64,000 nucleotides of DNA, from the NCBI GenBank assembly GCA_032433765.1, contig JAVIAB010000092.1, positions 67,093,666 through 67,157,665 of the forward strand. The letters are read 5' to 3'. Shown here piece by piece: positions 1 to 64,000 of the stretch. Position 1 is the stretch's first letter, and each line of letters begins with the position of its first letter. The translations under genes and the position numbers were made by a program. Under the pieces are notes generated by a model, which ran no database searches, had not been told where the DNA came from, and saw only the letters and a list, made by a program, of their open reading frames with translations. The DNA comes from Megaustenia siamemsis (lineage: Eukaryota; Mollusca; Gastropoda; Stylommatophora; Ariophantidae).

Positions 1-179
1 TCTACATAGGCAAAGCAGTTTATAAGTTGTTTCAGTATGTAGTTTAGAATTGGCTCAATTCCTACTCTTTCTATTATCAAACCATTTCTTATTCTGTCGT
101 TACTTTTCACATCAAGCGCTTCTTATATATCTCATCTCTGTGATGGCAAGCTTTCTTTATACTTAGTCATAAGTGAACA

Positions 180-437
180 TGTTTGGCATTGGTAGAACAA
201 CATTGGAACGAATATAATCTGTATAAGGTGTTTCTTTGTGGCAATAAGTACTGCTTTGTACTGAAGTATAGGGGATATCTGTCCCAATATTTCATTTGGC
301 TTGTTGTATCGTGTCTATTTCTTTGTTATTTGCCAGCTCCAGTCAATGTTGTTCCCAGATACTTGTAGTCTGTTACATTTTTTATAACATGGTGTTCTAT
401 CAATTTTTAGCAAAACCTTATAACATTATAGATTACA
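180..437 (-). mobile_element. LINE reverse-transcriptase C-terminal fragment (RTE-like)
   Basis: Read on the minus strand, this encodes a broken peptide with the KYLGTTLTG motif that follows the RT domain of RTE-type LINEs, then residues that align with the better copy at 12088-12384. It has stops and no intact frame. A second copy lies at 975-1207, so the pair forms a direct repeat of about 235 bp. Family assignment rests on the motif; clade is inferred. Confidence 0.5.
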
Positions 438-530
438 AAATAAGTGGTGTATTATAATGAAAGTATCAGTGAGTTTGAGTACACTTTGCTTTGTGGTGTT
501 CTTTAAATAAAATACAACCTGGTGAATTAC

Positions 531-637
531 CTGTGTCATTTTTGCCATTCTCTGGAGCACTTGAGTTATTTTCAGGGATCACTGGTGGTTGTGCTGGTGC
601 TGGAGGAATTTCATTTGAGGCATTAGAGTTGGCTGAT
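531..637 (-). CDS. possible host exon encoding a Pro/Asn/Ser-rich linker
   Basis: On the minus strand an open stretch encodes a Pro-, Asn- and Ser-rich peptide containing NEIPPAPAQPP and NNSSAPENGKNDT. It ends at a good splice donor (ACACAG|GTAATT). Upstream is a plausible but weak acceptor (AAG| at 638-640, with another AG further up in TACAG). The composition differs from the surrounding simple repeats and LINE debris, and it lies between two copies of one LINE fragment. No domain is recognised. It could be chance: there is no neighbouring exon in view and no known product. Confidence 0.28.
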
Positions 638-671
638 CTTATTATCAGCAAAATATTTTTTCTGTATTTAT

Positions 672-734
672 ATATGTGTGTGAGTATGAGTGTGTGCGTG
701 TGTGTGCGTGCATTCTTTGCATGTCTGTGTGTGT
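672..734. repeat. TG-rich simple repeat
   Basis: A run of TGTG-rich sequence, interrupted by GAG, GCG and CAT. It yields low-complexity Cys/Val frames on one strand and His/Thr frames on the other. No gene is implied. Confidence 0.7.
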
Positions 735-974
735 AATGGGTTACTGCAACAATACGAACAAGCTCTATTTTTTTCAAGAATGTGTGTCTTTTAAAAGACA
801 ATTTCATTTCTGCTGGTTATTGACATATATGTTACTGACAATCACTGTGGATGTGTAAAGAGAAAATATTGCTATTCTTGGTGTGATAGATACTTTTTTT
901 TATGTACAAACACACGAATGCACGATCGCACTCACTCACAAACACACTTAGATATATATGCAAACATAATCCAT

Positions 975-1207
975 GAACGAATATAATCTGTATAAGGTGT
1001 TTCTTTGTGGCAATAAGTACTGCTTTTTACTAAAGCATAGTGGATAGCTGTCCCAATATTTAATTTGGCTTGTTGCATGGTATGTATTTCTTTGTTACTT
1101 TGCCATTCTCAGTCAATGTTGTTCCCAGATACTTATAGTTTGTTACTTGTTTTATATCATGATGTTCTATCAAATTTTTAGCAAAGCCTTATAATATTAT
1201 AAATTAC
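975..1207 (-). mobile_element. second copy of the LINE RT C-terminal fragment
   Basis: This is a clear direct repeat of 206-437, starting GAACGAATATAATCTG in both copies and differing by scattered substitutions and small indels. As in the first copy, the minus strand reads as a decayed LINE RT C-terminus. The two copies bracket the possible exon at 531-637. Confidence 0.5.
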
Positions 1208-1209
1208 GA

Positions 1210-1865
1210 ACGCTTCTACATTTCACACAGACTACCTTTACAACTACAAAGTAAAGATATAACAGAGAAGCCACTTTGTACATATGTTCTATTGGTGAGC
1301 TAGGTTAGGCATAGAACCTCACTTGTATACATTTACTGAGTTATAATGTAGCATGACTTTAGATCAGACTGGTCATGGAAAAGATCGTTAGAGTTGGCGA
1401 TTGTCATCTTTTAATTTTAAATGTTTCGTCTCGTCAAACTTTGATTTTCCTTGACTTCACTGAAAGGAGTTAATTGTTTGTAATTAGAGTTAACCCTTCT
1501 GTAAAAGAAGTCATACTTGAACCTTCTACCCAGATTTGTAAAAAAAAAAAAATATTTTGTTCTTCAAAATTATTATATTGTTTTCTGTGTTGTTCCTTCA
1601 CTCTTCTGTGTGACATCTCGTTTAAATTTGTAGAAAGGGAATATTTATTGTGTGTCAAACAAACTTCCGTCATCGTTACAACTTCCTTTTAAAACAAATC
1701 ATAACGAAAAGTTTGATCTTGCGCCTTGATTCCTGGATGACGGTGGCCGGGTTAAGACTTGCTTGTTTATCTTAACAAGGACACAATTATGTAACTACAA
1801 TAACATAGGCTACCAAGACATAAAGACATAATTCTCACATAATATTTTTTTCGTTTATCAGATTA
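1210..1865. other. no recognisable gene
   Basis: AT-rich sequence with an A-run near 1540. Short open frames on both strands overlap each other and show no domain, motif or codon bias. I see nothing to annotate. Confidence 0.5.
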
Positions 1866-1867
1866 TG

Positions 1868-2040
1868 ACAGTGCGCGTGGCAGTGCTGCTAAAACCACTG
1901 TTTAGCTGGCTGAAAAGTCGGCGTACGATGTTCCAAACCCGTGGTAGGGGTGGAATAAAAATCCTGAGTCTCACACGTCGTGGCGACTGCTTTGACCAAT
2001 CGGCCTTTATCCATCAGCTTCTTTCGTAAGCCCCGCGACA
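1868..2040 (+). mobile_element. possible tRNA-derived SINE remnant
   Basis: This stretch has a GC-richer island with a degenerate tRNA B-box-like word (GTTCCAAACCCGTGG) near 1930 and an upstream TAGCTGGCTGAAAAG word that could be a weak A box. It resembles the SINE-like islands elsewhere in the window but has no close copy here, so the call is tentative. Confidence 0.25.
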
Positions 2041-2049
2041 TACACCAGC

Positions 2050-3215
2050 AATGGTAATATGTGTCGTAAAGATAGTTTTTAGATTAATCAACAAAGCTCA
2101 CTTAAAAAAGCATTCGTCTTGCATTCAATAGTCAGCAACATAAATGGTGTCATTCATTATTTATCGCCACTGTGTTGCAGCGGGCCTTGCTGTTCCAAAT
2201 CGTCACATTTCTTACCTTCTCTTTTTTGCTAGAAGAAAGAAACAAAAGAAAGGATTAAATTGTATTCCATACAGGATTTATAATCTTCACTATACATAAA
2301 ACTTTCTTACAACTACATATATACAATGGTATTTTTTCCTGAAGGAAATTTTACCAGAAGCAGAAATTTTACCAATTTTAGATGAGGATATCATCTCATC
2401 CTTGGAAAAACATAAGAGAACATCGTAACATATCAAGTCTTATACTTGTATTGTCGGTGTCACAATGGCTAGAATCTGATAACGTCACGTCCGGTAATTC
2501 TAGTTTTCAGATTTTAAACTTTAACTGAATGCGTCCCGAACAGTTCCGGCAGAAAATACTTATGTATATGTATTAGATAATGTTATATTAAAAAGGGTGA
2601 GGATTATGTACAAATACAACAAAGTTAATGTGAGATATGCAGATCGATATGTAATTTGACAATTCGAGTAGAATATACGTTTCGAAGATAATTTTTTTTC
2701 TTCAAATTTCCCTTCTTGTATTACTTGCTTACTTTTCTTATGGGAGGAGGGGGTGAGTTTGGATACACATACACTAGAGCTATGAATGTTAAAGTGTAGG
2801 GGTTGTGACAAATGCAAGAAGATACTTAAAATGTTAAATCCTTAAGTAATATAATTACACGAAAACTATTAATGTGCTTAGTACTTTAAAGTAGCTACAA
2901 TATCTAATATACACATTTTGCGAAAATAACAATTGGAATAACGTTTCTCGTGTGACAAATAGAAATTAATTTTGACATGTGCACGAAAATTATTAATGTA
3001 ACAAGTGAAAAAGTAACGGATGTGACAAAAATACAAGAAAATTTGAAATTGGTAATTGCAAAAAATAACATAATAAAATAAAATTAGACAATTGCATGCA
3101 AATTTTTTGCGTATAAAGAAAAATGGAGTTGATCAAATGTAACCGTAAATTAGATAATTAGTACACGTCAGTATTGAAAGTAAACGTAGACACAAACAAA
3201 TAATACTTAAGACTA
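2050..3215. other. AT-rich spacer, nothing recognised
   Basis: Very AT-rich with many short A/T runs. The open frame on the minus strand at 2560-2817 shows no domain and a biased Ser/Leu/Tyr composition typical of AT-rich noise. No repeat copy elsewhere in the window was seen. Confidence 0.5.
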
Positions 3216-3219
3216 TTCT

Positions 3220-4290
3220 ATTCATGGAATCAGTTTTACGGCGGTCGTAGCATCCCTATATCTGCTCCACCGCCCATCTCAACGTTTCTCGAAGAGTTTG
3301 CAGACTGAATTTTCCTGTAAGGTGTTGATTATAGACACATCTGCTTTTCCATTCCAGCCCTCCGGATCGACCAGATCACTTTTTCACCTTTAGACTCCTC
3401 AGTCTCTCAATATATACACCATTGTCCCAATGATTCTCTTCTCTTCAGAAACGAAAAACAAACTCGACCGATGTCCTCTTCTTTCCAGAGTAAGGCCACA
3501 CTCAGTGCCAGAGCTGCCAGCGAGCTTGTTGACTATTGCCGTACACATCAGCGTGCCAGTACACAGAGGTTAAAGTGCTTACTTTAGAGTCATTCAAGTG
3601 CTACATCCACTCTGCAGCAGACATTGTCTACCAATCATCTGTGACACACTTTGCGAGTCAGTCACTAAGACCATGTGATCCACGTTCTTTGCTGCAACAA
3701 GCCATGTTATCGCAGCCGTTGCTGATTCTATCTCCATTATCAAGCTAGACACCGTTATGCTACACTTGCCAGATTTTATATAAACTTCTCTGCCATGTTA
3801 GTAACCCACAAAACTCCAACCACTGCGCTTCCGAGGGGTAAAGAACCATCCGATAGATGATAGGATCCTGAGGTAACTACACTTTTTCCATGGATTCCCT
3901 TATTACAACCTCGGTAGCTCATTAGGCCCATTTGCGACACTTCCAGCCGAACTGAAAGATTACTTTGGTTAGCTTTCTTTCTCGCCGCCGTTACTTCTGC
4001 CCAATCCTTGCCAGTCCTAATGTCATTCAAATCACATTCTCTCCCAATGGAATCCCCCGCATTTATGTTCCTTACCACGTTCAAATAAGCCCAAACCTGA
4101 GCGGATCTATGTCACACTCTAATGCTCGGTAAGTCAAGTAAGTAACACATTGAGCGGATAGATGTATCTCTTTTGCATCCGAGAACAGCCAATAGGCCCT
4201 CATTCTGAACTCATTCCAACCTTACGATCTGAGTTGACGATAGAGTGAGCATACCCAAACCGTAATCCAGTGCTGAGAGCACTACAGTCT
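3220..4290 (-). mobile_element. RNase H-bearing LINE, 3' part, decayed
   Basis: The minus strand holds remnants of the RNase H region of an I/Nimb/Jockey-like LINE. The frame at 3776-4084 contains a SDGSLPLGSAVVG segment like the TDGS metal-binding start of RNase H. The 3' end (CTATTCTATTCATGGAATCAG in plus orientation, starting near 3215) is shared with 34068-34290 and 43725-43960, showing a multicopy family. Frame breaks are frequent. The family is inferred from the RNase H motif and from comparison with the larger copies at 12780-14115 and 43725-46320. Confidence 0.5.
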
Positions 4291-4299
4291 GCATAAGCG

Positions 4300-4735
4300 A
4301 GAATAGTAACAATGATTGCTGGAGATTTGCTCTGGCCATGATCTTAATCGCACTGACACTGCTCCTTGTCGTTGACTGAAAGAAAGGGACCTATAAAATG
4401 CTATCCACCAATACTTAATAGTTGGACTCCACACGATAGTTACACCACTGTAGTCTACGACAGGGATGGTGTCTTTAACTATTAAGTTGTTTAGTGAACA
4501 CCACCACTTTACAGAAACCTTGTTTGGGTTAATGAGTGTTTTGTAGTTATTGCATGAAGTGTTTATCTTATTTTTGCTTACTTAAGGCATGTGCAATTTT
4601 AAAAAAATAAATATGAAAACAAATAAATGAAAACAACACAATATTTAGCATTTTGAAACAGGTGTAGGCAAATGGGTACAAAATAATAACGATAAAAATA
4701 CATTTAAAAAAATAATAAAAAGGAATTCACAACTA
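4300..4735. other. spacer without recognised gene
   Basis: AT-rich, with A-runs around 4600-4720. No domain or repeat copy was recognised. It lies immediately downstream of the signal-peptide-like exon and would be intronic if that exon is real. Confidence 0.4.
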
Positions 4736-4736
4736 C

Positions 4737-4820
4737 CTTATTAACCGGCCATCCAGATGCCATATTCACAATGATGAATATAGTAATGCATAGTATTATA
4801 ACAGCGTTTGCCATCGTTGT
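4737..4820 (-). CDS. possible host first coding exon with signal peptide
   Basis: On the minus strand a pyrimidine tract (T/C run ending in a long C run) leads to CAG| at 4821-4823. It is followed by ACAACG and an ATG at 4814. The frame encodes 26 residues, MANAVIILCITIFIIVN then MASGWPVNK, a textbook signal peptide with a hydrophobic core. It ends exactly at AAG|GTAGTTG, a good splice donor, giving a phase-0 intron. An acceptor, start codon, secretory leader and donor within 84 bases is unlikely by chance, though the rest of the gene is not recognised nearby. If real, it starts a small secreted or membrane protein. RNA evidence is lacking. Confidence 0.38.
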
Positions 4821-5309
4821 CTGGGGGGGGGGGAGAAAAAAGTTGTAGTTATAGTAGCCTTTTAACAAAACTTGTTTGTTTTTACTTTGGACTAACCTCG
4901 GTCGAGCCGCAATGCCCATTGGTTACCGGGATCCTGACCACAGTGAGAGGAGAATCGAATAGTGCCACTTTCACCTGCTACACATTTCGTAAGAGACGAA
5001 ATGAGTTGGAGGTCAAAGTCTTCGTCGGTGCTACCTTGTTCGTGCGTCAGAGATGAAGACATATGCTAGTGTGTGGCTGGCGTGCTTCATAATTGGTAAC
5101 GTCCTAAGTACTGGTTATGTGCAATTTGGAATTTAGTTTTCCGTTTTGCAATGAAGATGATATGAAACTAAAATATGCTAGTGGTTCTAAACTTGATGGT
5201 TGAGACCACCTAATTGCGATGCTAAGTATTTTTGGGGAGGTCTGGCACGTTATTTTGAACTACATATATTTTTACGAGTAAAATATCAGTGAATGTTTTC
5301 AGCACTTTT

Positions 5310-5640
5310 TAAAAAATTGTATCTATCAATTATAAAAGGGAGTAACATGTTAATTGACTATTATAACGGGGATTTTAGATTAACTGACTATTATAAAGGA
5401 GTTTTTAGATTACTCTGCCACTTTAAAAGGGCTCATAGGTTGTTTGACTTTTTTTTTTCAAAAGGGCTTACTTGGTTGTTTTTTTTTCAAAGGTTGCTTG
5501 GTTTTTTTTTTTTTTGCTTTTGTTTATGTGCTTCGATTGTTTCATTATTTTACAAATATTCATAGATTGCTTGTTTATTTTACAAACGTTCATAGATTGC
5601 TTGTTTATTTTACAAAGGGTCTTATGTTGTTTGACTATAG
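5310..5640. repeat. degenerate minisatellite, period about 30 bp
   Basis: Related units follow one another: GACTATTATAAAGG..TTTTAGATT units first, then T-run variants, then three near-identical units containing CATAGATTGCTTGTTTATTT. The unit drifts along the array. Open frames through it are by-products of the periodicity. Confidence 0.6.
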
Positions 5641-5929
5641 CCTTTGACTAGAGCCGCAGACTACTGGGTTATTGTAATGCAGAGTCGCTGGTTAGTTGCT
5701 TTGTAAAATGATATGTGCTATTAAAAAAAGACTTTGGGAAACGGAAAACACTGCATTACCGAATAGGTTAGCACGAAATAACACACATAGAGTGAAACTG
5801 CGTGTACTCTGTGTATTAAGCTTATATGTGGGTGTTGTAAATATATCAGAAGTTCTTTCACGCGTGAAAAGGGCATTTTAAAGGCCAGATAAGGAATTTT
5901 CTTACGTGGAAACGTTTACATTTTTTGCG

Positions 5930-6170
5930 TTCGACATCTTTTACCTCTGACGAAGTTCCTAAAGACTAGGAACTTAATTTTGCGTGTTATCCCTTTTTTT
6001 CCGCATGCAGCCGTGTGCACAGGGGTCCCTCGTTACACGGGCATCTTCGGAGGTACTCATATTTTTTCCGTCCATAAGTAATTGACGTTTCAAGCCGGGC
6101 CTCGCTGCTGAGACCAGAGGTGGTTGCCGCAGAGAGAAATCATAACTAAAACGCCTTGTCTGACACATTG
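5930..6170 (-). mobile_element. SINE-like repeat, family B, minus orientation
   Basis: This is the reverse-complement counterpart of 14522-14820. Both share the words CAGAGGTGGTTGCCGCAGAG, GTTTCAAGCCGGGC and TGTGCACAGGGGTCCCTCG (this copy's orientation). The plus copy has a tRNA-like B-box word, so I call the family a tRNA-derived SINE. This copy is slightly decayed and seems to lack the tRNA-like head. Confidence 0.5.
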
Positions 6171-6179
6171 CTTTATATA

Positions 6180-6320
6180 TTGGAACTGTCCTGTTTGGTT
6201 GCTAATTCGTATGACTGCTGTTTGTTGCCAGTTCATGGTTTTTTATGATTCGCAGATACTTGCCATCAATGTTTAATTTCTCCAGCAAATTGATTACTCC
6301 CACTTGCTTTACTTTAACAC
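6180..6320 (-). mobile_element. LINE RT C-terminal scrap
   Basis: The plus strand carries words such as GATACTTGCCATCAATGTTTAA that parallel the LINE fragments at 206-437 and 975-1207, where the minus strand reads as KYLG-type RT C-terminus. It is heavily decayed and the boundaries are approximate. Confidence 0.3.
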
Positions 6321-6799
6321 ATTATTTTGTGCAGCCTATAAAGCACATATAGATCTTTGTTTACCTCAATAGCTCTTTCTAACAATGTTCTCGGGATGTA
6401 TATTGCATTATTTGTGCCCTTTCCTTCTACAAATCTACATTGTTACTCAATTATTTCTGGCTTTATTTTGTTCGTTACACGTCTCATGATGACTGTTAGT
6501 AATATTTTCGTTATATGGCTCATGAGACTAATAGTGCGATGGTCTTCACAATCAATAACAATATATGTCTCAAATATCTTCATCCGTAACAAACTTAGGA
6601 CACTATATCTGTACCCATCACAAACCTACGCCGTTATATAATACATATCTCTTTATCTTTACTTACATTTCTTTATCACCTACTAAGTATACATAAGCAG
6701 TTGATTTACAAATATTTTGATCTCTACGATGGCTGCTAATAGTGTTTAATAGTAGCACAAAACATGAACGACGAAACGATGGTTAATTGTTAATATAGG

Positions 6800-7183
6800 G
6801 TGAGCAGAAGCACCTGCGACCTGCGGTCGCAATAGTAGGGTCGGCGCACCATCAGCTGACCAAGACCTAGCAGTTCTACCTCCTCGTGGTCTCCCCTGGA
6901 AACAGTCTGCGTCAAACTAGACTGGCTAACAGAAGCTAGGATCGCGGTGTTCCCTGTAGTGGTGGCTGTTAGTTATATAGAGGACCCAGTATTGCAGTAC
7001 CTCTGGGCTGGACTAGTTGTTTCCCAGCATAGCCTGGGACCGACGAAATCCAACATCTCCAGTAAGAGCCGGGAATGTCAAGAAAGCCACTACGACCCGC
7101 CACATCTTATGAGTCAAAGGGCAACATGCTCGCATCAACTCGTGGCAATCCGTCAACAACAACAACAATTATTTATATAGAGT
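6800..7183 (+). mobile_element. retroelement 3' end with (CAA)n tail
   Basis: A GC-richer block ends in CAACAACAACAACAATTATT, the kind of simple trinucleotide tail that ends some non-LTR retrotransposons. The upstream block has no domain I recognise, though a 77-codon frame runs through it. I infer the 3' untranslated end of a LINE. Confidence 0.35.
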
Positions 7184-7189
7184 AATATA

Positions 7190-8125
7190 AACCTGGATGT
7201 AACATTTTCATTTCAGAAGCAAACACACAGGCAGGCTCGTTAATGTAGTCTCATATAATAGAATCCGAAAATAATGGACATTTTGGAGCAACATAAACGT
7301 TTGGACAGTAGCCAACTAGCCAACAATATTCAATAATCATAAATAAATTATCTTCCTGTCTGTGATTACTTTATCAAACTTTGTGTGCCATGTACACATT
7401 TCAACAGAAAACGCACCAAAACCTTTATAACGTGAAACAACCTAGCAATGACATTACTTATATGTATTTTAAAATAGGCAGTACTCGGTTATTATATACC
7501 GTGCTATTTTCTTAGAAAACAAATTTTACTAGAACTTTCATATCCCATTCAATCAAACAAGAAAACTTGGAGAAAGGGGACGATAACAGTTTTCTATTAC
7601 AAATACAATATGTATGTCAGGGCCGTTAAAAGTCCTTACAGTTTACTTGACCGTTTCGCTGAAATAGAGCTGATTATAAGGAAACGATAAAAGGTTCACA
7701 AAGCATTATTGCCGTTAGGAAGTGAAATGTAGGGCCTCTACATCTCTTGCGCATACATTCTGAGGGAGTCGTGTCCATTGTTCTCTTCCCGGATGGTTTT
7801 CTTTCCCTGAGCAAAGGCAAACTGATCATTTGTACTTTTCGCCTGCCTCGACTGAATGACGTATTTTGAACCGCCAGTATTACATATAAAAATGAGCCCT
7901 ACTACAGACTTCGCTAAACTTCACCTTAAGATGTAATTAAGAAAAACAAAACTCTCGCCACGCCTTGCGTGCGACTTATATGGTGTTGGCGTCTATACTT
8001 ATCGACACATGTTTAGGTAAAGTCTTTGGCACAACAAGTCGCAATCATCGATTCTCTTTCTCATTAAAAAAAATCATGTGTACATTTGAATATAGAAGTT
8101 GTTGGTAAGGATTGAACCCGTCCTC
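7190..8125. other. spacer without recognised gene
   Basis: AT-rich, without long open frames, tandem structure or recognised repeat. It ends where the RTE-like LINE 3' end begins. Confidence 0.5.
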
Positions 8126-8350
8126 TTGTCTTCTTCTTCTTTCTTCTTCTTTTCTCTTTTCACTGATACCTAATAGGTGTGGTTTATATTATTTGTCGTT
8201 CTTGAGCTGGTCGAACTGTCTGAATTGATGATTTTCCTTTGTTGTTACATGTCTCTGTCACTGCATCTATCCATCTTCTTTTGGGTCTTCCTCTTGGTCT
8301 TTTTCCATGCATTCTCGAGAAGATCGCCCTTGATGGTGATTGGTAAGGAT

Positions 8351-10540
8351 TCATTCTGACCAGGTGGCCAAACCATTAAGTTGTTGTTGTTCTATATTTC
8401 CTTGGCAGGGTTTACTTCCTACCATTTTTCTTATGGTTTCATTTGGTATTCTATCTCTTCTTGTGTTGTTTGTTACTTTTCTCAAGTATCGCATTTCACA
8501 TGTATTGATCTTTCTTAAATGGGATTTAGAAAGGGTCCATGTTTGACTTTCATAGCACAAAGTTGGTATGAAAATGCTATTTATTATTTGTTGTTTAGCT
8601 AGCATAGAAATGTTTGGATGTCTTAGCAATGGTGAAAGCTGGTATGTGACAGCATTTGCTTTTTTGTATTCTTATGTCAATTTCTCTGTCTAGTTTTCCC
8701 TCTTCTGTGAACATTGTGCCTAAATATTTGAATTCCTCTACTTGTTTTTTGTTTCTTTATCTTTGATCTTAATGTTTAACGGGTGTCTTAATTTGCTTAT
8801 TCTTATAGCCTCTGTTTCTGCTGTGTTAATTTTCATACCGTAGTTTGTGCAGCTTTTATCTAGAGATGTTAAATGCTGTTGTAGCAGGTTTTCAACCTCA
8901 TATATTAGGCATTGGTCATCTGCGAAGAGTAGCTCGTTGATGTTGGAGTTTTCTACCTCTATGTTATTATTTGATTTTTCCTTATTGTTGGTTGTTTCCT
9001 GATTTATTTTGTCCATATATATGATGAAGAGGAGTGGTGAGAGGACGCATCCTTGTCTTACACCTGTTGTAACCTGAAACCATTCTGACAGACCTTCCGA
9101 TGTTCTAACGGCACTTTGACTGTTTTATATAATGCTATTATATTATCTAGTAGTTGTCCTGCTACCCCGTAGGTTTCAAGAGTTTGCCAAAGTTTGTTCC
9201 TGTCCACACGATCAAACGCTTTTTCCTGATCTATAAACACTAGATTTAGGTTTCTGTCATATTCTATTGTTTTTTTTTCACATAGTTGTCTCAGTGTAAA
9301 TATAGCATCTGTACAGCTTTTGCCTTTTCTGAATCCGAATTGATTATTACTTAATTGGGGTTCTATTATGTATCTTACTCTCCACTCCAACATTTTAGCA
9401 TACATTTTACCAACTTGACTCAATAGGGATATTCCTCTGTACATTTCACACTCCCTTTGCTTCCTTTATTCTTCCAAAATGGGACAATGATAGCTTTTTG
9501 CCAATTGTCTAGGACTTTTCTTTCTTCCCACGCCATATTGAATATTATATTAAATCAATCTGTAGCTGTTTCCTTACAGCCTAGTAGCATTTCTATTGTT
9601 ATTCCATCTATACCAGCTACTTTGTTCTTTTTATTCTGTTTCAATGCCCATTCTACTTCTGCTTTAAGTAAATTCGGTTCCGGTTCGTCATACTGCCTAT
9701 GTTTAAACTCTGTATTTCCGTTTGTATTTCCCTGATTTAATAGTTCCTTAAAGTACTCTCTCCATCCGATTATTATGTTTTTCCTGCTGCTGATTGGTCT
9801 ACCGTTCTTGTCGTTTATTATAGTGGTTGGGTTATAATCATTATTTCTTACTCTCATTGCTTTTACACTTTTGAAAAATTCTCTTGGTTTTTCTCTACAT
9901 GTTTTTGCTAAATCTTCACCAAATGCTTTCCAAGAGTCTGCTTTTGTTTGTTCTATGATCTTTTTGCTATCATTTCTGGTTTGTCTATAGTGATTGTAGT
10001 CTTCTGTTGTTTTTGTCTTCTGCCACGTTTTATTCTTTTCTTTCTTGTGTTTCACTGCTGATTTTACTGCTTCATTCCACCATCTTGTAAGTTTCTTTCT
10101 GCTCTTTCCTATATTTTTCAGACCGCATTTCTCTTGTGTTGACTTTATTAGACCTTCTTTAAACTGTTTCCATGCTTCCTCTATGTTTGTTGGTTGTATT
10201 CGGGTTTGTTATTTGTTGGTTACGGATTCTTCTATTTCTTTTTGTACGTTTACATCCTTTATTGCTTTTAGATCTATTCTTTGTGCTTGAGGTCTTGTAA
10301 TCTGTTGTTTCCTAACCCATTTTTTCTGCTATAGTAAAACAGGCTTATTGTCAGTATCTAATATTGCATTTGGTATAGATCTTGAGTCTGTTATGTCTCT
10401 CCTTTAATGTCTTCTAGTCAAAATAAAGTCGATTTGGGAGGCCTTGTCCGTGTCATTCCATTTATACCAAGTAAGTATTTGGTTACGATTGTGCTAATTA
10501 AACGTGTTTGTTATATAAAGATCATGGTCTGCACAAATAT
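8351..10540 (-). pseudogene. LINE reverse transcriptase, frameshifted
   Basis: Frames at 9555-10055, 9058-9444, 8738-9016 and 8351-8629 are consecutive pieces of one RT. They contain GIDGITIEMLLGCKE (the KAxGxDGI block), RGISLLSQVGKMYAKMLEWR (YRGISLL block), NNQFGFRKGKSCTDAIFTLR, FIDQEKAFDRVDR, and ELLFADDQCL carrying the FADD active-site motif. The C-terminal piece has the SQTWTL motif. Between 10055 and 10540 the Lys-rich linker continues with isolated stops. At least four frame breaks leave no functional protein. Confidence 0.75.
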
Positions 10541-11176
10541 TTAGTAGGTGTTCACCATTACTGTTACACTCTGTTCTATTGTCACTAAATGGTCATACGT
10601 ATATTCCCATGGTGTTCTCCTTTGTCCTACTCTTCCGTTGAAATCTAGTACAAACAATTTTTCTGCGTTTTTGACTTTATTTATTGTGGCTGAGAGTTCA
10701 TCAAAATATTCTTGTTTGCTGTCCTCACTATATGTTTCGTTGCATGGAGCATATGTTTGAATATAAGTGGTATTTCCTCCTTTTTCTGCTAATTTGCTAC
10801 TTATTATTCTTTCCAAGATGTAATCTATTTCTAGTATGTTTTTGGCAGTATTACTTTCAATACTGAAACCGACCCCGTGTTTGTTTACTTCCGCCATGTT
10901 GTTAATTCCCCTCCTGACGAGTGTGTAGCTTTGGTGTAATTCTTTAATGATTTTACCTGTCTTTCTTGTGTCCGCTAATCCTAAGATTTGTATATTCCTT
11001 GTCTTCATAAATTCAACTATTTCTGTGCTTTTATCACCTAACCCGCAGATGTTGCAAGTGCCTATTAAACGCTCTGGTTGTTTTCTTTGTGTTGTAGTTT
11101 TCCCGCTTTCATTTTGCATTTTCGTTCGTGATCGTAATAGCTTGTCCTCGGCATATATAGGGGTCCTCAATAGCAA
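10541..11176 (-). pseudogene. LINE apurinic-type endonuclease domain
   Basis: The frame encodes IGTCNICGLGDKSTEIVEFM, the N-terminal endonuclease block, followed by IQILGLADTRKTG, where the family has an LSETR-like motif. Then come TYIQTYAPCNETYSEDSKQEYFDEL in pieces and LFVLDFNGRVGQRRTPWE, matching the GDFNAxVG block. The D/N catalytic loop is close to consensus but the usual GDFNA reads LDFNG. This domain nicks the target in target-primed reverse transcription. The frame breaks before the RT, so it is a remnant. Confidence 0.7.
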
Positions 11177-11309
11177 GTCCTCCTGTCATCAGCAGATAAA
11201 AAAGTTCACCAGCTACTGCACTAGCGAACTCTCGAGTGTTGGCACAGTACACATTTGGAAACTGAGCACCTAGGTTCATAAGAAATCGATTCGTTACTTT
11301 AATCAAAAG

Positions 11310-11715
11310 ATCAATTAAAATAAAAACACATTTTTTTTAATGTAGTGACTCGTATATTATTATCAACACATGCATTAAAAATATCTATAAATAAATCAAT
11401 CAAACATAAAATGTATGCGCAATAGCAGAGTTGATCGTCAGTTAATACTTTCAACCAGGCACTCAAAGCAATTGAACGACAACAAAAAAGTTAAATCAGC
11501 TAAATAACTGCATTAACATAGGCGTATAGACAGATCAATAAACGAATACTTTAAATGTGTACAATTTGAGAAATTACAAACAAACAATGAGGTCAGTCAG
11601 TTACCCATTAAACATATACATTGTGATTTATAAACTATCATTTTAAGCATACCAATTTATGAGATTTGACACTTAAAGTCTTAAATTTGGACAAATAGTC
11701 CTGTCCGTGAACTAA
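11310..11715. other. spacer without recognised gene
   Basis: AT-rich sequence between two LINE fragments. No open frame, tandem structure or repeat copy was recognised. Confidence 0.4.
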
Positions 11716-11719
11716 CACG

Positions 11720-12415
11720 TTCTTCTTCCTCTTCCTCTTTCCTTCCTCATCTGCCTTTCAGCGTCGAGGGGAGATATAATTTGCGGTCTTTTGCTCTTCT
11801 GTTCGCCTCTGCTGCTGTTATGTTTCCTAGTGCTTCTAATATTCCATCGATCCATCTTTTTCGTGGTCGACCCTTGGGTCTGTTGTTCTCACAACGTTTG
11901 TTGAAGGCTCGTTGTGTTGTGTTTTGTTCTTTCTGCCTTGTCACGTGGCCGAACCATTTTATCTGTTGTTTCCTTATATATTCTATGGCTGGGGCTATTC
12001 CTAGCTTTTTTCTCAGTTCTTCATTTCTGATCTTATCTCTCAGACTGTTTCCTGTCATTCGTCTAACACATTTCATCTCTGTAGAGGTTATTTTCTTATT
12101 GTTCTTGCATCTAGAGTCCAGGTCTGGCATTGGTAGCACAACGTTGGAATGAAGATTGTATTGTATAGTGCTCGTTTTGCCTCCAGAGTTATTTCCTTGT
12201 TGGATAATAGTGGTGATAACTGTCCGATGATTTGACAAGCTTTGTTGCATCTTGATTCTATCTCTGCTGTTTGGGAATTGTCGTTTGTCATTAGACTTCC
12301 TAGGTATTTGAATTCCTCTACTTGTTTTAGTTGTCTGCCTTCTATAGTTATGTTGATGTTCTGTTTATTTTTGGCGACATTCATGACTTCTGTTTTGTTG
12401 ATGTTTTGTTGATGT
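11720..12415 (-). mobile_element. RTE-like LINE, 3' fragment
   Basis: The minus strand encodes EEFKYLGSLMTNDNSQ, then TLCYQCQTWTLDARTIRK, then KQQIKWFGHVTRQ and NNRPKGRPRKRWIDGI, the standard C-terminal tail of RTE-type LINEs. Two overlapping frames (12088-12384 and 11747-12250) imply a single frameshift. It belongs to the same family as 41795-42880. The 5' part is absent. Confidence 0.7.
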
Positions 12416-12779
12416 AACTAACACGTTAAGCATTTAAAATATGTAGAAATATCAACTGCAATTCAATTACCCTTAGTGATGGTATGCATAAGATACGGGA
12501 CACCACATATTCTCTTTTATAAAAGGCTGACATAATAGGACTTTAAATTAACAGAGATAAGATGAAAATAATGAAACTAGAAGGAGGAACTAGAAAAGTG
12601 ATCAAAATCAGAATAGCAAGGCGACTTTAAGTTTTAAAAACCTTGAAACAATATGGCGATCAAAGATACTCTCAGCAGGAAAATACAACTATGAAGTTTC
12701 AAATTTAACATACTATTCACCCTCACTTACGAGTGTTATTGAGTTTTTGAGTTATTTGCTGGCCACCATCATTGCACTC

Positions 12780-14115
12780 CGAACATGTCCATAGGTGCTA
12801 AGGTCCCGTAGTGTTCAGCGACTGACGACTTCAGTTCTGTGTTGGTTGATAAGTCTTCTTATACGCCCACTAAGTTTCTCATTTCTGTGTGTGCCCATCT
12901 TAGCTCCCATCTCTTTCATCCGAAGGAGTGACGTGGATTTGTGGTGGTCGAAGTCCTGTGCTCTTCCCACATCTTGGAGGACATTGATGATGTCCGCCCA
13001 TCCATTGGTTGACCGTCCTCAACGACAGCGCAGCTAGCCAACCTGTCCGCTCGTTCATTTCCCCGTACTCCTGCATGTTCAGGGACATAGACAAAGGTGA
13101 GCTTACGTATTATTGACTTCTGCAATGACTCTAACCATTACATGCGTACAGAGCCCGCCTACACTTTTTGTTATCATGCTCATCGAATCACTCAGTATGC
13201 AGGCATGGGTGTAGTTTTGTTACTCTAACCAGTTGAATGCACTGGTCACTGCCATCACCTCCATCGTCATGCTACTCGTGGTCGTGACGTATGCACCACT
13301 GTCTTCTTTGACTACTTTGCCTGGCGAGCGTGCTTTAAATGCACACGCACTACTTTGATGTCGTATTACAAATTCGTCTGTATAGATGACTGCATCTTTC
13401 TCATTTGTGTTATCCAAGATGAGACCGTTGACCTCCGCATTGACCACGACTGAGTCCTGTTCCCTACTTTTCCAGTAGAGTGTGACAATATACGAGAATG
13501 ACTCCTTGAATGACGTATGCACAGGTATCCACTCCTCGCCAACGTTGATATTAGTAAGCCCACAGACCTGTCTGATGACATCTTCTGCTCTGCCCACCTA
13601 TGATTTGCCTCTTTTTAGCCTGGCATCTTTCCCTGTGTTGAGCTCATGGTGCAATGGATGCTCTTTATCTGCACTAATCTTCAGGTATACTCGTGCCCTC
13701 CATATCTTGATCCTGTATCCATGGTTGGAAAGTCAAGAAAATACCTCATTGCTACACAGGGAGTGTCCCTCGTACACCCCAAGATAATGAGGATGGCTTC
13801 ATTCTGTATTTTCACCAGCCTGTCAATTTTAGTTGTACTGACAGTAAGAATTGCCAGGGCAAACTCGAATGGTGCGAGGACTAATCCCTGGATCAGAAGA
13901 ATAAGTAGTCTCTGCATGACCTTCAAGGCGGCTAATCCTTTGCGGTATTTTATTGTCACATGGTCGATGTGGTCCCGAAAACACAGGCTGCGATCAAACT
14001 TGACTCCGAGGTATGTCATCAACTTGACCCTGGTCACCTCATCAGATTCCATTCGTACTACCGGTGTGTCCGTATTAACGGTATGGTTGTTAAGGGAGGC
14101 ATAATGAGGATTCAA
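12780..14115 (-). mobile_element. RNase H-bearing LINE, 3' half, decayed
   Basis: The minus strand reads from 14115 down as the region after the RT (VTRVKLMTYLGVKFDRSL and KIQNEAILIILGCTRDTP), then a linker, then an RNase H domain (AVIYTDEFVIRHQ, SGAYVTTTSSMTMEVMAVTS, VPEHAGVRGNERADRLAS). The last block is the characteristic H..GNExAD motif. Frames at 13681-14115, 13220-13597 and 12916-13125 are separate, so the copy is broken. An RNase H domain after the RT places it with I/Nimb/Ingi-like or R1-group LINEs. Confidence 0.7.
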
Positions 14116-14517
14116 CCAATTTTAATGCAACAATTGGCTGATCTGATGATATATTCATTTTCAAATTAATTAGAAGGCGCTGTAGCAATCCACTTATTAA
14201 ACACGAGGAACTCTTTTTGTTATGGGTAGTCAAAAGGTTAGATTTTTAAAAAGGGCTGGAGGGAAAAAAAAAGGGGGAAGGGAGAGAAATCACTTACTTG
14301 TTAATGACTGTCAAGATACTGGTTAAATTTCCCTTCAGCTTCGCAATTTGAACAGTTCGCATTTTCAGAGAGCTAATATGACACTGTGGCCTTGTCGCAG
14401 AACAGGAGACACGATATCTGCAGACCCAGCACTTCCAGGAGAAATGACAGTGCTACTGTTTCTGCGTAAGCTTTGAAGATCGAATATTTTCCCACTTAGT
14501 GGGCTTTCATTTAAACG

Positions 14518-14825
14518 TAGGGCGGACTGGGTGGTCTCGAGACAGAGATGTTGTGGGTCCAAATCCCGGCTGCACCAGCTGCGATTTTTATTTATGATTC
14601 CTCTCTGCGGCAACCACCCCTGGTCTCAGCAGCGAAGCCCGGCTTGAAACGTCAATTTCTCATCGACGGAGAAAAATATGACTACCTCCGAAGACGGAGT
14701 TATCTGCCTGTGCGGCGAGGGACCCCTGTGCACACGGCTGCCAGGGAAAATGGATTAACACGCAAAATTCCGTTCCCAATCTCTAGGGACTTCGTGAGAT
14801 GTCAAAACTGGTGAACAAAAATAAT
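14518..14825 (+). mobile_element. SINE-like repeat, family B, plus orientation
   Basis: The head resembles a tRNA gene: GGGTGGTCTCGAGACAG could cover an A-box region and GGGTCCAAATCCCGG is a good B-box-like word. The body carries CGGCAACCACCCCTGGTCTC, CCCGGCTTGAAACGTCAATT and CGAGGGACCCCTGTGCACAC, all shared in reverse orientation with 5930-6170. It ends in an A-rich tail (GGTGAACAAAAATAAT). Two copies in 64 kb suggest an abundant family. Confidence 0.55.
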
Positions 14826-15339
14826 ACATATATAACCCCTACGCACACATTCTAAGCAATCACGGACTGTTGAAGATTGTAGATAAATTTAGTCGTGAAA
14901 ACTGGGCTCAAGATGTTCACAGCACTTGGGCTGAAAGCAGTCGCTGACTCTTAGCTGACTCCCTTCGTTAGGAGCATTGGTCCAAAAATTAATTAAGGCC
15001 ATACTCCACCTCCTCATTGTGAGCATGTAAACATACTAACCATTCTGGCCACGCGAGTGGGAACCGAAAAGGAAAAGCAATCAGATACCGAAATATGACT
15101 TACTGAAGTCGAATGTATTGGGCCGAATGGTGCAAATGTCGCAACTTGCTGTAAACAACATAATGCGCATCCGTCTGTTCAATGTCATTTAACGGACAGT
15201 AAAGACTAGTAATCGTCGAAGAACGAAAAATAAATCGAATAATGCTTTCAAAAAGAAAATATTCACGAAGATTTGTCAATAGTTTCACTGGATCATGATA
15301 CATGTGTGTTAGCTGCCACAAGTTGTGTTATGTAGGGTT

Positions 15340-15900
15340 GCACTCCTTTTCAACATTGAGTGTTGTCTCCGCATCGAAGGTTGGCTACCATGAAGCGCCA
15401 TTCTGCTTTGTCTCTTGCTTTGATGGTGCAAATTGTCATAGGTTGACTTGTCCATTTTTTTTTATGTTACTCATCCATGTTCGTCTTGGTCTTCATCTGT
15501 CTCTTTTACTTTGTATTTTCCCTTCCAGTATTACTATTAATTGCAGTGTAGTTTAACATGCCCCAAAAACCTCATTTGTCTTGTTTGAATTGTGTTTAGT
15601 AGTTCACTATTCATTTTTAGTTGTTTTAAGACTTTATCGGTTGTTTTTTTTTTTTTTCTTCCATTTCTATTCCACATTTCTTCATTTTCTCATTTCAAAA
15701 GCTTCATTTTCTCTTTTTTGTTTTTGTCAACATCATGTTACTGCACCATACATGAATGGTGAGATGATAACGTTTTGTTATTTTTTTTTTGCCCTGCTGT
15801 TGTTTGTTTTGATGTTAATATATTTTTTTGCATTCATTGCTTTTTTTCATTATTTCAGTTTTTCCAGTTTTTCACTCCCCATCACTGCACTCACAATTAT
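15340..15900 (-). mobile_element. LINE C-terminal tail (KRGRGRPRLTW family), decayed
   Basis: In reverse, this matches the better plus-strand copies at 18400-18980 and 63430-64000: the region encoding the LL.VILEGKIQ.KR and RPR.TW motifs is recognisable but interrupted by stops and T-runs. Long Phe/Leu-rich frames on the plus strand here are antisense by-products. Confidence 0.55.
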
Positions 15901-15924
15901 ATTCACAATTATATCTCAGCATAC

Positions 15925-16168
15925 CTCAGCGATTCAGTGGTTAGTGAACTGGACTACAACGGACTAGGGGTAGGGTTCGATCCCAAACGGCCTCCGGTTC
16001 ACCCAGCCTTTAATGGATACCGGATTTTTTTATGGGAAAGTGAAGCGGCACGGCGTAATACCGACCACATTACCCCAAAAATCATGTGCCGAAGGTCTGT
16101 AAAATGTATGGTCACTAACACCATATTCCCTATATGCCACTTGGCGTGACGGGGGTACTTTACTACTT
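15925..16168 (+). mobile_element. tRNA-derived SINE, family C, copy 1
   Basis: It begins CAGCGATTCAGTGGTTAGTGAACTGG, here given only as a landmark in parts (A-box-like ATTCAGTGGTTAG), followed by a B-box-like GGGTTCGATCCC about 40 bases on. The body (CACCCAGCC, GGATACCGGATTTTTTTATGGG, ATCATGTGCCGAAGGTCTG) and the end (GGCGTGACGGGGGTACTTTA) match copy 2 at 17573-17830. Spacing of A and B boxes fits an internal RNA polymerase III promoter. Confidence 0.65.
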
Positions 16169-16424
16169 TACAATACCTCCGCGATGGCTTCAGTGATGTC
16201 GTAGTGGTAAAGTGAAAATCGAATACAGGATGGATGGAGCACGGCTCAGTCTAACGCAAATAAGAAAATGACAGTGTAAAGAAGACAGGTTGTGTGCTGT
16301 CATTAGATTTATTTAACATATATAGTGAGATTATTTTAAGATCCATAAGGGCATACCTAGAATAAAATTCGCTGCATAAACCTGAAGTTATCGATTGGGA
16401 TTAAACCTGAAACAATTCTTCACC

Positions 16425-17055
16425 GCTATTCACAATAATGACAAGTGAAACAATATTAACACAGGTAAATAAATTTAAATATCTTGGAACAATGTTAACC
16501 TCATATGGTTGATGTACAAAAAGAGGTGAGATGTAGAATGGCTCAGGTAAAAGCAGCTTTCCAAAAAATGAGGAAGATACTGTGCACTCCATTTTTGACA
16601 ATAGAAACAAGGAAAAGAGTTGTTAAATATTATGTAGAATTAGTTTTAACATATGTACGTGAAGCATGGACAATAGAACAACAAAGGAGAAAGACACTAG
16701 AGGCTGTAGAAATGTGGTTTTACAGAAGAATATTGAAAATAGCATAGACAGCTAAGAAGAGCAATGAAAACATTCTGAAAGAGGCTAAAGCAAAAAAAAA
16801 AAGCTAGTATCCAATATTAGGAAGAGACAATCTTCATTTGAAGGGAACAGCTGGAATATATTGTAACAACTGGGAAAATTGAGGGACGAAAAGATAGAGG
16901 GAAACAAAGAGAAAAGATACAAGACAGCTTCAGAGAATGGCTTAGCAGAGGGTCAAAAACAGAAATGATAAATAACTGTCGAGATTGAAAGTTGTGGAGA
17001 GATATGATCACCTCCGCCAGCAGGCATGGTAATTGATGATGATGGTAGAAGACAT
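16425..17055 (+). mobile_element. RTE-like LINE 3' fragment, family D
   Basis: The plus strand encodes NKFKYLGTMLTS, MAQVKAAFQKMRKILC, the tail LVLTYVREAWTIEQQRRKTLEAV and EMWFYRRILKI, followed by a C-terminal region with frequent stops. Close relatives lie at 34875-35480 and 44562-44760, more distant ones at 26345-26925 (minus) and 27165-27705. It is inserted beside a 43-bp tandem repeat: the CTGCATAAACCTGAAG word is found on both flanks. Confidence 0.65.
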
Positions 17056-17067
17056 AGACACTTCAAC

Positions 17068-17262
17068 GAAGCCGTCGATTGTGTTAAACCGCTAAATGCT
17101 GCATAAACCTGAAGCCGTCGATTGTATTAAACCGCTTAATGCTGCATAAACCTGAAGCCGTCGATTGTGTTAAACCGCTTAATGCTGCATAAACCTGAAG
17201 CCGTCGATTGTGTTAAACCGCTTAATGCTACATAAACCTAAAGCTGTAGATTGGGATTAAAC
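17068..17262. repeat. 43-bp tandem repeat, about 4.5 copies
   Basis: Units starting GAAGCCGTCGATTGTGTTAA begin at 17068, 17111, 17154 and 17197, with only one or two differences among them, followed by a decayed half unit. A related partial unit lies at 16367-16410, on the other side of the family D LINE, so the LINE probably landed in this array. Confidence 0.85.
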
Positions 17263-17572
17263 CTGAAACATCGGGTCTGAATAATGTTGTCCTACGGACG
17301 ACCGGCTACATCTGTTTTTACAACTGGCACAATTTGGGGCTAGTCATTCTCGTTTGTAACGTCACTGTGGCGTTTGAGGTGGACATGACTGGCTGGACAT
17401 GGAACAAGGCGAAGAGTTTGAATGCTCATTCAAGAGTATGGACCTAGTCAGCGTCAATAGCAATTGTGCTACTAGAAAGGCGAGCTAACCTGGGAGTGAT
17501 GCTATTGACCTGACATTAGTATCTCCTTCTCTTACCAGAATACGCAAATGGTGTGTCCTATGACATCTTGAG

Positions 17573-17830
17573 GGAGCCGCGATAGCTCAGTGGTTAGTAA
17601 ACTGGACTACCACGGACAAGGGGTAGGGTTCGATCCCAACTGATGGCTTCCGGGTTCACCCAGCTTTAAATGGGCACCGGATTTTTTTTCTGGGAAAGTA
17701 AATCAGCACGGGTGTAATACTGACCACATTACCCCAAAAATCATGTGCTGAAGGTCTGTAAAATATAGGGTCACTAACACCATATTTCTCTATACGCCAC
17801 TTGGCGTGACGGGGGTACTTTACTTTTTTT
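17573..17830 (+). mobile_element. tRNA-derived SINE, family C, copy 2
   Basis: A-box-like TAGCTCAGTGGTTAG starts at 17583 and the B-box-like GGTTCGATCCC lies at 17627-17637, the normal tRNA spacing. The body and 3' end match copy 1, ending GGCGTGACGGGGGTACTTTAC followed by a T-run. Decayed minus-strand copies are at 39220-39360 and 39440-39540. Confidence 0.7.
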
Positions 17831-18039
17831 TATGACATCTTGAAAGTGATTATCGGCCTTGCAGCATACTGATGAGAAGAGTAGACCAGGAAACACAGGC
17901 CAGAAATATTGTCCTTTACGATATATCGGGACAAGATAGTGTATGCAAGATAAGGGGAGACAAGCGCAATATTCACAATTGTAGACAGAAAAGTTGTGAA
18001 CAACCCCCGTGGTGTGCTGTTCAATAAAATAGCTAATTC

Positions 18040-18130
18040 AATTAGCTGAGTGGCAGTGTACCAAGCGTTCAGCTTCTCGTGGCAAGGCGCAGTGCCGTGG
18101 AGTACGGGTTCGATCCTGCTTCGGACCATA
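18040..18130 (+). mobile_element. tRNA-like SINE head
   Basis: TTAGCTGAGTGGCAGTG looks like an A box and ACGGGTTCGATCCTG like a B box, with a T-rich stretch after. The acceptor and T arms do not pair well enough for a functional tRNA, so I call a tRNA-derived SINE head. The preceding segment ATATTCACAATTG..AGAC..AAAAGT recurs at 18310, suggesting a wider repeat. Confidence 0.45.
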
Positions 18131-18399
18131 TATTGTTCTTTGTTTTTTTCTGTTGTTGTTTATTTATCATTTTTTCTGAGTGCTAACACATACCTCTTCT
18201 TTCTATGATTCCTATTATCGCCTCGGAAGTTTCCCTATATAATACTGTTTATTATTATTATTTGTCTACAGGAAGCGAACACACTAACCGCTCAGTCAAA
18301 TGGGCGCTAATATTCACAATTGCAGACTGAAAAGTGGAGGAAAAACCCGTGGTGCGCCGTTGAAGATTAGCGGTGGGCAGTTGGTAAGTCGCAAAGATG

Positions 18400-18980
18400 A
18401 AGGGGAAAAATAGCATAGCCCAGTTTAACTACACTCCTGTTGCTGAAAAAAGACATGGGCATTAAGGAATAGGTATGGCAAAAAGTAATTTTAATGCCAT
18501 GAAAAATATACTAACAGCAAAACAAATAGCAGGGCTGAAACTAAGAATGGCAAAGTGTTACATCTTCTCAATATTCCTGTATGATGCAGAAACATGGACA
18601 TTAGACAAGAAAACAGAACAGAAAATCGAAGCCTTTGAAATTTGGATTTATAGAGTAATAGGTAGTATTGGAAAGAAAACAAACGATGAAGTTTTAAAAC
18701 AATTTAAAATGAAAAGAGAACTACTAAATACAATTAAGACAAGACAAATGAAATTTTTGGGGCGTGTTAAAAAACACAATAGCCTACTAAAAGTAATATT
18801 GGAATGGAAAATACAAGGTAAAAGAGGCAGAGGCAGAGGCAGACCAAGACTAACATGGACGTGTAACATCAAAAGATGGACAAGTCAATCTATGACAGTC
18901 TGCACCATCAAAGCAAGAAACAGAGTAGAATGACGATCCATAGTAGCCAACCTTCGTTGCGAAGAAGGCACTCGATGATA
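18400..18980 (+). mobile_element. LINE C-terminal tail (KRGRGRPRLTW family), copy with long open frame
   Basis: A 152-codon frame at 18475-18933 encodes AKSNFNAMKNILTAKQIAG, FSIFLYDAETWTLDKKTEQK, RQMKFLGRVKKHNS and the tail RPRLTWTCNIKRWTSQ. This is the region C-terminal to the RT in RTE-type LINEs. A near-identical copy at 63430-64000 shows the family was recently active. The 5' RT part is missing, so this is a truncated insertion. Confidence 0.7.
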
Positions 18981-19239
18981 ATGATGATTAAAGTTGACCT
19001 TTAAAAAATGTAGTAAATCAAGTCAAATGTGAGAAATGGACAGAATTCTGTAACGGAGTGAGTAAGGACACATCAATGAAGTTATTCTGACGACTTTACG
19101 GGAGTATAAATGGAGCAGTAAATAATAATTGTCTTCATGATTTCTAGAGCTTGGATCTTAACTGCGAGATAGCGGCGGATAAAACAAATGTAGAGAACAT
19201 GGTAAGGAAGTGTGACAAAAAAAGTCAGTTCAATTTTCG

Positions 19240-19560
19240 TGCTAGAGCAGTTCCAGCGCAAGAGGTAACGAGCTCACTGACAGGTTTGCCAGTCTAGTTG
19301 ATGTTGAGTGTAGGAGGGCAATGGACAGCCCTGACATTTTGAATGGCATCAATGACGCTGGGACTAACAAAGGCCACTTTGAATCCGCAATCATGAAGAA
19401 ACTCCATGAATATCGTGTCAAGGTGTGAGATGTCAGACGAGAAAGTTACGGAGAAAACCAGAGACTTGTCAACAAACGCAGTACCGGTGTCGTTAGTCGC
19501 TGCACTTTGTGGGATATCATTCTTGAACTTCAGCGACATGCAATGAGGACGACCTGTCGG
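19240..19560 (-). other. unclassified repeat with an 81-codon frame
   Basis: The minus-strand frame (19294-19539) encodes a peptide with SAATNDTGTAFVDKSLVF and HDCGFKVAFVSPSVIDA. A diverged, broken copy lies at 28830-29130 in the same orientation, recognisable by VATNDTG and the shared AGGGCAATGGAC word. In both places it follows a plus-strand LINE tail. I do not recognise the protein. It may be part of a larger repeat, with the LINE tail beside it, or an exon-like fragment carried by one. Confidence 0.4.
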
Positions 19561-19564
19561 TTAA

Positions 19565-21128
19565 CTAAACTAGAGCAAACACAAACGGACATAACATTAG
19601 GTATGTACTGGTAGCTAGCTTACTGCATATTAAATTTGAATGAGCCATATACGAAATAAATACAAAATAAAATAAACTGAACCAACATATCAACTCACCC
19701 AGTAAGATGGCTCAGAGCAGACAGCGTACGTTGTGACAAAACGCTACAATGCGAGCAATTTATATACACTTCAGCCATTACAACAGCCATATCAAATGGG
19801 CGTTGACAATATGCGCTGTACACGTCATGCAACCTAGGTTTGCCTTAAATGATTAAAAATGTTTAGACCACATAATCTTTTTTTTTTTTTTCAAATCAGC
19901 AGGATTTGTATTCATGGTTTGTGCATCTGTCAGGCGAGAACTCACAAATTCAAAAGCTTACCTTATAATGAAAGGATCATGGTTCAGTCTGAAAGGAAAA
20001 TTGTCAAGTTTTCGTTTAGAAAATAATAGTTTTTTTTTTGTTTATTTAAAATTGTTCTCGCTCAATACCATCTGATGCTGATTATGTCATGATATCGTTT
20101 ACCTTTCTCGTTATTTGCATTTATTACCTCATCAGAACTTTCATGCAATCCTTATTTTAAATAACACACACAAAAAGCAGTTTGTAGTAAACTATAGCCC
20201 ATCTTTTAATAATGAACTTGTGATATTTTTAAATGAGAATTAAAATACGTCATTGTTAACTAGAAACAAATGTCTGAAGATGTTTCAACCCTGAGGTCGT
20301 TATCAAAAGTAGTCTTTAAGTTAATGTGTGAACTATTTTAAAGTAACAGTGGAGTAAAGTATTAAACTTCACAATACTAAGTCACAACACCTGAAGATAA
20401 GAGAACAGTGCTTTTCTACACTTTAATCTACCACCCCAACTCACTGAGTCAGGTACACATTTTTATTCACTTGGGTAGGCTTGAAAGCGCCAAGTTGTGA
20501 TAGTTCCTTTTGTCGTCAAGCCTGCGCTCTACCATGGCACCACCCAAGCTCTCAAGAACATCTAGAATAATGTGAAAGAAATATCACCAATAAACAAAGA
20601 CATTAAAAGAAGTCTGATTTAAGTTATTTTTTGGATTGTTATGTTTGGTATGTTTAAATTCGGTTCAGTCCTGGCATATGCTTTTAGGAAAAAAATAATC
20701 TGAAAGTTCGGCAATGGAAGGGGCGTGTAAATAAATAAAATCACACGATATCAAAATGAAATAAATAACGTCGTCTGGTCACACATTCAAAATATAAAAA
20801 TGAGAGGAACATTGTTACGTTCGGTAATGATGAGCTCTTTATATATCTATATACTATCTTTGCCCGTCTCGTATTCTGTATTCTTTTTAATAAGAAATTA
20901 ATTAATATGTGGTTCGTATATTTACATCACATAAATATTCTTACATTTGTGAAGTGATCTTATGATCTATATGTAATGTTTTTGCTCCCAAAGATATTAG
21001 TACTTCACATATTTGGTGTATATTTGTGTGATGTGAAATGTACTAGCTCTAAGTGTATGAGACAATATATGAAAGAAATTTTGATAAAATATTTGAAGTA
21101 TGCATGCGGTACAGAACATTGGTCTAGA
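19565..21128. other. AT-rich spacer
   Basis: No domain, tandem array or repeat copy was recognised. There are several T- and A-runs (19880, 20030). It ends at the GC-rich inverted terminal sequence of the hAT element. Confidence 0.5.
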
Positions 21129-21347
21129 GCAGGGGTGGCCAAATGGCGGCCCGCGGGCCGGATCCGGCCCGCCAGCCTAGTTTTCTTGGCCCGCGAAGCT
21201 CCACGGACTTACTTCATTTTTTACCCCTAATAGCGGATTTCTCCTGGTTTTAATCCGTGTCGGAGTTAACTCTTCTATCGTTCAAGAATACACAATTTGA
21301 AAATCTCTGTCAATTTCTCGCAACAGCTAGATTGGCAACATAATTTC

Positions 21348-21351
<4 letters not shown>

Positions 21352-21390
<39 letters not shown>
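21352..21390. repeat. (AC)n microsatellite
   Basis: About 19 uninterrupted AC units in the 5' non-coding part of the hAT element. Confidence 0.95.
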
Positions 21391-21396
<6 letters not shown>

Positions 21397-21818
21397 ACTA
21401 ATGGTGCCGACAATATTCAGAGTCTTTGCTTCGAGTTGGTACCGCAAAGTTGCTTTATTATCAGTGCGGTGATAGCGTCAGATCTTTGGCTCAACATTTG
21501 TCGTCTGGACTTGTGGTGGCTCTTTCATTTCGCGGTAAGGGGTTAATGAGGTTGGGAGGGACAGGGGTGAGGGGACTTCGTAGCTCTAATTCTGTCTTTG
21601 AAGTTACATTCAAAATGTTTCACTGTTCGCCTTCATTCCCTTTGATCCCATCGTCTTGTCTTGTCCATAAAATGACCGCAACGTGTTTATTTGGTCACAA
21701 TCTTTTGATTTCATTGTCAAACACAAGTCTGTGTATAACTGTCAAATCTGGACTTATTTTCGATAGTGGACCAACATTCTGTGACTTTTAACTTTGATGT
21801 GAGATTTTGTATTAAATC

Positions 21819-22814
21819 ATGTTAAAACGTAGAAAAGTTGATTGTGAAAATCGCATATTTAAACCTGAATGGGAATTAGATTATTTGTTCATCTTCAATA
21901 AGGATAGTAAACCTCAGTGCTTAATTTGCGTTCAAGTGTTAGCCGTTTTGAAGGAATATAATTTAAAACGGCACTATGCCACACATCATCAAAACATGTA
22001 TGAGAAACATAGCATTGAAGCTAGGAAGCTTTTGGTTGAACAGCTGAAGACAAAGTTGAATCAACAGCAAAGTATGTATACAAAGGGCAATAAAATTAAA
22101 GAGTCATCGATCATTGCATCATATACAGTTACCTATGAGCTTGCAAAATCTAAAAAACCCTTTACTGACGGAAATATTGTGAAGAAATGTGCGATTCAAA
22201 TGGCAAAGGCATTCGGTCAAGAAAAAATAGCCAAAGAATTTGAATCTGTGCCTCTTTCAAAACAAACTGTAGCCAGAAGAACAGAAGACATCAGTCTGTA
22301 ACTGTCTCAAAGTTTAAAATCTTGTATTGAAAACTGCTCATATTTTTCGATCGCGATTGATGAAAGTACTGACATCACTGACACTTGCCAGCTTCTTATT
22401 TTTGTTAAAGTTATCCAGGAGGATTTTACTGTTATTGAAGAATTGTTGAAAGTTTGCTCTTTGCATGACACTTGTAGAGGGACAGACATATTTTCTGCAG
22501 TTCATAGTGCCGTAGATGAAGTAGGTGGTTTTGGAAAGTTGTCTGCAGTGTGTACTGATGGTTGCAAAGCTTTTATTGGTTCAAATACTGGTTTTGTTGG
22601 ACTTCTAAAGCAAAACAAAATTAACGTACCTACATTGCATTGCATAATTCATCAAGAGGCCCTTTGTGCAAAGTCCATAAATCTAAAAGACACCATGGCT
22701 ACTGTTGTGAAAATAACAAATTTGATAAGAGGAGGACACCAGTCTTTAAATCACAGGAAGTTTTTATCATTTTTAGAGGAAGTAGATTCTAGCTACGGTG
22801 ATCTCCTGCTTTAT
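21819..22814 (+). pseudogene. hAT transposase, N-terminal part
   Basis: The frame starts MLKRRKVDCENRIFKPEW and has a C2H2/BED-like finger (C34, C37, H52, H56). It continues through FGQEKIAKEFESVPLSKQTV, then hits a stop at 22299-22301. In the same frame it resumes with FSIAIDESTDITDTCQLLIF, the first catalytic aspartate region, and CTDGCKAFIGSNTGFVGLL and LHCIIHQEALCAK, all blocks of the GTF2IRD2/ZBED-like hAT group. The frame runs into the insertion at 22815. It would bind the ends and cut and paste the element, but this copy cannot. Confidence 0.75.
22805..22814. repeat. left 10-bp target-site duplication
   Basis: CCTGCTTTAT here is repeated at 24272-24281, bracketing the 1457-bp retro-insertion. 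The hAT reading frame resumes in register if the insert and one copy are discounted. Confidence 0.85.
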
Positions 22815-24271
22815 GGGATTAATAGTACAATTTATTCTTCCATCGGGGATATCTTCATTGAGTCCCAAAAAAAGTCTTTGGTTAAAAAGCCCATTTGCTT
22901 TTGAGTTAAACACAAAATGAGCCCACTTCATAGATTCAAAATGGTTCTTGCCATTGCCATCCGTTTGCACAAGTTAGGTCCTTAGCAACCAAAGTCACAA
23001 ACTAAGCTATCAATTTAACGACTTTATCTACAACGAAGGTTAACGAACTGTGAACAAACATTTATGTTCAAACCCCTGAATACATTTTCAAAAATCTGCC
23101 AACTCGCTGCAATAATATATATCGTGGTATTCAAATTAAACATTACTTAGTCCATAGCTCGAATGTAAATAAGCTGCCATTTTGGTGCGTCCCATGACGT
23201 CCAATTGTACTATTAATCCCATAAATGATTCGCTTCCAGAGGTTTATGATGTGAACAAAGCAGTTTTGTCATTGCAAGTGAATAATGTCCACACCTATAA
23301 TTGGTCAGGATTGGGTAGCAGCAGCAGCTTTATAGCGAACACAGAAAACAAATCAGGATTGTGCTGTTCTGAAACAGCTATGCCATGCTACCCTAGAATT
23401 GCCTTTAATGGGATTACTGTGACCACAAACCACGCTCCATGTGTGTGCCACATATTTACACCACAGAAAGAAATTCTGAATATAACATCATGTGCCTTCT
23501 GTGATATTAATGACCACAGACCAGGAGCCTCCAGTATGATTGATACAACTGTTGCACCAAGCACTTCATCAGCAAAGCCATATCTATGGAATGTTCATCT
23601 GACATTGTTCTTGAATGATGTCCAAGATAATGAGACATCAGAATTGTGTGGCGGCAGCTACAAGAAGGGAGCGGAGAACATCATCAATTGTGTTTTTACT
23701 AACTACAGGTCATGTGGCTTCTGTTGGATTGGAAATGATAACTTACCACCCTTGTGTGTCTATATGTTTATAATTGGAGTCATCAATGATGGCCTGACAT
23801 CATCAGGTGCTACGACGATCATCGTTTTCGGGAGGACGTAAACTCCCATGGTGTATGGTGGATAGGCGGCGGGAACCATTGAGGGCTATGTCTGAAAAGT
23901 GTTCCTTCTTGCAGTTTCCTCATATTCCAAGTCCGGCTTGTTGCAGGAGCTACTGAGTTAAGTGCTCTGTGCACACCGTGAGCTGTGTGTCTCATCCATT
24001 TTGATCATGCTTCGATATCCCGCTTGTTTGCGATGAATGATGATATCGTATGACGGGGAACAGTTGGCTGTGTTCACTTTCTGCGCGGTTTCGCCTTATG
24101 CCTTTTGGCGTGTGCTGAGGCTGCTGCGATGGGGACTACAGTTACCTTTCTTTGTTTGGGAGATGAGTTGGTAATTCGGATGATTCCACTGGCACGGGCG
24201 GTTTAGCAATTATGGATTTTAATTCGTTTGCTGTGAGACCGAGGCCTTCCATAACCAATAATAACCAATAA
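22815..24271 (+). mobile_element. retro-insertion with 5' inversion (twin-priming signature)
   Basis: The insert lies between perfect 10-bp duplications and ends in a CCATAACCAATAATAACC-type simple tail. Its first part (22815 to about 23200) is inverted: an 18-bp word at 22815-22832 recurs as its reverse complement at 23203-23220, extending to 23 bp with the flanking TTTAT. That is the pattern left when second-strand priming on internal RNA gives an inverted 5' segment. Shorter copies of the same 3' end lie at 25076-25170 and 25584-25634. The element family is not recognised. Confidence 0.7.
23182..23841 (+). CDS. unrecognised open frame inside the retro-insertion
   Basis: A 219-codon frame with balanced composition, several Asn-X-Ser/Thr sites (NCTI, NITS, NETS) and many cysteines (ACNHAPCVCH-like spacing, SCAFCDIND, SCGFCWIGN). 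The inverted 5' segment contains a minus-strand frame (22773-22970) ending in the same NCTINPI peptide found near this frame's start, so the two were probably contiguous in the source RNA. No domain is recognised; it could be retrotransposon-encoded or a piece of host mRNA. The frame starts are not trustworthy. Confidence 0.3.
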   Translation: MVRPMTSNCTINPINDSLPEVYDVNKAVLSLQVNNVHTYNWSGLGSSSSFIANTENKSGLCCSETAMPCYPRIAFNGITVTTNHAPCVCHIFTPQKEILNITSCAFCDINDHRPGASSMIDTTVAPSTSSAKPYLWNVHLTLFLNDVQDNETSELCGGSYKKGAENIINCVFTNYRSCGFCWIGNDNLPPLCVYMFIIGVINDGLTSSGATTIIVFGRT

Positions 24272-24281
24272 CCTGCTTTAT
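24272..24281. repeat. right 10-bp target-site duplication
   Basis: CCTGCTTTAT, identical to 22805-22814. Confidence 0.85.
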
Positions 24282-25075
24282 ACAGAAGTAAGATGGCTTA
24301 GTCGAGGGAAATGTTTAATAATATTTTTTGAACTGAAGAATGACATTTATGACTTCCTGCGAGAGAACTTACCATGCTCCATTGATCTTCAACATGCACT
24401 CAAAGACATTAATTTCCTTCATAATCTGGCATATCTCACAGACATCACTCAACATTTGAACATATTGAATTTGCAGCTACAAGGGGAAAAGCAAACCATT
24501 TTTCAATTGATGGGATATGTTGATGGTTTTAAAAAGAAGCTGAATCTATTTAGACTTTCTTTGCAAAAAATGATCTGTTCCATTTTTCAAGTTGTAAGCA
24601 GTTGTTGTCAGAGATAGAAAGTGCAAACTTCAGTAATTACGCAGCTGACATTGAACATTTGATTTGTGAATTTGATCGACGATTTCAAGATTTTGAAATG
24701 TTTCGTCCGCAAACGGAACTTTTTAATAACCCAATTAAGTGCACAGTGGAGTGCCAGCCATCAGATCTTCAACTAGAGTTGTGTGACCTTCAGTGTGACC
24801 CCTTCCTCAGTACTGTAAAGGCATTAGGAGCTGACTTCTGGAAATTGCTACCAAATGAACGTTACCCGTGTCTGAGAAAATGGGCACTAAAGATGTGCTC
24901 TATATTCGGCAGCACATATCTCTGCGAGACAACATTCTCTTCCATGAAGTTAATTAAATCTAAGACCAGGAACAGAATGACCGATTCGACATTGTCCCAT
25001 ACTCTCCGAATCGCCACGTCAAAAATGGAAGTGGACTTCAAATCTCTGGTGGAAAGCTGTGACAAGTCACAATGA
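24282..25075 (+). pseudogene. hAT transposase, C-terminal part
   Basis: Coding resumes with VRWLSRGKCL, the conserved RW block after the insertion-domain region. It continues through HNLAYLTDITQHLNILNLQL and FQLMGYVDGFKKKLNLF. A frameshift in an A-run near 24567 moves it to the frame of 24602-25075, which carries the dimerisation domain: FGSTYLCETTFSSMKLIKSK, with TRNRMTD and the following helix. Together with 21819-22814 it is one transposase of the GTF2IRD2-like hAT type. Confidence 0.75.
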
Positions 25076-25170
25076 GATAGTAATTCGGATGATTCTACAG
25101 GCACGGGCGGTTGAGGAATTCTGGATTTAATTCGTTTGCAGTGATACCGGGGCTAACCATAACCATAACA
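25076..25170 (+). mobile_element. 5'-truncated retroelement 3' end
   Basis: TAATTCGGATGATTC, GGCACGGGCGGTT and TTTAATTCGTTTGC are shared with 24169-24240, and the copy ends in CCATAACCATAAC. It is a short sister of the insert at 22815-24271 and cuts off the hAT element. Confidence 0.6.
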
Positions 25171-25174
25171 CACA

Positions 25175-25583
25175 CCTTCACAAGTTTAGTGGTGTCCTTA
25201 ATTTGTAAGGGTTAAAAAATGAACGTAAACGTGTAGGTCTTACACCGCAATTTGTAAGGGAAACTATCTGTGCCTCTTTCTGCATCTTTTTTATTATCCA
25301 AATAAATGTACAAATAATTTTCTTTTCTAAAATAACATTCCTGTATAACTGTAAGAACAGCTCTGCTTATAACGCGTGATAGTCAGGCAAAAAATATGAA
25401 ACCAACGTTTAAGACGATCTATGAACATTAAGATCAAATAACAGCTCGAGACGGAGGAATATAACCAATAAAAATGTAGTTTTGACTACAATTTTTGTAA
25501 TTGCCTTCCAGTGAAAAAATAATTTAGGAAGCATTATCTAAGTTTGAACTGATCTTGACTCACCCATAAAAGGTACAAAACTT
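25175..25583. other. spacer, nothing recognised
   Basis: AT-rich, no open frame or repeat recognised. Confidence 0.4.
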
Positions 25584-25634
25584 AAGGCCGGGGCCTTCCA
25601 TAATCATAACCATAACCATAACCATAACCATTGT
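25584..25634 (+). mobile_element. retroelement tail, (CCATAA)n
   Basis: GGCCGGGGCCTTCCATAATC followed by five CATAAC units. The GGCCTTCCATAA word matches the end of the 22815-24271 insert (24244-24254). It is only the tail of that family. Confidence 0.5.
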
Positions 25635-25699
25635 GCAGTGTGTGTTTCTAATGTGTGTGAAAATGCTATTCTTGCTGGTATTATTGTAATGGTTCTGGC

Positions 25700-25975
25700 G
25701 AACATGTACTTATGTTTCTTGAATGTTTTTACAAAAGGATACAAAAAGAGGCAATGCGTATCATTCTTGGGTGCACAAAAGATACTGAGTTTAGGGCGAT
25801 GCTTTACCTCCTCGATTCTCTCCCCCCCCCCCCCTCCATGGTAGGCAGAATAAGACATTGTCAAGCACATGCCTACCTTCGCATCTGTGCAGACTCATAT
25901 CATCCCCTATACTGCATGGGTAGAAAAGCTAGCCTGGCTAAAAGGAGGAAATTCATGGCTGGGGCATCATGATCA
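25700..25975 (+). mobile_element. RNase H-type LINE fragment
   Basis: The plus frame encodes KRIQKEAMRIILGCTKDTEF and RAMLYLLDS, the block that joins RT and RNase H in the LINE at 12780-14115 (there NEAILIILGCTRDTP). A C-run (25821-25834) breaks it. A short conserved block in isolation. Confidence 0.55.
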
Positions 25976-26030
25976 TGTGTCATACCGGTTGGCGTAGGCG
26001 ATGATGTCCTTCCACAATCTTCAACTAATC
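25970..26030 (-). mobile_element. LINE family D extreme 3' end
   Basis: CATACCGGTTGGCGTAGGCGAT and GTCCTTCCACAATCTTC, quoted in parts, match the 3' end of the family D copies at 26358 (minus) and 27675 (plus, reversed). A tail-only insertion. Confidence 0.5.
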
Positions 26031-26344
26031 AACATTAAACAAATAACACCTAGTCAACATTAAACAAAAACAACATTTTAGAACTATAGTCAATTTCAAT
26101 GTTAATAGTTAATGCTCCATATAGTAGGGTCTAATGGTAGCAAATATGAGAGTTTTGGGAGATACCCTTTTAAATTTTAAACCACAAAAGTTTTTAAATT
26201 TTAAAATAGTTTCCACTAATCACGTTGAACGTATAAAAGAAGCATGGGTATTTTATCTTCCTGGAAAGACACAAATTAAAGTAAATGCATTGAAGTAACA
26301 ATGACAAACAACTGTGAGCCACTTCATACTATAACCTCATATTA

Positions 26345-26925
26345 AGGCCATCATCATTACCATGTGCCATACCGGTTGACGCAGGCGATCATGTCCTTCC
26401 ACAATCTTCTATCTACAGTGCATCGTATCAGTTCTGTTGTTGACTGTTTTCCATGCCATGGGACCAAGCTATCCAGTATTTTCTCTCTTCGGCGTCTGCG
26501 AAATCTCTTTCCCTGTATTTTGCCAGTTGTAACCACGTATTTTCCAACTTTCATCTTCCCGTGATGTTCACGAAAAATGTTGATTGTTTGTTTATGATGG
26601 TTTTTTTTTTTGGAGCTCCCTTCTGTGTTTACCTTTTTGAGAATTTCCTCTTTGGTCTTTATAGCTGCCCAGGGTACTTTCAACATTCTTCTGAGAAATT
26701 CCACTCTCTAATCGTCTTTTCATTTGTTGTCTCATGTCCATGACTCGCTTCCATAAGTCAGAATTGGTTCTATATAGCACCGATGAACTCTCTTTCTCAC
26801 TTCTTTTCACATAGATTTGTTGCAAAAACGTTTTTTCGGTTTCTAAAATGTTATTTTGGCCTGAACTATTCTGTTTTTTTTTTATTTCTGTTGTGTATGT
26901 TCCATGTCATATTATTATTATTATG
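26345..26925 (-). mobile_element. LINE family D, 3' part, minus orientation
   Basis: The minus strand encodes MEFLRRMLKVPWAAIKTKEE, VGKYVVTTGKIQGKRFRRRR and the terminal RCTVDRRLWKDMIACVNRYGTW, the C-terminal tail of this LINE family, with frame breaks upstream (LYRTNSDLWKRVMDM). Its mirror image lies at 27165-27705, so the two can pair over several hundred bases. Confidence 0.65.
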
Positions 26926-27164
26926 CCCAAGTATTTGACGCGTTACACTTGTTTCAGATTTGCCCTGCTTATTTTATGTTGCATGGTGATTGTTTCTTCA
27001 ATATGACTATTACTATTTTTTTTTTACTATTAAACTATTCAGACTTTGACCTTTCTTTTTGCTTTCTTTTATTATTATGTTTTTTATTTTTTTCTTGTAG
27101 TTCATTCTCTGTTTCTACTATTAAGATTGTGTCATCCGCACATCGCAAATTGCTTATGCTGTGA

Positions 27165-27705
27165 CCGTTGACTTATTATTGAATAAAAGCAGAATAGCTC
27201 AGGCCAAAATAGCATTTCAGAAAATGAAAAATATTTTGTGCATCAGATCTATGTCAATAGAAGTGAGAAAGAGAATTCATGTGCTATATAGAACCAATTC
27301 TGACCTATGGAAGCGAATCATGGACAGTGGGCAAACAAATGAAAAGACTATTAGAGGCCACAGAGATGGGATTATTTCTCAGAAGAATGTTGAAATTTCC
27401 CTGGACAGCTGAAAAGACCAATGAGGAAGTTCTCAAAGAGGCCAACACAAAAAGGCAGCTCATAAAAAAACATCAGAAACATCAACATTTTTTGGGCGTA
27501 TCATGAAGAGGAAAGTTGGAAAATACTTGGTTACAACTGGCACAATACAAGGAAAGAGAGATCGCGGACGATAAAGAGAGAAAATTATGGATAGCTTGGT
27601 GTCATGGCATGGAAAACAGTCAACAACAGAACTGATACGATGCACTGTAGACAGACATTTGTGAAATGACATGATCGCCTACGCCAACCGGTATGACACA
27701 TGATG
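27165..27705 (+). mobile_element. LINE family D, 3' part, plus orientation
   Basis: The plus strand encodes SRIAQAKIAFQKMKNILCIR, CYIEPILTYGSESWTVGKQM and LRRMLKFPWTAEKTNEEVLK in two overlapping frames. The end GATACGATGCACTGTAGACAG and the CGCCTACGCCAACCGGTATG word are the reverse complement of the 26345-26925 copy. Confidence 0.65.
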
Positions 27706-27814
27706 ATGTTAAAGTCAGAACCGTGTTTTCGCACTGACTACAAGTAGTTTGACCATGGAAATTGTGGCTGCTACAGAAGCACATACGATAACCAGTGCTG
27801 GAAAACTGAAATAA

Positions 27815-28145
27815 ACAAAATAAATAGGAATTCCAAAATGTAATTTTAATGCCAAGAAAACTATACTAATATCAAAACAAATAACACCACGGCTAAAACT
27901 GAGAATAGCAAAATGGTACATCTTCTCAATGTTCATGTATGGCGCAGAATCATTTTATTAGACAAGAAAACAGAACATAAAATTTGACATTGAAATGTGG
28001 ATTTATTGAAGAATGGGAGGAATTGGATGGAAAGAAAACAAACGATAAAGTCTTAAAACAACTAAAAATTAAAGGAGATCTACTAAATACAATTCAAGAA
28101 GACAAATGTCTTGCAGGAGTTAATCTTAGACCATCTGTCCTACAT
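27815..28145 (+). mobile_element. LINE tail (KRGRGRPRLTW family), decayed
   Basis: AATTTTAATGCCAAGAAAAC, AATGTTCATGTATGGCGCAG and GACAAGAAAACAGAACATAA match the 18400-18980 copy, with stops and a deletion before the end. Confidence 0.55.
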
Positions 28146-28160
28146 TCCATTTTCACTTTA

Positions 28161-28680
28161 CTACAACGACATCATTGAAGCCATCCTTGGGGTATGCTGA
28201 GATATAATTGTAAATAGAGTTAAAGGAGTGCAGTAATGGAAAATGTAAAATAGAAATAAACAAAAGAATAGGATTGACAAAAAACATTTTTAATGGCATG
28301 AAATGGCTTTTGAAATGGGGATTTATAGAAGAATAAGAAGAATTGGATGGAAAGAAAAGAAAAGAAATGATTAAATTATTAAAACATCTAAAAAATGAAA
28401 AGAGAACTACTAAACACAATTCAAACAAGACAAATGAGATTTGATTTTTGGGGCATGTTAAACTACACAACAGCCTACTAAAAGTAATCCTGGAAGGGAA
28501 ATTAGAAGGTAAGAGAGGCAGAGACAGACCAAGACTAACAGAAACGTGTAACATCAAAAGACGGACAGGCCAGCCTATGACAGTCTGCCCTATCAAAGTA
28601 AGAGACAGATCGGTATAGCGCTCATGGTAGAAAACCTTCAATGCGAGACGGTACTCAATGATAATGACAAAAAATATTAG
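28161..28680 (+). mobile_element. LINE tail (KRGRGRPRLTW family), decayed second copy
   Basis: It repeats the same block, including GAAAAGAGAACTACTAAACA, TTTTTGGGGCATGTTAAACT and AGACCAAGACTAACAGAAAC. Frames are broken. It is followed by the unclassified repeat at 28830-29130, the same order as at 18400-19560. Confidence 0.55.
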
Positions 28681-28829
28681 CATGGCTGGAACACAGCTCT
28701 ATACACGTTGTGTTTCTTCAGTGACTTAATATGTACACTCAGAAAGAACGCAACTGGCTTTGCTCGACGGCAGTGGTTAGAGTTTCTGGAGAGGTCTATC
28801 CTAAAAGTGTCTGCTAGCACGCGGGTGTA

Positions 28830-29130
28830 AGGGAAAATGACCGTGCTGACAGATTTGCTAATTGGCTACTGTTGAGTGTGGAAGGGCAATGGACCGTTCT
28901 AGCGGTTTAAATTCCTTCGGGGACGATGGGAAAATACGACTTTAAAAAGTGACCCTGAATCCGAAGCCATAAACAGACTTCACGAATATCAAGTCTAAGT
29001 TTGAGATGCCAGACGAGAGCGCTGAAGAAGACTAATGAACCATCTCAACACCGGTGTCGTTAGTCGCTACGCGTTGGTAGATGCTTCTTCGGCAGCGATC
29101 TGAGAACTTAATGGACTTGTCGATGTGTAG
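28830..29130 (-). other. diverged copy of the unclassified 19240-19560 repeat
   Basis: Minus-strand translation retains VATNDTG and SSGISNLDLIF-like blocks that align with the intact frame at 19294-19539, but carries stops. The shared plus-strand words are GTTGAGTGT and AGGGCAATGGAC. Confidence 0.4.
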
Positions 29131-29134
29131 TCAG

Positions 29135-30855
29135 GATGCCCTGTACACTATGCTGAATCTTGCATGTTTCTTCTGCAAAATTAGTTACATGATGGTTTGC
29201 CCTTTGACGTCATGCTGTATATGAATGGAGACTATCTTGATTTGTGAGTGACGCGTGAATTATGGATATGGAAAATGTCTTGTATAATCTGACAACAATT
29301 ATTGTTGATCTTTCTTGATTCTGTCCTGTGGTGTAAGTGCTTGCTGTTAAACTAAGTGTCTGTAGATGGGATCGATCTTTTATTGATGAATTACGATTCC
29401 GTGTTCTTGAATGGCCTGAATGCTGCAAGTCTTGTAGAATTTCGGTGTACGATGGATGAGATACTGAGTTGTTGAGTGTTCTTTATTTGAATAATCTCAA
29501 TCCTGTGTAGAGGTATGGAAGTATGTGATTGTCTGGATGTTTAATTATGTGGTCAGCGTGATTTTTTTCTGAGGGCTTTAAATTTTGTTTTTATGTCGTT
29601 ATGAGAAATTCCTCCCTCTTATTTGCGTTGCATTTTGTATGTAGTATGTAGATTCTGTGTAAAGGGTTGTATCAGTGTTTTGTGCTGTATAATATAAAAT
29701 ATTGCTACATCAGTGTTGTGTGCTGTATGTTGTGTATAGTGAGTCCAAAAACAAAGTGTCTAATCTGTTTTTTTTTATTTCTTGGATTGTTGGTTGCGTT
29801 AGGTCAAAACTGTGGCTGGCTGTGTATGCCAGTTTTGAGATAATGTTGGCATTTAAAAAGATCACTAAACAAAAAGTTACAGGTGTTTTGTATTTGTAGC
29901 TGTGCACATATCTATTATTTATGTGGTAAGGTTTTGCCATTCTGGTTTATGTCTTCTATTTGCATTGCACAGTTAGGTTACCTCGTGCGATGGGATGTTA
30001 GTGACTAGTGTTAGAGCAAAAAGTAAACCTTGTTTGTTCTTCCTTCGATCTATACCCATAATAATGTATGTCTGTGCGTTTATCTGAGTCCCACCACCCT
30101 TCCCGTTAATGTATCAAGGATGTTGTCTATTCAGTTAGTGGTTGATGGAAAGAAAAGGGTGACGTCAGCTTAGGATAATAATTTCTCCTATCCCTTCCTT
30201 GGTCCAAATGAGCCTCTTATGGAGCTCCTATCTTATAGTGTTAAAGCACGGTACTACATAAAGTAAATGAGAGAGAGAGAGTATCCCTGTCCAATTGATC
30301 TAATTCGCCTGAAGGTGAAAGTGGAGTTCACTAGGACCCTACTCTCAGGTCTAGATTAGATAATCTTCTGCCAAAAGCGTTCACCGATGCTGTAGTGGTG
30401 TATTGTCTTGTTGTGGTAAGAATTGGATCGTAGGCTTTCTTCTGGCCGAGGTTTAGGGTGGAAGATTAGCTGTCTTTGTCATGTGTATATAATGTCTCGC
30501 ATAAAGTGTGTGCGTTGGTGAAAGTTCCTGCTTTGCACACTAAACTGCTGGTCTTTATGAATGAGTGAGGTCGTGGAAAGTTTGAAATTGCCTATTCTTT
30601 AGTTAGAATCTTGTAGTCTACGTTCAGTAATTAAATTGGTCTGTAGTTTTATTTAAAAACTGTCTTGCCTGCGTTATCATTATGGAGAAGGATGTTTTAT
30701 GTGTAAGACATACTACATGTTGGTAGTAGTTGTTTCCTTTTTAATTCATCCTCTTAATGTACAGATTCTTTTAGAGAATTTGCACCAAATGGGAGAACTA
30801 CCATTTAGTTATTTGCTTTTTTAAAAAACTAAAGTAGGGTCCTAGTAAAGATAAA
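29135..30855. other. spacer without recognised gene
   Basis: TG-rich and AT-rich sequence with short GAGA (30270) and repeated AATATTGCTACATCAGTGTT-like words near 29660-29720. No domain or known repeat was recognised. Confidence 0.45.
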
Positions 30856-30859
30856 GGTA

Positions 30860-31179
30860 AATGTAAAGTACGAGACTTGAACCGGCGTCTTAGCATGCGA
30901 GTTTCCACCCATATGTGCTCGGCCGCCTATCCAGAAAATGTACGGAGATTTCTGGATAGTGTCGCTTCAAGCATCGAAACTCACGATGCAAGGCAACATT
31001 CCTCACCTTCCCAGGGTAATACCCTGGTACCCATTTCTGCCAACGGCTGGGTCGACCGTGGGGGTAATTTTGTTGTCCAACCACGAGTACAATTTACACT
31101 GCTTCCAATGGGAATCTAACACGAGTTGTCCGAAAGTCGGTAGTCCAGTCGGGTGGTTTTCCCAACTAGTCTACCGAGG
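30860..31179 (-). mobile_element. tRNA-derived SINE, minus orientation
   Basis: In plus orientation GAGACTTGAACCGGCGTCTT is the reverse complement of a tRNA-like T-arm (B box GGTTCAAGTCTC) near 30870. The body is GC-richer than the flanks and includes the short inverted words CCAGGGTAATACCCTGG. It abuts a pure C-run. No second copy is seen in the window. Confidence 0.45.
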
Positions 31180-31201
31180 CCCCCCCCCCCCCCCCCCCCC
31201 C
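31180..31201. repeat. poly-C run, 22 bases
   Basis: Twenty-two uninterrupted C residues. The length may be affected by sequencing. Confidence 0.9.
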
Positions 31202-31204
31202 AAG

Positions 31205-32455
31205 TGAAGATATACCTGTCCAACTGATCTGATTCTGATTGTCACTTTCTGTATATGAATTTCTGAGTTAGTTTTCAGAATATTTTCTGATGTTTGATGT
31301 GTGTGTGTTGTTCCATCTCTTCCTCTGGTGTGAGAATCTTGGAAGCATATAGTCTAGTTGTTTTGTTAGTTTGATAGCTTCTTCTAGCATTGGACCCTAT
31401 TCACTGTTTCAGACAAAGACCTTGTGGTGATGATATCTTATGTTTTCTTGGTTATTGTCAATTGTTATTACTCAAACAACACAGTTTATCTTGTGTCATT
31501 TATTATTGTTTCCGCTGTTCCTAAATGTCAAGTTTGTAAATATTGTACACTGCAAGGAAATAACAAATCTCAGTATCAATTGTTTATATTAACATCCACA
31601 CAATACACATCTTTCGCAAATACATTTAACATTAAAACTGCGCAGTGTTTGTGAATTTTAACTCAATTTGAGGTTTTTAGTGTAAATTTATTTATGCAAT
31701 GTTTATTATTTCTGTCGATATAAAACAACCAACAAAGCTACACAACAGATCTTGGGGAGAAAAAAAAATATGTGTATAACCAGTTTTAATATCGTTTAAA
31801 TATCTCATATATTCGTCATCTCTTACACGTGTTTGAGAACTCAGTGACCACGTAAAATTTATGCAATTGCACAGCGATTTCAATATATGACTTTGACAGT
31901 GGTATATTATTTCAAATATTAAAACAGATTATTGAACTAACTCCGTTTCACATCTGTCACTGGAGGTGGAAACAATTAAAATGCACTAAAATGTGATCAT
32001 TGTTTGCTTTATGCTCCAAGCGGCAAATAAGCTGATGAGTGCATGCGATGCTACTAATTTTAGCAATATAACGCTCGTTAGAATGATAACCACGATGGCA
32101 CAACTCCAACAATAAATTGAAAGAAAAAAATTATTTCAGAAAGATTGTTCGGGCTTTGATTATTTTGAATAATATTATATGAATAATATTTAAACATACC
32201 TGTTCAAATTATTATTTTTTTTTCATCGACCTTATAAATATATCACTTTCTTACTTGCACGTTTTACATTTTTAGTAGGAAAAATTGAAATATCAGATTT
32301 CATTAAAAGGAATCTTATCTTCAAAACTGAAAAAAAACAACTTGATGATGCTGATGACAGCACATTCTATTCAAATCAAAATTATCTCATCCAATCATTT
32401 AAATAAAAATATCAACGTTATGGCAGTGAGTAGCTATCAGCTGGGTATTGATGTG
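31205..32455. other. spacer without recognised gene
   Basis: AT-rich, no domain, no clear repeat. Short open frames have no recognisable content. Confidence 0.45.
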
Positions 32456-32525
32456 TTATTTCAAGTTATTTCAAGTTATTTCAAGTTATTGCAGGTTATT
32501 GCAAGTTATTTCAAGTTATTTTGGC
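32456..32525. repeat. 10-bp tandem repeat (TTATTTCAAG)
   Basis: About seven units of TTATTTCAAG with G-for-T variants, ending before TTATTTTGGCGG. Open frame through it gives a VISSYFKLLQ-type periodic peptide. Confidence 0.85.
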
Positions 32526-33012
32526 GGTTAAGTTCGACTTCGGGATATCCAAGGAACCACTCATAGTTTAGATTATCTCGTTATTTTAATGTCATGTCGT
32601 TCTCGATTATTCTTTTTATCAAAAGTAATGAGGCTATACATTGCTTTCCAATGGTAATTTCTAGTTTCCAGAATTCTTAGCAAGCTCTGATATAGTAGTC
32701 AGTTCGTGTTTAAGGTTGGAACTAGCAATTACTTTCCTTTAATCAATGAAATCACTAGGTCATCAGCGAAGAGCGCTTTACGACATGATATTAAATCTGA
32801 CTGGGTCTTGTTTTTATAAATGTTAAGAACCGGATGCAACTTCTGCCTGAACCTTGGTATAAACCTTCCGACAAGGCTTTATCTTTTGTTATTGATCCTT
32901 GAATAATTTTTGAATTATTCTGTTGCTGAAAAAGCTTTTAATCCAATTGTACATTTGCTCAATTACTCCAATTTTTATCATTTTGTAAAAGAAACTTTTC
33001 CTTCAGACCCAG

Positions 33013-33084
33013 ACTGGACTATGAGGCGATTTTCTAAAGTATACCGCAGCCGCTATACTTTGGAAAATCGCCTCATAGCCCAGT
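33013..33084 (+). ncRNA. long near-perfect hairpin, 31-bp stem, 10-base loop
   Basis: The arms 33013-33043 and 33054-33084 pair over 31 positions with one mismatch (A33018 with C33079) and one G-U (T33035 with G33062). The loop is CCGCAGCCGC. The geometry resembles a pre-miRNA or a fold-back MITE core. No processing or conservation evidence is available, so this is a structural call only. Confidence 0.35.
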
Positions 33085-33089
33085 ACGGT

Positions 33090-34065
33090 TCACTGACCCC
33101 ACGAGGCATGAATGTATCACACTCATACACATAGTTTCCTTTTCGTTACTCCTTCCCTTTTGCATAGCCTTCTCTACTGCACATATTTGGACTCTTTGGT
33201 CAATCTACTTTGCCATACTATTTATATTTCTCCTCCTCTAGTCCCCAATGAGACACTTCGGTGTTCTCCTCTATACCTTTTTTTCTGTGCCCCTTACCCC
33301 ACATTTGTTTTTATTGTACCCCTCTCTCAGACATCTCACTCTTACCGCCTTTTCAGCACCTGTTAGTCTACTGTTCTATTCTTTCTCCTTTGTGTTTGCA
33401 CACTGACCCTGGTGTGAACTCCTCTGGTTCTGTGTGCATTTGCGCACATTTCTGCACATACACGACAGCCACATTCAGGTTACCATTTCCTTTTCATTTT
33501 GACCTCGGTCTGACACACAGGGAAGACATTTTTATTTTCTTTAACATATTTCGATTATTTTTGTTTTGGATGTTTCGTTACTGGCTAGCTATGTAGGATT
33601 AGTTTTACTTATATATCTGCGTGTGTGTTTTTTTTTGTTTGTACCTGCTGAAGGCCTATTGGGCCGAAACGTCGTTTGGTCTGTGTCGTCTACTAATCAC
33701 GTAAGGCGTCTAAGATACCATTTTTTTCTATTTTTTAATTGTTCCTGCCTTTCTTAGGTTTCATGCCAAACATGTGATCTTGCAACATGATTGGGTAGTT
33801 TATCCTTCATTGCGATTGGTACGATGTTGGCATGCCTCTACTCTGCTATAAGTTCCCAGTCCAAGATGATGGATCCTTCATACATTTTCTAAGGGTTGTT
33901 TTCAATTCTACACAGGTGAAGTCCCTTTTGAAGGCTTCAATGTGGCTGTTGCGCGTGATTACAGCATTCTTACTAGAGACTTGATAGCCCTATCAAGTCT
34001 CTTTTTGGTGACGTTTCCTATTTACTTAAATATCTATTTACAAAACATTTTTTTTTAATTCTATT
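33090..34065. other. pyrimidine-rich region with hammerhead-like motif
   Basis: No gene recognised. T/C-rich sequence gives long Phe/Leu/Ser frames without domains. At 33648-33674 the order CTGAAGGCC..GGGCCGAAACGTC resembles a decayed hammerhead ribozyme core, a motif known from Penelope-like elements. No Penelope RT was seen. Confidence 0.3.
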
Positions 34066-34067
34066 CT

Positions 34068-34290
34068 CTTCTATTCATGAAATCAGTTTCACTGCAATCA
34101 AGGCATCCCCATACCCGCTCCACCGCTCGTCCTAGCATTTTTCGAAGCGTATGCAGACCGTTCCTGGTAAATGTTGATTGTACATAAATATGCTCTTCCC
34201 ACCAAGCTCTGTGGATCAACCAGACCCCTTTTCCACCTCAGGCTCCCCAGTCTCTCAATGCATGCATCACTGTCCCACACTTCTCCTCTT
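34068..34290 (-). mobile_element. RNase H-type LINE, extreme 3' end
   Basis: The minus frame encodes CIERLGSLRWKRGLVDPQSL and RAYLCTINIYQE, aligning with the 3' ends at 3220-3430 and 43725-43960. The shared end is CTATTC(T)ATTCATG. A 5'-truncated copy. Confidence 0.55.
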
Positions 34291-34377
34291 CATATTATTG
34301 AAAGTTTCAGCTTACTGCTTGGGTTAAATCAATCAATCAATTATCCCGTAACTCTGTCGGACGTTGGGATACAATAG

Positions 34378-34850
34378 ATATTTTCACAATTTGCTTCCAA
34401 TCGTCGTCATTTAGAGTAGCTCTCTGCGATACAGCGAAAGACATTTCTGACCATTATATGATGTTATCCAACCATCTTTTGTTTTGTCCCCACTGTCTTC
34501 TTTTGCCTGGTTCTGAGCTAAATGATTTTAGCAAGGCCTGTGGACCGTGTGACGTGTCCACACCAGGTCAGTTTCCGCTCTCTTGCTAATGACAGTAAGT
34601 ATTTGATTGGTCCAGTAGATCGTTGGATTCTTTCGCGCACTTGATCATTGGTGATGTATTCTCTGTATTATATGTGTAATATCTTTTCATAATTGATTGA
34701 TCCACAAGATCTGTATTTTTCTATGGAGATCAGCAGTAGTTGTCCACGCTTCACAGGCATAACATAAATACAGATGTGATTACTGTTCGCAGTATTCTGA
34801 TTGTATAAATCAGCCTTAATTTAGCCTTAATAGCAAAAAGACAGAATTTA
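34378..34850 (-). mobile_element. RTE-like LINE 3' fragment
   Basis: The minus strand reads HGPQALLKSFSSEPGKRRQW, WLDNIIWSEMSFAVSQRATL and NDDDWKQIVK, the C-terminal tail (GKRRQWGQ..RW.D) of an RTE-like LINE of a family different from the neighbours. The frame is open over most of this block but lacks the RT. Confidence 0.6.
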
Positions 34851-34874
34851 TGATAACAACAAAAAAAAATTAAT

Positions 34875-35479
34875 CACCACAGTGCACAATAACGACAGTT
34901 GGAACAATATTAAAACAGGTAAATTAATTTAAATATCTAGGAACATTTTTAACCTCAGATGGTGGATGTACAAAAGAGGTGAGATGCAGAATGGCTCAGG
35001 CAAAAGCAGCTTTCCAAAAAATGAGGAAGATACTGTGAAATCCAATTTTGACAATAGAAACAAGAAAAAGAGTTTTAAATGTTATGTGGGGCCAGTCTTA
35101 TCATTTGGATGTGAATAATGAATAAAAGGACAACAGACAAGAAAATCGCTCGAGTCCGTTGAAATGTGGTTTTACAGAAGAACGTTGAGAATACCACGGA
35201 CAGCTAAGAAAAGTAATGAAAACGCTCTGAAAGAGACCAAAGCAAAAAGAGAGCTAATTTCCAATCACATTAATTTTTTTTTGAGGGGGAGGGGGGGGCA
35301 TGTAATGAAAAGGGAATAGTATTTATATATTGTAACAGCTGGAAAAATCGAGGAACAAAGAAATAGAGGTAAGCAAAGAGAAAAGATTCCAGACAGCTTG
35401 AGAGATTGGCTAGCGGCAGAAGGGCAAGAAAATAACTGTCAAGATCGAAAGTTGTGGAGAGACATGATCACCTACGCCA

Positions 35480-35485
<6 letters not shown>
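34875..35485 (+). mobile_element. LINE family D, 3' part
   Basis: It matches 16425-17055 closely: GGAACAATATTAAAACAGGTAA, AAGCAGCTTTCCAAAAAATG, TACAGAAGAACGTTGAGAAT and GATCGAAAGTTGTGGAGAGA are shared in parts. A frame break and a G-run (35280-35300) interrupt it. The 3' end runs straight into the GAT/ATG array. Confidence 0.65.
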
Positions 35486-35978
<493 letters not shown>

Positions 35979-35996
35979 GTATTTTGATCTTCATTG

Positions 35997-36690
35997 TTAG
36001 GGAAATGTTTTTGTTTTCCTTATATGGTTGAGTCTTGTCATGATTACCATCGCTTGTTCTATTCTGGTTAGTACTTCTGGTCTTAATCCTTCGTCAGCGA
36101 CAACAGAACCCGGATATTTAAATCTGCTGACATTGTCGAAATTTTCTCCATTTACGTGCATTATTCTTCTACCGTATAGCGTCTTGTTTGTCATTAATTT
36201 GGCTTTGTCGGCATTTATCTACATTCCGTAAGCTCTTGTCGTGCTATCTAGGCGTTCCACGAGTTCTTTGAACTATTATGTACTGCCAGTCAGTCCATCT
36301 TTATCATAAGCCAAACGTAGGTCGGTAATTGTTCTTCCGCCAGTGCTGTCTGTGCCGATATTTTCGAGGGCACCTGTCATTATTCTTTCAGCTTGCTTTC
36401 CGCTTTTTGGTTGAAGTCCATGTAAAGTGGCTCAGGGCTTTTTCCCTTCATTTCGTGAAATATTATAGATAGTAGATGCTTTCTTACCGTGTTTTAGTTG
36501 GTGCAGTTCTTCAGATACACAAGTATAGTTGTTTTTTTTTTATTAAAAAGTTTGATCTTAACGTTTAGGCGGTTGTAATTAGTTTTCTTGGCAGGTGTTT
36601 CTCAATTCCTCTTTTGTTTTTCTGTTCATTTCGCAAGCTGCTGCTATCAGTTCTTTGTTCCAGTAAGGCTTCAACTTGATTAAATGGCCA
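35997..36690 (-). mobile_element. RTE-like LINE, RT and C-terminal scraps
   Basis: The minus frame at 35997-36194 encodes GENFDNVSRFKYPGSVVADE, the KYLGS block after the RT active site. Upstream (36240-36460) minus translation gives DLRLAYDKDG and ERIMTGALENIG pieces like the region around FADD. Heavily decayed. Confidence 0.5.
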
Positions 36691-36699
36691 CGTGAGATG

Positions 36700-37025
36700 G
36701 CTTCACTTGCAGACTATGTGAAGGTTATAATAATTATCTTGACCTTGTCCATATTCAGAGGCATGGCAATGTGTTCCAATCGTTGACTCGCTGACCTCTC
36801 AATATTTCGGTGTGTATTTCTGTGATGTTGAACGAAAGGATGAGTACTAAGTTTTGATATTGTTCTTGTTTGTACATTTATCACTATTCTTCCCTGGTGT
36901 AAGAGAACATCACAGCACTTGATATCCGAAGCGACAAACGCGTTTATATATACTTTGCTGACGTACAGCGTCATGTACATACGAGAGGAGGAGGGGGAAT
37001 TAAGGGTGTATGAATGCTTTTCTCA
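36700..37025. other. spacer without recognised gene
   Basis: No domain recognised. The minus open frame at 36714-36980 has no motif. Confidence 0.4.
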
Positions 37026-37028
37026 TCT

Positions 37029-37671
37029 CAGACCAGAGGTAGTACAGTATGTCGGTGCCCCAGACAGGAGGTAGTACAGTATGTCGGTGTCACAGACAAG
37101 AGGTAGTACAGTATGTCGGTGTCACAGACAAGAGGTAGTACAGTATGTCGGTGTCACAGACAAGAGGTAGTACAGTATGTCGGTGCCCCAGACAGGAGGT
37201 AGTACAGTATGTCGGTGTCACAGACAAGAGGTAGTACAGTATGTCGGTGTCACAGACAAGAGGTAGTACAGTATGTCGGTGTCACAGACAAGAGGTAGTA
37301 CAGTATGTCGGTGTCACAGACAAGAGGTAGTACAATATGTCGGTGTCACAGACAAGAGGTAGTACAGTATGTCGGTGTCCCAGACAAGAGGTAGTACAAT
37401 ATGTCGGTGTTACAGACAAGAGGTAGTACAATATATCTATGTTACAGACAAGAGTTAGTACAGTATGTCGGTGTCCCAGGCAAGAGGTAGTACAATATGT
37501 CGGTGTTACAGACAAGAGGTAGTACAGTATGTCAGTGTCCCAGACAAGAGGTAGTACAATATGTCGGTGTTACAGACAAGAGGTAGTACAATATATCTAT
37601 GTTACAGACAAGAGTTAGTACAGTATGTCGGTGTCACAGACAAGAGGTAGTACAGTATGTCGGTGTCACAG
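37029..37671. repeat. 32-bp minisatellite, about 20 copies
   Basis: The unit ACAGACAAGAGGTAGTACAG plus TATGTCGGTGTC is repeated about twenty times with few variants (CCCC for TCAC, AATATATCTATGTT for the second half). Some variant pairs are repeated as blocks, showing that higher-order duplication occurred. Periodic peptides such as SVTPTYCTTSCLGHRH arise from it. Confidence 0.95.
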
Positions 37672-37679
37672 AATCGTCA

Positions 37680-38180
37680 TGTTCTTTTAGGAGTGTAGTA
37701 TGCACCTCCTGGGTAAACAAAAATGCATTATTCCTTCGTCATCATCTAGGAGCAGGTCTGCGGTTATATATATCGTGAAATTTCCCACCACCTATGCACC
37801 GTCACATATAGTAAAGGTTCAGCTCTCTCAAAACTCCGGATGAAGTCACTGACTAAGATCTTAGATATTCGAATATGTTGACAGCTTTCAGCTTGTTTTC
37901 TGGATTATTATCTATGCAATTGTGTTGGACTTAGTTGTCACAATATTTATCTCCACTGTTTCAAAACCTGATATGGATAGTGTTTTTAAAGAACTATGCA
38001 GTTTGTAAAGCTGTTGGTTTTGTTATCTGACGATTGAGAGAACAAAAATATTCGAAGAATATTGTTTTGTTGTCGCTGATTCTATTAGTTTCATACGAAC
38101 CAACTATTTGTTTACATCTCCTCCGTTATTCAAATGATCAGTCTGTTCAAACTGGTGTGGTGTAACTGTTTTAACATTAT
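37680..38180. other. spacer without recognised gene
   Basis: AT-rich; no domain or repeat recognised. Confidence 0.4.
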
Positions 38181-38186
38181 CTTTCT

Positions 38187-38480
38187 GTGTCGACGTTTAT
38201 CTACAATATAGAGCAACATTTCACTCTGTCTCTTATTTTGATGGTACACACATTCTTAGATTTCCCTTCCCGCCTCGCGATGATGACAAACCACTTTAGT
38301 TATTGTCTGCCTCTACGTCGTTTATCTCCTATAAATGATTTTCTCAAAATATTTGTGTCTCTTCATATGTTAAAAAAAAATCCAATTTTTCTTGTTGGAA
38401 TATTATTAAAAAGTGGTTTATTGTATTTTATTTGTAGCTGCTTCAAAACTTCACTCTTGTTTTCATCTGTGCTCGCTTAA
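38187..38480 (-). mobile_element. LINE tail (KRGRGRPRLTW family), decayed minus copy
   Basis: Reverse-strand reading gives VLKQLQIKYNKPLFNNIPTR, which parallels VLKQ..KRELLNTIKTR of the 18400-18980 copy. The rest is decayed. Confidence 0.4.
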
Positions 38481-38484
38481 TAAT

Positions 38485-39215
38485 TCCCATTTACAAGAAA
38501 TCCTTATTTCAAGAACTTCAACTGTTTCGTACCAACTTACAGCATAATAAAATGTAAGAATATTTTTTTTTATTAAATTGTACTTTCTTGCTAAAACAGA
38601 GTTATATTTGTATTGGTCATATTTCATATTATACGAAGTTTCTACATCACAGGGCACTTGAACTATTTTTTAAAGTACTTTTGATTGTGAGAAATAGAAT
38701 CAAACTGTAAAGTACACTCAATAATCAGTCATCGAATGTACTTTACAAGAGCACGCGTATTTCTCATCATCAGATCATCATTAGCCACACCTTTGCACTA
38801 TTAAAGTTTTTAATTAGAAACGTATTCAGTTATCGTTTAATCTGAATTAATCTGCAATTTCTCGTCTTGGGTATTTCGACTTTTATTAAAAGGTACTCTA
38901 CATAACAAAATCATGCACTAATAAACATCAATACTGATGCAAAGTTCAACCAACGACTAAATATTTAACGTGGTTACTTTATTTTTCTTAAATTTTTATT
39001 GTATAAATAGATTGGCAATTATATGCAGTAGAGAAAGAAAAATAAGAGGTCCCTCATTTTCCTTGTCCCATATAAAAGAAGAATAATAAATATAAAGGTG
39101 TTTAAAGGTGTTTTAAAAGAACAAGCAAACAATCTATCACGCCATTCATATAGTGTTGTGCCCGTACCCTATTTTTTTTTCAAACATTCTAAACATTATT
39201 CTTGTTGTAACGTGA
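38485..39215. other. spacer without recognised gene
   Basis: AT-rich; short open frame at 38463-38657 shows no motif. Confidence 0.4.
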
Positions 39216-39219
39216 TAGT

Positions 39220-39540
39220 ATAATGTCCATGCCGCCTTTATTTCCCAGAAAATCCGGTATTATTTTAAGGTTTGGTGAATATGAGCTAACGATCAAGATC
39301 AAACCCGACCTATTGTTCTTGGTAGTCCAGTTCACTAACCACTGGGCTACAGTGGCTCCCCCATGCTACTAATGATAAAATATTTCATTGGTCATTTGAC
39401 ACATTTTTGGGTAATGTAGTCAAAATTATGTCAAAATTATCTTTCTTTCCCAGAAAAAAAACCAGGTACCCTTTATAAATCTGGGTGAAACTAGACACTG
39501 TCGAACCTCTTGTCCTTAATAAACCAGTTCACCACCCACT
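39220..39540 (-). mobile_element. two decayed SINE family C copies
   Basis: CCCAGAAAATCCGGTATTA and TAGTCCAGTTCACTAACCAC with GGGCTACAGTGGCT (39330-39355) are the reverse complement of family C. The second copy (39440-39540) retains CCCAGAAAAAAAACCAGGTACC and ACCAGTTCACCACCCACTGC. The second leads directly into the 39535 minisatellite. Confidence 0.5.
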
Positions 39541-40556
39541 GCAGGAGTTAATCATACATTCCACGAGTTAATCATCAAATGCATTAGTAAATCACCCACT
39601 GCATAAATTCATCACCTATCGTATGAGTTAATCACCCATTGCAGAAGTTAACCACTCACTGTAAAATGTCACCACCCACTGCTGAAATTCAACACCCATT
39701 GCACGAATTAACCACCCGTTGCAGAAATTAATCACACACTGCAAAATTTCATCACCCACTGCTCGAGTTAATTACCCATTGCACAAGTTAATCACCCACT
39801 GCTGAATCTAATCACAGATTTTACGAGTTAATCACTCAATGCAGAAATTAATCACCCACTGCAGAATAATTTCACCAGCCACTGCAGTAGTCAATCACCA
39901 ATTGCAGAAAATAACTACAACTACAGCTCAACTCACCCACTGCAAAAATTCAACATCCATTACACGCGTTAATCATCCATTGCAAAAGTTAATAACCCAC
40001 TGCAGAATTGCATCACCCACTGCAGAAGTTAATCATTCACTACAGACGTTAACCACCAAGTGTGGAAATTCACCACTCGTTGCACGGGTTAATCACCCAG
40101 TGCAAAAATTCATTATAGATAACATGATTTAATCATCTACAAAACCACTTTTCAAAATGAAGTTAATCGCCCACTGCAGAAGTTTATCACCCATTACACG
40201 AATTAATTACCTATTGCACGAGTTAAGCAACCACTGCAGAAGTAAATCACTCACTGCAGAAGTAAATCACTCACTGCAGAAGTAAATCACTCACTGCAGA
40301 AGTAAATCACTCACTGCAGAAGTAAATCACTCACAGCAGAAGTTCATCATCACCAGCAGAGGTTAATCACCCATTGCAGAAATTCACCAAACACTGCAGA
40401 TGTGCATAATCTATTGCAAGAGTTAATCACCCACTGCATAAATTAATCACTCACTGCAAAAGTAATCACTCACTGTAGAAGTAATCACTCACTGCAGAAG
40501 TAATCGCTCACTGCAGAGGTTCATCACCCATTGCACGAGTCTACCACCCACTGTAA
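39535..40556. repeat. degenerate minisatellite, period about 21-22 bp
   Basis: About 45 units of the type AATCACCCACTGCAGAAGTT, varied by substitution and small indels, with a homogeneous stretch (GCAGAAGTAAATCACTCACT, five times) at 40235-40335. The first unit resembles the end of the SINE just upstream (CACCACCCACTGCAGG), suggesting the array was seeded there. Spacers are not unique, so it is not a CRISPR. Confidence 0.9.
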
Positions 40557-40559
40557 GAA

Positions 40560-41790
40560 TTATATGTATTAATCCAATGACAAGTACATTAAACAGCTCA
40601 CGAACGAAAAATAACAGGTACAAAGTGGAAAGAAATTGAAAGATCGAACGATTTTAATCCGGTCTATCTAGAGAAGATTACGTATTGATAAATTATTAAA
40701 CCACAATAAAGAGGTCGTTTATAATGCAATCCTAAATACACCCAAAATACCGTATTACTTGATTACCACATGTGTTTTTGGCAGATCTTTTAAGGTAAAG
40801 ATTCGGACAGAAAAGATTGCTGTTTTGAAAGGACACTGTGGACAGTCAAAGGCTACTAAATGAGATAATATATTTTTAAATGGTGGATAATGACGGATGC
40901 GCTGGGTTATAATGTACCTGGTGAAACAGCTTTCATATATTTACACCCATTTCGATCAGACGTTTCGAAAAATGTCGGCTTTAGAATACGACAGAATAAA
41001 AACACATTGACCCTGACGTGCACCAGTGACAGAATGCAATGTCTTATAAACGTCTAATAATGTCAGACTTCTCACAAAGCACTTTGTATCTAACGAGTCC
41101 CAAGAAATCGATAAAGTTCTATTGGTTCACAAAACAGCCGACACACTTCATATAGAGTTAAGTTGTTATCATATCTACACGTCACAAGCAACTCATCTTG
41201 AAGTCATCGTCATTTGGGCGATCTTAATGATTTGTAAATATACTTGGTGACTAGGCGACCGCCTGAAAAAGTGTATTCTTCCAGGTTTTATTATAATTTA
41301 TCGGACAGTGCTATTTGTTTTTGTTTTTTTTTTAACTTTATTGAATACATTTTTTATGCCACCTGGCGCTACTCACATTGAATACCTGACAATGTTTGGT
41401 TTTGTTGATGATCTGCATAAGTATATTTCTTGACTTGCAATGTTTCTTAACTCTCAGCTTATAGACTAATAACTTTTAAACTCACAAAATTAGTTAATTC
41501 TTTCTTCTCAACTTAATCACAGCTCGATGGTATACAGCTTATACTCTCACTTTCTCTGGAAATCTTTTTTTTTTTTTATAGCCGGTATTTCTATCTGACT
41601 TGTCTTTCTCTCTCTTTCTTACTTTCTACTTTTGGCTAATGCCTATGGACATTTCTTTTTGAAAATTGATACTCTCCAGCTTTATCCATATCGAACATCG
41701 GTATATCCAATATTGGCCCTTCGATCTCATTGGTTCGTAACTAAAACGCTTCAATTTTATTGACGGTTCAACGAAGACTACAGCTGTCCA
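40560..41790. other. spacer without recognised gene
   Basis: AT-rich. ATGCCACCTGGCGCTAC near 41357 may be a scrap of a SINE 3' end. Otherwise nothing recognised. Confidence 0.4.
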
Positions 41791-41794
41791 TGCC

Positions 41795-42880
41795 AATGTT
41801 TCTTCCTCTTTCCTTCCTTATTTATATAATTTGCGATCGTTCTCTCTTCTATTTGCTTCTTCTTTCTTTTTTCCTTCTTTTGCCCTGTTCTGCTTTTTGT
41901 TGGTAGGCGTCGCAGACTCGCCAATGTTGTGTTTTCTATCAAGGGCGCTTTCCGTAGATTGGTACATATGATTCCTACTGTATTATTGTTTTAGCATGTC
42001 GTAAATTGCCTCACTCCATCTTCTTCTTGGTCTACCTCTATATCTTGGTTGTCCCATTCTATTATAAGCTTTTGACGCTGGTGCTGAAGGGTTCATGCAC
42101 ATTAAATGTTCAAACTATTTTATCTTTGTCTCTCTATGTATTCGATTACTTATATACTGTTCTGTTTGCCTCTACTGCTGTTATGTTTCTCAGTGTTTCT
42201 AATATTCTACCAATCTAAAATGTTCGTGGTCTGCCTTTTAGTCTCATGTTTGCGCAAATTTAATTTAAACCTCGCTGGATTCTTTTTTTCCCCTCACTTT
42301 CTGCCTTATCACGTAGCAGAGCCACTTTATGTGTTGTTTCTTTATGTATTCTATGGCGGGAATTAATCCTAGCATTTTTTTCCCCTCAGTTCTTCATTCC
42401 TGACTTATCTATCAGGCTGTTTCCAGCCATTCGTCTAACACATTCGTCTAACACATTCGTCTAACACATTCGTCTAACACATTCGACTAACACATTCGTC
42501 TAACACATTCGTCTAACACATTCGTCTAACACATTCGTCTCCGCAGTGGCGATTTCTTTTCTTGTTCACGGGTCTAGAATCTGGCACAGGTAGCACAGCA
42601 TTGAAAAGAAGATTGTGTTGCAGAGTGCCCATTGTGCCTCTAGTGTTAATCTCTTGTTGGACAAAAGTTGTGATAATTGTCCGATATTTTGACAAGCTTT
42701 GTTGCATCTTGAGTCTATTTCTACTGCGTGTTGATTGTCGTTGGTCACTAGACTTTATAGACATTTAATCCCTCAAATTGTTGTAATTGTCTGCCGTCTA
42801 TTGTTATGTTGATGTCCTGTTTCTCTTTTGCGATATTCATTAATTATGTTATGTTGATGTTGGTTTTTATGTTGCATTGA
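41795..42880 (-). mobile_element. RTE-like LINE 3' region, decayed
   Basis: Reverse-strand words match 11720-12415: SRCNKACQNIGQLSQLLSNK (42566-42748) and the LCYLCQ segment, with further tail blocks down to 41800. A 13-bp repeat has expanded inside the coding block (42428-42541). Stops and indels are frequent. Confidence 0.6.
42428..42541. repeat. 13-bp tandem repeat (CATTCGTCTAACA)
   Basis: About nine units of CATTCGTCTAACA. The unit is part of the LINE coding sequence (reverse complement codes for CVRRM in the copy at 11747-12250), so the array is an expansion within the decayed LINE. Confidence 0.9.
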
Positions 42881-42889
42881 GCCACTTGG

Positions 42890-43700
42890 TAGGTAAATGT
42901 GACAATTTGGTTCCCCTACTCCTATCCAGTCCACGTATGGCTCTTCGTGTACGGCAGCGCCCCCACCCAGTTCCTAACCTGTCCACGTATGGCTCCTGGT
43001 GTACAGCAGCGCCAATGTTCTACCTCATGGCAACGGCTTTGCTGGCGGAAGAAATACGCGGGAACAAATAAAAGGACATCCCCTTCAATAGTACACACAG
43101 TTGCTGACAGAAACGGCGGAGGATCGATTCAGTCAACAACGATCTCAAAGTCAAGTACTGGAAAAGCCTGGTATCGCGCTCAGGACACAACAGGCACCTA
43201 AGGTCGACCTAGAGTGGCCAGAACCAATCAGAAAGCAACGGCAAATTACTGATTGCAGTCTACGAAGAAATCATGACAGCCAAAAAAAGAATAATTCTGA
43301 AACCCTCAGACCAGTTCAATCCATTATGCAAACTGAGGAAGTGGTCAACAACAGAGCATGTACAAGTAATAACGATGACGGTCAAAAGTACGACTGCATT
43401 ATTGAGGAAAGCCCAGTTGCTGGACAATGTAAATATCAAAACTAAGGCTGGAAACTTGGAATGTGCAGGACCTTAATCAGTAAAAACATTTAACGATAAG
43501 CAAGGAAATTAACGGATACAATGTGGATATTCAATACATTTCTGAGCACGTATTGGGGTGGGGCGGGGTGCATCCTCTCTCCAAACCTGCACAACATATA
43601 TGCTGAGAACATCATATTTGAAATGTTAGATACGACAAATTCGTAAGGTTCAACATTTTCACAAAAAAACGGCAACATAAGTCTAGTACTCTATTCTATT
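42890..43700 (+). mobile_element. LINE 5' region joined to RT scrap
   Basis: Two tandem units around 42930-43015 share GTCCACGTATGGCTC and TGTAC.GCAGCGCC, like a LINE 5' untranslated tandem. A 114-codon frame (43101-43445) has no recognised domain. It is followed by LETWNVQDLNQ, the start of an apurinic endonuclease, then NGYNVDIQYISEH. After a deletion comes HPLSPNLHNIYAENIIFEML, which belongs to the RT (SPxLFNIYAE block). Internal deletion therefore removed most of the element. Confidence 0.5.
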
Positions 43701-44561
43701 GTATTCTATTGTATTCTATTTTATCTTAATCTGTTTATGGAATAAGTTTCACTGCAGTCGGGGATCCCATATCCACCGCCCAATCCAGCATTTATTGAAG
43801 CATATACTGACTGAGTGTTCCAGTAAGGTGTTAATTATAGATACACCTGCCGTTCCTTCTAAGCACGATACACCTGCTGTTCCTTCTAAGCACTCGGAAA
43901 CGACCAGATCCCTTTTCCACATTCAGTCCTCTCAGTCTCTAAATATATACATCAATTTTCAACCCATTTTCTTCCTCTTCTCAGAAGGAATGAAGAACAA
44001 ACTTGGCGTGTTCATGTTTTTCCAGAGTAAGGCCACACTTAATGCCAGAGCTGCCAGCGAGCTCGTCGACTTTTTCATTGCCGTGCACATCAGCGTGCTC
44101 TAGACAGTACACCCAGATTAACGCGCTCACTTTAGAGTTATTCAAGAGCTGCATCCATTCCTGCCGCAGACACTGTCAATATTATATAGCATACTTTACG
44201 AGTCATTCACTAAGACTGTGTGATCCATGGTTTGCGTAACCGATCATGTTATCTCCACCGTAGCTGCTTCTACCTCCATTTCATGCTGGACACCGTAATG
44301 CTACATTTGTCACTTCTTTATCTTGTTGGTATCCCACAAAACCCCAAACACTGCACTGTCCGCGGGATACTGTGTTATCCGTGTAGATGATCACATCCTG
44401 AGGTGATGACACTTTCGGTGGATTCCTTTAATACGACCTTGATAGCTCCATGGATCAATTGTGACACTCTCTGCCAAGCATAATGATTACTATGGTTAGC
44501 CTCTTTTTCTCATTTGTTACTTCTAACCAATCCCTGCTAGCCTGTGATTTAGACCACATAC

Positions 44562-44760
44562 TCTCATTTTGTTATGTAGAGCCAGTCTTAACATATGGAT
44601 GTGAATCCTGTACAATGGGACAACAGACAAGAAAATCACTGGAGTCTGTAGAAATGTGGTTTTACAGAAGAATGTTGAGAATACCATGGACAGCTAAGAG
44701 GAGTAATGAAAACGTTCTGAAAGAGACCAAAGCAAAAAGAAGTCTAAGACCGCCAGTACC
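44562..44760 (+). mobile_element. LINE family D scrap, plus orientation
   Basis: The frame encodes LTYGCESCTMGQQTRKSLES, WFYRRMLRIPWTAKRSNENV and ETKAKR, closely matching 35080-35250. It is truncated at both ends and lies within the minus-strand LINE. Confidence 0.6.
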
Positions 44761-45061
44761 GACATCTCTTTCCTTTGAAAAGATTCATAGGCACCATATG
44801 CACTGATGGAAACTTTAGCAGTTGTATCCCTGCCCTGCCTGTAGTATACCGTAGTGTATTTGGAACAATTTCGAGAACCTTTCCTATACAGACAGTCTGC
44901 ATTGTAATAATCTGATATCCACTCAATGTAGACTTATATTTTTTTTTAGGGAGCCGAAGGAGAAAGCTATGTATCCATTTTTCTAGGACGTACCCGGTCT
45001 TGGTGCTCTGATTGAAGTCTGCAGTAATTCTCTTTATAATGTCAGATTTGGTCTCCTTTAA

Positions 45062-45368
45062 CTCTTTCCGTACGTTTTGACGCACCATGTGCCATCCATA
45101 TATCGGTCATGTACGTTTAGCCGCATAGTGCGTCACACTCAATTTGATTAGTGTGAACCATCATCAAATCATATTCATATTCACAAGTCTTGTATCATCT
45201 TGATATTGGTTAAATCTAATTCATTGTTTAATTATTTTAAAGAATCATATATAATACAATAGGTGTTAGATAAATATAAACATGTAAATTAATATTTAAA
45301 AAACATGAAAAATTTTGTCTCGGGAATCTCTAACGCTGGATTGATAAAAACCTTCCGTACTGAAAGAG
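45062..45368. mobile_element. piggyBac-like MITE with TTAA duplications
   Basis: TTAA at 45058-45061 and 45369-45372 flank CTCTTTCCGTACG at the left and CGTACTGAAAGAG at the right, imperfect inverted ends (12 of 13 match). Inside, TTTGACGCAC..GTGCGTCA forms a second inverted pair. It has no coding capacity. The host LINE frame continues in register when it is discounted, so the insertion boundary is exact. Confidence 0.75.
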
Positions 45369-46396
45369 TTAAAAGATTCTTTCTGATACCATCCAGCCCT
45401 AGGGCGTTGTCTGTGGCATTCTTGATCGTGCGAACGACATCCTCAAAACTGATAGGGCCCTCGGGGAGGACTCGTCCCAATGACGCTGATAGTGTGTATC
45501 TAACCATTTGGCGCGAATATATGTCACCATGGTCTGTTTGTGTAATGTGCTTCTCCAGCAAAGCCCTTCCCTTTTGCTCATCTACGAGTAACATTCTGCC
45601 CTCGTTGTATTTGATGACACTGTTAGTTTTAAGGCATGTTGTCATCTTCACGGGTGCATACAAAGGGACCATAACTTATAGAGTCCTTTGTCTGCTGCCA
45701 CCTCAATCGTGAACCGAATCCATCGCTCTCTCTTAGCCTCAACTGCCAGCTGCTGAAAATTACCGGTAGCCTTTTTCATGTCCCACTCAAGATCTGTAAT
45801 TCGACGAGGGTCTCACAAATTACATATTTTCAACATGATTGCCCTAGCTTCAGCGTTCATCTTTTCTCGAGCTAGGCTGTCATGTGTCCACCACGCGGGT
45901 CTAATTGCTAGGACTCGTCTTTCCCTGGGTCTCCATGCCCGTTGACATAGTTGTCCCAACACAGATGATTCCGATCGATTATACCTGAAAGGATACGTTA
46001 TCCTTCTGGGTTTACTCTGCGTTCCCTTATGGATGCCAACAGCACAGGGCAGGTGACCGCTGCCACAGTGGTTTAATCAATCCCAGCGCATTTTCAGTTC
46101 AACATGAGTCGAAACCAAGGCAAGGCCAATGCTTGAGTTCGAATCCTTTGTCCTGTTTGCAAGTCGTGTCATCATCTCGCAGTTCACCACAGTTAGGACT
46201 GTATCTGCAAAGACAGAACCTAAGGCTCTACCCTGAGCGTTGTTATTTGGGTTGCCCCACACTCCGCGCATTTAAATCGCCACATAACAGTAAATTGTCA
46301 CCTGACAGTTCCTTTATATCAAAGGTTCTCAACCTTTTTGTGCCACGGGCGCACTAGAATTTTTCTAAAGAACCTAGGGCGTCAGCTTTCACATGT

Positions 46397-46493
46397 ATTG
46401 TTAACAGCGGCTGCTCACATCTATAACACCACTGAAACACACACGCAGCGGCTACTCACATCTATAACCCCTCTGAAACACACACGCAGCGGC
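46397..46493. repeat. 41-bp minisatellite, left of the Polinton
   Basis: Units of AGCGGCTACTCACATCTATA plus ACACCACTGAAACACACACGC. Two and a bit copies are here and three more continue at 56432-56555. Together they form one array that the Polinton split. Confidence 0.85.
46488..46493. repeat. left 6-bp target-site duplication (AGCGGC)
   Basis: Directly precedes the AGTAGTAG end and is identical to 56432-56437. Because the target is a 41-bp tandem array, AGCGGC is also part of each unit, but the junctions fit a simple 6-bp duplication. Confidence 0.85.
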
Positions 46494-46908
46494 AGTAGTA
46501 GCGGTGGCTGTGAACTCAACAGAAAAGTGGAATAACATGCACCGAAATACAATAGATTTGGCACCGACTTTGCACCGACTTTGCACCAAAACGGTGCCAA
46601 AAAAAAAATTATTTTTTTTTTCGAATTCGCGATTTTTTCGAACTTCATTATTTTTTGGGGGGAAAATTTTTTTTTTTGGTGTTCGTCAGTTTGTCGAATC
46701 ACTGAGAGCTTAACTCAGGTAAATTCAATAGAGACTCGGTGCTAATCCGTGTCCGGTGATCGTCTCTCGCTGTGTGTTAGAAATTTGTGAAAGAGTATTT
46801 TAAAAGAGTATGTGAAAGTAAAAATTCAGAATTATTTAAAAAATATGTATTTGTGAAAGTAAACTCAGAATTATTAAAAATAAAAAAAAATAAAAAATAA
46901 AAAAAACA

Positions 46909-46952
46909 GTCTCCCTTCAGGATTCGAACACGGGTCTACTACGTGACAGGCC
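46909..46952 (-). other. tRNA-Asp-like 3' half in the left TIR
   Basis: Read on the minus strand it gives GGCCTGTCACGTAGTAGACC followed by GTTCGAATCC, like the anticodon arm (GTC), variable loop and T arm of tRNA-Asp, and then a run of T. The 5' half with the D arm is missing. An identical copy is in the right TIR. Confidence 0.5.
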
Positions 46953-47863
46953 AGGCAACATGTAAAAAAAATGCTGACAAGCAATAACATTGAAAGGTTA
47001 GTTTTGTCGAACGGTCTCCTGTGTTTCTGAGAGCTTAACCGCAGGTAAATTCAATGGAGACTCGGTGCTAATCCGGTGATCGTCGCTCCGTGTCCGGTGA
47101 TCGCCTCGCTCGTGTTAGAAATTTGTGAAAGAGTATTTTAAAAGAGTATGTGATAAATATGTTTCAAAACGTTAAGAAATATAGTTAAATGTGATAAAAC
47201 TGATTTTTAAAAAAGGCGAAATAATAAAAACTATGAAAAAAAATAAGCTGTAAATACTGACGGAAAACTAGTCAAGAAACTGGAATGACATTTTTGTTGA
47301 CTGGGCTAGTGGTACTTGAGGAATGCTATTGTTAGAATCGCTTACAAGGAATCGTGGTCATTGTTAGGAGCTGCATTGTTAGGCTCCGTGTTTAGAGTTA
47401 AAGTTAGGTAGATGCATGTCGGGGACAGCGGTTCTAAAAGGGGGTATCTCGCGGGTCGGATGGCGGGTCGTCGTGCGGGTGGGGAAAGGTGCCTTTATTG
47501 GTTATCATCATGTGTGTGTATTAGGCAACAGGAGGCGACATGTAAAAAAAAAAATGCTGACAAGCAATTATTAGTATCGTTAGCATCATGTATTCTGACC
47601 TTCCCTCCTTGTTTTCTAACACAACTTCCTAGATTTCTGACCATGCCCCTCAACATCCCCCTTCCTACTATCATCATGTGCCTCAACACTATCATCATGT
47701 GCCTCAACACTATCAGCATGTGCCTCAACACTATCCACCCTCAACATCATCATCATGTGCCTCAACACCACCCTTCATATCATCAAGCCACACAAAGTAT
47801 CAATCATCTCTCTCACACATTCATGGTAAACCAAAACAAAACTCGTTCTATATTTCTCACAGC

Positions 47864-47869
47864 TTTATT
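47864..47869 (-). terminator. polyadenylation signal for the PC4-like gene
   Basis: AATAAA on the minus strand, 36 bases past the stop codon at 47905. It lies in the TIR, so the identical signal also serves the protease gene at the other end. Confidence 0.6.
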
Positions 47870-47904
47870 ATTAATACAACAAATATACGACACATATATA
47901 TATA

Positions 47905-48585
47905 TTACTGTCCGGTTGTTGATAATTTTAAGCGTCTGGGTTTCCTCCCTCCTGTTTTGGTGGTACTGTTTGTTAAATGTCTATCAAACACGGGTACATA
48001 GGAAGTGTCATTAGCCTTCAAAACACAACCGCCCTCCATTTTGACAAAACCTTGATCAAAGCTGGAATAGGTAATCGGTGACTCTGCTGAAACACCCGCG
48101 GCATTCATATTGGGTGCCGGATCTGTCGTCTGATTAACAAGAGTGAGGTTCCCTTGATTAACAAAGGGGGGCGTGTAGTCGATTAGATTCGTGTTAACAA
48201 GAGATGGTATGTAGTTTTGGTGGTTAACGACAGGCGGCGTGTAGTTGATCTGATTAACGAGAGGTGGCGTGTAGCTGATCTGGTTAACAACAGGCGGCGT
48301 GTAGTTGAGGTTAGCATAAGCGGTTAAAATTTCCTCTCGCATCTCGACTAACGTGATAAATTCCTCTCTCGATAGTGTTATCCCAGTTCTGGTAGGAAAC
48401 TTAAAAAAACTATCACCGCTATATGTCCTTATATTTATCAATGGTCTGTTACGAAAAACACAAACCGAGACTGCCTTAACGCCATCTTTAGACAATGGAA
48501 CTACAGTCTCATTTCCACGTGACATAAATATGCGCTGATCACTGAGATCAAACGAAATTGGCGTATTCAAGCTACACGACTCCAT
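47905..48585 (-). CDS. PC4-like ssDNA-binding protein (putative)
   Basis: A 226-residue frame starting at the ATG at 48585 (context AATATGG; a longer version begins with GTG). Residues 36-86 resemble the PC4/Sub1 fold: VSVCVFRNRPLINIRTYSG followed by FPTRTGITLSREEFITLVEM, where PC4 has its beta-strands, an R.GI.L turn and a final helix. PC4 proteins bind single-stranded or melted DNA, here perhaps for replication or transcription. Residues about 95-152 are five YTPPVVNQ-like repeats. The C-terminus is basic (RKPRRLK) and its last codons lie in the TIR. It faces outward, divergent from the ATPase. The PC4 match is by eye and should be tested by profile search. Confidence 0.6.
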   Translation of the reverse strand: MESCSLNTPISFDLSDQRIFMSRGNETVVPLSKDGVKAVSVCVFRNRPLINIRTYSGDSFFKFPTRTGITLSREEFITLVEMREEILTAYANLNYTPPVVNQISYTPPLVNQINYTPPVVNHQNYIPSLVNTNLIDYTPPFVNQGNLTLVNQTTDPAPNMNAAGVSAESPITYSSFDQGFVKMEGGCVLKANDTSYVPVFDRHLTNSTTKTGGRKPRRLKLSTTGQ

Positions 48586-48657
48586 ATTCAAAGAAAAACA
48601 AACCACCTGGCAACAGACGTTGGTTATGTGTGTGCGTGTACACTGCTCGACTGGGGG

Positions 48658-48665
48658 GTTTTATA
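48658..48665 (-). promoter_or_regulatory. TATA box for the PC4-like gene
   Basis: GGGTATAAAACC on the minus strand, about 75 bases upstream of the chosen ATG. This leaves a short leader. Confidence 0.5.
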
Positions 48666-48875
48666 CCCGTTTATCGGGTCGAGGACCGTCTATTTATAGC
48701 AGCTAACGCAATACGTTATCAGGCGTGGTAATCAGTCGTGTTGCGACATGTTCAGTGACCTCTGGAACTGACCCAATAGGGGGGTGATGTGTGGGGAAAT
48801 ATGATGCGTGTAACAATTCGGTCTCAGGTAACGCGGCTTGAGACTAGGAAACTCCTCCTCCTCCCCCCTGTCGTG

Positions 48876-48884
48876 TTTATATAG
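48876..48884 (+). promoter_or_regulatory. TATA-like box for the rightward genes
   Basis: TTTATATAG lies about 120 bases upstream of the ATPase ATG. It is the best candidate for transcription of the plus-strand cluster. Confidence 0.4.
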
Positions 48885-49004
48885 GTTGTGGATTTTAAAA
48901 ATAGGTGTTAGTTGAAGAGGGGGAAACCTCGCGCGCTGACCTAAAATCACTCGTTGTTATTTTCGTCGGGGGCGTAATCACTAAAGTTAGTAGCACTTGC
49001 GAGG

Positions 49005-49667
49005 ATGGATCCCCGATGGAATCATCCCTTCACAGCTCTGATAGCCGGTCCTACCGGGTGTGGGAAAACGGTATTTGTGCAAAAGTTTATACAGAACCTT
49101 CACGAGCTAGCTGTCCCCGTACCGGAGGAAGTTATATGGTGTTATGGGGAATGGCAGCCGATATACGAGACTATGGGGTCAGTGAGATTTATCGAGGGTC
49201 TACCAGACGTCGATAAATTGGAAGGTGGTAAGAAGAGAAGACTGATCGTCATCGATGACTTGATGTCTGAGACGGACGAGCGGGTAACAAAATTATTCAC
49301 CAAAGGTAGTCATCACAGAGATATTAGTGTGATGTACATTGTTCAAAATCTATTCGGAAAAAATAAAGAACATCGAACCATAAGTCTCAATACGCACTAT
49401 TTAGTCCTTTTCAAGAACCCGAGAGACGGGAGTCAAATTATGAATCTGGGTAAACAAATGTACCCGGGTCGGGTGGGGTACCTCCAAGATAGTTTTAAGG
49501 ACGCGACAGCGACTCCTCACGGTTATTTGCTGGTCGATCTTCGTCAGGACACACCTGATAATCTTAGGTTGAGAACAAAAATATTCCCGGGGAGAGACAA
49601 ATCGTCTACGTGCCAAAGTAGAGAATCATGTGTGATCAAGCACTTAGACGGCACGGTGAAATGTTGA
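49005..49667 (+). CDS. ATP: A32-like (FtsK/HerA) genome-packaging ATPase
   Basis: A 220-residue P-loop ATPase, the usual size for Polinton packaging ATPases. Walker A is AGPTGCGKT (residues 14-22) and Walker B is RRLIVIDDLM at about 78-87. A conserved sensor-like block (VMYIVQNLF) follows at about 110-118, then SLNTHYLVLFKNPRD. It pumps DNA into the capsid at the portal vertex in the family's viruses. ATG context GAGGATGG is good. The end overlaps the next gene by 40 bases. Frame is intact. Confidence 0.9.
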   Translation: MDPRWNHPFTALIAGPTGCGKTVFVQKFIQNLHELAVPVPEEVIWCYGEWQPIYETMGSVRFIEGLPDVDKLEGGKKRRLIVIDDLMSETDERVTKLFTKGSHHRDISVMYIVQNLFGKNKEHRTISLNTHYLVLFKNPRDGSQIMNLGKQMYPGRVGYLQDSFKDATATPHGYLLVDLRQDTPDNLRLRTKIFPGRDKSSTCQSRESCVIKHLDGTVKC

Positions 49668-49954
49668 AATGTATGCGCGCCGCCTCGCCGACCGGTTTAA
49701 GAGCCATATTAAAAACAGCCTCTCCCAAACTCATTAACTTTTTGTGCGAGTGTTGTCATAACATATTAAAAGGTAATGTTAGACTCACTCAGCGACAGAA
49801 GTGCGAGCTACGTCGACACAAGAACAAGTTGAGACTTCTCACTAAAAAGAAACCGAGTCTTAAGCGGCGGAAAGAGATTCTACAAACCGGTGGGTTCATA
49901 GGTGCTTTGCTCCGTCCTATATTAAGTATTCTCGGTGGAGTACTAGGTGCGTAA
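49628..49954 (+). CDS. small basic protein with hydrophobic C-terminus
   Basis: A 108-residue frame overlapping the ATPase end; an alternative start is the ATG at 49661. The middle is Lys/Arg-rich (QRQKCELRRHKNKLRLLTKK) and the C-terminus is hydrophobic and Gly-rich (TGGFIGALLRPILSILGGVL). Polintons commonly carry a small gene of this kind next to the ATPase. Its role is unknown; the amphipathic tail suggests virion or membrane interaction. I do not give it a function. Confidence 0.65.
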   Translation: MCDQALRRHGEMLKCMRAASPTGLRAILKTASPKLINFLCECCHNILKGNVRLTQRQKCELRRHKNKLRLLTKKKPSLKRRKEILQTGGFIGALLRPILSILGGVLGA

Positions 49955-49956
49955 CA

Positions 49957-50421
49957 ATGGCCAAAAAAATGATTTTGGTGGATCCTCGATTCCTCGAGGG
50001 TCTTAAACAGACTACTACCACGTCCTATAGCCCACCCGAGGTGATCGGTGACAACTTGAGAGATTTAGATGATGAAATGCAACGCATCCTATTCCGCGAT
50101 GATTTAGCACCCGCCGATAAGGCCAGAGTGTACCAACGCGCCCTGCATCAATATTTAACTAGATTGGAGCAGTATAAACGACGCTCATTGGGCTCGGTCG
50201 ATCTCATTCAACACAACACGGCAACAGAAAAAACACATTCCCCACCAACACCATCATTCGAGCTATCACCAGAGCAGACCAAGACACCACCACCACTACC
50301 AGCGGAAACCCCAAAGGTAGGTAATGAAACCACTCCGCCCGTAGCCACGTATAAACTGAGACCTAAAAAAAGAAAGAGCGGAATCCCAACACCAAAATGG
50401 GAACGGTGGAGAAAATATTGA
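49957..50421 (+). CDS. uncharacterised Polinton protein, Pro-rich C-terminus
   Basis: A 154-residue frame beginning 3 bases after the preceding stop. The N-terminal half looks folded and helical (MAKKMILVDPRFLEG, DEMQRILFRDDLAPADKARV, YQRALHQYLTRLEQY). The second half is a Pro/Thr-rich linker (SPEQTKTPPPLPAET) followed by a basic end (RPKKRKSGIP). It overlaps the integrase start by 25 bases in another frame. A gene in this position recurs in invertebrate Polintons, as far as I know without an assigned function. Confidence 0.65.
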   Translation: MAKKMILVDPRFLEGLKQTTTTSYSPPEVIGDNLRDLDDEMQRILFRDDLAPADKARVYQRALHQYLTRLEQYKRRSLGSVDLIQHNTATEKTHSPPTPSFELSPEQTKTPPPLPAETPKVGNETTPPVATYKLRPKKRKSGIPTPKWERWRKY

Positions 50422-51467
50422 GACGTCGTTACTTTGACCCTAGTCGACCAGGGGCGTATAGTGGTGCAACGGCCCTGCAACGTAACACCAAACTGGGACT
50501 CGCAAAGATCAAACAATGGCTGAGTCATCAAGATACCTATACCCTTCATAAACCAATTCGTCGCAGATTTGAAAGGCGTCCCATTATAACGAGTGGCCCC
50601 CAACAGCAATATCAGGCAGACCTAATCGATTTGAGACATTTGAAAAAACACAACGATGGATATTCCTATTTGGTATCTTGCGTGGACGTTTTCAGTAAAT
50701 TCGCGTGGTCTGTACCGATACGAACCAAAACGGGGAAATCCTTAGTGGAAGCCGTCGGTAAGATATTTCTCGATGGGAAACCCGCGAGTTTTCAAACCGA
50801 TAAGGGGTCAGAGTTTCTGAACAGAACATTTCAGAAATTCCTCGCTGACAACAACGTTCACTTTTTCACTACGCAGAACGAAGATATCAAGGCCGCCGTG
50901 GTGGAACGCTTTAATAGGACTCTGAAACAACGGATGTGGCGATATTTCACGAAATCCAATAAGTTGTCTTATGTCCGAGTCCTCCCCGCCCTACTTCGAA
51001 GTTATAACCATTCGTATCACAGAAGTATAAAAATGGCACCGGTCGACGTCAACGCAGACAATCAAGAGCAGGTATGGAACACGTTGTATAATAGCAAACG
51101 CAACTTTAAATTTGAAAGACCCCTGTACAAGCCCGGTGATCGAGTTAGACTGGTCCTGGGCAGAGCCAATTTTAAAAAGGGTTATGCCCCGGCTTGGACG
51201 GAGGAACTGTTTTCCATCAGTCGAGTAAACGAAACAAACCCCGTTACATATGTGTTGAAAGACGATAAGGGCGATGAGATAGAGGGGTCATTCTACACAG
51301 CGGAAATTCAAAAAGTTGGAGACAAACACGAGTACAGAATCGAGAGTGTCATAACCGAGCGTCGCACATCCTTTGGGCGAAAGGAGTGTTTAGTCAAATG
51401 GTTTGGGTACGATTCCTCATTTAACAGTTGGATACCGTCCAAGGACATTGTCAGATACAAAAACTAG
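50397..51467 (+). CDS. INT: retroviral-type integrase with C-terminal chromodomain
   Basis: A 356-residue protein of the rve family. Catalytic residues are D75 (YQADLIDL), D135 (FQTDKGSEF) and E170 (AAVVERFN), with 34 residues between the last two. The C-terminal residues, about 311-354, form a chromodomain (CLVKWFGYDSSFNSWIPSKD). It cuts and joins the element ends to chromosomal DNA, consistent with the 6-bp duplication. The chromodomain may guide insertion to marked chromatin. The N-terminal region (about 1-65) is basic with no HHCC zinc finger. ATG context (AAAATGG) is strong. The frame is intact. Confidence 0.92.
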   Translation: MGTVEKILRRRYFDPSRPGAYSGATALQRNTKLGLAKIKQWLSHQDTYTLHKPIRRRFERRPIITSGPQQQYQADLIDLRHLKKHNDGYSYLVSCVDVFSKFAWSVPIRTKTGKSLVEAVGKIFLDGKPASFQTDKGSEFLNRTFQKFLADNNVHFFTTQNEDIKAAVVERFNRTLKQRMWRYFTKSNKLSYVRVLPALLRSYNHSYHRSIKMAPVDVNADNQEQVWNTLYNSKRNFKFERPLYKPGDRVRLVLGRANFKKGYAPAWTEELFSISRVNETNPVTYVLKDDKGDEIEGSFYTAEIQKVGDKHEYRIESVITERRTSFGRKECLVKWFGYDSSFNSWIPSKDIVRYKN

Positions 51468-51469
51468 AG

Positions 51470-51784
51470 ATGCGAGAAGAAGAAGAGGAGGAAGTGGTAA
51501 CTTTTGGTGGAGAGCCCGATTTGCGAGCCGTAAACTCGGGAGTCGGGAGAGACGGCGAACCGCGCTGGTTGGGGTCGATGTTTGGGAAACTATCCCCCTA
51601 CTTAGAACTTGTCTTTATTTGTCAAGTGGTAGTTATATATACAGTTGTAGCGGTCTCGCTGTTCAATCTGACCACCGAAAAGCCAGACGCGAAGGAGGGA
51701 AAACTGTGGATAGCCCTACTGAGCAGCTGTTTGGGTTACATGCTACCGAATCCAAACTTGGAGAGGCGACGGCGAAAAGAGTAA
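51470..51784 (+). CDS. small membrane protein, two hydrophobic segments
   Basis: A 104-residue frame starting at 51470, two bases past the integrase stop (an upstream in-frame ATG at 51428 overlaps the integrase). It has an acidic start (MREEEEEEVV), a clear transmembrane segment at about 46-67 (YLELVFICQVVVIYTVVAVS), a second hydrophobic stretch at 79-91 (LWIALLSSCLGYM) and a basic end (ERRRRKE). It has no enzymatic motif. Position beside the capsid genes suggests a virion membrane or assembly role, which is inference. Confidence 0.65.
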   Translation: MREEEEEEVVTFGGEPDLRAVNSGVGRDGEPRWLGSMFGKLSPYLELVFICQVVVIYTVVAVSLFNLTTEKPDAKEGKLWIALLSSCLGYMLPNPNLERRRRKE

Positions 51785-51791
51785 AAAAAAA

Positions 51792-52370
51792 ATGAGTTTT
51801 TATGTCACCCTGCCCAGCAACGCATCTATGGAACTTTTTAAGGATAATAACCCAGGCCACTTTTTCGTTAAACTTCCTCAGACCATTGACATTTCGACGC
51901 AGTATGAGATCGCGCTGGTGGAGATACAATTTCCGCTAAATTATTTCAATGTAATAGAGGGTGATGTCTGGATTCGCTACGAATCTCTCGATAACGACGA
52001 TATTTGCGACGCCAGATTTTATTTCAACGTGACATTGGAGCCCGGGTTATATACGAAACCCGATGCGTTCATCGGCGCGTTGAACGCGTCGATCGTAAAA
52101 GCGGAGGATGAGTTGTATAGGGAAGTGAAAGGGAAAAAAATGAGATTCATTTACGCAAAAGAGGTGAATAAAGCCATCTTGAAACTTTACGAAAAAGGAG
52201 TCAGTGTTACCATAAGCGACACTTTGAAAAACATGTTAGCCTTCCCCACGACCACAATATCAGACACGGCTCCCGATATCTTCAGCGTGGGTGTAATGGA
52301 CTTGGAAAGTGTTGCGAAGAATGTCTACGTCTACTGCGATCTCGTTTCCCCAGACCGGTCGGGGATGTGA
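51792..52370 (+). CDS. mCP: penton-like minor capsid protein, N-terminal part
   Basis: A 192-residue frame starting MSFYVTLPSNASMELF, an N-terminus typical of the single-jelly-roll minor capsid (penton) protein of Polintons. It includes IDISTQYEIALVEIQFPLNY and NVYVYCDLVSP. It stops at 52368-52370 just before the C-terminal portion, which continues in another frame at 52370-52588. In relatives the protein is, to my knowledge, one polypeptide, so this is either a one-base indel near 52345-52365, a sequencing error or a real split. Confidence 0.75.
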   Translation: MSFYVTLPSNASMELFKDNNPGHFFVKLPQTIDISTQYEIALVEIQFPLNYFNVIEGDVWIRYESLDNDDICDARFYFNVTLEPGLYTKPDAFIGALNASIVKAEDELYREVKGKKMRFIYAKEVNKAILKLYEKGVSVTISDTLKNMLAFPTTTISDTAPDIFSVGVMDLESVAKNVYVYCDLVSPDRSGM

Positions 52371-52588
52371 TGGTGCCTCTCCTCAGGAGCGTGCCTGTTC
52401 TCAATAGAAATCACACCTCGGTGTTTCAGATCTACGATAAGCCTCACTACCTACCCCTGAGTAGATTTTCCTTCGATACCGTCGAGATCCTTTTAGCCAA
52501 CGAACACGGAAAAACCATTCCATTCACCAGCGGGACGTCGGTGCTAACGGTACACTTTCGAGTCAAGAAGCATCTCGAGCTGGTATAA
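52370..52588 (+). CDS. mCP: penton-like minor capsid protein, C-terminal part
   Basis: A 72-residue frame whose ATG overlaps the stop of the upstream part (TGATG). It encodes NRNHTSVFQIYDKPHYLPLS and FDTVEILLANEHGKTIPF, which belong to the same minor capsid protein. Its own stop overlaps the next ATG (TAATG). If the split is real it would need reinitiation. If it is a mutation, the penton and hence virion assembly would fail in this copy. Confidence 0.65.
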   Translation: MVPLLRSVPVLNRNHTSVFQIYDKPHYLPLSRFSFDTVEILLANEHGKTIPFTSGTSVLTVHFRVKKHLELV

Positions 52589-53082
52589 TGGTGAAACACA
52601 CTCCCCTTCATAGAGATGTTGAGTTATACGAAGACTTTTACTGTTGTCAGGCGGGCGATGGGATGCCCGTGTTTATAGGAGGTCGAAGTCAGAGCGGTCG
52701 AGGAATCGGTAGTTTCTTTGGTGGAATCGGGAGGGCTATTTTACCCTGGTTAAAAACCGGCGGTAAGGCCTTGCTCAGAGAAGGCTTGGGGACCGGTCTG
52801 CAGGTCGCACAGGACGCATTGGCCGGAAAAAATGTCGGTGAAGCTTTCAAAGAACGAGCTAAGGAGGCCGGTCAGCGGTTGCTACACGGGGCCGTAGACC
52901 ACCTGCGTGATAACGACCAATCAGGAAGTGGTTTACGTCAAAGCAGAAAGCGAGTTATGAAGCTACCTCCACCAGGAGAACCCGTTACGAAGAGGATAAA
53001 ACCGACAGCTGGACGGTTCCACCTTCATTCGGTGCACAACAGAGGGAAGAAGACGAGGGTGGCAAAGGATATTTTCGACTAA
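52588..53082 (+). CDS. pVI/pX-like glycine-rich minor virion protein (putative)
   Basis: A 164-residue frame starting one base inside the preceding stop. After GDGMPVFIGGRSQSGRG comes a Gly-rich amphipathic block (IGSFFGGIGRAILPWLKTGG, residues about 40-59), then an Ala/Lys-rich helix (GLQVAQDALAG, FKERAKEAGQRLL) and basic patches (RQSRKRVMK, RGKKTRVAK). Similar layouts occur in adenovirus-type minor core and membrane-lytic proteins, and adintoviruses carry such genes. The function here is inferred from layout and position only. Confidence 0.55.
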   Translation: MVKHTPLHRDVELYEDFYCCQAGDGMPVFIGGRSQSGRGIGSFFGGIGRAILPWLKTGGKALLREGLGTGLQVAQDALAGKNVGEAFKERAKEAGQRLLHGAVDHLRDNDQSGSGLRQSRKRVMKLPPPGEPVTKRIKPTAGRFHLHSVHNRGKKTRVAKDIFD

Positions 53083-53084
53083 TA

Positions 53085-54389
53085 ATGTCCCTCATTCACC
53101 CCAAATCGTGCGAATGTCTTCACTCTGGTTTGGATTTATTTAGCGTCCCACCCACACAGACATCTCTAGACTCTGGCCAGTTTATTGAAATTCGTCCGAT
53201 CGCAGCTTTGTCGCATAGCGCACCGATAGAGTTTTTCATTTCTGGAAACAGCGAGGAGTATCTAGATCTTTTCAACACGTTTTTACATCTGCGGGTCAAA
53301 ATCACCCTCCCGAATGGTGATAGTGTACCAGTCGATGGTGAGGTAGGACCGGTCAACAATTATCTTCACAGTCTATTTTCACAAGTCGACGTATCGCTAA
53401 ACGACACGTTGGTTACACCGTCGGAGAATACCTATCCTTTTAGAGCGGTGTTTGAGGCCACGCTAAATTACGGAGAGGATGCGAAAACAGGATACTTGAC
53501 GGCCGCTCTGTTCTACAAAGACACAGCTGGCCACCATGACGATTTGAAAGAAAATGAGGGTTTTAAAACACGGCGCGATTTGACTTCGGGTAGTAAAGAG
53601 GTTGAAATGATGGGTCGTTTGCACTCTGATGTCTTTGTGCAGGAACGTTACATGTTAAACAGAGTCGATGTAAAGATAAAACTCACGCCCTCGAAGGATG
53701 TGTTCAGCCTCGCGGCTCACGATAGCTCTGTGGGTTATAAGAGTGTTATCACCTACGCCGCGCTCGTGGTCAGGAAAGCTAAGCTAAACCCCGCGATTTC
53801 TCTGGCCCACGAAAAGGCTCTCTTGAGCGGGAATGCGCGGTACCCGATCAAGAGGGTTACCATCAAGACATTTTCCATCGCTAGCGGGATGCTCTCCCAC
53901 AGTCAAGACAATTTATTTTTGTCTCAGACACCGACCCGTATAGTGATAGGTTTGATTACGGCCAGTGCTTTTAATGGTGTTTACACAGCTAACCCGTTCA
54001 ATTTTCAACACTTTGGTCTGATTTATATGAACCTGACGGTCGACGGGAAATGTATCTCGGGAAAGCCTCTAACTATGGACTTTGAACGAAATCAATACGC
54101 GAGAGCTTTCTTCGGCACAAATCTGGCCATGGGTCTGATTGGTAAAGACGCTGGGAATAACGTTGATTATAGAGAATTCAAGGACGGATACTGCCTATTT
54201 GGTTTTGACCTCTCGTCCAGCCTACTGGACGGCTCCCATTTTGAGCTAGCCACAAGCGGACCCTTGTCGATAGAACTCAAGTTTGCCGCTCCCACCACTA
54301 CTCCCCTACAAGTTATCGTCTACGCAGAGTTGGACTCGGTGCTCGAGGTGTCCAAGACAAGGCAGATTCTAACAGACTTCGCCGTTTGA
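53085..54389 (+). CDS. MCP: double-jelly-roll major capsid protein
   Basis: A 434-residue protein placed between the minor virion protein and protease, the normal Polinton site for the major capsid. Recognisable blocks are IRPIAALSHSAPIEFFISG, NNYLHSLFSQVDVSLNDTLV, YPFRAVFEATLNYGED, ERYMLNRVDVKIKLTPSKD and, near the end, SLLDGSHFELATSGPLSIEL. It belongs to the group whose nematode relative is the transposon-derived F54H12.2 protein. It would form the pseudo-hexameric capsomers. The frame is intact over its whole length. Confidence 0.88.
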   Translation: MSLIHPKSCECLHSGLDLFSVPPTQTSLDSGQFIEIRPIAALSHSAPIEFFISGNSEEYLDLFNTFLHLRVKITLPNGDSVPVDGEVGPVNNYLHSLFSQVDVSLNDTLVTPSENTYPFRAVFEATLNYGEDAKTGYLTAALFYKDTAGHHDDLKENEGFKTRRDLTSGSKEVEMMGRLHSDVFVQERYMLNRVDVKIKLTPSKDVFSLAAHDSSVGYKSVITYAALVVRKAKLNPAISLAHEKALLSGNARYPIKRVTIKTFSIASGMLSHSQDNLFLSQTPTRIVIGLITASAFNGVYTANPFNFQHFGLIYMNLTVDGKCISGKPLTMDFERNQYARAFFGTNLAMGLIGKDAGNNVDYREFKDGYCLFGFDLSSSLLDGSHFELATSGPLSIELKFAAPTTTPLQVIVYAELDSVLEVSKTRQILTDFAV

Positions 54390-54402
54390 GAGAGAGTCGA
54401 AT

Positions 54403-54891
54403 ATGAACACGAGGGAGATTTACAACCTTTTGATGTCGGATATTTTCGTTCGACGTTGTTCCCTTGTTAGTGTCATTCCACGAAACCACTTACCGCCGAG
54501 CATCGACCCAACGGCGACCGCGGCCTTTGTCATAAACACCGACCCTGCCCACGAACCCGGTGAGCATTGGGTGGCCCTATTTTACAACGGTCTCGGCGAA
54601 TGTGAGTATTTCGATTCCTACGGTTTGCCTCCCAGACACGTGGATATTTTAAACTTTATAGAGCAAAACTCACACGTTCCATTCGTCTACAACCCGCGGG
54701 TGTTGCAAGATTTGTTTAGCAACACGTGCGGTCTATATTGTGTTTATTATATACTTCTTAAGTGTCGTGGCGCGAAACTTAACAGAATTCTCATGCCTTT
54801 TTCATCGAGACAGCACGTAAACGACCGTATCTTTTATCGTTTGCTCGTCCCGTGGATACTTCGGCTTCGAGGGGCCCGCCCAGACGCTTAA
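54403..54891 (+). CDS. PRO: adenain-like cysteine protease
   Basis: A 162-residue protein of the adenain/Ulp1 (C5/C48) fold. Catalytic residues are visible: H55 (GEHWVALFYNG), D71 (CEYFDSYGL), Q102 (RVLQDLF) and the nucleophile C109 (SNTCGLYCVYY). In adeno- and adintoviruses it matures capsid precursors. It begins 13 bases past the MCP stop. The last four codons lie in the right TIR and AATAAA follows at 54946. Frame intact. Confidence 0.9.
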   Translation: MNTREIYNLLMSDIFVRRCSLVSVIPRNHLPPSIDPTATAAFVINTDPAHEPGEHWVALFYNGLGECEYFDSYGLPPRHVDILNFIEQNSHVPFVYNPRVLQDLFSNTCGLYCVYYILLKCRGAKLNRILMPFSSRQHVNDRIFYRLLVPWILRLRGARPDA

Positions 54892-54945
54892 AATTATCAA
54901 CGACCGGACAGTAATATATATGTGTCGTATATTTGTTGTATTAAT

Positions 54946-54951
54946 AATAAA
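54946..54951 (+). terminator. polyadenylation signal after the protease gene
   Basis: AATAAA 55 bases after the protease stop, within the TIR. It is the same signal as at 47864-47869 in mirror image. Confidence 0.6.
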
Positions 54952-55039
54952 GCTGTGAGAAATATAGAACGAGTTTTGTTTTGGTTTACCATGAATGTGT
55001 GAGAGAGATGATTGATACTTTGTGTGGCTTGATGATATG

Positions 55040-55280
55040 AAGGGTGGTGTTGAGGCACATGATGATGATGATGAGGGTGGATAGTGTTGAGGGTGGCACA
55101 TGATGATGATGATGAGGGTGGATAGTGTTGAGGCACATGATGATGATGATGAGGGTGGATAGTGTTGAGGCACATGATGATAGTAGGAAGGGGGATGTTG
55201 AGGGTGGCACATGATAGTGTTGAGGCACATGATGATAGTGTTGAGGCACATGATGATAGTAGGAAGGGGGATGTTGAGGG
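55040..55280. repeat. tandem repeats in the right TIR
   Basis: Units of GGCACATGATGATGATGATG and AGGGTGGATAGTGTTGA in alternation. The left TIR has a shorter version at 47645-47770. Frames through it are His/Ser-rich artefacts. Confidence 0.85.
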
Positions 55281-55972
55281 GCATGGTCAGAAATCTAGGA
55301 AGTTGTGTTAGAAAACAAGGAGGGAAGGTCAGAATACATGATGCTAACGATACTAATAATTGCTTGTCAGCATTTTTTTTTTACATGTCGCCTCCTGTTG
55401 CCTAATACACACACATGATGATAACCAATAAAGGCACCTTTCCCCACCCGCACGACGACCCGCCATCCGACCCGCGAGATACCCCCTTTTAGAACCGCTG
55501 TCCCCGACATGCCTCTACCTAACTTTAACTCTAAACACGGAGCCTAACAATGCAGCTCCTAACAATGACCACGATTCCTTGTAAGCGATTCTAACAATAG
55601 CATTCCTCAAGTACCACTAGCCCAGTCAACAAAAATGTCATTCCAGTTTCTTGACTAGTTTTCCGTCAGTATTTACAGCTTATTTTTTTCATAGTTTTTA
55701 TTATTTCGCCTTTTTTAAAAATCAGTTTTATCACATTTAACTATATTTCTTAACGTTTTGAAACATATTTATCACATACTCTTTTAAAATACTCTTTCAC
55801 AAATTTCTAACACGAGCGAGGCGATCACCGGACACGGAGCGACGATCACCGGATTAGCACCGAGTCTCCATTGAATTTACCTGCGGTTAAGCTCTCAGAA
55901 ACACAGGAGACCGTTCGACAAAACTAACCTTTCAATGTTATTGCTTGTCAGCATTTTTTTTACATGTTGCCT

Positions 55973-56016
55973 GGCCTGTCACGTAGTAGACCCGTGTTCG
56001 AATCCTGAAGGGAGAC
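55973..56016 (+). other. tRNA-Asp-like 3' half in the right TIR
   Basis: GGCCTGTCACGTAGTAGACC, then GTTCGAATCC and a T-run that would end polymerase III transcription. Mirror copy of 46909-46952. Confidence 0.5.
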
Positions 56017-56431
56017 TGTTTTTTTTATTTTTTATTTTTTTTTTATTTTTAATAATTCTGAGTTTACTTTCACAAATACATATTTTTTAAATAATTCTGA
56101 ATTTTTACTTTCACATACTCTTTTAAAATACTCTTTCACAAATTTCTAACACACAGCGAGAGACGATCACCGGACACGGATTAGCACCGAGTCTCTATTG
56201 AATTTACCTGAGTTAAGCTCTCAGTGATTCGACAAACTGACGAACACCAAAAAAAAAAATTTTTCCCCCCAAAAAATAATGAAGTTCGAAAAAATCGCGA
56301 ATTCGAAAAAAAAATAATTTTTTTTTGGCACCGTTTTGGTGCAAAGTCGGTGCAAAGTCGGTGCCAAATCTATTGTATTTCGGTGCATGTTATTCCACTT
56401 TTCTGTTGAGTTCACAGCCACCGCTACTACT

Positions 56432-56437
56432 AGCGGC
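56432..56437. repeat. right 6-bp target-site duplication (AGCGGC)
   Basis: Follows directly on CTACTACT and is identical to 46488-46493. Confidence 0.85.
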
Positions 56438-56555
56438 TACTCACTTCTATAACACCACTGAAACACACACGCAGCGGCTACTCACATCTATAACACCACT
56501 GAAACACACACGCAATGGCTACTCACATCTATAACACCTCTGAAACACAGAGTCT
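56432..56555. repeat. 41-bp minisatellite, right of the Polinton
   Basis: Three units continuing the array at 46397-46493, ending GAAACACAGAGTC. Confidence 0.85.
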
Positions 56556-56559
56556 ATGA

Positions 56560-56865
56560 CGCCACTTATATTTGTGTAAATTCAAGTTCACCTCTACTCA
56601 AGCCTTTCAAGAATCTGAGTCAGGGCTAATTTCAAACGCTAAATCTGCTATGCTCTGACCATTTTATGTTCACGTTTACTGTTCTATTAATTGGGAAGGA
56701 AAAAAACGTCAGCGTTTGCTTCATCCATACTTTTCTTTTCTCTCTCTAAAGTTTTCCTTCAGCTGAATACCGGACAGTAAATGACGTCACTCTTTTGAAT
56801 GAGGCTGGATCTTCCCGGGCATAAAAAAACACAACCACGGCATGCGCAATGGTGCCCATGGGCAC
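56560..56865. other. spacer, includes a 20-bp perfect palindrome
   Basis: No gene recognised. ATGGTGCCCATGGGCACCAT (56849-56868) is a perfect palindrome at the junction with the LINE fragment. Confidence 0.45.
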
Positions 56866-56869
56866 CATG

Positions 56870-57320
56870 TTGTATAGTCCCCGACCACCATTAGTGAGGC
56901 CGACTGGGCATACACGTTGACGAATTTCCACTTTTCATCACTTACAGAGATTTGAAGTCCTTGCAACTCCTTGTTGCTCTTATCCCACGCTTCTAAATCT
57001 AAGACTGTGTGCGGAATAGTGTCCCTTATTATAATGGCTTGACCATGGTGGCTGCCTCGCGCTGAATTTGTTTAGCAGCGATAATCGCAGCGGTTCAATT
57101 TGTCCGCTTGTGTCTCCTGTAGAAATTGTTTGTCGAAATCGTAAGCCAAGCGGTCAAAAGTCGGTCCTCTGTTTCGCATTGGTGCACTTCCAGTATCCAA
57201 CATTGAGATCATTCATGCGCAGCCTCTGTACTTTCGATTCACATTTTGGTTTCTCATTTCTTTCTTCTTTGCGCACCACAATGGTGTCCGCGTTTCCTAT
57301 CGAAAATGGGTGTCGCTGTT
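56870..57320 (-). mobile_element. LINE endonuclease N-terminal half
   Basis: The minus strand encodes RMNDLNVGYWKCTN, FLQETQADK, GQAIIIRDTIPHTV and NKELQGLQISVSDEKWKFVN followed by VYAQSA, the first half of an I/Jockey-type endonuclease, in broken frames. The second half (from GDLNA) is found on the same strand at 46077-46320 across the Polinton, so the two may be one split copy. Confidence 0.55.
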
Positions 57321-57478
57321 GTTAATGCTGGGGAAGGTATCGAACACGCAAAATTATACAGCACATACGACTATTCCTGCTGACTTCCAAAGAAAAGAAA
57401 GCACATACAATCGCATGATCTCTTCAAATAATAATAAAAACGAACAAACAAACAAAGAAGATCACTGGAAGTCAGTAC

Positions 57479-57486
57479 ATATATGT
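57479..57486. repeat. 8-bp target duplication, left of hAT
   Basis: ATATATGT, matching 59900-59907. Confidence 0.65.
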
Positions 57487-59899
57487 AAGGTGACCATATT
57501 TTTGAAATCCCATTCCGGGACGGAATAATTTTACTTCAATTTTCCACCAATAAAATTACATTTCTTCTTGCTGTCATTTTCAAGTGAATAATACATACAT
57601 TTTAAAACATCTAATAATATAGACTTACAATACGCTATCAGGATAGTCAGGAGATAAAAAAAAACAGTGATACTCACTTAAATTGAAGGTGTAACAGAGA
57701 TACTTTTCAGATGAGTGAATTTTCTGTAAAATGTCCTTCTTTGTATGCAGCATCTTATAAAATTCGACACATGTTCCCTCATAGTTCACTTTGGTGATCA
57801 ACATGGCTTTTAAAGTTTCAACACCTAGTTGTGTTTTATCATTTGTCCACAAACTGTTCATCAGAGAAAACACTCGTTCTGTTGCAGCATTTGTTCCAGG
57901 TAGACACAAAAAGAACTCTGCCAACTTCAGAATATGTGAAACGGGCACATGATTGTTTCTGAAGTGGGAAGCTAGTTCAACCCAACGCTGCCCTGGTAAT
58001 GTTTTATTAAGACTCCACTCACTAATTTTTTGTGAAGTAACGAACTGTTTCATGTAGACATATTCGTCATACATTTCATTTTCTGGAAAGTCGACTGAAG
58101 GCACTGTTTGACTCACTAATGATGAAGACTTCTCAATATCTTCCCAATTTGGTGTTCTGTTCAGCATTACCCAGCTGTAAGACTCTAGGTTTTGAAAATT
58201 ATTTGCAGCCCATTTCTTCAAATAACTTAAAGCTGTTTCATAAAATGAAGAAACACTGGCGTTAAACTTTTTCACATCATCACGTGGAAATCCTTCCATT
58301 TCCAGCTTTTTAAGGATTATCTGAACTCTTGATGGCAAGAAGCCGTCTCCAGCTTGGACTCCAAGATAGCTTTCAACTTATTGATATTGTCAATGACTTC
58401 AAATACAGTGACCATCTGTCCCTCTACTTTCTGCACTGCTTCGTGGAAAGAGGATGCCTGACTGTGAACCAAAATAAGCCATGCCTCAGACAGTGGGTTT
58501 TCAAAGAATTCCTGTATAAAAACTGGGCATCTGTCTTGAGATTGAAAATATGATTTTAGAGGCAGGAACATGTAAAGAACCCTTTCAACAGCAGGCAAGA
58601 GCGCAAGCCACCTAGTTTGTGCATAACCTAAAATCATCTGGAAGTCTATGTCGACAAACTGACAAAACTCCTTGAGACTTTCAACTCTAACTGTGTATGA
58701 TTTGAAGTACAGATAAACTTTTCCAATAGTCATTTCAACATCAACAGTCTGCAGCTGCTCGAACAGTGTTGTGGAAAATATGGCAAGCACACCCAACACC
58801 TATCAAACTATGTCCAAGGTTTTCTTTCAGTTTTGTGAAAACATTGTTCTGTCCTTTTCTTTCAGCGCCCCCAAAATTAGAATTTGTGTTGTCTGCACAT
58901 AATCCAACTACTTTCAGTTCTAAACCATTTTCAGTTAGACAGTCAATAAGAAAACTACTTACTATATCAGATGTTTCACCCGGCAATGACTTCAACTCTA
59001 ATATTTTAACTTTCAGTCCCTTATTGCGATCAAAGTATCTGACAAGCAAAGGAAAAATCTTGATTTCTTTGTGGTTGGAGGCATCTGTCAGTATGGAGAT
59101 AAATGTTACGTTTTCTAGATCACATCTCAACTCGTTTAGAGCATGGGGTGTGAACACATTCCGAATAATAGCTTCTGTTTTCGTACGTGCACAAGCAAAT
59201 TTTGGTTCTAAAGTTACCTGAAGCAATTTTGATGTGCAGTCCATAGATCTAAACGTGTGATTGTGCATCACTGTATGATATGCAAAGGCACCTTCTGTAG
59301 CAGCTAACTGTTCTTCTTTGTCACCAACTTGTTCAGCTCGAAAAAAATTTGTCAACGAGCTTGATGCAGCAGTAGCGACGGCTCTCTTATGTTTATCACT
59401 ATTTATGTGGCTCTTAATATCACCACGTCCACTATGGTTAATAGTAAACCCGGATGAACATATATTACATCTTACAGTGAAGTCTGATGACGATGTAGAC
59501 TTTTTTATAAAAGGGTATTCCTTTTGTAAATCTTGATTAAAACTACAATTACGCTTCGGTGCCATTTTTTGCGAAAGTGAAAGTGAAAGTTAGTAACACA
59601 ACGTATATATACGAGATTTAAAACTAGGAACGCATTCTACTGTTTTGATATTAAACAAAATTGTCTACACAGCAACGGAATAATATTTTTTTTAATTGAA
59701 GAAATGTACGCCGTATACCAAAATGGCAAAATTGGTAAACGTTTGTGTCCCAAATTATTTTTTATCAAATCCGGGACAAAAGCTAAAAAATATGCCAAAA
59801 TCGGGACAAAACCGGTACGGCAGCTAATCCGGGACAAAGGTTCAAAAAATGTCAAATTCCGGGACTGTCCCGGACAATCCGGGACGAATGGTCACCTTA
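57487..59899 (-). mobile_element. hAT-type DNA transposon with TIRs and 8-bp duplication
   Basis: The ends AAGGTGACCAT and ATGGTCACCTTA are inverted repeats flanked by ATATATGT (57479-57486 and 59900-59907). The right end also contains TCCCGG-rich short inverted repeats. It carries one transposase gene on the minus strand with two frameshifts. The complete outer structure implies a fairly young insertion. Confidence 0.8.
57625..59565 (-). pseudogene. hAT transposase, two frameshifts
   Basis: The N-terminal frame (59565-58741) begins MAPKRNCSFNQDL and has a BED-like finger with C33, C36, H53 and H59, then FISILTDASNHKEIKIFPLL (first catalytic region), VVGLCADNTNSNFGG and GVGCACHIFHNTV. A frameshift near 58745 leads to 58799-58317 (VYLYFKSYTVRVESLKEFCQ, RWLALLPAVERV). 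A second near 58330 leads to 58338-57625, with the dimerisation domain (LAEFFLCLPGTNAATERVFS). It is recognisably one transposase but not functional as read. Confidence 0.75.
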
Positions 59900-59907
59900 A
59901 TATATGT
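59900..59907. repeat. 8-bp target duplication, right of hAT
   Basis: ATATATGT, matching 57479-57486. An A/T-rich site, so the exact edge may be off by a base. Confidence 0.65.
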
Positions 59908-59952
59908 GAATCTTCTGAAAAACCCAATGAACCAGCAGCCACATTTCTCTGA

Positions 59953-60100
59953 AATTCAAAAGTCTAGTGCTCAGAAACGCTGATGACGCAGTCCTCCTAT
60001 TAAATAATGGAAAGTGATTTTTAAAAGAAATAATTGAGTGCATTAAAAAAAACACACAATTGAGAACAAAACCTCTATCTAGGACTTTCAGTCTTGTCAT
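59953..60100 (+). mobile_element. LINE RT scrap near the active site
   Basis: Plus translation gives KSLVLRNADDAVLLLNNGK, like the FADD box region (LxxADDxVLL), followed by EIIECIKKNTQLRTKPLS with a stop. It starts just past the hAT right flank and is a short remnant. Confidence 0.35.
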
Positions 60101-60242
60101 GGAAACAAGCTTCTTTCTGCACACCTCATGGTACAAGCCGTAAAGCAAAGGAAGAAGTCTGAACTCTTCCATCTCTTATAGGCGTTTCCATCTCTTATAG
60201 GTACTTAATAGTATAATAAATGCAACAGATCGGCCATCGTTA

Positions 60243-60505
60243 TATTACATCTTCTTTTTTCTTCTTTTCTCTTTCTCACTGGTACCGAAAAGGGGTCGTG
60301 GTTATATAATGTGTCGTTCTTGCGCTGCTCGAACTGTCTGAATTAGTGATTTTCCTTTGTTGTTACATGTCTCTGTCACTGCATCTATCCATCTTCTTCT
60401 GGGTCTTCCTCTTGGTCTTTTTCTCGAGAAGAATGCTCTTGATGGTGATTGGTAAGGATTCATTCTGACCAGGTGGCCAAACCATTTAAGTTGTTGTTGT
60501 TCTGT
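60243..60505 (-). mobile_element. 5'-truncated copy of the 8128-11180 LINE
   Basis: Nearly identical in plus orientation to 8128-8400, including CTGTCTGAATT, TTACATGTCTCTGTCACTGC, TCCATCTTCTTCTGGGTCTT and GGATTCATTCTGACCAGGTG. It ends after TTAAGTTGTTGTTGTTCT. Confidence 0.8.
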
Positions 60506-60639
60506 TTATATTACATACATATATAATATTTAGTATTGCCAACTAACCTTAAGATCTATTGCACATAATCGTAAAATATGCGTTGCGAAATGATTCTGAA
60601 AGCACTGAGAGATTATTACCACTCTGATACCAAGATAAT

Positions 60640-60845
60640 GCCCATTGTCAGCGCAAAAAGCCGACCCAATTATTATCAACAGTGAAGAACGTGAAATTGT
60701 AAAAAACTATGAATATATGGGATATGTAGTAACTAACAATAAACTGCCTGGAGGAGACAAAATGATTATTAGAAATAGCAACACAAAAATTAAACGCCAT
60801 GAAGCCCTCCGCCATATTGACCGGAAGTTCACGTCCTCCTGAAAT
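60640..60845 (+). mobile_element. LINE RT C-terminal scrap
   Basis: The frame encodes DPIIINSEEREIVKNYEYMG and YVVTNNKLPGGDKMI, like the KYLG block after the RT (here EYMGYVV). It is short and truncated. Confidence 0.5.
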
Positions 60846-60932
60846 TGTTCATCGTCTTATTTGTTTAATGTATGGCGTTTGATGATGTTAGGAACGTTTA
60901 TGTTTTCAAATCCGAATATATGAAGCACGGTT

Positions 60933-60937
<5 letters not shown>

Positions 60938-60982
<45 letters not shown>
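60938..60982. repeat. (TA)n microsatellite
   Basis: About 20 TA units with one G interruption. It borders the next LINE. Confidence 0.95.
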
Positions 60983-60984
<2 letters not shown>

Positions 60985-60985
<1 letters not shown>

Positions 60986-62740
60986 TGACTATATACAATG
61001 AACCTACTGAGAAAAAACTTCATGATGTCATCCGCGACCTATCAAGTGGAAAAGCTTCGGGTAGCGACAACATCCCAGCCGAAATACTCAAGGAAAACCT
61101 TGAAACACTCCTGCCCCACCTCTACAAACTTCTTGTCCAGTTCTGGAGAAGTGGAGATATATCCCAGGACATGAAAGATGCCAAGATTGTAACGTTATAT
61201 AAAATTAAGGGTGGGGGGGGGCAATGGCGATTGCAACAATTATAGGGGTATTTCCCTCCTGAGCATAACTGGAAAGGCATCTGCAAAAATTGTTTTAAAG
61301 CGCCTGCATCAATTGGTGGAACGTATCCTTCCTGATTCCCAGTTTTGGTTTACAGCTGGACGGCCAACCACCAATATGATTTTTACTCTCCGCCAACTGC
61401 AGAAAAAAATGCAAGGAACAGAGAAGACCTCTATTTATAGCCTTTGTTGATCTCACAAAGGCGTTTGACACAGTGAGCTGAGCAGGTCTATACAAAGTGT
61501 TGGAAAATGTTGGCTGCCCCCCTACATTACATAAACTGATCAAGTCGTTTCACAACAATATGTCTGCTATAATTCTTCAGTTCAACGGTAGATCTTCCCA
61601 GCCCTTTGAGGTGAACTGTGGAGTCAAACAAGGATGTGTCCTTGCCCCTACTCTATTCGGCATATTTTTCGCTGCCCTTCTACACAATGTGTTTGAAATC
61701 GTCTCTGGAGGCATCAACATCCGTATAAGATCTGACGGCTCCTTATTCAATCATGCACGTCTAAGGTCAAAATTAAAAACAAATAAGATCCAAATCAATA
61801 AGCTTTTATTCGCTGATGATGCAGCACTGGTTGCTCATGATGAATCCGTCCTGCAATCATTGATCGACAATTTAGCTAGAATTATTCTCCCTATCAATAA
61901 GTATCCAGAAGACTGTGATGCTTCAACAAGGTGTAGCCACCCCCGCAGCTATATCATTATATAGCATACCCCTTGAACCTGTGAGAAAGTTCACTTATCT
62001 CGGTTCTATGGTCACAAGCAATGTCTCCCTTGAAGAAGAAATAAATTCCCGAATCGGAAAGGCAGCGTCCACATTTGGCAAACTTAAAGATAGAGCATGG
62101 GCCAACACCAATTTAACATTCAGGACTAAGAATCAAATTTACCAAAGTCGTGTGCTTAGTACACTTCTATACAAATCCGAAACTTGGACTACCTATGCAG
62201 GGCAGGAGAAAAGGTTAAACAGCTTTCATGTACGTTGCCTTATATTATGAACATCAACTGGCAGGACAAAGTAACTAACTCTAATGTCTTACAACGAGAC
62301 AAACTCCCGTCGATCATGGCAACACTTAGGATTCGTAGACTAAGGTGGCTGGGCCATGTAAGAAGAATGGCAAACAATCGTATTCCCAAACAAATATTGT
62401 ATGGAGAACTTAAGGACGGAAAGAGACCAAAGGGCAGACCAGTGCTTAGATATAAGGATGTTTGCAGAACTTCCTTGAGGGAATTTTCTATAAGTGAAAG
62501 AAAGTGAGAAAATGTGGCTGCAGATCGTAGCACATGGAGAGCAAAAATAAAAAATGGCACAGCAACTTTCGAGACAGTGCTTATATCAAATTCACAAGAT
62601 AAAAGGCGCAAGAGAAATGAGACAAGGCCAGGAACCGCAAACACACCTTGCTCGTTCTGTGGATATGTCTGTCTGTCCAGGATTGGCAAATTCAGCCGTG
62701 AGAGAAAATGTACAATAAAGCAGCACCCTGAATGAGACAC
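60985..62740 (+). mobile_element. RT-bearing LINE, 5'-truncated and decayed
   Basis: The plus strand encodes, in shifting frames, HDVIRDLSSGKASGSDNIPA (KA.G.D block), NYRGISLLSITGKASAKIVL, QFWFTAGRPTTNMIFTLRQL, NCGVKQGCVLAPTLFGIFFA and KLLFADDAALVAHDESVLQS, which holds the FADD active site. Then come FTYLGSMVTSNVSLEEEINS, RRLRWLGHVRRMAN and GRPVLRYKDVC, and a Cys-rich end (CSFCGYVC). A G-run near 61213 and a stop after TSIYSL break it. The layout is that of a non-LTR LINE, RTE-like or close. Confidence 0.75.
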
Positions 62741-62807
62741 TAATGCTTTACCAAACTACTGACTTATCATGATTGCTTACTAGCAACCGTCTGTCAAGAC
62801 GCCAAAG

Positions 62808-62810
<3 letters not shown>

Positions 62811-62853
<43 letters not shown>

Positions 62854-62878
62854 TGTGCGTACGTGCGTGCGTGCGTGC

Positions 62879-62910
<32 letters not shown>

Positions 62911-62912
62911 AC
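62811..62912. repeat. (TA)n then (TGCG/TG)n microsatellite
   Basis: TA repeats pass into CGTGCGTG and then TG repeats. Antisense His/Thr frames are artefacts. Confidence 0.9.
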
Positions 62913-62924
62913 TCTAGAGGATTG

Positions 62925-62995
62925 CCAACAAACATTAAGGTCTATTGCACATAATCGTAAAATATTCGTTTCCAAATTCTTCTGAAAGCACTGTA
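62925..62995. repeat. 68-bp direct repeat of 60541-60606
   Basis: TCTATTGCACATAATCGTAA and TTCTGAAAGCACTG are shared with 60541-60606 in the same orientation. The pair flanks the LINE at 60985-62740. A further shared word TAGTATAATAAATGCAACAG is at 60207 and 63060. Confidence 0.6.
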
Positions 62996-63147
62996 CTTCC
63001 GTTCAATATGGCGAAAGGCGACAGGAACTATTTATGCTAATTAATTAATATATTATATAATAGTATAATAAATGCAACAGATAAAAGTGGTATTTAAATT
63101 CCTCTATTTGTTATAGTTGTCTACCGTCTTTTATTATGTTGAAGTTA

Positions 63148-63198
<51 letters not shown>
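63148..63198. repeat. (TA)n microsatellite
   Basis: About 25 uninterrupted TA units. Confidence 0.95.
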
Positions 63199-63199
<1 letters not shown>

Positions 63200-63429
63200 C
63201 AATTTATTTTTTAAAGAAATAAAACGTTCAAATAGTTATCATTTTTATGAAAGAATACGGGGGAGCCACGGGAAGAAAAACAGGGTTGGAGGGGAGGGGG
63301 AATGAGTGGTAGAAAAAGGTTTGATAAACTTTGCTCTACGGTGCCATAAGGCATGCAAACCTTTCGTTTTGTAGGTGTGCCAGAAAAGAATAAATACAAA
63401 TTATAAAACGTTCTCAAGAAAATTCTCAA

Positions 63430-64000
63430 GACCTACAATTAAATATCACAGTTGAGGGAATACATCTGGAGACAGTCCAGAGCTACAACTACCTGGGACA
63501 TACTATAACCAATGATGGAAAATGCAAAACTGAAATAAACAAAAGAATAGGTATGGCAAAAAGTAATTTTAATGCCATGAAAAATATACTAACAACAAAA
63601 CAAATATCAGCAGGGCTGAAACTAAGAATGGCAAAATGTTACGTCTTCTCAATATTCCTGTATGGTGCTGAAACTTGGACATTAGACAAGAAAACAGAAC
63701 AGAAAATTGAAGCCTTTGAAATGTGCATTTATAGAAAAATAGGTAGAATTGGAAGGAAACAAAAGATAACAATCGATGAAGTTTTAAAACAACTGAAAAT
63801 AAAAAGAGAACTACTAAATACAATTAAGACAAGACAAACGAAATTTTTGGGGCATGTTAAAAGACACAACAGCCTACTAAAAGTATTATTGGAAGGAAAA
63901 ATACAAGGTAAAAGAGGCAGAGGCAGACCAAGACTAACATGGACGAGTAACATCAAAAGGTCAAACAAGTCAGTCTATGTCAGCCTGCACCATCAAAGCA
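63430..64000 (+). mobile_element. LINE tail (KRGRGRPRLTW family), runs off the window
   Basis: Plus strand: TVQSYNYLGHTITNDG (the YLG block), NKRIGMAKSNFNAMKNILTT, FSIFLYGAETWTLDKKTEQK, KRHNSLLKVLLEGKIQGKRG and RPRLTWTSN. It is more complete than 18400-18980 and the coding is nearly uninterrupted, with one frame change likely. It is cut by the end of the window. Confidence 0.7.

What the first reader, a model, noticed from the sequence alone, without database searches (positions are those of the whole stretch)
46494..56431. Compact Polinton with complete virion module but no DNA polymerase B
The element is bounded precisely by terminal inverted repeats and a 6-bp duplication, so its gene content is complete. 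It has integrase, packaging ATPase, minor and major capsid, protease and four small genes, yet no pPolB, the defining replication gene of canonical Polintons. The only non-coding gap between the TIRs is about 420 bases, leaving no room for a roughly 3-kb polymerase. It may replicate with host enzymes or parasitise a polymerase-bearing relative, as a satellite with its own capsid.
Basis: partly seen in the sequence, partly recalled or inferred. Interest (0 to 1): 0.9.

Follow-up and report, generated by a model that had tools for sequence, protein, structure and literature searches.

The report
Virus-like transposon split into two elements
One large genome holds at least 97 copies of the capsid gene of a roughly 10-kb virus-like transposon that has an integrase but no DNA polymerase, and also separate elements with the same ends that carry the polymerase and, as far as they were read, none of those genes, so the two likely depend on each other like the halves of a split viral genome.

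Summary
The element at 46494-56431 is a TIR- and TSD-bounded Polinton relative with integrase, ATPase, capsid genes and protease, and no PolB. 121 PolB queries find nothing, and a control shows that 40-60-aa remnants would be seen. This is not a chance deletion. In 17 of 20 genome copies examined (own copy included) the same left end stands: TIR, an intact PC4-domain gene, about 420 bp, ATPase. None of 20 has PolB. The genome gives at least 97 capsid-gene matches at 99-100% identity.

The same genome carries polymerase elements with the same termini. Three of three examined run TIR, PolB, TIR in 8.5-10.5 kb; no ATPase, integrase or capsid gene was found in what was read. A fourth has the window's own 27-mer as its right end. 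Three capsid copies have TIR ends 95-97% like a polymerase element's but 85-89% like the window's. The nearest of 97 capsid loci is 89 kb from any of 105 PolB loci. Of 68 end pairs, 67 are 12 kb or shorter.

Best reading: a split, two-component Polinton whose halves complement each other in trans. Mutual dependence is inferred. No published bipartite Polinton was found in my searches.

The parts
46488..46493 (.). left copy of the 6-bp target-site duplication AGCGGC
   Evidence: read directly; in register with a 41-bp minisatellite
46494..47940 (+). left terminal inverted repeat, 1,447 bp, begins AGTAGTAG
   Evidence: 2 substitutions in 1,439 aligned letters to the right TIR
47905..48585 (-). 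PC4-domain protein, 226 aa (predicted single-strand DNA-binding protein), next to the ATPase where L001 has PolB
   Evidence: PF02229 E 1.1e-7, 31.7 bits, cut-off 25; frame of 226 or 236 aa open in 17 of 20 copies; codon usage better than nearly all of 500 shuffles
48586..49004 (.). non-coding gap between the divergent PC4 and ATPase genes (likely promoters)
   Evidence: 10 small frames in and around it match no Pfam family better than E 0.1; 96-100% conserved in 17 copies
49005..49667 (+). packaging ATPase
   Evidence: 57% identical to L001 ATPase, E 2e-80; Walker A GPTGCGKT; Pfam hits under cut-off
49628..49954 (+). small basic protein, 108 aa
   Evidence: 38% to the L001 counterpart, E 1e-10
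49957..50421 (+). small protein, 154 aa
   Evidence: same place in L001; N-terminal likeness seen by eye only, no tblastn match
50397..51467 (+). rve integrase with chromodomain
   Evidence: PF00665 E 7e-13, PF00385 E 6e-6; 46% to L001, E 1e-98
51470..51784 (+). small protein with a likely membrane segment
   Evidence: 49% to L001, E 3e-11; the membrane segment is judged by eye
51792..52370 (+). penton (minor capsid) gene, broken in this copy
   Evidence: matches L001 and L002 in two frames; 11 of 20 copies open at 265 aa; the name penton is inferred from position and recalled anatomy
52588..53082 (+). small basic virion-type protein
   Evidence: 33% to L001, E 6e-16; function inferred
53085..54389 (+). 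[quoted passage not shown]
   Evidence: 1,734 homologues; model pLDDT 77.7 matches iridovirus, PBCV-1 and Sputnik capsid proteins, E 1e-15 to 2e-14
54403..54891 (+). adenovirus-type cysteine protease
   Evidence: PF00770 E 5e-4, just under cut-off; 38% to L001, E 4e-27
54879..56431 (-). right terminal inverted repeat, 1,553 bp
56432..56437 (.). right copy of the duplication AGCGGC
   Evidence: read directly

Best explanation
This is the capsid-and-integrase half (element A) of a Polinton that likely works as a two-part genome, the other half (element B) being a separate TIR-bounded element that carries the predicted protein-primed DNA polymerase. Shown: A lacks PolB in every left part examined; no ATPase, integrase or capsid gene was found in the B elements as far as they were read; both have AGTAGT termini, related TIRs and 6-bp duplications; both are in many copies. 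Inferred: B's polymerase starts on the shared AGT-repeat ends of A and B; A's PC4 protein coats the displaced single strand; A's integrase inserts both; A's capsid packages both. Inferred too: terminal sequence is all an element must carry to be copied and inserted, since palindromic copies are also TIR- and TSD-bounded and non-coding derivatives are TIR-bounded. The split probably arose from an ancestor with PolB next to the ATPase, as in L001.
For: A-layout without PolB in 17 of 20 left parts; the other 3 lack part or all of that layout, also without PolB. PC4 frame open in all 17. 97 capsid matches at 99-100%, 93 of 97 without a stop. PolB loci in the same genome (33 scored); a piece of B's PolB gives 105 matches at 88-100%. 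Three of three B elements examined: C123 10,532 bp, TSD GTCATG; C87 10,191 bp, TSD CCCGTC; C51 8,494 bp, flanks alike in 5 of 6; no A gene in 9 pieces. A fourth PolB locus (C26) has the window's exact 27-mer as right end, with TIR 98.5% over 393 bp and 86% over 437 bp. TIRs look exchanged between A and B; three capsid matches lie between B-type ends. A and B fragments occur in one palindromic element. Nearest capsid locus to a PolB locus 89 kb (97 by 105) and 1.2 Mb (97 by 33). 67 of 68 end pairs at most 12.0 kb; in 11.5 kb read of the 15.1-kb one there is no PolB or capsid but a LINE fragment. Palindromic copies with TSDs, and a third AGT at some left ends, fit protein-primed strand-displacement copying.
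Against: No transcript, particle or replication product was seen; dependence is inferred from gene content. Only 100 of 562 A-type ends were listed, and ends were paired only within one pattern, so longer elements elsewhere are not excluded. The capsid list holds only matches of 99% or more, so an autonomous Polinton with a diverged capsid could be missed. About 2.5-3 kb left of PolB in C87 and the left part of C26 were not read. Among the 18 closest B PolB rows (94-100%), only C123 and C87 have frames near 1,600 aa; C124:83285146 has 1,381 and C26 1,133. The more numerous 88-91% PolB group was checked only downstream of PolB in 3 cases: no A gene, but no TIR of this family either. In 9 of 20 copies, the window's included, the penton frame is not full length, and in 1 of 20 the protease.
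Confidence: 0.62

Rival explanations
1. One-way satellite: A borrows the polymerase of autonomous, full-length Polintons in this genome, and B elements are by-products.
For: Other PolB groups are present, with frames of 1,376-1,497 aa and main matches 44-51% like L001 PolB; L001 shows that PolB-plus-capsid elements of this lineage exist.
Against: B elements share A's ends, and TIR parts are up to 97-98.5% alike. Of 68 end pairs only one is long enough to hold both gene sets, and neither was found in what was read of it. No listed capsid locus is near a listed PolB locus. Three PolB loci of the 88-91% group have no ATPase or other A gene within 3 kb downstream.
Confidence: 0.17
2. A and B are independent deletion remnants of a lost full-length element; both were copied by it and are now stranded.
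For: Palindromic and non-coding derivatives with the same ends are present, so deletion and recombination are frequent; most of the 18 closest PolB rows have shortened frames.
Against: PC4 frame open in 17 of 17 and capsid frame without a stop in 93 of 97. PolB frames of 1,602 and 1,595 aa without a stop. Window TIRs differ by 2 substitutions in 1,439 letters. No PolB remnant is left at the junction.
Confidence: 0.13
3. A is copied by host DNA polymerases, perhaps recruited by the PC4 protein, and needs no PolB.
For: PC4 is recalled as a host single-strand-binding co-activator; the gene sits beside the ATPase where L001 has PolB.
Against: The AGT-repeat ends typical of PolB-bearing Mavericks are kept, left ends vary by one AGT, and polymerase elements share the ends. 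None of this is needed for host replication.
Confidence: 0.05

Closest known systems
Polinton / Maverick (polintoviruses, adintoviruses)
   Same: rve integrase with chromodomain, ATPase, penton, double jelly-roll capsid, protease, TIRs, 6-bp TSD, 5'-(AGT)2 ends (PMC8097293 passages and section 7)
   Different: The 9.9-kb element has the core enzymes and capsid genes but no PolB, which sits on a separate element with shared ends. Intact vertebrate Mavericks are 12.7-24.6 kb with PolB inside. The small genes were not compared with PM, PZ and PW.
L001, contig QGON01000029.1 in a tubeworm-symbiont MAG (probably animal DNA)
   Same: same gene order from ATPase to protease; capsid 42% identical
   Different: carries PolB directly upstream of the ATPase on the same strand
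Bidnaviridae
   Same: two linear segments with long TIRs and a Polinton-derived PolB (PMC4061559, passages)
   Different: ssDNA, parvovirus-type capsid and helicase, 6-6.5-kb segments in separate capsids; no integrase is mentioned in the passages read
Polinton-like viruses and virophages
   Same: shared capsid/ATPase module; many protist elements lack a detectable polymerase (PMC10120064, passages)
   Different: mostly lack rve integrase and PolB and encode other replication proteins (PMC11071308, passages); known virophages and some PLVs depend on giant viruses

Membership tests
Polinton / Maverick | protein-primed PolB in the element | tested here: not met
   0 hits with 121 PolB queries, power control passed; 0 of 20 copies
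Polinton / Maverick | rve integrase with chromodomain | tested here: met
[quoted passage not shown]
Polinton / Maverick | penton, packaging ATPase, adenovirus-type protease | tested here: met
   by similarity to L001; Pfam scores under cut-off for ATPase and protease; penton broken in this copy, open in 11 of 20
Polinton / Maverick | TIRs, 6-bp TSD, (AGT)2 ends | tested here: met
   9 of 11 other copies with exact TSD, 2 of 11 exact if one extra AGT belongs to the left end; end motif
Two-component (bipartite) Polinton | missing gene carried by a separate element with the same ends | tested here: met
Two-component (bipartite) Polinton | each part needs the other for copying, packaging and insertion | not testable with these tools
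   gene content only
Bidnaviridae | parvovirus-type capsid protein | tested here: not met
   capsid model matches double jelly-roll proteins
Virophage / satellite of a giant virus | depends on a giant virus | not testable with these tools
   no such virus looked for

The most novel reading that the evidence does not exclude
The first multipartite Polinton: an animal virus-transposon whose genome is split into a capsid/integrase/PC4 segment and a polymerase segment, each near 10 kb, co-replicated from shared ends, packaged under a size limit near 12 kb and inserted separately, with TIRs exchanged between segments and a cloud of palindromic cheats.
Probability: 0.55. Interest if true: 0.93.

Novelty: new variant of a known kind. 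Interest (0 to 1): 0.87.

Why it matters
Polintons are known as self-synthesising elements, with polymerase and integrase in one unit. A lineage that keeps them on separate, recently multiplied elements would show how a multipartite DNA virus can arise inside a genome. It gives a natural test of the idea that multipartite viruses evolve from cheats (title and abstract of PMC10159356 seen in a listing), and parallels the bidnaviruses, bipartite viruses with a Polinton-derived polymerase. It also offers genomic traces of the copying mode (AGT slippage, palindromes) for elements whose particles had not been observed as of PMC8097293 (abstract in a listing).

Tried and rejected
Simple deletion of PolB in one copy: rejected, since the same layout stands in 17 of 20 copies. 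Hidden or diverged PolB: rejected (the longest stop-free frame in the core, 491 codons, is the capsid's). Chance TIR/TSD: rejected (pattern controls 0). Relatives in IMG/VR: five scans gave none. PC4 homologues: none at E 0.01 among 173 candidates. Structure of the PC4 protein alone: pLDDT 33, useless. PHROGs gave nothing better than E 0.02 and Rfam nothing. The capsid excess of synonymous change (25 codons synonymous only, 5 with amino-acid change) is not used as proof of selection, because those 20 copies were picked by protein score. The first run of that count had minus-strand copies unturned and was replaced. A tree places L001 far from the window, so L001 shows ancestral order only by inference. 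Contig lengths hits were not used.
Full report
Observation. The element at 46494-56431 is real and precisely bounded. TIRs of 1,447 and 1,553 bp differ by 2 substitutions in 1,439 aligned letters, plus indels, so the insertion is young. The duplication AGCGGC lies in a 41-bp minisatellite. Genes, left to right: PC4-domain protein (minus), ATPase, two small genes, rve integrase with chromodomain, small membrane-type protein, penton, small basic protein, major capsid protein, protease. The capsid model matches double jelly-roll proteins of iridovirus, PBCV-1 and Sputnik. The penton frame is broken in this copy; 11 of 20 copies examined, own included, have it open at 265 aa.

No PolB. The related contig L001, from a tubeworm-symbiont MAG and probably animal DNA, has the same order but with PolB directly upstream of the ATPase. 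L001's PolB and 120 further PolB proteins (the listed hits) find nothing in the window's element, while a control recovers 67 of 69 PolB pieces of 40 aa and 68 of 68 of 60 aa. In the place of PolB stand 419 bp and the PC4 gene. Vertebrate Mavericks (PMC8097293, passages and section 7) carry PolB with the same enzymes and capsid genes; the small genes PM, PZ and PW were not compared. The end motif (AGT)2 is their commonest.

Sister copies. The window lies in a 2.59-Gb genome of 155 contigs. The capsid protein has 97 scored matches at 99-100% identity, 93 without a stop; the tool calls such counts lower bounds. Of 20 left parts fetched (own copy included), 17 have TIR-PC4-gap-ATPase with a PC4 frame of 226 or 236 aa and 414-493 bp to the ATPase. 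Three (L030, L037, L039) lack part or all of it. None of 20 has PolB. TSDs: 9 of 11 other copies exact; the other 2 are exact if the left end has a third AGT. The sample came from the list of best capsid matches and is biased to intact copies.

Partner elements. L001's PolB finds PolB loci in the same genome (33 scored). Three with the longest frames were examined piecewise. C123:48088154-48098685 (10,532 bp, TSD GTCATG, frame 1,602 aa), C87:17174075-17184265 (10,191 bp, TSD CCCGTC, 1,595 aa) and C51:140763518-140772011 (8,494 bp, flanks alike in 5 of 6, one stop) each run TIR, PolB, TIR. In 9 pieces of them none of 9 A proteins is found, nor the penton. Left of PolB there are a 102-aa frame and a minus-strand frame, conserved between C123 and C51 (94.8% over 2.9 kb). 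A C-terminal piece of this PolB has 105 scored matches, 18 at 94-100% and 87 at 88-91%. One of the 18, at C26, lies between ends listed (9,820 bp apart), and its right end is the window's own 27-mer; its TIR is 98.5% like the window's over 393 bp and 86% over 437 bp, and no A gene follows PolB there; its left part was not read. Downstream of three PolBs of the 88-91% group no A, L001 or L002 gene was found within 3 kb, nor a TIR of this family.

Shared ends. The exact pattern AGTAGTNNNNGTGGCTGTGAACTCAAC occurs 288 + 274 times, and the variant ending in GG 38 + 40 times; reversed controls 0. Of these 640 matches 178 were listed (100 of 562 and 78 of 78); they give 37 + 31 facing pairs. 67 of 68 are 1.3-12.0 kb. 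In the 11.5 kb read of the one of 15.1 kb there is a LINE fragment and no PolB or capsid. The capsid locus nearest to any of 105 PolB matches is 89 kb away, to any of the 33 1.2 Mb. Outer TIR comparison (430 bp): copies L032, L034, L041 are 95-97% like B_C51 and 85-89% like the window, though their PC4 gene and ATPase start are 99-100% like the window's; L039, L040 and L042 have a third, distant TIR type. Three capsid matches lie between B-type ends. L075, the middle 5 kb of an 11.4-kb pair, is a palindrome that holds a piece of A's penton (190 bp, 96%) and a piece of B's PolB (410 bp, 88%). A and B have thus very probably shared sequence and a copying compartment.

Copying mode. Three inverted capsid pairs are palindromic copies bounded by TIR ends and TSDs, two exact and one with an extra AGT. 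C47 has only part of the integrase gene and no PC4 or ATPase gene; C1 has no integrase gene; C124 keeps the integrase region in one arm but no PC4 or ATPase gene. C47 and C1, like the B elements, were inserted as units without a whole integrase gene of their own, so enzymes must have acted in trans (inference). Palindromes and AGT-number changes fit protein-primed strand-displacement replication with jumping back, as recalled for adenovirus; not shown.

Verdict. Element A is not a canonical Polinton, because PolB was tested and not met. It is best seen as one half of a two-component Polinton. Listings of searches for PolB-less, non-autonomous, bipartite, segmented or complementing Polintons gave no such report; near cases are protist elements without detectable polymerase (PMC10120064, passages), genomes with adenovirus-class virion genes but no recognisable PolB or integrase (PMC11071296, passages), and bidnaviruses (PMC4061559, passages). 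The library lacks most subscription journals, so the claim is limited to it.

Noticed in passing
G000 C47:28414502-28421465, C124:62877108-62883690, C1:18837316-18842495 (L043-L051): Palindromic copies with the capsid gene in both arms, bounded by TIR ends and 6-bp duplications; snap-back type products.
   Followed up: partly
L074 (C24:63546264-63554831) and pairs of 8.5-8.6 kb at C8, C24, C46: A recurrent roughly 8.6-kb size class; the one read in its middle is a non-coding palindrome with pieces of PC4 and integrase.
   Followed up: partly
L075 (C1:3027874-3039289): Palindrome holding a fragment of the capsid element's penton and a fragment of the polymerase element's PolB.
   Followed up: partly
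left ends of L026, L029, L030 and the C124 palindrome: Three instead of two terminal AGT repeats at the left end; where the right end was read (L026, L029, C124) it has two.
   Followed up: partly
L065 (C124:93136600-93140200), L064 (C51:46640400-46644700): PolB genes of another group stand head to head around near-perfect palindromes (99.8% and 97%), with no end of this family seen.
   Followed up: no
G000 C41:37481592 and C50:34035834: Two B-type ends lie about 1.2 and 0.7 kb from PolB genes of another group but face away from them; perhaps nested insertions.
   Followed up: no
window 47905-48585: PC4-domain gene in a Polinton relative; no paper in the library holds both words.
   Followed up: partly
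window 57625-59565 (-): Broken hAT-type transposase frames just right of the element (one passes the Pfam cut-off).
   Followed up: no
window 21816-22301 (+): Spin-doc type zinc-finger frame (PF18658), otherwise unexamined.
   Followed up: no
L001, L002: Contigs of this element family binned in bacterial MAGs, probably host contamination.
   Followed up: partly
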